Below, one piece after another: positions 1 to 34,716 of a stretch of DNA of 34,716 nucleotides; within the stretch, counting starts at the first letter, position 1, and each line of letters begins with the position of its first letter. Under the pieces are notes generated by a model. The model made no database searches, had not been told where the DNA came from, and saw only the letters and a list, made by a program, of their open reading frames with translations. Location: NCBI GenBank assembly GCA_029547025.1, contig JAKPQA010000204.1, positions 1 through 34,716 of the forward strand. Reading direction: 5' to 3'. Made by a program: the position numbers and the translations under genes. This DNA comes from Armatimonadota bacterium (GTDB taxonomy: Bacteria > Armatimonadota > Zipacnadia > UBA1398 > JAKPQA01).

Positions 1-1
1 C

Positions 2-703
2 GCCGGCGATGGCGACTACAGCAACGCGCTGACCGACGACAGCGGCGTCGACTTGGCGGTGGACTTCACGCCCAGCGACAAGGTCTCGGTCAACTACTCG
101 CTCTCCCAGAGGCGCTACTGCACCGAGGGCGACGTCGGCTATATCTCCGACAACGACACACTGACCCACACGGTGGGCTTCATGGTGCGGCCATTCTCCA
201 GGCTCAGCATCGGGGGCAGCTACACCAAGAGCTCCACCGACTACCTCGACCATGCGGTCGGCACGGTGCTCACCGACGGGTTCGACCTCTCGGGCGAACT
301 GCAGATCTCAAAACGAATCTCGGCCCACGTGGGCTACTACCTGACCAACGCGGTGAACCCCACCTACACCGGGTCCAGTAGCGGTTCGGGCGGCGACACC
401 GGCGTCACGCTGGTCACGGGGAGCAGCTTCTCGACCATATCGGCGGGGCTCGACCTGAGACTGACCAACAAGACGTCTCTGCGGGGGCGGTACGAGCTCA
501 GCCGGAACCGCGGGGCCTACGACGACAGCGACCGCGCCGTCTATCGGCTCAGCATCGAGCAGGGCCTCACCGACGACCTGGGCCTCACCGTCGAGCTGCG
601 GCACATCAACTACGCGGGACGCGCGAGCCTGTTCGGGCTGTCACAAGACCGAGCCTACAAAGCCACCACGCTGCAGGCCCAGCTCTCGGCGCGGTTCAAC
701 TAG
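2..703 (+). CDS. Outer-membrane beta-barrel protein, C-terminal part
   Basis: The reading frame is open from the left edge, so the true start lies outside the window and only about 234 C-terminal residues are present. The protein shows alternating polar/hydrophobic stretches about ten residues long (for example VSVNYSLSQR, HVGYYLTN, TSLRGRYELSR, LGLTVELRHINY) separated by Gly/Ser/Asp-rich loops, and it ends in LSARFN. This pattern is typical of transmembrane beta-barrels whose last strand carries a near-terminal Phe. There are no cysteines in membrane-like helices and no enzyme motif. I infer an outer-membrane porin-like or secretin-associated barrel; the family cannot be named from this fragment. 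It converges with the flxA gene, whose stop lies 27 bases downstream. Confidence 0.6.
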   Translation, partial: AGDGDYSNALTDDSGVDLAVDFTPSDKVSVNYSLSQRRYCTEGDVGYISDNDTLTHTVGFMVRPFSRLSIGGSYTKSSTDYLDHAVGTVLTDGFDLSGELQISKRISAHVGYYLTNAVNPTYTGSSSGSGGDTGVTLVTGSSFSTISAGLDLRLTNKTSLRGRYELSRNRGAYDDSDRAVYRLSIEQGLTDDLGLTVELRHINYAGRASLFGLSQDRAYKATTLQAQLSARFN

Positions 704-730
704 CCGCCAGAGCTCCGCTCCCCCGCAGCC

Positions 731-1576
731 TCAGTAGTCCGTCGGCAACTGCTTGAGCTGTGCCAGCGAGAACACCGGGCCGTCCACGCACACGAACTTG
801 CCCGCCACGTTGCATCGCCCGCACTTGCCGATGCCGCACTTCATCCGATTCTCCAGATTCGTGAAGATCTGCTCGTCGGCGAACCCGAGCTTGCTCAGCC
901 CCTGCAACACGAACTTGATCATGATCGGCGGCCCGACGGTCAGTGCCACCGCGTTGTCTGGCGACGGCGCGACCTCATCCAGAAGCTGGGGCACGAACCC
1001 CTCTCGCCCCGTCCAGCTCTCATCGCCCTTGTCGACGGTCAGGTGCAGCACCGTGCGCTCCGCTTGCCGATACTGCTCAAACTCGCGAGTGTAGACCAGG
1101 TCTTGCGGCGACCGCGCGCCGTAGATGATGGTCACCGCGCCGAACCGGGCCCGGTTCTCGGGCGCCAGGACCTCGTTGAAGCACGTGCGCAACGGCGGGA
1201 GCCCCACGCCCCCGCCCACGAACACCAGGTCCTTGCCCTCCCACGATGCCAGCGGCCAGCCATGACCATAGGGGCCGCGAATGCCCACCTGCGAGCCGGG
1301 GCCCAGTTCGTGCAACGCCGTGGTCACCTTGCCTACCTTCTTGATGGTAAACTCAATAAAACCCCTCTGGCTGGGCGATGACGAGATGTCGAACGTCGCC
1401 TCGCCGTGCCCGAACACCGACACCTCGGCGAACTGGCCTGACTCGTAGGTGAAACCCTCGCGCAGAGCCTCGTCCTCAAAGACCATGCGGAAAGTCTTGA
1501 TGTCATAGGTCTCGTCGAACACCTGGTCGATCCGCGCCAAGGCGGGCAAATACGGATTGCGGGCGGGCTCGGTCAC
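731..1576 (-). CDS. flxA: FlxA-like FAD/NAD(P)-binding subunit with 2Fe-2S cluster
   Basis: Predicted 281-residue ferredoxin-NADP reductase-type flavoprotein, the NADH-oxidising subunit of a FlxABCD-HdrABC complex. It resembles anaerobic sulfite reductase subunit B and PyrK-type electron transfer proteins. An FAD-binding beta-barrel carries the DISSSPS motif (residues 63-69). The nucleotide-binding loop GGGVGLPPLR is at 121-130. A C-terminal C-x4-C-x2-C-x7-C motif (Cys 247, 252, 255, 263) should hold a 2Fe-2S cluster. I chose the GTG start at 1576 because it overlaps the flxB stop as GTGA; upstream in-frame codons lie inside flxB and give a low-complexity Arg/Gly-rich tail. It is the last gene of the seven-gene operon. 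Family function is established for Desulfovibrio; activity here is inferred. Confidence 0.88.
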   Translation of the reverse strand: MTEPARNPYLPALARIDQVFDETYDIKTFRMVFEDEALREGFTYESGQFAEVSVFGHGEATFDISSSPSQRGFIEFTIKKVGKVTTALHELGPGSQVGIRGPYGHGWPLASWEGKDLVFVGGGVGLPPLRTCFNEVLAPENRARFGAVTIIYGARSPQDLVYTREFEQYRQAERTVLHLTVDKGDESWTGREGFVPQLLDEVAPSPDNAVALTVGPPIMIKFVLQGLSKLGFADEQIFTNLENRMKCGIGKCGRCNVAGKFVCVDGPVFSLAQLKQLPTDY

Positions 1577-2631
1577 GCCACGGTCACCCCTTGCTCCTGT
1601 GCCATGGCGGCCCGGACATCGGCCACCACCTGGCGGATCGAGATCCCCACCGGGCAGAGCTCGGCGCACCGCCCGCAACCCGTGCAGCCGGTCACCCCGA
1701 ACTCCTGGGGCATGTAGAGGAACTTGTGCAGGACGCGCTGGCGCAGTCGCGCCGCCTGGTCGTGTCTCGGGTTGTGCCGCGACGCGTGCAGCGTGAAATG
1801 GTCAAACTGACACGAATCCCAACACCGATAGCGCGCGCCGCCCGTGCCCTGCCTCTCGTCCAGGATGTCGAAACAGTGGCAGGCAGGACAGAGGAACGTG
1901 CACACCCCACAGCCGATGCAACGCGCGCCCTGGTCCGCGAACACCTCGCTCGCCCAGACCTCGAGCGCCGTCGCCTCGAGAGCCCCGATGGCCCCATCCG
2001 CCGGCACGGCCGTGATGAGCCCCGCATGCACGGCCCCGGCCGCCGAAACCTGGTCGGATGTGGCCTGGGCCGCACCCGAAACGCCCGCCAATGACCCGCC
2101 GCGGTCGGTCATCACGTGCAGCACATGGCCGCCCGATATGGGCGTCATCAACACATCACAAGCCTCTTCGGCCATGTCGACAGGCGACCCCACCTGGGCA
2201 CAAAAGCACGTCCGCCGCGGCGAGGCGCAATAGAGACCAACGATGGCCATGCCCTCGGCCTCGAGCCCCAGCGGGTCGGGATGCTTGCCCTGGCGGAACA
2301 CGTGCGTCACGCGACGGATCGCCGCGGCCTCACAAGGCCGAATGCCGAAGGCGACCCGTGAGCCTTCCGGCCTCGGAACCGCCTCGAGCGTCGCGCCCTG
2401 GCTGTCCAGCCGATAGCGGAACAGGATCTCCGTCTGCGGCATCCAGAGCTCGCGAATGGACGCGCGCCGCGCATCCAGTGACAGGTCTACGGCCGACGGA
2501 TCACGCACCAGGGCGAACTCGGGCCTCCCCGAGGAACCGACCTGCGGGCCGAACACCGTCGATGAACCCGCCAGCGCACCGACCCAGCTCCCGACGCGGT
2601 CGCCCGGCAGGAACAGAGGCGTGCCCTTCAC
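1573..2631 (-). CDS. flxB: FlxB-like 4Fe-4S dicluster electron-transfer subunit
   Basis: 352-residue iron-sulfur protein of the AsrA/hydrogenase-beta-subunit type, expected to relay electrons between FlxA and the rest of the Flx-Hdr complex. Two classical 4Fe-4S motifs are visible: CIGCGVCTFLCP (Cys 238, 241, 244, 248) and CTGCGRCAELCP (Cys 316, 319, 322, 326). Extra cysteines lie between and before them (RPCEAAAIRR, YCASPRRTCFC, CHCFD, RCWDSC), as is usual in this family. The GTG start at 2631 overlaps the flxC stop by four bases (GTGA) and has a GGAGGTG Shine-Dalgarno eight or so bases upstream, so translation is probably coupled. Its own stop overlaps the flxA start. The precise symbol rests on operon context as much as on sequence. 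Confidence 0.85.
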   Translation of the reverse strand: MKGTPLFLPGDRVGSWVGALAGSSTVFGPQVGSSGRPEFALVRDPSAVDLSLDARRASIRELWMPQTEILFRYRLDSQGATLEAVPRPEGSRVAFGIRPCEAAAIRRVTHVFRQGKHPDPLGLEAEGMAIVGLYCASPRRTCFCAQVGSPVDMAEEACDVLMTPISGGHVLHVMTDRGGSLAGVSGAAQATSDQVSAAGAVHAGLITAVPADGAIGALEATALEVWASEVFADQGARCIGCGVCTFLCPACHCFDILDERQGTGGARYRCWDSCQFDHFTLHASRHNPRHDQAARLRQRVLHKFLYMPQEFGVTGCTGCGRCAELCPVGISIRQVVADVRAAMAQEQGVTVA

Positions 2632-3614
2632 GACTTCCCACCTCCGTGCCCCGGCAGATCCGGGTCCGCATCGCGGTAAACGGCGAAAGGCGGCGTGTCA
2701 TCCATGCGCACACCGGCCACGTGGCCGAACATGCCGTCAACCACCTGGGCCATCTTGGTATTGACCGCCATCAGAGGGAGGCCCACTGGGCACGCGCGCT
2801 CACACGCACCGCAGCCAATGCACCGGCCGGCAAGATGCATGGCCCGGACCATGTGGTACAGCTCATTGCCGCCCCCAAGTGTCGAACGAGGCACCCACTG
2901 GGGGCGCGTCTCATCGGCGAAGCACTTCTCGCAAAAGCACAACGGGCACACGTTACGGCATGCATAGCAGCGGATGCAGCGGTTGTAGGTCTCCGAGAAG
3001 AACCGGCGACGCTCGTCCCGACCCATGGCCTCAATCTCCGCCACCTGAGCCGCCAGGGGATCGGGGCGACCAGGGGGCGCCTCCGGGAAGTCGCCCAGTC
3101 GCACATCATCGATCACGGGCTGCGGAACGGGGCAGGCCACGCATCGGGGCAGCAGGTCCTCCGTCAGGCTCAGCCGAGCCACACCCGCATCAGTCTCGAC
3201 CGCCACGGCATCGCCGTCGGTGCGGATGGCCTCGATCCGGCGCCACGGCGCCCGGGCCCTCTCGTCGATGCGCGCCGCATCGACGATGCCCGTGCACCCC
3301 ATGGCAATCACGAACACGTCCTCGCGCCGGATGTGGCTCTCCTGCATCATCACCACCAGGGCCCGGGTATCACAGGCCTTGGCGACCACGGCCACGGGCT
3401 TCTCCGCCCCGCCCTGGACGTACCGCGACAGGTTGTGGGCACAAAGCGGGTTGAACACCAGCGCTTCCGCCTGGTCCGGGCGGGTGATCACCGCGGGAAC
3501 CGGCAGTCCGCTCTCGGCATGGGACTGGTACCCCACGACCGCACGAACCGTCCCTTGCTCCAACAACTCCCGCGCCTTGGCCCGGAGGGTGGGGACCGGG
3601 TCCGGATCAGACAT
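2628..3614 (-). CDS. flxC: FlxC-like 4Fe-4S dicluster subunit
   Basis: 328-residue soluble iron-sulfur protein. The N-terminal half resembles coenzyme F420 hydrogenase/dehydrogenase beta-subunit-like proteins (VAKACDTRALVVMMQE near residue 78, AMGCTG near 104). A middle cysteine pair CVACP is at 158-162. Two C-terminal ferredoxin motifs follow: CIRCYACRNVCP (Cys 213, 216, 219, 223), continued by LCFCEKC, and CIGCGACERACP (Cys 265, 268, 271, 275). The ATG at 3614 overlaps the end of flxD by eight bases. Together with flxA, flxB and flxD it forms the NADH-oxidising Flx module. The order of FlxB and FlxC relative to characterised homologues should be confirmed by alignment; the assignment as an Flx iron-sulfur subunit is firm. 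Confidence 0.84.
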   Translation of the reverse strand: MSDPDPVPTLRAKARELLEQGTVRAVVGYQSHAESGLPVPAVITRPDQAEALVFNPLCAHNLSRYVQGGAEKPVAVVAKACDTRALVVMMQESHIRREDVFVIAMGCTGIVDAARIDERARAPWRRIEAIRTDGDAVAVETDAGVARLSLTEDLLPRCVACPVPQPVIDDVRLGDFPEAPPGRPDPLAAQVAEIEAMGRDERRRFFSETYNRCIRCYACRNVCPLCFCEKCFADETRPQWVPRSTLGGGNELYHMVRAMHLAGRCIGCGACERACPVGLPLMAVNTKMAQVVDGMFGHVAGVRMDDTPPFAVYRDADPDLPGHGGGKS

Positions 3615-4050
3615 GCGCCATCGCCGCCTTCTGCTCGGCCGCGTTCAGGGCCTCAACCATCTCACGGATGACCTGCGCGAACTCCTTGCCCTCAGAGGCC
3701 GAGACCCACTCGAAGCGGTACTTGTGCGGGGGTACGCCGGTGAACTCAAGCAGCTCGAGCAGCGCCGTCAGCCGCCGGCGGGCGTAGTAGTTGCCCTTGG
3801 CATAGTGGCAGTCCCCCGGGTGACAACCGGAGACCAATACCGCATCGGCCCCCTGCTCGAGCGCCTTGAGCACGAACAGAGGATCCACGCGGCCCGAGCA
3901 CGGCACCCGGATCACCCGCAGGTTCGCCGGGTAGTCCATCCGCCCCGAGCCGGCCAGGTCAGCCCCCGCGTAGCTGCACCAGTTGCACAAAAAGGCCACG
4001 ATCTTCGGTCGCTTGTCCTCGTGCTGAGCCTGAACCGCTTCCACCGTCAT
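3607..4050 (-). CDS. flxD: FlxD / MvhD-like delta subunit (2Fe-2S)
   Basis: 147-residue MvhD-family protein that links an electron-donating module to HdrA. Conserved cysteines lie in LCNWCSYAGADLAG (Cys 22, 25), VPCSGRVDP (Cys 51) and SGCHPGDCHY (Cys 76, 81), the standard MvhD/FlxD pattern for a 2Fe-2S cluster. The ATG at 4050 is eight bases after the hdrA stop. A longer in-frame extension to 4203 lies inside hdrA and is Arg/Gly-rich, so it is rejected. In methanogens MvhD passes electrons from the hydrogenase MvhAG to HdrA. Here no hydrogenase genes are adjacent and the partner is FlxABC, which suggests NADH as the donor. Confidence 0.92.
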   Translation of the reverse strand: MTVEAVQAQHEDKRPKIVAFLCNWCSYAGADLAGSGRMDYPANLRVIRVPCSGRVDPLFVLKALEQGADAVLVSGCHPGDCHYAKGNYYARRRLTALLELLEFTGVPPHKYRFEWVSASEGKEFAQVIREMVEALNAAEQKAAMAHV

Positions 4051-4058
4051 GTGCCTCG

Positions 4059-6077
4059 CTATTCCGACTCGCCGGCGAGAGCCGCCGCGGCATCCACGAA
4101 CACGGCCGTGGCGATCTCGTCGAAGACCTGCTCGTCGCGGAACCCCGCCAGCTGGGCGGCGCCCGAGAAGCACGCCGCGGCGCACGTCCCACAACCCATG
4201 CACACATTGGCGTTGACCTGGGCCACGCGCTTCTCGATACGCTCAATCGGGTCTTTCCAGGTCGTCTCCTCGATGGCGCTGAAGGGGCAAATCCGCACAC
4301 ACTGGAGACAGCCACGGCACGCCACCGGGTCCACCGAGGCCACCTGGGCCTCCGACAGCAGGTGGTCCTTGGCCAACAGGCCGGCCACCTTGGCCGCCGC
4401 GGCGCTCGCCGAAGCCACCGCATCGGGGATGTCCTTGATGAACTGGCAGGCGCCGGCGATGAATATGCCGGCCGTCAGGTTCTCCACCGGACGCAGCTTC
4501 GGATGCGCCTCAGAGAAGAAGCCGTCCTTGTCCTGGCCAATCCCCAGCATCTGGGCCACCTCGCGCGCCCCCGCGCGTGGCTCCGCGGCCGCGGCGAGCA
4601 CCACCAGGTCAGCCGCCACCTCGATCTGCTCGCCCGCCAACGAGTCCGCTCCGCGAACGATGAGCCGGTCACCTTCGGGATAGATGCGGGACACCCGCCC
4701 GCGCAGATATCGCACGCCGTAGTCGCGCTGGGCACGCAGGATGAACTCCTCGTAGTTCTTCCCCGTGGCCCGGATGTCGATGTAGAACACATAAGCCTCG
4801 GCGTCCGGCATCTTGTCCTTCAGCAGGGTGGCGTGCTTCGCCGTATACATGCAGCACACCCGCGAGCAGTACTCGTGGCCCTTGTCCTGGTCCCGCGAGC
4901 CCACGCACTGGACGAACACCACCGTCTTGGGCTCCTTGTGATCCGACGGCCGAACCAGGTGGCCCCCGGTCGGGCCCGAAGCGTTCATCAGCCGCTCGAA
5001 CTCGAGCCCCGTGATGACGTTCGCATACTGCCCTCCCCCATACTCGCCGTAGACCCGCGGATCCATCACATCGAACCCGGTGGCGACCACCACGGCCCCA
5101 AACCGCTCCGTGAGGATCTCGTCCTGCATCTCAAAGTCGATACAACCCACGGGGCAGCGCTTGGCGCACACGCCGCACTTGCCCGTCTGGAAGTAGAGGC
5201 AGTGCTCGCGGTCGATGACCGGCACGTTCGGCACGGCCTGAGGGAACGGCGTGTAGATGGCGGCCCGGGTGCTGAGCCCCGCGTCGAACTCGCTCGGGAT
5301 GTTCTGACGCTTGGCCGGGCAACGCTCCCAGCACTCGCCGCAGCCCTTGCACTCCTCCAGACGCACCGACCGCGCCTTGAGGCGAATCTTCGCCTCGAAG
5401 TTGCCGACGAAACCGTTGAGCTCCTCGACCTCGGCATACGTGCGCAGCGTGATGTTGGGGTGTGCCGCCACATCCACCATCTTGGGCGTCAGGATGCACG
5501 CCGAGCAGTCGAGGGTGGGGAAGGTCTTGTCGAACTGCGCCATGCGCCCGCCGATGGACGGTGACCGCTCCACGAGCACCACCGGGTGACCCGCGTCAGC
5601 GATGTCGAGCGCGGCCTGGATCCCCGCGATGCCGCCACCAATGACCAGTGCGCGTCGCTCCACCGGCAAGCGGTTCTGCGTGAGCGGCTGGTCATAGTAG
5701 GCCTTGGCCACCGTCATGGCGATCTGCTCGTAGGCCCTCTGCGTCGCCCTCTCGGGATCCTTGTGGCACCACGAACACTGCTCACGGATGTTGCACATCT
5801 CGACCAGATACGGATTCAGTCCCGCCTGGGACGCACAGGCCCGGAAAGTCCGCTCGTGCAGGTGCGGCGAGCAGGCCGCCACCACCACGCGATCCAGCTT
5901 GTGCTCCTCCATGGCCTGGCGAATCATCTGCTGGCCAGGCTCCGAGCACATGTACTTGTACTCCGTGGCGTGGACCACGTTCGGCAACCGCCCGACGGCG
6001 GCCACCACGCGGGATACATCCACGTTCTTGGCGATATTGGTCCCACAGTGGCACACGAACACGCCGATGCGCGCCAC
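4059..6077 (-). CDS. hdrA: Heterodisulfide reductase subunit A (flavin-bifurcating)
   Basis: 672-residue iron-sulfur flavoprotein, the site of electron bifurcation in Hdr complexes. The N-terminal domain has VFVCHCGTNI and further cysteines to residue 104. A Rossmann FAD site VIGGGIAGIQAA follows at about 145-156, then DCSACILTPKM (Cys 191, 194). Four ferredoxin-type motifs are visible: CKGCGECWERCP (243-254), CGVCAKRCP, CRGCLQCVRICP and CMGCGTCAAAC. FFSEAHPKLRPVEN is also characteristic of HdrA. The GTG start at 6077 shares one base with the hdrB stop (TAGTG) and directly precedes ARIGVFVCHC; upstream in-frame sequence lies in hdrB. Length is normal. No in-frame TGA suggesting selenocysteine was seen. 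Confidence 0.95.
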   Translation of the reverse strand: MARIGVFVCHCGTNIAKNVDVSRVVAAVGRLPNVVHATEYKYMCSEPGQQMIRQAMEEHKLDRVVVAACSPHLHERTFRACASQAGLNPYLVEMCNIREQCSWCHKDPERATQRAYEQIAMTVAKAYYDQPLTQNRLPVERRALVIGGGIAGIQAALDIADAGHPVVLVERSPSIGGRMAQFDKTFPTLDCSACILTPKMVDVAAHPNITLRTYAEVEELNGFVGNFEAKIRLKARSVRLEECKGCGECWERCPAKRQNIPSEFDAGLSTRAAIYTPFPQAVPNVPVIDREHCLYFQTGKCGVCAKRCPVGCIDFEMQDEILTERFGAVVVATGFDVMDPRVYGEYGGGQYANVITGLEFERLMNASGPTGGHLVRPSDHKEPKTVVFVQCVGSRDQDKGHEYCSRVCCMYTAKHATLLKDKMPDAEAYVFYIDIRATGKNYEEFILRAQRDYGVRYLRGRVSRIYPEGDRLIVRGADSLAGEQIEVAADLVVLAAAAEPRAGAREVAQMLGIGQDKDGFFSEAHPKLRPVENLTAGIFIAGACQFIKDIPDAVASASAAAAKVAGLLAKDHLLSEAQVASVDPVACRGCLQCVRICPFSAIEETTWKDPIERIEKRVAQVNANVCMGCGTCAAACFSGAAQLAGFRDEQVFDEIATAVFVDAAAALAGESE

Positions 6078-6943
6078 TACCGGCCACCTCCTGCCGCCCC
6101 GGCCGGGACGCGGGGGATCATCAACTGCTCGGGAACACCCAAAGACTTCGGCGACAGGCCCAGGGCCAGACCAAGCACCTGGGTGATGTACAGCACCGGC
6201 AGCGGCTCCTCGCCCAGGGCGACCTGCTGCCGCGTATCGAGGTTCACCTGACACAGTGGGCAGGCCGTAACGATCCACTCCGCGCCCGCGGCGCGGGCAT
6301 TCCGTATGATCCGATCGACCAGCGTCAGGACCACCGAGCTCTGGGGGATCGAATGGCTGGCCCCGCAGCACTCGTTCTTGAAATACCAGTCGCAGGTCTC
6401 GAGGCCACACAGCCGAAGCAGACGGTCCATGGTCTGTGGATTCTCCGGATCATCGAACCCGGTCTCCTTGGGCGGACGCACGAGAAGGCACCCGTAGTAC
6501 GCCGCGACCTTCGAAACCGGCAACGGCTGCATGGCACGCCCTCCGAGCCGCTCGGCCACCTCCTCGTGCGAGAACACCTCCAGCAGATGCAGCACTCGCA
6601 CGGGCTCGCGCACGGGCCGGCCGAGCAGCTCCGCGATCCGTTGCTTCCGGGCCGCATCGCCTTCGGCCAGCACGTTGGCCGCCCGCTTCGTGCGGTTGTA
6701 GCACGCGGCACACGGCGCCACGAGATCGAGGCCCATGTCCGTCGCCAGAAGGACATTCCGGGCCCCCAGCGCGTCCGCCACCTCCCGGCTCGCGCTGTGG
6801 CCCGATGTGGCCCCGCAGCAGTTCCAGTCCTCGAGCTCGGTCAGCTCGATGCCCAGGGCACGGCACACCTCGACCGTCGAAGCACCATATTCCTTCGAGG
6901 TGCCGCTCAGCGAGCACCCGGGGAAGTACGAGTAGGCAGGCAT
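6077..6943 (-). CDS. hdrB: Heterodisulfide reductase subunit B (two CCG domains)
   Basis: 288-residue catalytic subunit with two CCG domains, which in homologues bind the noncubane 4Fe-4S clusters that cleave a disulfide substrate. The first domain shows WNCCGATSGHS (Cys 42-43) and APCAACYN (Cys 78, 81). The second shows NECCGASHSI (Cys 192-193) and TACPLCQVNLD (Cys 228, 231). The substrate here is unknown: methanogens use CoM-S-S-CoB, and DsrC has been proposed in sulfate reducers; no dsrC is visible in this window. I chose the ATG at 6943 because GAGGT lies just upstream. An in-frame ATG at 6976, seven bases from the hdrC stop, is an alternative adding eleven residues. Confidence 0.94.
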   Translation of the reverse strand: MPAYSYFPGCSLSGTSKEYGASTVEVCRALGIELTELEDWNCCGATSGHSASREVADALGARNVLLATDMGLDLVAPCAACYNRTKRAANVLAEGDAARKQRIAELLGRPVREPVRVLHLLEVFSHEEVAERLGGRAMQPLPVSKVAAYYGCLLVRPPKETGFDDPENPQTMDRLLRLCGLETCDWYFKNECCGASHSIPQSSVVLTLVDRIIRNARAAGAEWIVTACPLCQVNLDTRQQVALGEEPLPVLYITQVLGLALGLSPKSLGVPEQLMIPRVPAGAAGGGR

Positions 6944-6983
6944 CGCAGGGACCTCACTTCTCTGGTGCGTGGACATGCGGGCC

Positions 6984-7532
6984 TCAGGTCTTGCTCGATC
7001 CCGAGGACTGCCGGATGATCCGGCGGATCACATCGCGATCCTGGATCCGATGTGGGAGCAACGACAGCTTGCCCTGCCGGAACATGCGGATGCCCAGGCC
7101 GATGTCATCGAAGAAACGGCGCGTCTTCGCCTTGTACACGCCAATGGCCTCAAGTTCATGGGCGCGCCCATGTCGAGCCACCGAATCCAGGAATGCCTGG
7201 TGGAACTGCGGCGCACCCGTAGACCGGTCGGCCATTCCCCGTTCCCTCGAGAGCTGGCGCAGCGCATCGACCACCTCTGCCACGCTCACGCTCATCGGGC
7301 ACCGGGCCGCGCAAGTCTCGCACGACGAGCACAGCCAGATGGCCTTCGAGCGAAGCAGGCGATCCGCTTGTCCGAGCTGCACTAGGCGGATCATCTGGTT
7401 CGGCTGAATGTCCATGGCGAAACTCATCGGGCACCCGGCCGTGCACTTGGCGCACTGGTTGCAGTCGAAAACGCGCTGACCGGACAGCGCCTCGATCTCG
7501 CCGGGCAGAGAGGAACCGCGAAGTCTGATCAT
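6984..7532 (-). CDS. hdrC: Heterodisulfide reductase subunit C (4Fe-4S relay)
   Basis: 182-residue iron-sulfur protein that carries electrons from HdrA to HdrB. Two 4Fe-4S motifs are visible: CNQCAKCTAGCP (Cys 24, 27, 30, 34) and CSSCETCAARCP (Cys 68, 71, 74, 78). The remainder is helical, as in the family. It is the first gene of the operon. The ATG at 7532 is preceded by AAAAGG about seven bases upstream; a longer in-frame extension to 7613 has no family match and is rejected. The gap to hdrB is 40 bases. The 278 bases upstream, up to the next gene, should hold the operon promoter. Confidence 0.93.
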   Translation of the reverse strand: MIRLRGSSLPGEIEALSGQRVFDCNQCAKCTAGCPMSFAMDIQPNQMIRLVQLGQADRLLRSKAIWLCSSCETCAARCPMSVSVAEVVDALRQLSRERGMADRSTGAPQFHQAFLDSVARHGRAHELEAIGVYKAKTRRFFDDIGLGIRMFRQGKLSLLPHRIQDRDVIRRIIRQSSGSSKT

Positions 7533-7669
7533 ATGCGACCTTTTCCCACTGAGCTGGCAACCTCGACCAGGAATAGCCCTGGTGGATGTTCCGAGCCATC
7601 GTGTTCGCGGCACAACTGGGGGATTCCTTGACCAGCGGAGCCGCCCCGCCAGGGCAGCTCCATACCTCT

Positions 7670-7698
7670 AGCTTACCCGCGGCTCGGGTCGAGGGCAA
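7670..7698 (-). promoter_or_regulatory. Possible promoter of the hdr-flx operon
   Basis: On the minus strand TTGCCC (7698-7693) and TAAGCT (7675-7670) are separated by exactly 17 bases, a sigma-70-like layout. This would give a leader of roughly 130 bases before hdrC. The -35 matches the consensus at four of six positions and the -10 at three, so the call is weak. The rest of the 278-base gap 7533-7810 shows no small gene; its only other clear structure is the hairpin at 7764-7792. Confidence 0.25.
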
Positions 7699-7763
7699 GG
7701 TGAGGAGCACAGGCCACAACCCGCGGGCGGCAGCGGCTCCAGCCCGCCCCGGCGTACGTGCCA

Positions 7764-7792
7764 CGGGGGCGGCACGCGTGCCACCGCCCCCG
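7764..7792 (-). terminator. GC hairpin after CxxC-repeat protein 1
   Basis: A perfect 9-base inverted repeat, CGGGGGCGG (7764-7772) and CCGCCCCCG (7784-7792), flanks an 11-base loop that is itself partly palindromic. It starts 18 bases past the stop of the gene ending at 7811. No T-tract follows on the minus strand, so it is not a canonical intrinsic terminator. The identical stem lies after the paralogous gene at 9111-9140, which suggests a conserved 3'-end element. Confidence 0.55.
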
Positions 7793-7810
7793 CGAAGGTC
7801 TCAGGCTCTG

Positions 7811-8878
7811 CTACCGACGGCCGCCTCGCGAGCCCTGAGCACTGCCGGGCTCGCGACGCTCCGTGTCTCGGGTCGAAGGTTCACGCCGCTCCCCGTCAGG
7901 AGCCTGTGGCGGGCGCCGTTCGCCGTCTCGAGCCGTCGGCTGACGGCGGTCACCATCCCGAGGAGCCGCTTCGCGCCGCTCCCCGTCACGCGCTTGTGGA
8001 GGGCGCCGCTCACTGCCCCGGTCGTCCGGGCGCCTTCGGTCGTCATCGCGCGCCACCGGTGGGCGACGGTCGTCTCCCCGGCCAGGAGCCGGGGGCTGAA
8101 CCCGCGGCCGAGCCGGGGCCGGCGGGGCCCAGTCGCGGCGGTCCTGCTCATGACGCCAGTCCGGCCGGCCGACGTATGGCGAGTGATGGCTACCCGGTGG
8201 GTCGATGCCGTAGCCGGGTCGGCGCGGCTGGGGCACCGGACGCACGGGGCTATAGGGGTACCGGTCGCCGTAGAACCCGTACGGCCCTCGGTACACGCCC
8301 AGCGGCAGCCTCAGGTAGCCCCAGTACCGGTCGTGGCGATCCAGGCCATACCGATCACGGCAACGGTCACACCAGTCATCCCGGTCACGGTCGCGACAGC
8401 GAGGGCATAGGTCGGTGTAGAAGCGGTTCTCGTAGCGGTGACGGCAGCGGTCACACCAATCATTCGGGTCCCGGTAGCGGCACCGGTCGCACAGAAAGCT
8501 GTAGCCGTAGTACCCGTAGTCGTACCGGTCCCGGCAGCGGTCGCACCAGTCACGCCGGTCCCGATCCCGGCAGCGATCGCACAAGTCCGGATAGGCGCGG
8601 TTGTTGTAGCGGTTGCGGCACCAGTCGCACCAGTCACGCATGTCGCGATGGATGCACCGATCGCAGGGATCAAACCCGCGCCAGTAGAGGCGGTGGTCGG
8701 GGTGCCGATCGCGATCGGCATCGTACCAGCCGATCTGAAGCCCGAAGAGCCCGTCATCGTGCCGATCCCCGGCCATGATCGAGAGGCCGAAGCCGTCCGC
8801 GCGAGCCGGCGCAGAGGTGGCCAACACCCCCACAGCCATTCCTGCCACCATCAGAAGCCCCAGTGCCCTCTCAGTCAT
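7811..8878 (-). CDS. Secreted Arg/Asp-rich protein with four Cys4 repeats
   Basis: 355 residues; family not recognised. Residues 1-27 form a signal peptide ending in PARA|DG. A head segment (28-53, including GDRHDDGLFG and IGWYD) precedes four repeats, each C-x2-C-x8-C-x2-C with Trp before the third Cys: cysteines 72/75/84/87, 100/103/112/115, 130/133/142/145 and 158/161/170/173. Repeat period is 28 residues (one spacing is 30). All 16 cysteines of the protein are in the repeats. A Tyr/Pro/Gly-rich region follows, shared with the paralogue up to WAPPAP (250-255), then six 10-residue units of the type RDGERRPPQA (287-346). Spacing suggests a Cys4 metal site per repeat, an inference. There is no CxxCH, so it is not a c-type cytochrome. 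The ATG at 8878 has GGGGGTGG upstream; a GTG at 8887 is too close to that site. Confidence 0.8.
   Translation of the reverse strand: MTERALGLLMVAGMAVGVLATSAPARADGFGLSIMAGDRHDDGLFGLQIGWYDADRDRHPDHRLYWRGFDPCDRCIHRDMRDWCDWCRNRYNNRAYPDLCDRCRDRDRRDWCDRCRDRYDYGYYGYSFLCDRCRYRDPNDWCDRCRHRYENRFYTDLCPRCRDRDRDDWCDRCRDRYGLDRHDRYWGYLRLPLGVYRGPYGFYGDRYPYSPVRPVPQPRRPGYGIDPPGSHHSPYVGRPDWRHEQDRRDWAPPAPARPRVQPPAPGRGDDRRPPVARDDDRRRPDDRGSERRPPQARDGERREAAPRDGDRRQPTARDGERRPPQAPDGERREPSTRDTERREPGSAQGSRGGRR
7841..8020 (-). repeat. Six 30-bp units encoding a 10-residue repeat
   Basis: Within the C-terminal tail of the gene at 7811-8878, six consecutive 10-residue units occupy residues 287-346: RGSERRPPQA, RDGERREAAP, RDGDRRQPTA, RDGERRPPQA, PDGERREPST and RDTERREPGS. 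This gives an exact 30-base period without indels. The paralogue at 9155-9841 lacks the tail, so it arose or was lost after duplication. The segment is strongly charged and Pro-rich and probably disordered. Confidence 0.8.
8360..8665 (-). repeat. Four tandem Cys4 repeats (84-bp period)
   Basis: The four C-x2-C-x8-C-x2-C units in the gene at 7811-8878 are encoded here from Cys 72 to Cys 173. Units are 16 residues from first to last Cys, separated by 12, 14 and 12 residues of the type R-x-R-Y-x-N-R-x-Y. The DNA shows recurring blocks such as CGGTCGCACCAGTC on the plus strand. This is a coding repeat, not a CRISPR array: repeats are degenerate and there are no unrelated spacers. Confidence 0.85.
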
Positions 8879-8975
8879 CCCAGCCACCCCCTTCTCTGCC
8901 AGCCCGGCTCGTTACCCTCAGGCTGTGCACCACACCCCTCTGACGCGGTCAGCGCGGGGCGGGTTCCGTGTGGGC
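8879..8975 (-). promoter_or_regulatory. Conserved leader upstream of CxxC-repeat protein 1
   Basis: About 97 bases directly upstream of the ATG at 8878 align with the region upstream of the paralogue (9842-9940). Shared blocks include GGGCTGGCAGAGAAGGGGGTGG next to the start and CGTCAGAGGGGTGTG further upstream (minus strand). The first block contains the ribosome binding site. Similarity extends past what translation needs, so the block probably also carries promoter or leader elements. I cannot place -35/-10 boxes with confidence. Confidence 0.6.
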
Positions 8976-9110
8976 GCGCCGATCGCCGCGGCTCGCGAAC
9001 GCCCGCTAGCGGGCCAGGAAGCCCGCATCAGTCTGCCCCCGGCCGGGGTCGCGGCACCCAGCCATGCGACGGTAGGCAGGCGCGCCGGACGCCCCACCCC
9101 GTACGCACAA
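8976..9110. other. Spacer between the two paralogous units
   Basis: 135 bases with no gene. Two perfect GC palindromes are present, GCCCGCTAGCGGGC at 9001-9014 and CCCCGGCCGGGG at 9037-9048. Neither is repeated elsewhere in the window that I can see, and in such GC-rich DNA they may be chance. Confidence 0.4.
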
Positions 9111-9140
9111 CGGGGGCGGCACCAAGTGGCGCCGCCCCCG
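9111..9140 (-). terminator. GC hairpin after CxxC-repeat protein 2
   Basis: CGGGGGCGGC (9111-9120) pairs perfectly with GCCGCCCCCG (9131-9140) around a 10-base loop, 14 bases past the stop at 9155. The nine outer bases are identical to the stem at 7764-7792 after the paralogue while the loops differ, which points to selection on the stem or recent duplication. Only a short TTG follows on the minus strand, so termination by this hairpin alone is uncertain. Confidence 0.58.
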
Positions 9141-9154
9141 AGTCGCGTCAGGAG

Positions 9155-9841
9155 CTAGGGCCGGCGGACGTCCCGCCGTCGGCCGCCGTCGAGTGCGTCA
9201 CTGGGAAGCACGATAGTCGTCCGCGGGGCCGGCGGTGCCCAGTCGTTGGTCCGCCATTGCTCATCGCGCCAGTTGGGCCGCCCGACAAAGGGGGAGCGGC
9301 GATCGCCGAAGATCGTGGTCGTGTAGCCTCGCCGATCCGGTGCCGGAACGACTCGGAGTGCCTCGTAGGGGTACGGCTCCGCGTAGAGGCCATGCGGCCC
9401 GCCGTAGACACCCGGCGGAAAGCTGACTCGTCCGCCGTCGTATCGATCCCGGTAGCGGTCGCGGTCCCAGTCATCGCGATCGCGGAGGTCATACCTGTGC
9501 CGGCACTTGTCGCACCAGTGGTCGCGATCCCGATCGCGGCACCGGTCGCACAGGTCATCGTAGAAGCGATTGTTGTAGCGATTGCGGCACTTGTCGCACC
9601 AGTCGCGCATGTCGCGATCGCGGCAGCGCTTGCAGGGCTCGAAGTCACCCCAGTAGCGATGGTGGGGATCGTCGCGGTCGTCGTCGTACCATCCGATGTG
9701 GAGCCCAAAGAACTCGTCGTCGTGCCGGTCGCCCGCCGTGATCGAGAACTCAAACCCGTCGGCTCGGGCCGGTGTCGAGGTGGCCCACACCCCCACAGCC
9801 ATCCCTGCAACAAGCAGAAGCCTCATTGCCTTCACAGTCAT
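9155..9841 (-). CDS. Secreted Arg/Asp-rich protein with two Cys4 repeats
   Basis: 228-residue paralogue of the protein at 7811-8878; family not recognised. Signal peptide 1-27 ends in PARA|DG. Over residues 11-53 it matches the paralogue at 35 of 43 positions. Two repeats are intact: cysteines 70/73/82/85 and 98/101/110/113, again C-x2-C-x8-C-x2-C with Trp before the third Cys. A third unit (about 117-135, DLRDRDDWDRDRYRDRYD) has lost its cysteines. The shared tail (FPPGVYGGPHGLY, then SPFVGRP and WAPPAP) follows; the 10-residue repeat tail of the paralogue is absent. The ATG at 9841 has AAGGGGGTGG upstream. Between the paralogues most differences in matched codons 25-53 fall on third bases of this frame, so this strand is the coding one. 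Cys4 metal binding outside the cytoplasm is my inference. Confidence 0.8.
   Translation of the reverse strand: MTVKAMRLLLVAGMAVGVWATSTPARADGFEFSITAGDRHDDEFFGLHIGWYDDDRDDPHHRYWGDFEPCKRCRDRDMRDWCDKCRNRYNNRFYDDLCDRCRDRDRDHWCDKCRHRYDLRDRDDWDRDRYRDRYDGGRVSFPPGVYGGPHGLYAEPYPYEALRVVPAPDRRGYTTTIFGDRRSPFVGRPNWRDEQWRTNDWAPPAPRTTIVLPSDALDGGRRRDVRRP
9503..9634 (-). repeat. Two tandem Cys4 repeats (84-bp period)
   Basis: These bases encode Cys 70 to Cys 113 of the gene at 9155-9841, two C-x2-C-x8-C-x2-C units with a 28-residue period. A cysteine-free remnant of a third unit follows at about 9437-9493. The paralogue has four intact units, so copy number differs between the two genes. Confidence 0.8.
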
Positions 9842-9940
9842 TCTCGCCACCCCCTTCTCTGCCAGCCCTTCCCGCTGCCTTCGGGCTGTTCAACACACCC
9901 CTCTGACGTGGGCCGCCCAGCAGGGGTTCCATGGCAGGTG
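9842..9940 (-). promoter_or_regulatory. Conserved leader upstream of CxxC-repeat protein 2
   Basis: Aligns with 8879-8975 upstream of the paralogue, with only small differences over about 95 bases. It includes the ribosome binding site region AGAAGGGGGTGG and the distal block CGTCAGAGGGGTGTG (minus strand). Shared regulation of the two genes is the natural inference. The remaining 30 bases to the next gene stop at 9971 are not conserved. Confidence 0.6.
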
Positions 9941-9970
9941 GGAGTGCTCCCCAACCCACGGCACGGGTAC

Positions 9971-10468
9971 CTATCCCATGAACTTGAGGTCGCCGTAGAG
10001 ACGCTGGAGGTAGGCCACCTGACCCGTGTGGTACGACCAGTGGGAGGCCGCGAGCCCCACCAAACCCGCACGGGTATCGGTCATGAACGGCAATGAAACC
10101 GTGTCGTTCCACGCCGAGTCGGGCACGTCCCTCACCGCCTGGTCGGTCTCGGCTCCTGCCTCCCGGATCATCCGGACCAAATCGGCCTTGTCGCTCACCT
10201 CCGCCGCCGGCCCGGCGCCCGCGAAGCTCGACGAGGCCGCCCAGTTCGGGTCCATGGGCGTGTCCTCAGGCCACTTCCCATCGACCACCATGCTGCGCAT
10301 GGGATGCTCGTTCGCGATCAGGTGCCGGGTGATCTCGAGGATGCTCGTGGCGTCCCCCTGCGCAGCCACAGGCTTCCAGTCCAACCGGTCATCAGGCGTG
10401 GCCTGGATCATCTGGATGTAGAACTCGCGACTGGCCGCGAGCCACTTCAGGGTCGTCTCGATGCCCAT
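9971..10468 (-). CDS. DinB-family protein
   Basis: 165-residue DinB/YfiT-like four-helix protein. Candidate metal ligands are His 49 (ITRHLIANEH), His 143 and His 147 (SHWSYHTGQVAYL), the usual three-histidine arrangement. The C-terminal HTGQVAYLQRLYGD is typical for the superfamily. Members are metal-dependent thiol transferases or hydrolases, some damage-inducible; the substrate cannot be told from sequence. The ATG at 10468 has AGGGAGGGG about six bases upstream. It is co-directional with the CxxC-repeat gene downstream but separated by the latter's conserved leader, so a shared transcript is uncertain. Confidence 0.8.
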   Translation of the reverse strand: MGIETTLKWLAASREFYIQMIQATPDDRLDWKPVAAQGDATSILEITRHLIANEHPMRSMVVDGKWPEDTPMDPNWAASSSFAGAGPAAEVSDKADLVRMIREAGAETDQAVRDVPDSAWNDTVSLPFMTDTRAGLVGLAASHWSYHTGQVAYLQRLYGDLKFMG

Positions 10469-10650
10469 CAGTGCCCCTCCCTGTGGCGGACGAGTCGCCT
10501 ATCCGGCGCCTCGCAATGCCCTTCGCCGGCCATGGAATGGCCCCCTCCAGCGGCAGGAGGCCGGCCAGCGGACCACGAAAGACGAGGCCAGACCGTCCGG
10601 GCGTACGTCCATCAGGTGGCCGCGCGCGGCCGAGGGAGGGAGCGGGGGCC

Positions 10651-11157
10651 ATGGTGCGGACCAAGCCACTATGGTTACTGGCACCAGCGGTGCTCGGACT
10701 GGCCGTCTTCATCACCGCCTGCGGCGGAAGCGGGATGGACATCGTGCCCGGCGGCGCCACCGACGGGTCGTCGAACGGCAATGGGGGGGGCGCGTCCGGC
10801 GACGCGAGTCCGGGCACCTCATGGAATGCCGCGACGGACCCGAACGTGCAGTCCATCGAGATCTACGCCAACTACGACAACGGTGTCACCCTCGGGATCG
10901 GCGAGACGCTACCCATCCGGGCCATCGTCTATGTGACGGGAGGCCAGGAGTCGTCGACCGCCGAGGTTGGATGGATCTCCTCGGACACCTCGATCTTCAC
11001 GGTCAGATCGCTCGCCCCCGGCGAGCCGCGCAAGTGCCAGATCACCGGCGTCAAGGCGGGCACCGCAAGACTAACCGCCTTCAACGGCGCGGTCCGAAGC
11101 CCGGCGCTGGATATCCACGTGGGCGACAGCGCGTTCCCTGTGCCGCCGCCCGGCTAA
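10651..11157 (+). CDS. Lipoprotein with bacterial Ig-like (Big2) domain
   Basis: 168-residue predicted lipoprotein. The signal sequence has a hydrophobic core and a lipobox ending ITAC, with Cys 24 as the lipidation site. A Gly/Ser/Asn-rich linker follows (about 25-60). The C-terminal domain reads like a Big2-type Ig fold: LGIGETLPIRAI, then WISSDTSIFTV, then ITGVKAGTARLTAFNGA. Such domains are used in surface adhesion or as spacers; no catalytic motif is visible. The ATG at 10651 follows GGGAGGGAG and directly starts the signal sequence; upstream in-frame ATG codons give a Pro/Arg-rich non-signal extension and are rejected. The 182-base gap to the divergent DinB gene should contain both promoters; I see no strong boxes. 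Confidence 0.75.
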   Translation: MVRTKPLWLLAPAVLGLAVFITACGGSGMDIVPGGATDGSSNGNGGGASGDASPGTSWNAATDPNVQSIEIYANYDNGVTLGIGETLPIRAIVYVTGGQESSTAEVGWISSDTSIFTVRSLAPGEPRKCQITGVKAGTARLTAFNGAVRSPALDIHVGDSAFPVPPPG

Positions 11158-12143
11158 CGCCCCACCGCGGGTGGAATGGCCGGCGGTATGCCACCCTCAC
11201 CCGGCAGGGCGAGCATCGGTGGCGTGGCCCCCATCTTCGTCAGTAGCTCCCGCGCGGCCTCGGCCAGGGGCCCCGTGGGCTGAAGACCGAGGTAGGCGGT
11301 CAGCTCGGCGACCGCCATCGCTGGCTGATTGAGCGCTCGAAGGGTCACCCCAAGGCCATAGCGCCCCAACGGGTACTTGGGATCCACCGCGACAGCCGCC
11401 TGGTACTCGCGCATGGCTTCGGCATAGCGCTTCTCCGCGAAGTGGATCGCGCCCAGGTTGCAGTGAGGCTCGGCCGCCGCGGCCGTCCCGGCAAACAACT
11501 CGCAGGCCTCCTGGAACGCGGCCATCGCCTCGCCAAGCCGCCCCAGGGCCGCCAGCTCCAAGCCGGCGGCATTGCGGGCCCGAGCCATCGACTGGGGATC
11601 AGCACCCGCCGCGACCTCCCTCGCCTTGGCGGCGGCGGGTCCCGTCAGGCGCTCCATCGAGCCATCGGCTGCAATGCGTACCGGCATCACCGACCCGCCG
11701 ACACGGGGCGGGCCATCATCGCCCACCAGCGGCGCGAGGTGCAGCTCCGTCCGAGGCCCCACCGCGGCCACCAAGCGGGCAAACTCAGCCAGATCGATCC
11801 GCGCACGGACCTCGATGCCGCCATCATCGGTGGGCTTCTCATCCTCGAGCACCAGGTAGCGCCCGAACTGCTCGGCGGCCTGCGGACTCGGCTGGAGGCC
11901 CACGAGCTGCAGCAGCCGCCGATGCGCCGTGGAGACCGCGTCCTCGAGTGCCGACACACCCTCGGCCGGCTGGCCTCGGACGACCAGCGAGAGCGAGATG
12001 CCCTGCGGATCCGCCTCCTGCGAGAAAACCAGCGCAGGCAAGGAATCCCGCGGTGAATCACCGGCGCCCGCGCGAACAGACTGGGCCCAGAGCGGGCTGC
12101 AGGCGGCGAGAACGCCGGTAGCAAGGGCGTAGGCGCGACGCAC
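11154..12143 (-). CDS. Secreted TPR-repeat protein
   Basis: 329-residue exported protein of unknown function. The signal peptide runs MRRAYALATGVLAACSPLWAQ. The middle part (about 25-180) has no recognised domain. TPR-like repeats follow (about 185-305: AAGLELAALGRLGEAMAAFQ, NLGAIHFAEKRYAEAMREYQ, GRYGLGVTLRALNQPAMA), then a Pro-rich tail. I chose the GTG at 12143 because AGGAGG lies nine bases upstream and the signal peptide then begins at once. An in-frame ATG at 12188 has no ribosome binding site. Its stop overlaps by four bases the end of the convergent lipoprotein gene. It lies 130 bases downstream of the glycosidase at 12274 on the same strand; TPR proteins usually mediate protein contacts. 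Confidence 0.72.
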   Translation of the reverse strand: MRRAYALATGVLAACSPLWAQSVRAGAGDSPRDSLPALVFSQEADPQGISLSLVVRGQPAEGVSALEDAVSTAHRRLLQLVGLQPSPQAAEQFGRYLVLEDEKPTDDGGIEVRARIDLAEFARLVAAVGPRTELHLAPLVGDDGPPRVGGSVMPVRIAADGSMERLTGPAAAKAREVAAGADPQSMARARNAAGLELAALGRLGEAMAAFQEACELFAGTAAAAEPHCNLGAIHFAEKRYAEAMREYQAAVAVDPKYPLGRYGLGVTLRALNQPAMAVAELTAYLGLQPTGPLAEAARELLTKMGATPPMLALPGEGGIPPAIPPAVGR

Positions 12144-12273
12144 GGATGCTCGCCTCCTCAATATGGGGGTGTGCTTGCCAATAGACATTCGCCACGGGCT
12201 ATGAGCGACCTGCCGGTCCACCGGGGCCACGAAACCCAAAGCCGCGATCCAGTAACCCGGGGTCAGAGGAGTC

Positions 12274-14616
12274 CTACTGCCGCCACAGCTTGGCCGCGCA
12301 GTCCGTCTCCAGGGCGTCCACACTGAGCCAGAGCGAGCCACCATCACAGGTCACTCGATCCTCGCCGATGGGCTTCCCGGCATAGGTGTCCCACCATTCG
12401 ATCCGGTAGGCACCCTCCGGCAGGCCCCTCAGCTCGATCTCGCTCGGGGCAACCGTCCCCCATGGGCGCTGGCGGAACTTCTGGTACCACGTGTGGAGCC
12501 GGTTGCGAATCCAGATCAGCGCCCGCTGACCGTTGTGCAGGCCCACGGCCTGTAGACGCGGTGTGGTGGGCACCATGTAGTCGGTGAACTCATACTCGGC
12601 ATAGAACCAGTCGCGCCCCGTGTTGTCGACCACGATCTCGTGCTCACCAGCCGACACCTCGATCGCGTAGGGGCCATTGTGGTCATCGACCGTGCCAAAT
12701 CGCTCGGGGTCGCCCCGATCGGGCAGCTCCTTGGCCAAAGCCTCGACACCGTCGAGGCGAACCACCAGCCGCGCCCCACCATAGCCCGATGTGCCCCGGA
12801 CGTGAACGATGAACCGCCCATCGCGCGGATAGTCGACCCGGAAGGTAACCGGGTTGTGAAGATCCGGGTGGTTGACCGTGCCGTGGATGATCCCGGGAAC
12901 CGTCTCGGCGTCGGTCACGGTGCCGTCGCGGCCCACCGCGTGCGTGCGGGGCTCGTTGGCAGGGCCCGGTCCCCAACTGGGTGAGGCCCCGGTCAGCGTC
13001 AGGTTGGTGGGCTCTTCAGCCGGAGCACCGGCCTGGTAGCGCATCGCTCCGAACTCCACGGGCACCAGCCGCTCGTTGGCGAAGTCCACGTCGGCCAGGA
13101 AGCGGCTCAGCGCCGCATAGTGGTAGTACAGATCCCGTGGTTCGACGTAGTTGTCCCACCACCAGAGCTGGGCGCAGCCGGCCGACTGCGCCAGTGACGT
13201 CGACCAGATGCCGTCATGCAGATGGATCCCGTCAGAGTCGGCCCCATTGCCCTCGGCCATGGCCCCGGTGCCGAACTCGCCCACGATGTGCGGCTTGCCG
13301 AACCGCTCGATCTTCCGCCGCGTGTAGCCGAGCAGACCCTCAGCCGTGTCCAGCGAACCGTAGTTGTGAGTCTGGACATAGTCCATCTCCGGCAGCCCGT
13401 CGATCTCCGGGTCGCCGTTCGAGTTGGCGAAACTCGTGGTGATCAAATGATCATACGGGTCGATGTCCCGAAGATACCGCGCCATCTCCTGGTGCCAGGC
13501 TCTGACCTCTTCAGGGACATACCGCTCGATGATGTCCACTTCGTTCCAGAATTCCCACGAGAGCACATGCGTGCTGTACGCGTACCGCGCGACGAGGTGA
13601 CGGAGCCGCCACCGGAACAACTTGCGGGCTGGATCGCTGACGAAGAACTCCTCGGGTGTCGCGCAGGGACCCCCATTGGCCAGGTTGTATGGACAACTAG
13701 ACCAATATGGGTAAGGGTCACTGGCTCGGAGCGAGTTGAACGAGTCGATGCAGAGCATCAAGTAGATGCCCTTCTCCTCCGCCAGGCTGAGCACATAGTC
13801 CAGAGCCCAGGCGCTGGTCAGGTCGTGCCGGCCGGCCCCGAGAACGCCATCACCCTCCGGAGCTCGTTCGAGAGCGAACAGATCAAACGGACCCAGCCAC
13901 AGCCGAGCGTAGTTGCAGCCGGCCTCGGCCATCCTCGTGAACCACCGGTCGTAGTCGAATGTGCCTCGCGAGCCCGGCCAACAGACGTTCATACCCAGAG
14001 CGAAGTAACCCTTACCGGAGTCAAAGGCGAAGTAGTGCGGATCCCTGGCCCGGCGGACGAAGCCCTCCGAGCCGGACGGGACGCACTCGAACGTCCGCTC
14101 GTCCGACTCCACGGTCCCCGAGCGGTCGCGCACGCGAATCCGGTAGCGGTACGTGCCGGTCTCGGGCGGGCAGAAGCGGATCCGGAACGTGTCCCCCTCG
14201 AGGCGAGAGAGCCGTTCCGTATCACCCTCGAGCCGACGCTCGTAGAGGCGGTGAAGGTAGCCGGGCACGGCCCAGGTGTGCCCGCCGGGACCCGAGAACT
14301 GGGCCGAGACATCGATATCTTCCGGGTCGAATGGGTTATCGTAGGTTGCCGAGAGGTCAAGGATGGCCTCGAGCTTGCCATACCGCGGGACCTCCGTGGG
14401 GGCCGTGACGCCCCGCAACTCGAGGCCCTCGGCCCGAGGCCCCACGACCTTGAGCGGCAGCTGCGGCTCGTTCGGTGCGATCACCAGAGCGCCCAACTCC
14501 TTCGCCGGAACAGTCAGGCCGGGCCGCGCTCCCGCCCCCGAACCGGCAACGAAGGGCAGAGCCAGCGCCAGGGCGGATGCGAGCACGCGCGGCGCGCGGC
14601 GGCGCCAGTTGACCAT
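12274..14616 (-). CDS. Secreted clan GH-A glycoside hydrolase (DUF5060/GH5-like)
   Basis: 780-residue exported enzyme. After a signal peptide (about 1-30) comes an Ig-like DUF5060-type domain (about 70-180, ending ETGTYRYRIRVRDRSG). A TIM barrel follows with NYARLWLGPFD, an acid/base glutamate in SWEFWNEVD (Glu 359) and a nucleophile in HIVGEFGTG (Glu 447), the spacing expected for retaining clan GH-A enzymes. The C-terminal 300 residues look like beta-sandwich carbohydrate-associated domains. The substrate cannot be read from sequence; relatives act on plant or microbial polysaccharides. I chose the ATG at 14616 because GGAGG lies eight bases upstream; a GTG at 14631 overlaps that site. The gene is divergent from the NTF2-like gene at 14790. 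Confidence 0.82.
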   Translation of the reverse strand: MVNWRRRAPRVLASALALALPFVAGSGAGARPGLTVPAKELGALVIAPNEPQLPLKVVGPRAEGLELRGVTAPTEVPRYGKLEAILDLSATYDNPFDPEDIDVSAQFSGPGGHTWAVPGYLHRLYERRLEGDTERLSRLEGDTFRIRFCPPETGTYRYRIRVRDRSGTVESDERTFECVPSGSEGFVRRARDPHYFAFDSGKGYFALGMNVCWPGSRGTFDYDRWFTRMAEAGCNYARLWLGPFDLFALERAPEGDGVLGAGRHDLTSAWALDYVLSLAEEKGIYLMLCIDSFNSLRASDPYPYWSSCPYNLANGGPCATPEEFFVSDPARKLFRWRLRHLVARYAYSTHVLSWEFWNEVDIIERYVPEEVRAWHQEMARYLRDIDPYDHLITTSFANSNGDPEIDGLPEMDYVQTHNYGSLDTAEGLLGYTRRKIERFGKPHIVGEFGTGAMAEGNGADSDGIHLHDGIWSTSLAQSAGCAQLWWWDNYVEPRDLYYHYAALSRFLADVDFANERLVPVEFGAMRYQAGAPAEEPTNLTLTGASPSWGPGPANEPRTHAVGRDGTVTDAETVPGIIHGTVNHPDLHNPVTFRVDYPRDGRFIVHVRGTSGYGGARLVVRLDGVEALAKELPDRGDPERFGTVDDHNGPYAIEVSAGEHEIVVDNTGRDWFYAEYEFTDYMVPTTPRLQAVGLHNGQRALIWIRNRLHTWYQKFRQRPWGTVAPSEIELRGLPEGAYRIEWWDTYAGKPIGEDRVTCDGGSLWLSVDALETDCAAKLWRQ

Positions 14617-14789
14617 GGGGGTCGCCTCCACTCACGGCCCGGGACCGAGGGCCGTGAGGCGAGGCTTCGGCTCCGCCGAGCGCAAGGCCTGCTGCCCAGC
14701 CCGACCCGGCTGCGGCGCCTCGCCGCGCATCTAGTGAAACTGAAGCGCACGGCGGAGGCACCAGCACGGGGACGGAGAGGGAGTGCACC

Positions 14790-15263
14790 ATGACAGCCAA
14801 GCGGATCGTCATCGCCCTGGCCGTCGCATGCGCGGCTGTGGGCGCATATCTCATACTGACACGCCAGCAGATGCCGGAGGAAGAGAAGATCCGGCGAGGG
14901 ATCGAAGACGCGGCCGCCGCCTTCGAACGGGGTCGCGTCGGCAGCTTCATGAGAATCATCGCCGACGACTATGAGGATGCCTACAAAGTAACGCGACCCA
15001 TGCTCGTCGACATGGTACGGGAAGCGACACTCGGCGGCATCGCCAACAACACCGTCACCATCGAAGCGATGGACATCCGGCTTGCCGGAGACACCATGGC
15101 CAACGTCGAGCTCACGGTGACGTGGGTCCGCAAGAACCCGCAGGGCGTCCCGATCGGCGAGGCAACCGGGAGGATCACCGCGGTGATGCGCAAAGGCGAC
15201 AAAGGCTGGCAGGTCGTCTCATCAGACGGCTACGAGTCCCTCGCCTCGGCATATGGCGTGTAG
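14790..15263 (+). CDS. Membrane-anchored NTF2/SnoaL-like small protein
   Basis: 157 residues. An N-terminal hydrophobic segment (about 5-23) is a signal anchor or uncleaved signal. The rest resembles the NTF2-like fold: IRRGIEDAAAAFERGRVGSF, then IIADDYEDAYKVTR, then strands such as MANVELTVTWVRKN and GKGD-K-GWQVVSSDGYESL-type endings. These features fit the DUF4440/SnoaL-like superfamily, which includes ligand-binding and non-enzymatic members. The ATG at 14790 follows GAGAGGGAG. No partner is evident: upstream is a divergent glycosidase, downstream a convergent kinase. Function unknown. Confidence 0.65.
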   Translation: MTAKRIVIALAVACAAVGAYLILTRQQMPEEEKIRRGIEDAAAAFERGRVGSFMRIIADDYEDAYKVTRPMLVDMVREATLGGIANNTVTIEAMDIRLAGDTMANVELTVTWVRKNPQGVPIGEATGRITAVMRKGDKGWQVVSSDGYESLASAYGV

Positions 15264-15319
15264 CGGCAGCAGGCAGATCGCAGAGGATGAGAGTCAGGAC
15301 TCACGAGTCCGAGCGGCTC

Positions 15320-16684
15320 TCATCGGCGGCCGGCAAGCCAGGCGATGGCGCCGGGAGATGAACCCGCGAAGATCTGCGGACGGTGACCGGTCAGGCGCGC
15401 GTACTCGGCGGCCACCTCGTTGACGGCCTGGCGCGCGTCGCCATAGGTCAGGACCGCCACCGTGCCACCCGAGCCTCCGCCCGTGATCTTGGCGCCCATG
15501 AGGCCCCGCTCGGGTCCGCGTTCGCGGACCAGGCGGACGATGAGATCGGTCTCGGCGCAACCGAGGCCGGCCCGGTGGCCGTAGCTCCAGTGCGAGCCAT
15601 ACATCAGGGCACCGGCCTTCTCGACCGCGCGTCGCGACCCATCGGCCATGAGATCCATGAACTGCTCGACCCGATGGTTCTCGTAGATGGGGTGCTCGGT
15701 ACAACCGCGGACCGAGTAGCGAACACCGGGCCGGACCTTCGTGACGGGGTCGGCGGTACCTCCATATCGCGCGCTGAACTCTTCGCCCAATAACTTTGAC
15801 GGCAACAGATGGCGGAACTGAGCCGAATACTGAGCAGGCGTGAAGCGACACAGGTAGTTGCCCTCTGGGCGTACCCCGGCTTCATGGGCGATGACCTCGA
15901 GGCCCATGAAGGCCGCCACCCGCGTGCGGGTGTAGCGGCCGCCGCCCACCACGTGGCGTACCGCCGAGCTGATTCCATAGACCGACCAGCCGTCGGGCAG
16001 AACGCGGTTACCGAGCACGTCGTGGGGCTGGCACCGCAGTGCCAGCAGCGCCCCTCGTTCGCCCAGGGCGGAGGTAACTTGGTCCATAATCCCACACGGC
16101 GCCCCGGCGATGCGGTTCTCGACGATCTGGCACAGACGGGCCAGCTCGATCCCCGTCAGCCCAAGCCCCAGCATGCGGTCGATGGCGGCCATGGAGGCCA
16201 CCTCGATGGCCGCCGACGACGACACTCCAGCACCGATCGGCACGTCGCTGACGAGCGCCAGCGTGGCCCCCGATCCGCCTCTGGTCAGGACGCCCTCTCG
16301 AGCCAACACGGCCCAGGCGCCCAGCACATAGGCCGCCCAGTGCGTCCTCCGGTCTTGCGCGAACGCGTCCCGCAGTTGGTCATATGGGGCCGAGAGGAGG
16401 TCGCCGCGCGCCCAGGAAACCGTGTCGGCCCAATCCTCGGCCGCGGCCTGGACGCTCACCGCGACCAACTGGTCATCGTCGCGGGGCTCGATAGCGGCCC
16501 AGGCAGCCCGCTCGAGAGTCCCCTCGAGGACGGTGGATCCCGAGTAGTCAGCGATCCCACCCATCACGTCGAGACGTCCCGGTGCACGGGCGAGTATGGC
16601 GGAGCCGGGGTGCCTCAGGTGCAGAGATGCCGCTCGGGCGAGCCATCGACGGACCGCCGGCTCAGACCGCGCCTTCGCGTCCAT
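15320..16684 (-). CDS. L-arabinokinase-like GHMP sugar kinase
   Basis: 454-residue GHMP kinase that should phosphorylate a sugar at C1 using ATP. The sugar-binding signature is RAPGRLDVMGGIADYSGS (33-50), as in plant L-arabinokinase, rather than the GEHTDYN type of galactokinases. The ATP-binding loop PIGAGVSSSAA is at 149-159, the catalytic Asp in GIMDQ at 201 and motif 3 AKITGGGSGGTVAVL at about 398-412. The end IFAGSSPGA also recalls the plant enzyme. I infer L-arabinose, or a related pentose or galactose, as substrate; this needs assay. The ATG at 16684 is preceded by GGAGG with a short spacing; a TTG at 16717 would add eleven residues. Confidence 0.85.
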   Translation of the reverse strand: MDAKARSEPAVRRWLARAASLHLRHPGSAILARAPGRLDVMGGIADYSGSTVLEGTLERAAWAAIEPRDDDQLVAVSVQAAAEDWADTVSWARGDLLSAPYDQLRDAFAQDRRTHWAAYVLGAWAVLAREGVLTRGGSGATLALVSDVPIGAGVSSSAAIEVASMAAIDRMLGLGLTGIELARLCQIVENRIAGAPCGIMDQVTSALGERGALLALRCQPHDVLGNRVLPDGWSVYGISSAVRHVVGGGRYTRTRVAAFMGLEVIAHEAGVRPEGNYLCRFTPAQYSAQFRHLLPSKLLGEEFSARYGGTADPVTKVRPGVRYSVRGCTEHPIYENHRVEQFMDLMADGSRRAVEKAGALMYGSHWSYGHRAGLGCAETDLIVRLVRERGPERGLMGAKITGGGSGGTVAVLTYGDARQAVNEVAAEYARLTGHRPQIFAGSSPGAIAWLAGRR

Positions 16685-16988
16685 TTGGCCTCCATCTTGC
16701 CGCTGAATCGGGCACAACTACAGTACCGCACCGTCCCCGGCGCGTCTGCGGGCATGGCTCGCAGGCCAAACACAGCAGATAGCCGGCCGACAACGGGCCA
16801 GCGGGCCAGAACCCGTTCGCTGCCCACCGGCTATTCGCCTGGAACCAAACCCGGAATGGTGTGGGCTGGGCCTTAGTAGCCGCGTTCCCTGCAGGCACAG
16901 GGAGCACCTCGGTCTCGAGGGGCCGGGCTGGGGGACGGGGCGAATGGACCGCGTCGGCCCTCCACGGGGCGAACGGGGGAGCTGCGCG
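16685..16988. other. Divergent intergenic region, sugar kinase / HDOD gene
   Basis: 304 bases between divergent starts, so promoters for both genes are expected here. The only translation signals I can see are GGAGG next to the kinase start and GGGGGAG before the HDOD start. I find no convincing sigma-70 pair, no strong inverted repeat and no small gene with a ribosome binding site. Confidence 0.4.
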
Positions 16989-17906
16989 ATGGCAGGGCAG
17001 GGCGGCGAGGGCAGCCAGTCGCGGGTACTACCCGACCGCGTCAGGCAGGTCCTCAGCCGAGTGCAGGACATGCCAACCGTCTCGACGGTTCTCGCCGACG
17101 TGGCGGAGGCCACATCGGACCCGGAAGTCAGCGCCCGGGCCGTGGCCGAGATCATCGCCCGGGATCAGGCATTGACGATGCGACTGCTCCGCATCGTCAA
17201 CTCGGCCTTCTACGGCTTCCGGCGGCGCATCTCGACCGTGCACGACGCGGCCGTCATCATGGGGACCACCGCACTGCGCGCCGCCGTGCTGGGGGCCTCG
17301 GTGTTCGAATCGCTCAGGGGCTCGGCCGACGATGACGAGGCCTACGAGACCCTCAGGCAGCACTCGGCCGAGGCCGCAGAGGCCACCCGCGCGCTGGCGG
17401 CGCGCTACGGCTATCGCGAGCCCGGCGAGGCCCACGTCGCCGGCCTCCTGCACGATGTCGGCAAACTCGTGATCCGCCTCCAGTTCCCCGAGGAATACGC
17501 GGCGATTGTGGCCCACCAACAGTCATCGCGACTGCCGGCCGTCGTCGCCGAGCGGAAGTACCTGGGAGCCACCCATACTGAGATCGGCGGGTGGGTCGCT
17601 GAGATGTGGCAGCTCCCCGCCACGCTCCGTGACGCGCTACTCTATCACCACGAGCCGGGAGCGGCTCGGGAGAACTCGCTGCTGGTGGCGCTCGTTCATC
17701 TGGGGGATGTCGTCGCACATACCGCGGCCGGCATGGCGGGGCGCGCGTCTGCCTCCCCGCCCATCAGTGCGTCAGGCTGGGCCGTTCTGTCGGCCCGCCG
17801 TTCCGACATCCAACAGGAGGAGATCCGTGCCTTCGCCGAAGAACTGATCGGTGCCTGGGATCGGGTCCAGGCCCTGGCATACGGGCTGAGCGCGGCGGCA
17901 GGCTAG
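16989..17906 (+). CDS. HDOD-domain signalling protein 1
   Basis: 305-residue protein consisting almost wholly of an HDOD domain (about 15-215). Visible marks are RDQALTMRLLRIVNSAFYG near residue 57, ISTVHDAAVIMG, and LLHDVGK with the HD dipeptide that HDOD proteins often keep while lacking full HD-GYP chemistry. HDOD domains act in signalling, motility and cell-cycle or stress control; they usually bind partners rather than hydrolyse nucleotides. No receiver, GGDEF or EAL domain is fused. The ATG at 16989 has GGGGGAG upstream. The gene is followed 53 bases later by the M48 peptidase on the same strand, possibly one transcript. A second HDOD gene lies at 21634. Confidence 0.85.
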   Translation: MAGQGGEGSQSRVLPDRVRQVLSRVQDMPTVSTVLADVAEATSDPEVSARAVAEIIARDQALTMRLLRIVNSAFYGFRRRISTVHDAAVIMGTTALRAAVLGASVFESLRGSADDDEAYETLRQHSAEAAEATRALAARYGYREPGEAHVAGLLHDVGKLVIRLQFPEEYAAIVAHQQSSRLPAVVAERKYLGATHTEIGGWVAEMWQLPATLRDALLYHHEPGAARENSLLVALVHLGDVVAHTAAGMAGRASASPPISASGWAVLSARRSDIQQEEIRAFAEELIGAWDRVQALAYGLSAAAG

Positions 17907-17959
17907 TGCCGCCGCGGTCTCGGCGCGGGCGCGGCAAGGCGCCACAGGGAGCGATCCGC

Positions 17960-19999
17960 ATGTCCACCACGCCACGGCGAGCGGCCCTACCTGCCCTCGC
18001 CGGCATTCTCGTGCTCCTGGCCGGCCGCCCGGCCAGCGCGTCCTGGTTGTCGGAGAACCTCGAGCGCCTCTACGGATCCTACGTCAAGGTCATGCTCGAG
18101 GCACAGGTGCCCCTCGAAAAGGACGCCCTCCTCAACGACATGGTCCGCGACATGTTTGGCGAGTTGGTCGAGGCAGGCGGACGCCCGAACCTCGAGCACC
18201 GCATCCGCATCCTCGACACCGACATGGTGAACGCCATGGCCGCTCCCGGCGGATACGTCTGGGTCACCAAGGGCATGCTGCGCTTCGTCGACACCCCGGA
18301 CGAGCTGGCTGCCGTGCTCGGGCACGAGCTGGGACACGTGACTTACCGCCACGGGTGGGAGAATCTGAAGCGTGACTTCGCCGTGGACATGCTCCTGAAC
18401 GCGCTGCAGGCCACCCAGTTCGCGGACTTCACCGGATGGGCCAGCGTGCTCTACTACTTCAAAGCCCTTCACTATAGTCGCGAGGACGAGCTCGAGGCCG
18501 ATCGTGCGGGAGCCACCTTCTCCCAGCTCGCCGGGTGGGACAACCTCCGCATGTCGGAGTTCTTCACGCGGCTGGCCAAGGAGGATGGGCACCAGTCGAA
18601 GTTCGACATCTTCTTCTCGACCCATCCCAGCCACGAGCAGCGCCTCGAACAGCTCAGCACGCTACCCGAGTTCGCCATCACCGACCCGGCAGTACTGGTG
18701 CGGATCGGCGACAACTACGCGGCGCGGTACCTCTTCAACCAGGCCGCGGAAAGCTACCAGGCGGCGCTCAAGCTTGACCCCGACCACGCAGACGCCCACG
18801 CCCGCCTCGCCAGCGTCTACGGGTTCCTCGGAATGGACGACCGTGCCAGGGAGTCGCTGGCTCGCGCCCGCAGCCTGTCGGGCGGAGCCCTCCCGGTGGC
18901 CACGCGGGACGAACTCGTCGCCGGCATTGTCGACGCGCTGGCCGCCGCCAGTCAGAACCGGGCGCCCATGCCCGCAGCCGGAGGGCTCGACGTGAGTGCG
19001 GCCCTGGCCGCGCTGGACCGAGCCGACGAGAATCTGCGCGAAGCCGAGTCGCTGCTCGAACACCATGCCAGAACCATCGAGAAACAGCGCAAGGACCTCG
19101 ACACCACACTCGACCATGCGGTCGACTTCATCAACGAACGCATCGCCGGGGCGCCCAGCAGTGTCCGCGGGTGGCAGACACTCGCCGCTGCGGCCGACGC
19201 CGTATCCTGGGTGACCGAGTCGGCCGTCGCGTCCGACGAAGTGGCCGACATCAGCCATCGAGTGGTCGAGGAACACCGGGCAACCCAGAACCTGCTCCGG
19301 CGAGTCATCACCGATCCCGAGCTCCTGGCCCGTGCCCCGGTCTCGGTCAGTCTCGCGCTGGCAGCCCCCGAAGCCACCGCGGCCGCCACGGTCGAGATGG
19401 TCGACGCCCTCGGCCAAGCCCGGCAATCGCTGGAGGAAGCGCAGGCCGCAGCACTGAGCATCGGTGCCAACACGGCGGCGCTGCGGCGCGCACTCTACAC
19501 CGGTGCGGGCTACGAGGAGGCCATTGCACTCTTCAGCCGTCACTCGGTCAATGTCCGCGGGGCCGTTCGATCGGCGGAACGCGCCCAGAAGACCGGCTCG
19601 CGTGCCGCCGTCCGGAGCGCCGAGGCGGAGATCGCGCTGGACCTGGCCCTCTCAGGGGCCGTGGCCGATCTCGTGACCGAGGCGACCCTCGCTCGTCTGC
19701 TCCGCGCCGACACCCGGGTTTTCGCCCAGGCGCGCCAGGCCACCAGCAACTTCGGCGAGATTATCATGATCTGCGCCGCCTCCCGGATGCTCAAGACGGA
19801 CGTCTCGGAGATCGTGCACCGGCTGAATGGCGAGAAGTCGGTCGTCGATGGCCTGGCAAACCTCGGTGTCGACATGGATAACCTGCATATCGTGATGCAC
19901 CTCGCCGCCACAACCCTCCGGCACGAGCGCAACGCGGCTCTCCGGCTCCGCGGACTGGACCGGGTCCTGGACTCGACCACGGTAGCGGCGGCCCCGTAG
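17960..19999 (+). CDS. Secreted M48 zinc peptidase with TPR and long helical tail
   Basis: 679-residue BepA/YfgC-like protease. The signal peptide (about 1-28, ending PASAS) sends it to the periplasm. The zinc site is HELGH (122-126) with the third ligand in EDELEAD (about Glu 177). TPR-like helices follow (about 245-320). The last 330 or so residues are helical and Ala-rich, with coiled-coil-like stretches (NLREAESLLEHHARTIEKQ), and match no domain I know. Typical BepA proteins are near 490 residues, so the tail is an extension. Relatives control outer-membrane protein assembly and quality. The ATG at 17960 follows GGGAG; an earlier ATG-like codon overlapping the HDOD stop gives an Arg-rich non-signal extension. 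Confidence 0.85.
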   Translation: MSTTPRRAALPALAGILVLLAGRPASASWLSENLERLYGSYVKVMLEAQVPLEKDALLNDMVRDMFGELVEAGGRPNLEHRIRILDTDMVNAMAAPGGYVWVTKGMLRFVDTPDELAAVLGHELGHVTYRHGWENLKRDFAVDMLLNALQATQFADFTGWASVLYYFKALHYSREDELEADRAGATFSQLAGWDNLRMSEFFTRLAKEDGHQSKFDIFFSTHPSHEQRLEQLSTLPEFAITDPAVLVRIGDNYAARYLFNQAAESYQAALKLDPDHADAHARLASVYGFLGMDDRARESLARARSLSGGALPVATRDELVAGIVDALAAASQNRAPMPAAGGLDVSAALAALDRADENLREAESLLEHHARTIEKQRKDLDTTLDHAVDFINERIAGAPSSVRGWQTLAAAADAVSWVTESAVASDEVADISHRVVEEHRATQNLLRRVITDPELLARAPVSVSLALAAPEATAAATVEMVDALGQARQSLEEAQAAALSIGANTAALRRALYTGAGYEEAIALFSRHSVNVRGAVRSAERAQKTGSRAAVRSAEAEIALDLALSGAVADLVTEATLARLLRADTRVFAQARQATSNFGEIIMICAASRMLKTDVSEIVHRLNGEKSVVDGLANLGVDMDNLHIVMHLAATTLRHERNAALRLRGLDRVLDSTTVAAAP

Positions 20000-20129
20000 G
20001 TCCCCGGCAGCGCGGCGCGCCGACCTCGGTGGAGGGGAAGGGGCCGAGCAGGAGGGGCGGGTCTGCGAGAGAGACGGGGGCCGGTCCAGACAACGGCCGC
20101 GCACCGCACCCAGCCCCCGGGCCCGGCGC

Positions 20130-21362
20130 CTAGAACGGGGCGGGGCGCGATGTGGTCCCCACGCGTTGCCCGTCCCAACGCGACAACCGCGCCGGCGCTA
20201 CCACTCTCTTGCGCCCGAGAAGCGCGACGTGGACGGTGTCGCCGGCGACCCAGGCCTTGATGATCAACGGCGCCGGGGTCACGTTACGGAACCGCAGGTC
20301 GGCCGTTCCCCAGGACACGGTGGCATCCCGGCCCGGCGCCACATACGGCACCGGGCGCATATGGCGGTGGCGCTCCGTGATGGCCTGGCCTGCCAGGGCA
20401 GCGGCGTTGTACACCGTCGTCGAAACCTGGCATACGCCCCCCCCATATCCCACATCCGCCTGAGTCCCGTTGTAGACGCCCGCGAGTCTGTACCCGCGCT
20501 CGCGGGTCCGAGGGCCCGTGGCCCCGTTGAGTGAGAACTCCTCGCCGGGAAGCAGAATGGTGTCGTTCAGCGCCCGTGTGGCCAGCCGGATGTTCTCACT
20601 CCGATTGGCGGCCCGCAGGCTGAAGCGGGTGTGGAAGTGCCCGAGGACCCCAAAGCCGGCCAGAATCGACGGCTCCAGCAGTGCCGGTTTCGGCAGGACT
20701 GCCACCTCGATGGCGTCGGGCCCTGGCGCGGCGGCGAAGGCCTCCTCGATACGGGCGAGCGTCGCCTCCAAATCCACGATCCGGCCCGGCTGCCCCGGAT
20801 GCACGACCACCTGGCCGTCGACGAGCTCGACCGTCGCGCCAATCGGGCTCTGCTCCGCGGCGTCCGCCACTCTACGCAGGAGTCTGAGGGCCTGGGCTCG
20901 TCGCACGCGCATGGGCAGCGGAAGCCGCCGCTGCACGACCAACGATCGGGTACGCTCACGCACTCGAGCCCACGCGCCCGCTCCGCGCCCGGCCGCCAGG
21001 GCCAGCGCCACCGCGCCATCGACGTCGGGCTCCACACCGAGTTCGCCCAGCGTGACCGGCACGGTGCCACCGGGGAGACTGAGCAGGACGGTCCGTCGGG
21101 CCAATGAGTCGGCCAGCGAGTCCAGGGTGTCGCGTGCCTGCGGCTCGGTCAACCCACCCAGGTTCACGCCCTGAACGACGACGGCGCGGAGGATCGTACC
21201 GTGGGGAAGCTCCAGAAACGCGCGGGCGGCCAGGAAGAGGGCACCGGCAACGGCGATGCTGGCAAGGGGAAGGAGGCGCATCACTCGGCGCACACGCGCC
21301 ACCTCGGACTCGTCCGCGGCCTCCTCAGTCACAGCCGGCGAGGGGGAGGCGCCAACGCCCAT
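20130..21362 (-). CDS. VanW-domain protein with N-terminal membrane anchor
   Basis: 410 residues. A single membrane segment (about 29-49) anchors the protein, followed by a presumed extracytoplasmic region. The segment VNLGGLTEPQARDTL, then PVTLGELGVEPD, resembles the peptidoglycan-binding domain often found before VanW. The VanW domain (about 240-370) shows TRFSLRAANRSENIRLATRA, LLPGEEFSLN, GPRTRERGY, and GYGGGVCQVSTTVYNAA with the conserved Cys. VanW function is unproven; proteins of this type occur near cell-wall genes. The ATG at 21362 has only a weak ribosome binding site; a later start near the membrane segment (about 21281) is possible. The stop converges with the M48 gene, with 130 bases between showing no clear terminator. 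Confidence 0.78.
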   Translation of the reverse strand: MGVGASPSPAVTEEAADESEVARVRRVMRLLPLASIAVAGALFLAARAFLELPHGTILRAVVVQGVNLGGLTEPQARDTLDSLADSLARRTVLLSLPGGTVPVTLGELGVEPDVDGAVALALAAGRGAGAWARVRERTRSLVVQRRLPLPMRVRRAQALRLLRRVADAAEQSPIGATVELVDGQVVVHPGQPGRIVDLEATLARIEEAFAAAPGPDAIEVAVLPKPALLEPSILAGFGVLGHFHTRFSLRAANRSENIRLATRALNDTILLPGEEFSLNGATGPRTRERGYRLAGVYNGTQADVGYGGGVCQVSTTVYNAAALAGQAITERHRHMRPVPYVAPGRDATVSWGTADLRFRNVTPAPLIIKAWVAGDTVHVALLGRKRVVAPARLSRWDGQRVGTTSRPAPF

Positions 21363-21633
21363 GCTGAGCCGGAGAGGGCGGTCCACAGCGCACTGACCTA
21401 CTCCGAACGTCAGCCTAGCCACCCCGTCTTCGGGTGTCAACCCGCACGATCACATCAACGAAGGACAGTCCAGTTGGGCACCTGAAGATGAAAACGAATG
21501 GCTACGGTCACGGGAGCGGCACGACGAGCCTGGCCCGGGGCATCCCCGGCATCGTCTCTGGGGAACCCTGGCCGCGACGCGCGGACCTCGGCGGGTGGCG
21601 TTCGGCTCCGCCGGTCATCGGTCAGCCATAGCC

Positions 21634-22647
21634 ATGGAGCGGGATCCACAGTCCGGGGGGGCGTTCAGACTGGCCGGTCCGAATCTGAGTGCTGCTGCGG
21701 AACACCTCTGTTGGGGAACCCATGTTCCACGCCGAACGGAGGGAGCCGTCTTCAAACCGACGGGATCAGGTGAGCAGCCTCACGGCCGTGCGGCTGAACT
21801 GGTGGACCTGAGCCGTCTGCCGGTGATCTCGGCGGTGGTCCGTGAGGTACTGGAGCTGACAGCCTCACCCGACGTGGCACCGATGGCCGTTGCCCAAGCC
21901 ATCGAGGGCGATCCGGTGGTGTGTGCCCGATTGCTTCGCGTTGCCAACTCCCCGTACTTCGGGGCCGCCCGGGCCATCGGCTCGGTCCGTCACGCCGTCA
22001 CATTCCTGGGTCTCGAGATGGTCCGCGCGCTGGTGGTCAGTGCCGCAGTCATGGAAGCGCTGCGGCCCACCCGGCCCCTGGCCGGCATCCCCCTCGATGC
22101 ATTCTGGGAGCACAGCAGTGCGGTGGCGGTGCTCGCTCGCCGCGTCGCCACGTCGGAGGCGCCCGCCCTGAGCGGCGAGGCCTTCGTCGCGGGGCTTCTG
22201 CACGACATCGGCAGCCTGATCCTCGCCTGCAGCTCGCCCGATCGCTACCGCCAGGTGCTTGAGACGGGGGCTCGGAAGCAGTGGCCCATCGTGGCCGTTG
22301 AACCCGACGCCTTCGGGATGAATCACGCCCACGTCGGCGGGGCCGCCGCGCGGCACTGGGGCCTGCCCCACGCGCTGGTGAACGCCATCCAGCACCACCA
22401 CTCCCCCGGGCAGGCGCTGCGCTATGGCGAGCTGGCGTCCGTCGTTCACGTGGCGGACGCTGCGGCCCAGAGCATGGGGATCGCTGGGTTCGAGACGGCT
22501 CCCGGCCCATGGGTCGAGCCATGCGCCTGGCTCATCCTGGGGGGCCGGCGCCTCGGCGCTGAGGCCGACCGACTGAGCCGCTACACGGGTAGCCAGACGG
22601 ATCAGCAGGCGATCCGGGGTCTGAGTGCCGCCTTGGCGGCCGGGTAG
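21634..22647 (+). CDS. HDOD-domain signalling protein 2
   Basis: 337 residues from this start. The HDOD domain covers about 57-260: LSRLPVISAVVREVLELTAS, then ARLLRVANSPYFG, SVRHAVTFLG, and LLHDIGSL. It is similar in layout to the HDOD protein at 16989 but clearly diverged, so the two are not a recent duplication. The start is uncertain: ATG 21634 has no clear ribosome binding site, and the first 55 residues look non-conserved. GTG 21802, at the domain border, is an alternative but also lacks a site. No catalytic output domain is attached. The 271-base divergent gap to the VanW gene shows no element I can name. Confidence 0.75.
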   Translation: MERDPQSGGAFRLAGPNLSAAAEHLCWGTHVPRRTEGAVFKPTGSGEQPHGRAAELVDLSRLPVISAVVREVLELTASPDVAPMAVAQAIEGDPVVCARLLRVANSPYFGAARAIGSVRHAVTFLGLEMVRALVVSAAVMEALRPTRPLAGIPLDAFWEHSSAVAVLARRVATSEAPALSGEAFVAGLLHDIGSLILACSSPDRYRQVLETGARKQWPIVAVEPDAFGMNHAHVGGAAARHWGLPHALVNAIQHHHSPGQALRYGELASVVHVADAAAQSMGIAGFETAPGPWVEPCAWLILGGRRLGAEADRLSRYTGSQTDQQAIRGLSAALAAG

Positions 22648-22670
22648 CGCCGTCTCGGTCTGCAGATGCA

Positions 22671-22700
22671 TGGTCATATGCTGATGTGCTCATATGACCA
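22671..22700. promoter_or_regulatory. Perfect 10-base inverted repeat with CATATG half sites
   Basis: TGGTCATATG (22671-22680) and CATATGACCA (22691-22700) are perfect inverted copies separated by 10 bases. It lies 23 bases past the HDOD stop at 22647. The stem is AT-richer than its surroundings, and half-site centres are about 20 bases apart, near two helical turns. It could be a terminator hairpin for the HDOD gene (no T-tract follows) or a dimeric operator. Role not determined. Confidence 0.4.
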
Positions 22701-22733
22701 CTCATCGATGTACCTGGTTCTCTTCACAGATAG

Positions 22734-22772
22734 ACAGCCGGGAGCGCGACTGATCGCCGCGCTCCCGGCTGT
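22734..22772 (-). terminator. Strong hairpin ending the prepilin-lipoprotein operon
   Basis: A perfect 15-base stem, ACAGCCGGGAGCGCG (22734-22748) with CGCGCTCCCGGCTGT (22758-22772), surrounds a 9-base loop. It starts 12 bases after the lipoprotein stop on the minus strand. CTATCTGTG follows instead of a full T-run. Given stem length and position, a terminator is the simplest reading; it would also block transcription entering from the HDOD gene. Confidence 0.75.
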
Positions 22773-22784
22773 CCCGCTCCGGGA

Positions 22785-22946
22785 CTAGTTGCCCTTCTTG
22801 ACTTGGTCGATCAGGCTCTTTCCGAGCTTCTGCTGATCGGCCGGCGCCTCGGGTGACGGCTTCTTGCTGTCGGACGACTTGCAGCCGGCCATGATCGGCG
22901 CCGCGAGCATGAACACGGCCAGACCCAACAGGACGATGCGCTTCAC
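22785..22946 (-). CDS. 53-residue lipoprotein next to prepilin gene
   Basis: A short gene starting at GTG 22946: MKRIVLLGLAVFMLAAP, then IMAGC with the lipobox Cys at residue 22, then a Lys/Ser/Pro-rich mature part ending LIDQVKKGN. The mature lipoprotein would be only about 32 residues. GGAGG lies ten bases upstream of the GTG. It starts 38 bases after the prepilin-like gene on the same strand and ends just before a 15-base-stem hairpin, so the two genes probably form one operon. No domain is recognised. A role with the pilin-like protein is suggested only by context. Confidence 0.75.
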   Translation of the reverse strand: MKRIVLLGLAVFMLAAPIMAGCKSSDSKKPSPEAPADQQKLGKSLIDQVKKGN

Positions 22947-22984
22947 TGTGCTCAAACCTCCATCATATCCCGTGACTCGGTCGC

Positions 22985-23689
22985 CTAGGTTCCGGCGTTG
23001 TACTGGTACCAGCCGTTGTCCGGGTCGAGCTCCCAGCGCCAGTCGCCGGCCGGAGCGGGGTTCACGTTGGGAACGGACAAGGGGATCTTCTTGGCCTTGA
23101 CGTGCCCATCGACATAGAGCAGGTTGGCGGTCTCGTTGTGGACATTAGCCACGCTCGGGTCACAGGCCCGAGAGCCGTTACCGTCGCCCCGGGCCCACGC
23201 GGTGGCGTGCAGGATGCTGCGACGACCGTCGAACTGCATGATGGTCGTTGCGGGGGCCTGGATCGAGTCGAGTTTCTTGCCGTCCAGGTTGTCGTAGGTT
23301 CCATTGCTGACGGTCAGCCACATGTTGTACATGTAGCTGGCGGGGATGTAGTTCGGATCCCCGGTGCCGCCCCCGTAGCCGCACGCGCAGGCGGTGTCCA
23401 CGTTGGCGGGGCACTGCAGGAGTTGGATGTTCTTCATGTAGGGCTGTACGCGGATCCAGTAGCTCGACCACGACGGGGTAGGCCAGAGGTAGGTCAGCAC
23501 GCCATCGTAGTCCTGCGCATACATGTTCCAGGCCAGCCCGATCTGCTTGAGGTTGGACTGGCAGGATGCCTGGCGCGCTTTGGCCCTCGCTTTGGCGAAG
23601 ACCGGGAACAAGATGGCAGCCAGAATCGCGATGATCGCAATCACGACGAGGAGCTCGATGAGGGTAAACCCTCTCCGACGCTTACGCAT
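22985..23689 (-). CDS. Type II secretion/pilin-like protein, H-x9-DG type
   Basis: 234 residues. The prepilin signal is [13 protein letters not shown], with cleavage expected between Gly and Phe and the conserved Glu at +5. The hydrophobic helix continues to [18 protein letters not shown], then [21 protein letters not shown], the pattern common in Armatimonadota. The C-terminal part has cysteines ([19 protein letters not shown]) and a final [12 protein letters not shown] motif (H-x9-DG). Proteins of this class form pseudopili or secretion-associated filaments and occur in many copies in such genomes. The ATG at 23689 follows AAGGAG eight bases upstream; the longer in-frame start at 23779 gives a non-signal extension. 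It is followed by the lipoprotein gene. Confidence 0.9.
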
Positions 23690-24082
23690 GTGAAGCTCTC
23701 CTTCCGACGGCAAACCTAGATGATAAAGTGCGCAATACGAGCGCCATTTGCGAAGTCCACTATCATTACCAGCCCCCAATCCTTATATAGCTACTAGTAC
23801 TAATGGACATTATCTCCCACACACCGGCCGTGGTGGTGATTCGACTCGGCCCGGTCTGGGTCCTCCTGCCGACGGGGACTCGAGGTGCAGAGGCTGGTGC
23901 ATTCGCTCGCATGCGGGTGGGGCCCTGCTTGGTTCAGGGCCGTCTGTGCCTGAGAGAGCTCACGGCCCGGCGGAAGAACGGGAGGACGTATCAGCGGTGC
24001 GCCCAACCTCGGCTGTGCGGCCGAATGGGGTATGATCAATGGTTACCCGCCCGGCGTCGGGCATAGCGATGGAGGCGACTCG
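23690..24082. other. Divergent intergenic region, prepilin / uvrB
   Basis: 393 bases between divergent genes. An AT-rich island at about 23783-23815 (TTATATAGCTACTAGTAC and following) stands out from the GC-rich surroundings. On the minus strand TATCAT (23725-23720) resembles a -10 box for the prepilin gene but has no good -35. On the plus strand TATGAT at 24031-24036 could be a -10 for uvrB, again without a clear -35. I saw no LexA-type box, no c-di-GMP riboswitch core (no GCAAACC) and no small gene. Confidence 0.4.
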
Positions 24083-26113
24083 ATGACAGTGCCCGGAGCA
24101 GGCCCGCCCCGCGTTCACACGGCGGGCCGGTTCGTTCTCGAGTGCGAGCACCGGCCCACAGGCGACCAGCCCCGGGCCATCGACTTCCTGGCCGAAGGCG
24201 TCCTGGCGGGCGCCCCCCACCAGACGCTGTTGGGCGTGACGGGCTCCGGCAAGACGTTTACGATCGCCAACGTCATCGAGAGGGTCCAGCGTCCGACCCT
24301 GGTCATCGCCCACAACAAGACGCTGGCGGCCCAGCTTTGCGCGGAACTGCGGTCGTACTTCCCCCACAACGCCGTGGGTTACTTTGTGAGCTTCTACGAC
24401 TACTACCAGCCCGAGGCGTACAACCCGCGGACGGACACCTACATCGAGAAGGACTCGCAGATCAACGACGAGATCGATCGGCTCCGCCACGCGGCGACCC
24501 AGGCGGTATCGCAGCGGCGGGATGTGGTCGTGGTTGCCAGCGTGTCGTGCATCTTCGGTCTGGGGGCTCCGGACGAGTATCGCGACATTGTCTTGTCGCT
24601 GGGGCTTGGGGAAAGCATCGAGCGCGATGACATGCTCCGGCAGCTGGTGGCGATGCAGTTCACGCGGTCGACCCAGTCGCTCTCTCGAGGCCGGTTCCGC
24701 GCCCGGGGTGACTGCGTGGAGGTTTACCCGGCCGACCGCGATGTGGTGTATCGCGTGGAGCTTTTCGGGGACGAGGTGGAGCGGATCAGCGAGATCGATC
24801 CGCTGACGGGCAACGTGCTCGCCCAGCCGTCGGCGCTGGAGGTCTATCCCGCCACCCACTGGGTGGCCTCCGAGGCGCGGCTGCTGACGGCCATCGAGAA
24901 CATCGAGGCCGAGCTCGAGGAGCGCCTGGAGTTCTTCCGGAAGCACGGCAAGCTGCTCGAGGCGCAGCGGCTGGAGCAGCGCACTCGGTATGACCTCGAG
25001 ATGCTTCGCGAGGTGGGTTACTGCAGCGGGATCGAGAACTACTCGCGCCACTTCGACGGGCGCAGCGCCGGGCAGCCTCCGTACACGCTGCTGGACTACT
25101 TCCCCGAGGACTACTTGCTGGTCATCGACGAGTCGCATCAGACGATTCCGCAGCTTCGGGGGATGTGGGCGGGGGATCATTCGCGCAAGCAGAACCTGGT
25201 GGACTACGGTTTCCGGCTGCCTTGCGCGTTTGACAATCGCCCGTTGACCTTCGACGAGTTCCAGAGCCGCGCGCGGCAGGTGATCTACACGTCGGCGACG
25301 CCGAGTGCGTATGAGCTGACCAACAGCCGTGATCGCGTGGTGGAGCAGGTGATCCGGCCGACAGGGCTCGTCGATCCCTCGATCGATGTGCGCCCGACAC
25401 GGGGCCAGATTGACGACCTGATCGGCGAGATTCGCCTCCGTGTGGCGCAGGGGCAGCGGTGTCTGGTGACGACGCTGACCAAGCGCATGGCGGAAGACCT
25501 GACGGACTACCTGGCGGACCTGGACATTCGCGTTCGGTACCTGCACTCGGATGTGAAGACACTGGACCGGGGCGAGATCCTGCGCGACTTGCGGCTGGGC
25601 GACTTCGATGTGCTCGTGGGGATCAACTTACTGCGCGAGGGGCTCGACCTGCCCGAGGTGTCTTTGGTGGCGATCCTGGATGCCGACTCCGAGGGTTTCC
25701 TGCGGTCGGCGCCATCGCTGATCCAGATCATTGGGCGCGCGGCCCGGAACGTCGATGGGCACGTGCTCATGTACGCGGAACGTGTGACTGAAGCGATGCA
25801 GAGTGCCATTGGCGAGACCGAGAGGCGGCGGGCGATCCAGGAGGCCTACAACCGGGAGCACGGGATCACGCCATCGACCATCGTCAAGGCGGTGCAGGAT
25901 ACCATCCGTCTGCGGTCAGAGACCGAGGAGCAAGCGCGCCGGGTGGTGGAGCGGCTGTCGCGACCGTCGCACGAGGGCGGGGGGCTCGCCGAGGTCGTGG
26001 CCGCCCTGGAGAAGGAGATGCGCGAGGCGGCGGCGGCACTGGAGTTCGAACGGGCGGCGCAGCTTCGGGACGAGATTCAGGCACTCCGAAAAGCCATGGC
26101 CCAGTCGGGATGA
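24083..26113 (+). CDS. uvrB: UvrABC system protein B
   Basis: 676-residue DNA-damage recognition helicase of nucleotide excision repair; it receives DNA from UvrA and recruits UvrC. Helicase motif I is GVTGSGKT (near residue 51). The damage-probing beta-hairpin region [20 protein letters not shown] is present. Motif II reads [14 protein letters not shown], with YTSATP, then [20 protein letters not shown] and QIIGRAARN for later motifs. A UVR domain closes the protein ([20 protein letters not shown]), the UvrC-binding element. Length is standard. The ATG at 24083 follows GGAGG seven bases upstream; an earlier in-frame ATG (24032) lacks such a site. The gene stands alone, flanked by a divergent prepilin and a convergent glycosidase. 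Confidence 0.98.
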
Positions 26114-26264
26114 GGGGAACGAGTCGGCGGGGCGCACCGCGTGCGGCCGGGACGCAGACCCGATCATCGCCCGCCCCCTTGCGGGCGCATACCTGTGCGG
26201 CCCTCCGCAAGGCCAGGCGGGCGTTCCGCGCGAGAGTCGCGAGACCCGCAGCCCCCCGACCCAG

Positions 26265-26290
26265 GGCCCCATGCTAGCGCCCATGGGGCC
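26265..26290 (+). terminator. Hairpin downstream of uvrB
   Basis: GGCCCCATG (26265-26273) and CATGGGGCC (26282-26290) form a perfect 9-base stem with an 8-base loop in the 289-base gap between convergent uvrB and the glycosidase. It lies 151 bases after the uvrB stop and lacks a T-tract, so it is a probable but unproven termination or transcript-end structure. Confidence 0.4.
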
Positions 26291-26363
26291 GAGACCCGTG
26301 TGGGGTCCGCCACCGTGCGACGCAGTCCTCCGGTCGCGACGGTTTGGGAGACTCAGAGCGGAC

Positions 26364-26397
26364 GGGGCCGGGGTTGAGTGCATCCAGGCACGGCCCC
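26364..26397 (-). terminator. Hairpin just downstream of glycosidase gene
   Basis: GGGGCCG (26364-26370) pairs with CGGCCCC (26391-26397), with a further inner GTGC/GCAC match inside the loop. It begins five bases after the stop at 26403 on the minus strand, a position typical for a terminator. No T-run follows. Confidence 0.4.
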
Positions 26398-26402
26398 AGC
26401 CG

Positions 26403-28424
26403 CTATTCCAGCACCAACACCTCGTGGATCGGGATCTTCGGCACGGTGACGGTGACATGGCCCTGCGCGTACTCGAAGGGGAGTTCGCCGCCATCGGGCA
26501 CCAGCGAGACGGCGCGCGGCTGGGCGGGCACATGCACGGTCACCCGCACATCGGTCAGCGGGAGGATGCAGTCGGTCACGGTGCGCGACCCCAGCGGCAG
26601 CCCGTTCAGGTTGAGCAGGTGCACGCTGAGCCGTCCGTCAGCGGTGTGCCGGAGCGCCACATCGAGACACGGGGGGCCATCGACCTCGACGGCGGGGTCG
26701 GGGAACAGCGCACGGGCGAGTCGGCCGATGAAGGCGCGCAGGTAGGGGTGATGGCTCCGGAAGAATGTCAGCGCCGCCGGTCCATAGACGGCCGCGATCT
26801 GGCCCTCGCCCAGCGGAGCGACCGTCGCCGCGACCTTCGCGTCCTGGCGCGTGTCGCGGGTCGGGTGCCACCAGGCGAGTGGGTTCGCGGTGGTGGGCGT
26901 GACTTCAGCCCACGGGCCGGCCACACTTACCAGCGCGTCGCCCGAGAGCAGCTCCACAGCTCCCGCGTGAGCCTCCGCGCCGATCTCGACGCCCAGGTGG
27001 TCGGCGAATAGCCGCGCGCACTGCTGGCCCAGCAGCAGCAGCTGGCCACCCCCACGCGCGTAGTCGACCAGAGCCTGCCGGAACTCGTCCGTCAGCTTGT
27101 AGGAGTCCGGCACGACCACCAGGGGGAACTCGGCCAACCGGGGCGCCAAGAGATGCTCGGGCATCAGGTCGACGGAGTAGTGCAGCTCGAGAAGCGCCTG
27201 GAGGGTGCCCTCGATCTCGTCCACGCAGCCATAGGGAGTCAGCACCGCGTCAGAGCGATCTGCCTGGGTCTCTGAGGAGTACAGCACCGCCACCTGGGGC
27301 ACCGTGGTGCTCTTGAAGGAGACCTCCTTGCGCGCCCGGCAGAAGTCGGCCACCTGCCCGAGCGTCTCGATCAGGAACGGGTTCACCCAGCCCGACCGTG
27401 TGGGCTGGTTATAGATCCAGAACCCGCCCCCCTGCATCAGCACGACACCGGCCTCCTGCATGTGGTGTTCCGGGGTCTTCAGGGAGTGTCCGGTGCCATC
27501 GGCCCAGTTGAAGCCCCACATGCCGAGGTCCCACGTCTTGCCCGTATTGGCCAGGTAGCGCGCTTCGACCCGGGCCCGATCGACGGACAGAGTGGGGGAG
27601 TAATCGCCCGAGAGGTAGTCGACCCGGGCCACGACCTCCTTGGGTTGGAAGGTGGTGTAGGCCCAGTTGCTGGCGATCTGCAGGCTGGGCTTGTGAGCGT
27701 GGAGCGCATCGACCCAGTGCGTGAGATAGCGCTCGAACTGGCGTCGGTGGAATGCTTTCCACTCCAGCCAGTTGGGGTCACCCCTCTGGACCGGGATCTG
27801 GGTCAGGCCCGTTTCCTCGGTGAACTGCCTTCTCGCGGCCTCACACCAGTCGAGTTGTGCGGCCCAGCACTCGCCATCCACCCACATGCCGTCCAGGTCA
27901 TACCGGTCGACCACCTCCTTGAGTTGTGGGATGAGCAGCTGGTCGGCATAGGGCCCGAAGACACTGGTGTTGTTCGGGTCGCGAGTGCCATCGGCGCGCA
28001 CGACGCCCCAATCGGGATGCGCCTCCAGGGCTCGCGTGTCCCACACGCCGGAGTAGTGGATGTAGAGCGCGATGTTCCGGGCCGCGGTGGCCGTGCGCAC
28101 CACGGCCAGCGAGTCGCCCACGATACCGGGCGACGGCCAGCCCACCCGGGTTGGGTAGCCCGTATAGCCGCGATGGCCCTTGCAGTCCCACTGGATGAAG
28201 TCGGGATCGACGCGATCGAGGAGCGCGCCGATGTTCTCATCGGTACAGGCGGCTCCGAGCTCGGTGTCGTTCTCGTTTGGGTGCAGGTCGAAGTGCAGGC
28301 CGAAGAAGCATTCGGACCTGGGGAGGATGTGCGGGCGCTTGGTCATGCCGGGAGTTCCCTCCTGGGCGCCGGCCATGGTCGCGGCCACCGCGGAGACCAG
28401 TGCGAGGCAGCGCAGGTACCACAT
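26403..28424 (-). CDS. Secreted GH29/GH42-like putative glycoside hydrolase
   Basis: 673 residues. The signal peptide (1-20, ending AGA) is followed by a TIM-barrel region with CFFGLHFDLHPNEND near 39, FIQWDCKGHRGYTGYPT (77-93) and DLDGMWVDGECW (177-188). In fucosidase-like enzymes an Asp at the position of Asp 183 is the nucleophile. The latter half (VAVLYSSETQADRSDAV, then FPLVVVPDSYKLTDEF and ARGGGQLLLLGQ) looks like the class I glutamine-amidotransferase-like trimerisation domain of GH42 beta-galactosidases. The family is therefore placed only roughly and the substrate is unknown. The ATG at 28424 follows AAGGGGG. A strong hairpin (28445-28480) lies just ahead. It ends a co-directional run with a GH109-type gene and an SSS transporter. 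Confidence 0.72.
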   Translation of the reverse strand: MWYLRCLALVSAVAATMAGAQEGTPGMTKRPHILPRSECFFGLHFDLHPNENDTELGAACTDENIGALLDRVDPDFIQWDCKGHRGYTGYPTRVGWPSPGIVGDSLAVVRTATAARNIALYIHYSGVWDTRALEAHPDWGVVRADGTRDPNNTSVFGPYADQLLIPQLKEVVDRYDLDGMWVDGECWAAQLDWCEAARRQFTEETGLTQIPVQRGDPNWLEWKAFHRRQFERYLTHWVDALHAHKPSLQIASNWAYTTFQPKEVVARVDYLSGDYSPTLSVDRARVEARYLANTGKTWDLGMWGFNWADGTGHSLKTPEHHMQEAGVVLMQGGGFWIYNQPTRSGWVNPFLIETLGQVADFCRARKEVSFKSTTVPQVAVLYSSETQADRSDAVLTPYGCVDEIEGTLQALLELHYSVDLMPEHLLAPRLAEFPLVVVPDSYKLTDEFRQALVDYARGGGQLLLLGQQCARLFADHLGVEIGAEAHAGAVELLSGDALVSVAGPWAEVTPTTANPLAWWHPTRDTRQDAKVAATVAPLGEGQIAAVYGPAALTFFRSHHPYLRAFIGRLARALFPDPAVEVDGPPCLDVALRHTADGRLSVHLLNLNGLPLGSRTVTDCILPLTDVRVTVHVPAQPRAVSLVPDGGELPFEYAQGHVTVTVPKIPIHEVLVLE

Positions 28425-28444
28425 CGCGGACCGACCCCCTTATG

Positions 28445-28480
28445 TCGGGGGCCGAAGAGGGCGGAGCCCTTGGCCCCCGA
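28445..28480 (-). promoter_or_regulatory. Long hairpin 20 bases before glycosidase start
   Basis: TCGGGGGCC (28445-28453) pairs with GGCCCCCGA (28472-28480), and inside it AGGGC (28458-28462) pairs with GCCCT (28466-28470), making a nearly continuous stem. It lies in the 129-base gap between the GH109-type gene and the glycosidase, and its minus-strand 3' end is only 20 bases before the ATG at 28424. It may terminate or attenuate the upstream transcript, or stabilise a processed mRNA end. There is no T-run. Confidence 0.5.
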
Positions 28481-28553
28481 AGGCTCAGTGCAGATCCGGC
28501 CGATGCCGGATGCCGGGAGAGGTCTCCGTGGCCTCTGCCCGCTTGTGACCCTT

Positions 28554-29849
28554 TCACACCACCCCGAATGTTGCCTTGCGGGTCTTCCACCGCCCCCGGG
28601 TGAAGTCGGGGAACTCGACGGGCTCGCTGTGTCGCGCGATGGACTTCTCCGACAGCGCGACCAGGGCGCTCATGGTGACCGAGTCATAGACGTCGAGCGG
28701 CGTCTGAGTGCCCTCGCGCACGGCTTTGACGAAGAGGGCCAACTCCAGCTCGTCGGTCCCCCCGTGGCCGGCGCCGGTGGGCGCTTCCTGGCACCACTTG
28801 TGATCGAACGCCTCCTGGTACGGGGCGAAGGGTTCCCACTCATGGTAGGCAGGGCTGCGGCCCTCGATGTAGACCACGGCCCGGTCCTCATCGTAGAGCC
28901 CCAGAGTGCCCTGGACCATCCATCGGTTGTCGTATGGCCGCGGGAGCTGCATGTCGTAGTTGACCACGACGGACTTGCCCCGGTGGGTGCGGATAACAGA
29001 GGTCACGATATCGCCCTGGGCGTACTTGCGCTTGGCGTTGGGATGATCGGGGCCGAACTTTCGGGCGAAGTAGGCGTTGATGCCCTTCGACTCGGTCGCC
29101 GTGGATGTGACCGAGTCGAAGGCATCGCCGCAGTTGATATCGAGCCAGCTCAGCACGGGACCCAGGCTGTGAGTTGGGTACTGGTCGCAGTTCCGCCGGA
29201 TGAGGAACTCGCCGCCCCACCGGATGTTTCCCTGCGGGTCGAAGAACCAGTGATCGATGCAGTCGTGCGAGTGGGCACAGTGGCAATGGACCATGTCGCC
29301 GAAGAGGCCCTGCCGGATCATGTTGAGCACGGCGAGGTTGTCGCGCCGGAAGCTCCAGTTCTCGAGCATCATGCAGGGGATGCCCGTCTTCTCGGACGTG
29401 TTGACCAGGTCCCAGCACTCATCGAGCGTCAGGGCGCAGGGAACCTCGACCGCGGCGTACTTTCCGGCTTGGAGGGCGTCAACGGCCATGGGTGTGTGCC
29501 AGCTCCATGGCGTGGCAATGACCACGGCGTCGAGGTCGTCGCGTTCGACGAGGCCGCGGTAGGCGTGGTCCCCCTTGGTGTAGGCCTCGGGCATTGGCCG
29601 CCCGGAGTCGGCCACCATCTGGCGGGCGCGCTCGGCGGCAGGCAGCGAGATGTCGCACACCGCGGGCACGTGGACGTCCTCCATGCCCAGAAGGATGCCG
29701 AGCAGGCTTGTTCCGCGTCCGCCGGTGCCGATGACGCCGACGCGGACCGGTCTCCTGCCCCGGGCGCTGGCGCGGCCGAACATTCCGGCCGCGATGGCGG
29801 TTCCGGCGGCGGCGCCGAGGAAGCGCCTACGCCCCATGCGTCTCTCCAT
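28554..29849 (-). CDS. Tat-exported Gfo/Idh/MocA protein, GH109 type
   Basis: 431-residue NAD(P)-dependent protein. A twin-arginine signal is visible (RRRFLGAAAGTAIAAGMFG, residues 7-25), so it should be exported folded with its cofactor. The Rossmann loop is VGVIGTGGRGTSLL (37-50). The segment EVPCALTLDECWDLVNTSEK, followed by CMMLENWSF, matches the GH109 subgroup, whose characterised members are alpha-N-acetylgalactosaminidases using an NAD-dependent redox mechanism. Substrate here is inferred only. The ATG at 29849 follows GAGGGGG; a second ATG at 29837 is possible. It sits between the SSS transporter upstream and the glycosidase downstream on one strand. Confidence 0.85.
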   Translation of the reverse strand: MERRMGRRRFLGAAAGTAIAAGMFGRASARGRRPVRVGVIGTGGRGTSLLGILLGMEDVHVPAVCDISLPAAERARQMVADSGRPMPEAYTKGDHAYRGLVERDDLDAVVIATPWSWHTPMAVDALQAGKYAAVEVPCALTLDECWDLVNTSEKTGIPCMMLENWSFRRDNLAVLNMIRQGLFGDMVHCHCAHSHDCIDHWFFDPQGNIRWGGEFLIRRNCDQYPTHSLGPVLSWLDINCGDAFDSVTSTATESKGINAYFARKFGPDHPNAKRKYAQGDIVTSVIRTHRGKSVVVNYDMQLPRPYDNRWMVQGTLGLYDEDRAVVYIEGRSPAYHEWEPFAPYQEAFDHKWCQEAPTGAGHGGTDELELALFVKAVREGTQTPLDVYDSVTMSALVALSEKSIARHSEPVEFPDFTRGRWKTRKATFGVV

Positions 29850-29920
29850 GCGAAATCCCCCTCAACTCTCGAGTCAGCCGATGATTGGCTGAGGAGCGAC
29901 ACGGGACCTTCGTGGGGCGC

Positions 29921-31360
29921 CTACGATCTGCCCGTGCGGGCCCCAGTCGCGTGGGTCACCGCAATGGATAGCACCGCGCCCATGACGACGCTCAGCGAGG
30001 TGCTCAGGACGCGATAGTTGGCTGCCGAGTCCCTGAGCAGCAGAAAGAGACAGGAGCCAATGGCCATGCCGCCGAGCGTGCCGGCGGCGAAGCCCCACAC
30101 GTTCTGGCGGCGCCAGTAGAGCGTGGCCACCAGCGGGAAGAGCATTGCCCCTTTGGCGGCGCCGAGGAAGAAGACGACCTCGAGCAGCGCGACGCGCCGC
30201 ATGGCCAGGGAGGCAACGGCCGCCGCGAACGCCGCCAGGCTCCATCGGGCCACTCGCAGCATCTGCCGGTCGGTAGCCGCCGGGTTGATATGGGCGCGGT
30301 AGATGTCGTTCATGACCAGGGCGCCGAAGGCCGACAGGCCGGTGTCACACGAGGAGCAGGCTGCCGCGACGACGAGAAGGATGTAGGCGAGTCGCAGGGC
30401 CAGGGGCAGGTAGGTGCTGGCGGCGAGGGGCGCCACGTCGCTGGCATCGGGGGCCGCGGGCGCGAGCCCCACGGCCAAGGCGACCACCCCCACGGAGCCG
30501 AAAGCGAGCGCGTAGGGGATGTAGCCCACGCCCGCCGTCACATAGGCGCGCGTGACGCGGTCGGGCCGCACGGCCCAAGCCAGCTGCCAGAGGGAGGGGT
30601 AGGCGAAGGCGCTCACGCAACTCTGCACGAGGAACGGCAGGCCCATCTGCCAGAAGGCGCGAGGCGAGAGCAGGCTCAGCTTCTCGCCCAGTGCCGGCGC
30701 GGCCGCGGACAGAACGGACATGCCGCCGGCATTGGCCCAGATGGTGGGCACGATGATCAGCGCCGCCAGCGTCAGCAGCGCGAACTGGAGTGCATCGGTG
30801 ACGATGGACGCGGCCAGGCCACCGATGAGCACGTAGCCGACGGTGGTGGCCGCGACCGCGATCACCCCCGCCTCGTAGGGCAGTGCGGTGAGCGTGTCGA
30901 TGAGGTACCCGGCCACGGTGAGATTCAGGAAGAGGAGCACCCCGACGGACAGCAGGTTGATCACGAGTACCACATGGCGGCCCGTCGGGCCGTAGCGGCT
31001 GCCCATGAACTCGGGCAGGGTGTTGCCGCGAGGCGAGAGCGACCGGATGCGCCCGGCAAACGGGGCCATGACGACGAGCATCAGTGCGCCGCCGACCGCG
31101 AAGTAGAGGGGGCCGGCGATCCCGTAGTTGAAACCTGCCTCGGCCGGGGCGTTGACGCTCAGCGCCCAGACCCAGCTCGCCAGCAGGCACACGCTGCCGA
31201 GACCGAAGGACACACTGCGTGTCGAGACCATGAAACGCTCGGCGGAACGGCGTCCGGAACGGGCCAGGAGCCAAGTGGCGGTGAAGCTGATGGCGGCCCA
31301 CACGGCCAGCAGACCGAGGGCGGACACGGAACTGATGGGAGTCGCGAGGCAACCAGACAT
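29921..31360 (-). CDS. Sodium:solute symporter (SSS family)
   Basis: 479-residue membrane protein with about 13 hydrophobic segments. Family marks include STRSVSFGLGSVCLLASWVW in the first helices, FAGRIRSLSPRGNTLPEFMG, and SSCDTGLSAFGALVMNDIYR near residue 335, the usual SSS region with AACSS-D. It should import a solute, probably a sugar, amino acid or organic acid, with sodium. Glycosidase neighbours downstream favour a sugar or sugar derivative. The ATG at 31360 has a weak ribosome binding site and lies 12 bases after the thioredoxin-like stop, so translation may be coupled. Confidence 0.87.
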   Translation of the reverse strand: MSGCLATPISSVSALGLLAVWAAISFTATWLLARSGRRSAERFMVSTRSVSFGLGSVCLLASWVWALSVNAPAEAGFNYGIAGPLYFAVGGALMLVVMAPFAGRIRSLSPRGNTLPEFMGSRYGPTGRHVVLVINLLSVGVLLFLNLTVAGYLIDTLTALPYEAGVIAVAATTVGYVLIGGLAASIVTDALQFALLTLAALIIVPTIWANAGGMSVLSAAAPALGEKLSLLSPRAFWQMGLPFLVQSCVSAFAYPSLWQLAWAVRPDRVTRAYVTAGVGYIPYALAFGSVGVVALAVGLAPAAPDASDVAPLAASTYLPLALRLAYILLVVAAACSSCDTGLSAFGALVMNDIYRAHINPAATDRQMLRVARWSLAAFAAAVASLAMRRVALLEVVFFLGAAKGAMLFPLVATLYWRRQNVWGFAAGTLGGMAIGSCLFLLLRDSAANYRVLSTSLSVVMGAVLSIAVTHATGARTGRS

Positions 31361-31372
31361 GGCGGGCCCGGC

Positions 31373-31654
31373 CTAGCCGGCGTGCGGCTCGGTGCGCTCG
31401 ATCACGGCTCCCAGCATTCCCACGAGCTGGCCCAGGGTGGGCACTCTGCCCATGGTGACCATCATGCCGTTCGCCACGAGGACGGGGGTCAGGAGCACGC
31501 CCATGTCCGCGATGTCGTTGGTGTCCTGCACCCGATGGATGGGGGTGTCAGCGATTCCGAGGTCGGCCAGTGCTTGCCGGGTGAGCGACTCGAGCTGGTC
31601 GCACTTCTTGCAGCCGACACCCACGATGGTGAGATCCAAACTGCAGCCCCCCAC
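31373..31654 (-). CDS. Small thioredoxin-like protein (CKKC)
   Basis: About 93 residues. Begins LDLTIVGVGCKKCDQLESLTRQ, with the CxxC at 15-18, and ends with the thioredoxin-like LLTPVLVANGMMVTMGRVPT, where the Pro after Thr corresponds to the cis-Pro. It fits the redox-active disulfide protein 2 / MTH895-like mini-thioredoxin group. The start is GTG 31654 or TTG 31639; the TTG has GGGGGG upstream at good spacing and starts directly at the fold. Function likely involves disulfide exchange in the cytoplasm. It lies between the PocR-phosphatase gene and the symporter in the same orientation. Confidence 0.78.
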   Translation of the reverse strand: MGGCSLDLTIVGVGCKKCDQLESLTRQALADLGIADTPIHRVQDTNDIADMGVLLTPVLVANGMMVTMGRVPTLGQLVGMLGAVIERTEPHAG

Positions 31655-31681
31655 ACGCCAGACTGGTGCGCCGCCAGGGTA

Positions 31682-33391
31682 TCAGCATGGCTTGTGCCCT
31701 GCAACCACTTGGGGGGCGTCGGTCCGGTACTTGGCGAAGAACACCTCGGTGCCGCCCGGGACCCATTCGACGTGGTCGACCACTCCCCGCACGAGGGCGA
31801 GGCCATAGCCGGATCCCGCGAACGGCTCGCGGGTCAGGGGCTTGAGGCCGGCATGCCAGATTCCGGCCCCTTCGTCGGTGACGCGGAATTTGGCCTGGGC
31901 CCTGGAGACGGCGTAGTGGACACGGATCCGCTTGCTCGGGTCGAGAGCATTGCCATGTTTCAGGGCATTGGTGATGATCTCGTCGAGTGCGAGACGTATG
32001 GCATCCAGATCGCCGGGAGCCAGACCACGGCCCCGGAGGTCATCGACGATGCGGCCGCAATTCTCATCGGCCTCGGCGGCGTTGCTGCCGAAGACGACCT
32101 CGGTCTCCCGCTGCCGCCTGGCGACCAGGAATGCGGCGTCGTCAGAGGGGGGCGCCCAGGCCGCATCGGCCATACGTGCCGCCAGCGCGTCGCGGATGGC
32201 GAAGGCCGACTGGCCCTGGATCTCCGCAACTGCGCGCATCAGCCCCCCCGCATCGGCCCATTCGCCCGCCTGGTTCTTCCGCTCGATGAGGCCATCGGTG
32301 TAGAGCAGCAGCGTATCGCCGGGCTCCAGACTCACCGTGCCGTGTGCGTACCGGCCGTGGGCTACAAACCCCAACGGACACCCGCGTGGCTCCGAGACCT
32401 CCTCGATCCTGCCGCCGTCGGCCCGCAGCAGAAGCGGGGGCTCGTGCCCGGCATTGGCGTAGAGGAGTGTTCGCTCCGACGCGACATAGCGCGCGCAGAA
32501 CAGGGTGGCGAAACTGCCGTAAGCCCCGAAGTGCCGGACGAACCCGTCGTTGAGCCGTTCGAGCGTCTCGGCTGGCCACACGTTGGCGTGCCGCAGGCCT
32601 GCCAGCGCCCCGGAGAGGTGCCCCATGAGCAGGGCGGCTGGAGCACCGTGGCCCGACACGTCGCCGACATAGAGGATTGAATCGCCACCTCCCAGGCGGA
32701 ATGCTCCCAGGAGGTCACCCCCTGTGGCCGAGCACGGCTGGAACTGGAGAGCCACCTCGAAGCCGTCAACATGGAACCAGTCGGGGATGAGACCGCGCTG
32801 GATCTCGCCTGCGAGGGCCAACTCCTGCTGCATGTGGTAATGGTCGGCGGCCACCCCAATGACAAACCCCGTCAGCTTGTCGAGGTGAGCGGCCAGGGCC
32901 TCGACACGTTCGTGGGGCAGAACAGGGGCTTGGCGCACGGCTTCGAGGCAGGCCTCAACATCCAGACCGTGCTCGGCGGCCATCCGGCGGAGGGCCTCCA
33001 GGTCGGCCGGGCGGTCCAGGACCCGGGCGAAGACCGCGTAGCCGATGGTCTTGCCGTAGAGGCGGATCGGCACCGCCGCATCGAGGAACCCTCCGGGGCA
33101 TTGGTGGACGATGGGGGTATGGGACGAGCTGGCGGCCTCGTACAGGCTCACGATGGACTCCGTCAGGTCGTGGCGACGGCCGCAGGCCAGGCATGGCCGG
33201 TCCTCGCCTCCCACACCGGAGAGGAAGGCGGCGCAGTAGCGCAGCGGTGAACTCGGAGGGTCCAGGATCGGACGGCCCGATTCGTCGGTGAACAGCATGG
33301 GGACGCCCACAGCGGCCTCGAAGCTCTCCTGGATGCCTCTGAGGTCCTCGGGGGGGACCAGTTGGGCGAGAGTCACGTCAGGCTCCCTCAT
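31682..33391 (-). CDS. PocR sensor - SpoIIE/PP2C phosphatase - HATPase fusion
   Basis: 569-residue regulator. The N-terminal PocR domain (about 15-130) shows CAAFLSG, RPCLACGRRHD, HQCPGGFLDAAVPI and GKTIGYAVFARVL; such domains sense small hydrocarbon-derived ligands. A linker (135-200) leads into a SpoIIE-type PP2C domain with GGDLLGAF (Asp 226), YVGDVSGHG (Asp 244) and LLLYTDGLIE. The C-terminus is an RsbW-like HATPase with LALDEIITNALKHGNA and GSGYGLALVRGVV. The fusion of phosphatase and anti-sigma kinase suggests control of an anti-sigma-antagonist partner-switch; no partner is in the window. The ATG at 33391 lacks a ribosome binding site; GTG 33376 has AGGGAG six bases upstream and may be the real start. 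Confidence 0.88.
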   Translation of the reverse strand: MREPDVTLAQLVPPEDLRGIQESFEAAVGVPMLFTDESGRPILDPPSSPLRYCAAFLSGVGGEDRPCLACGRRHDLTESIVSLYEAASSSHTPIVHQCPGGFLDAAVPIRLYGKTIGYAVFARVLDRPADLEALRRMAAEHGLDVEACLEAVRQAPVLPHERVEALAAHLDKLTGFVIGVAADHYHMQQELALAGEIQRGLIPDWFHVDGFEVALQFQPCSATGGDLLGAFRLGGGDSILYVGDVSGHGAPAALLMGHLSGALAGLRHANVWPAETLERLNDGFVRHFGAYGSFATLFCARYVASERTLLYANAGHEPPLLLRADGGRIEEVSEPRGCPLGFVAHGRYAHGTVSLEPGDTLLLYTDGLIERKNQAGEWADAGGLMRAVAEIQGQSAFAIRDALAARMADAAWAPPSDDAAFLVARRQRETEVVFGSNAAEADENCGRIVDDLRGRGLAPGDLDAIRLALDEIITNALKHGNALDPSKRIRVHYAVSRAQAKFRVTDEGAGIWHAGLKPLTREPFAGSGYGLALVRGVVDHVEWVPGGTEVFFAKYRTDAPQVVAGHKPC

Positions 33392-33467
33392 TCGATGAAG
33401 GGTCGGGTACCATCCCCTAGTCGAACCCCAGGAGCCGTCTGGTGGTTCCCGGTGGGCCCCGAGGCCG

Positions 33468-34100
33468 CTATCGGGGTTGCGCTGCTTCCGCAGTACCCAC
33501 CAGGGACTGAAGGTCAGTGGCCGCGAGCCACTCATCGGCCTTGCGCCGCTGTTCGGGGCTCAGGAGGTCGAGGGCGGCGAGTACCCGGCGTGCGTGATCG
33601 GCCAGTTGCGTTCGGCGGAGCCGCTCGAGCTCGGCGTCTCGCTCTGGGGTGCCGAGGCGCGCCTCGGCGGCCGCGATGGCCTGCCCCGCTCGATCACAGG
33701 CGGTCTCACACTCTTTTCGGCGGGCGGACAGCGCGGTGATCTGGTCCTCGGTGAGCCCCAGCATCTCGGCATGGTCGAGGAGGGCCGCGATGTCGAGGAC
33801 CGAGTTCCGGTGGACCACGCCGTTGATGACGCGCCGGGCGGTCAGATGGCACCCACGGGAGCGGGCGGCGGCGGCCAGCTGTTGGCGCGCGTCGTGCTGT
33901 GCCGATTCGAGCGCGGCCTGCCGGGCGGCCTCGCGCTTCTTCGCGTCCGGCCGGAAGTCCACCACGCCCCATCGCACCAGCGCGAAGACAGCGACCACGA
34001 TGGCCACCCGCACGGCCAGATGCCCCAACCAGCGGCGCACAAATGACGGTGGCCCCTGCGGCACCTCGCGTGCCTCGCTCGCTCGACGCTTCCTTGCCAA
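33468..34100 (-). CDS. Membrane-anchored Spy/CpxP-like (LTxxQ) protein
   Basis: 210 residues, family assigned with caution. One membrane segment (about 28-45, LAVRVAIVVAVFALVRWGVV) is preceded by a basic cytosolic stretch, so the rest should be extracytoplasmic. The rest is helical and charged. LGLTEDQITAL (about 114-124) and LLSPEQRRKADEWL (about 180-193) match the LTxxQ pattern of Spy/CpxP/ZraP-like periplasmic chaperones or metal-stress sensors. I chose TTG 34100 because GAGGTGG lies six bases upstream. It lies 76 bases upstream of the PocR-phosphatase start on the same strand and may share its transcript. Partner and ligand are unknown. Confidence 0.6.
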   Translation of the reverse strand: MARKRRASEAREVPQGPPSFVRRWLGHLAVRVAIVVAVFALVRWGVVDFRPDAKKREAARQAALESAQHDARQQLAAAARSRGCHLTARRVINGVVHRNSVLDIAALLDHAEMLGLTEDQITALSARRKECETACDRAGQAIAAAEARLGTPERDAELERLRRTQLADHARRVLAALDLLSPEQRRKADEWLAATDLQSLVGTAEAAQPR

Positions 34101-34468
34101 CCCGCGCCACCTCGGGGCCAGTGTAGCATGCCGCGCGCCGAAGGCGGCGGCCGGGAAGCGGCCCCAGACCCGTTGCGGCCATCACGGTACACGCCCTTAA
34201 CGCAGCATGAAGCCGGCGGCAGGAGGGTGATCGGGCAACCACCGCGAATAAGGCGAATGTTTGGGGGTTCATGTCGACAGGGTAACCTTGACACGTCTGT
34301 AACCCCGGTTTGAGCGGTGGGTGTCTCTGCCAGCAGCCTCATCGCTGGGGAGCACGTATGGCTTGGGTGGTACTGGCTGTGTCGTCCGCGCGTTGGGTTC
34401 GTGTTCGGTCCCGGGGCGAGGTCAGGCCCATCGCGGCCCCTCGGCCCTAGCGCTAAGGGAGGTCGCCC
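34101..34468. other. Divergent intergenic region upstream of second prepilin
   Basis: 368 bases. A perfect -35-like TTGACA lies at 34288-34293, but the hexamer 17 bases later (TGAGCG) is a poor -10. GGGGTT (34264-34269) pairs with AACCCC (34301-34306), and an imperfect TGTC-ACAGG / CCTTGACA inverted repeat (34272-34293) overlaps the -35-like box, so an operator or leader hairpin is possible. I looked for a c-di-GMP riboswitch core and did not find one. No small gene with a ribosome binding site is evident. Confidence 0.35.
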
Positions 34469-34716
34469 ATGAAACGCCACGGTTTCACGCTGATCGAGCT
34501 GCTCGTCGTCATTGCCATCATCGCCATCCTTGCGGCCATTCTGTTCCCCGTGTTTGCCAAGGCCCGTGAGAAGGCCCGCCAGGCATCGTGCAACAGCAAC
34601 ATGAAGCAGATCGCCCTGGCCGTTGACATGTACTGTGCCGACTACGACCAGACCTATCCGATGAGCATCTACCTGGGCGGTACGACCGTTTGGACGTTCT
34701 ACGATGTGCTCGCTCC
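34469..34716 (+). CDS. Prepilin-like protein, N-terminal part
   Basis: The gene runs off the right edge, leaving about 82 residues. It starts [14 protein letters not shown], with cleavage expected after Gly 5 and the Glu at +5, then [37 protein letters not shown]. This is the same armatimonad-type pilin-like class as the gene at 22985-23689, but an unlinked copy with different sequence after residue 50. GGGAGG lies seven bases upstream of the ATG at 34469. The C-terminal H-x9-DG motif cannot be checked here. Confidence 0.9.

Follow-up and report, generated by a model that had tools for sequence, protein, structure and literature searches.

In rubredoxin, two CxxC pairs able to bind one metal lie about 25-30 residues apart. 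The CCHC zinc knuckle, a short Cys-rich metal unit that may occur in tandem, has the spacing C-x2-C-x4-H-x4-C, and the RanBP2/NZF-type C4 fingers are compact units with the spacing C-x2-C-x10-C-x2-C and a conserved Trp before the first pair. Among the treble-clef and PHD-type Cys-rich zinc fingers, the first half of the PHD finger (C4HC3, cross-brace) reads C-x2-C-x8-C-D-x-C, with the second CxxC near a helix. A C-x2-C-x8-C-x2-C core followed by Tyr is also found in the disulfide-rich laminin-type EGF domain (PF00053, PF24973), where it forms the C4-C7 segment. To our knowledge, export of proteins with repeated Cys4 sites is rare in bacteria.

Here we describe a family of exported Cys4-repeat proteins that is real and has gone unrecognised; it is so far known from a single genome, that of an Armatimonadota bacterium (assembly GCA_029547025.1). 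Two of its genes, P1 and P2, lie in the window, by which we mean the whole stretch of 34,716 nucleotides that was analysed (contig JAKPQA010000204.1). The repeated unit has the spacing C-x2-C-x8-C-x2-C, with a Trp just before the third Cys. The original prediction had likened it to zinc knuckles or rubredoxin, and by spacing it is neither. All units have 8 residues between the Cys pairs, a loop too short for the rubredoxin fold, and the proteins contain no CPxCG and have no rubredoxin profile or fold match. The conserved His ligand of the CCHC knuckle is absent at the required place. RanBP2/NZF-type fingers differ in spacing and in the place of the Trp, are not exported and gave no Pfam match here. 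The PHD finger was rejected as well: only its first four Cys agree, the profile match to the PHF21A PHD (2puy) was weak and non-significant (E 0.23), and there was no fold match. Moreover, the present units lack the His/Cys second half and the cross-brace spacing, and they form a tandem 28-residue array in an exported protein. Laminin-type EGF was rejected on the grounds that the units have four Cys and not eight, lack its Gly-Tyr turn and score far under the PF00053 and PF24973 cut-offs.

Two tandem genes encode exported proteins

P1 (7811..8878) and P2 (9155..9841) are tandem neighbours on the minus strand, and the positions originally assigned to them were correct, matching their ATG starts. 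The best start for each is the fourth codon, an ATG preceded by a GAGAAGGGGG ribosome-binding site, which yields proteins of 355 residues (P1) and 228 residues (P2); use of the GTG codons at 8887 and 9850 would give 358 and 231 residues, respectively. A Sec signal peptide could be read from the sequence of both proteins, at 8798..8878 in P1 (ending in APARA before DGF) and at 9761..9841 in P2 (ending in TPARA before DGF), again on the minus strand. The n-region, the hydrophobic h-region and the AxA site are all present (MTVKAMRLLLVAGMAVGVWATSTPARA followed by DG) and are alike in P1, P2 and a third paralogue, P3, described below; PARADGF is invariant in the alignment of the three. With all the features expected of Sec export in place, P1, P2 and P3 are predicted to be Sec-exported proteins.

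In both proteins the signal peptide is followed by a head of about 40 residues, tandem Cys4 units (four in P1, two in P2) and a Tyr/Pro tail, as had been proposed; P1 carries a further stretch of about 100 residues in which Arg, Asp and Pro are abundant. Arg and Asp together account for about one third of residues. A 552-residue open frame runs antisense to P1 and P2 (window 8438-10096, plus strand) and is probably spurious, arising from GC-rich repetitive coding DNA.

The four-Cys unit is conserved at the protein level

The units of P1 lie at 8582..8665 (CDRCIHRDMRDWCDWCRNRYNNRAYPDL), 8492..8581 (CDRCRDRDRRDWCDRCRDRYDYGYYGYSFL), 8408..8491 (CDRCRYRDPNDWCDRCRHRYENRFYTDL) and 8324..8407 (CPRCRDRDRDDWCDRCRDRYGLDRHDRY), and those of P2 at 9551..9634 (CKRCRDRDMRDWCDKCRNRYNNRFYDDL) and 9467..9550 (CDRCRDRDRDHWCDKCRHRYDLRDRDDW), all on the minus strand. 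P1 has 16 Cys (75, 78, 87, 90; 103, 106, 115, 118; 133, 136, 145, 148; 161, 164, 173, 176) and P2 has eight (73, 76, 85, 88; 101, 104, 113, 116). As first described, all 24 sit inside units, with none outside, and the Cys spacing with its Trp is exact in 6/6 units. The 28-residue period noted at the same time has one exception, P1 unit 2, with a length of 30 residues.

Shuffling of the P1 repeat region produced two or more motifs in only 11 of 20,000 shuffles, compared to the four observed, and compositional chance is therefore excluded as the origin of the Cys4 pattern. Simple repeats in the DNA were also rejected as its source. Tandem Repeats Finder detected no 84-base period, which indicates that the repeat is maintained at the protein level. 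Across the seven units of the three paralogues, 28/28 Cys and 7/7 Trp are invariant; within the motif, the five Cys/Trp positions are thus 100% identical, and the remaining eleven have an identity of 61%. Synonymous divergence between units is strong (pS 0.3-1.1, mostly >0.5; pN 0.09-0.30). For P1 versus P2, dN is 0.26 and dS 1.33 overall, and in the repeats 0.16 and 1.13. The retention of Cys and Trp, together with low dN relative to high dS, shows that the P1/P2 reading frame is real and constrained, despite the long antisense frames nearby.

The seventh exact unit came to light when the whole genome was searched for the pattern. It belongs to P3 (locus L008 6417-7031 on contig C246, plus strand; 204 residues from the ATG), a protein with one unit and four Cys whose signal peptide, head and tail match those of P1 and P2 and which is 62% identical to P2. 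The genome thus encodes proteins with one, two and four units. No other single observation weighs as much as P3, which shows that a lone four-Cys unit can stand by itself. Its single unit makes one site per unit the simplest reading, and its exactly four Cys show that the unit is self-sufficient, which speaks against obligate links between units. A self-contained, strictly conserved four-Cys unit, as seen here, is one of the two features expected of a Cys4 metal-binding mini-domain, the other being that the four sulfurs converge on one site. Upstream of P3 are a Y1/IS200-like transposase remnant (L008 5959-6276) and a GmrSD-like gene (L008 3845-5677).

Predicted structure and comparison with known families

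AlphaFold was given three sequences only, with no ligand. The two units of P2 were modelled with pLDDT 71-79 and most of the remaining protein with pLDDT <50, the head and tail being disordered in the model. For the four-unit stretch of P1 the mean pLDDT was 75 and the pTM 0.46, the values within the units being mostly 80-89; one of the five models of this stretch had a mean pLDDT of 40. All four P1 units were modelled alike: a CxxC turn is followed by a short helix, and a longer helix then begins with WC-D-x-C. Zinc sites commonly pair a CxxC in the first helical turn with a second CxxC opposite it. The existence of a one-unit paralogue and the predicted fold common to all units make one four-Cys site per unit the reading that we favour. 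The original prediction had proposed one Cys4 metal site per unit, and of this the site itself is supported by these results while the metal is something we infer.

Foldseek found no PDB match for the P1 or P2 model and no BFVD match for the P1 model. In Pfam no score was above cut-off, the best values for P1, P2 and the native P1 repeat stretch being 8.3, 11.1 and 12.8 bits versus 27; the P2 value was obtained with PF24973. There was no acceptable match to the proteins in NCBIfam, PHROGs or PADLOC, no significant match in PDB sequence searches, and nothing in a literature search aimed at such a family. The view that the family is unrecognised was therefore upheld at the level of profile, sequence and fold. 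An artificial two-unit consensus matched the DUF7630 and laminin-EGF models below their cut-offs, and these matches are regarded as resemblance in Cys spacing.

Metal site or disulfide module

Our best explanation is that these are exported Cys4-repeat proteins of a lineage-specific family that bind a metal, probably zinc, and are produced under envelope-stress control; we consider this explanation evenly poised between right and wrong. Counting against the metal is that no metal-binding family matched the proteins by profile or by fold.

Cysteines of exported proteins are often disulfide-bonded, and WCxxC at the start of a helix is also the geometry of thioredoxin-type redox sites. The main rival, which we judge rather unlikely, is that the units are disulfide or thiol-redox modules. 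Their CxxC pairs, notably WCDxC, would form reversible disulfides and serve as a thiol sponge or electron relay, or would provide stabilising cross-links. The export of the protein favours this, as do the modelled position of WCxxC at a helix N-terminus, like that in thioredoxin-fold enzymes, and the spacing followed by Tyr, which recalls the laminin EGF core. However, the laminin-EGF scores are far too low and four of the eight EGF Cys are missing, no thioredoxin-fold match was found, and the genome yielded neither of the oxidases searched for. Specifically, DsbA (PF01323) and VKOR had no match in this genome, which is 96% complete, compared to 8/14 and 3/14 control genomes positive, respectively. 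There is thus no evident pathway for fully oxidising exported thiols, which argues weakly for free thiols or metal sites rather than enzymatic disulfides. It does not prove a reducing envelope, as the search for DsbB and other thioredoxin-like oxidases was not exhaustive and one Thioredoxin_4-like domain is encoded in the genome. The large, unrelated-looking predicted protein with a nucleotidase-like part and this Thioredoxin_4-like domain with CPHC (locus L069, contig C311:38626-39063) is a candidate for the exported thiol chemistry of this organism.

The metal-binding explanation can be put as the following mechanism. Some 28 residues would form a self-contained mini-domain, built from a C-x2-C knuckle, a short loop and then Trp-Cys-Asp-x-Cys opening a helix, and its four Cys would bind a single metal ion, most probably Zn(II). 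The mini-domain would be present in 1, 2 or 4 copies, flanked by the conserved head on one side and the flexible Tyr/Pro/Arg tail on the other. The genes would each form a single-gene cassette with an ECF-type (envelope-stress) promoter, and metal or thiol stress in the envelope would trigger production of the protein. Outside the cytoplasm the protein might act as a soft-metal buffer or as a metal-stiffened surface protein, with a capacity tuned by the number of units. A bolder form of this mechanism, in which an exported, envelope-stress-induced string of metal-binding Cys4 mini-domains would constitute a new fold and would buffer metal outside the cell, with a capacity altered by gain or loss of units, we regard as unlikely.

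If metal is bound, the family would offer a minimal and countable 28-residue module, occurring once, twice and four times in the proteins of a single genome and in the cell envelope of an organism with no detectable DsbA or VKOR. It would then allow a concise test of the way in which free thiols or metal sites withstand export, and would provide a small modular scaffold. Should the units form disulfides instead, the question becomes how the organism makes them.

Apparently separate transcription units

An ECF-sigma-type promoter-like site, GGAACC-N16-CGTCAG, lies upstream of P1 (8940..8967, minus strand) and P2 (9903..9930, minus strand), and in 3/3 paralogues exactly 61 bases separate its end from the ATG. 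The site agrees with the described ECF promoter GGAACC-N16-CGTT (PMC10012870) and with the CGTC -10 element of ECF promoters (PMC3397946). By sequence match, then, a GGAAC -35 element and a CGTC-type -10 element at the N16-17 distance are both present, and P1, P2 and P3 may be under ECF-sigma (envelope-stress) control. The N16 spacers are constant in length and have only 7-8/16 bases in common, while the block from CGTCAG onward has 21-23/25; the upstream conservation is partly due to the common descent of the three paralogues. The genome contains six copies of GGAACC-N15-17-CGTCAG, compared to 2 for the reversed control, and three of the six belong to P1, P2 and P3. Two of the three others were inspected and neither clearly precedes a gene. 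Scans for sigma-70 promoters and T-run terminators around P1 and P2 gave nothing of note.

A GC-rich hairpin is located 3' of the stop codon in 3/3 genes. The hairpin after P2 (9112..9139, minus strand; GGGGGCGGCGCCACTTGGTGCCGCCCCC; -39.9 kcal/mol, z -6.0) is strong, as is that after P3. The hairpin after P1, before the next operon (7765..7791, minus strand; GGGGGCGGTGGCACGCGTGCCGCCCCC; -27.7 kcal/mol, z only -0.8), is not above shuffles. A pattern spanning the P2 and P3 hairpins had no other occurrence in the genome. Given the shared upstream site and the hairpin after the stop, each of the three genes looks like a one-gene cassette.

Downstream of P1 on the same strand is an operon-like run (window 731-7613, minus strand) of HdrC-like, CCG-domain HdrB-like, HdrA-like and FlpD/MvhD-like genes, two genes for 4Fe-4S proteins and one for an FAD/NAD-binding reductase, which together resemble a heterodisulfide-reductase-type electron-transfer cluster. 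On the other side, a DUF5060 and GH5-cellulase-like protein is encoded at window 12274-14631 (minus strand). That the redox operon may lie next to P1 by chance had been anticipated. The one-gene cassettes and the absence of any redox operon from the 10 kb P3 contig indicate that the proximity is probably chance.

The same observations bear on the idea that the metal in the units is redox-active or soft but is not zinc, either Fe in a rubredoxin-like site for electron transfer or Cu(I) in a metallothionein-like one for copper/silver detoxification. Four Cys per site and the Hdr/FlpD/FAD-NAD operon downstream would suit this idea, but the hairpin between the operon and P1, the lack of such a neighbour at P3 and the short loop between the CxxC pairs make it quite improbable. 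It is highly improbable that these are fast-evolving mixed-charge surface or matrix proteins whose Cys only cross-link chains between molecules with no defined site, since the spacing is invariant despite the strong synonymous divergence, the units are all predicted alike and the one-unit paralogue retains exactly four Cys, even though the Arg/Asp content, the disordered head and tail and the orphan distribution would fit.

Distribution

Whether the family is lineage-specific was addressed by searches beyond this genome. No relatives were found in 60 related genomes, among 45 other genomes of the class (in which nearly every candidate was scored) or, at the level of the phylum, in 290 other genomes (where only the best candidates per genome were scored). 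The phylum search queried 291 genomes with a whole-protein profile and a unit profile. About 85,000 species were also scanned twice by pattern, an approach that detects close relatives only, so that distant ones may exist; these scans gave none, and the same was true of plasmids, phages and viral contigs. In every collection searched so far the family thus appears confined to this genome and lineage-specific.

The few matches outside this genome were rejected. Unit-profile matches in phylum genomes span only fragments of 8-21 residues, and a weak match in genome G003 (L015) has no corresponding gene there. The best outside match (E 0.001), in genome G013, resembles the signal peptide and head and was rejected as a family member for having no Cys units. 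This protein (L014 1285-1758, minus strand) has a signal peptide and a head weakly like that of P1 and P2 (GWFDDDDG), and it provides a lead for a possible relative of the head.
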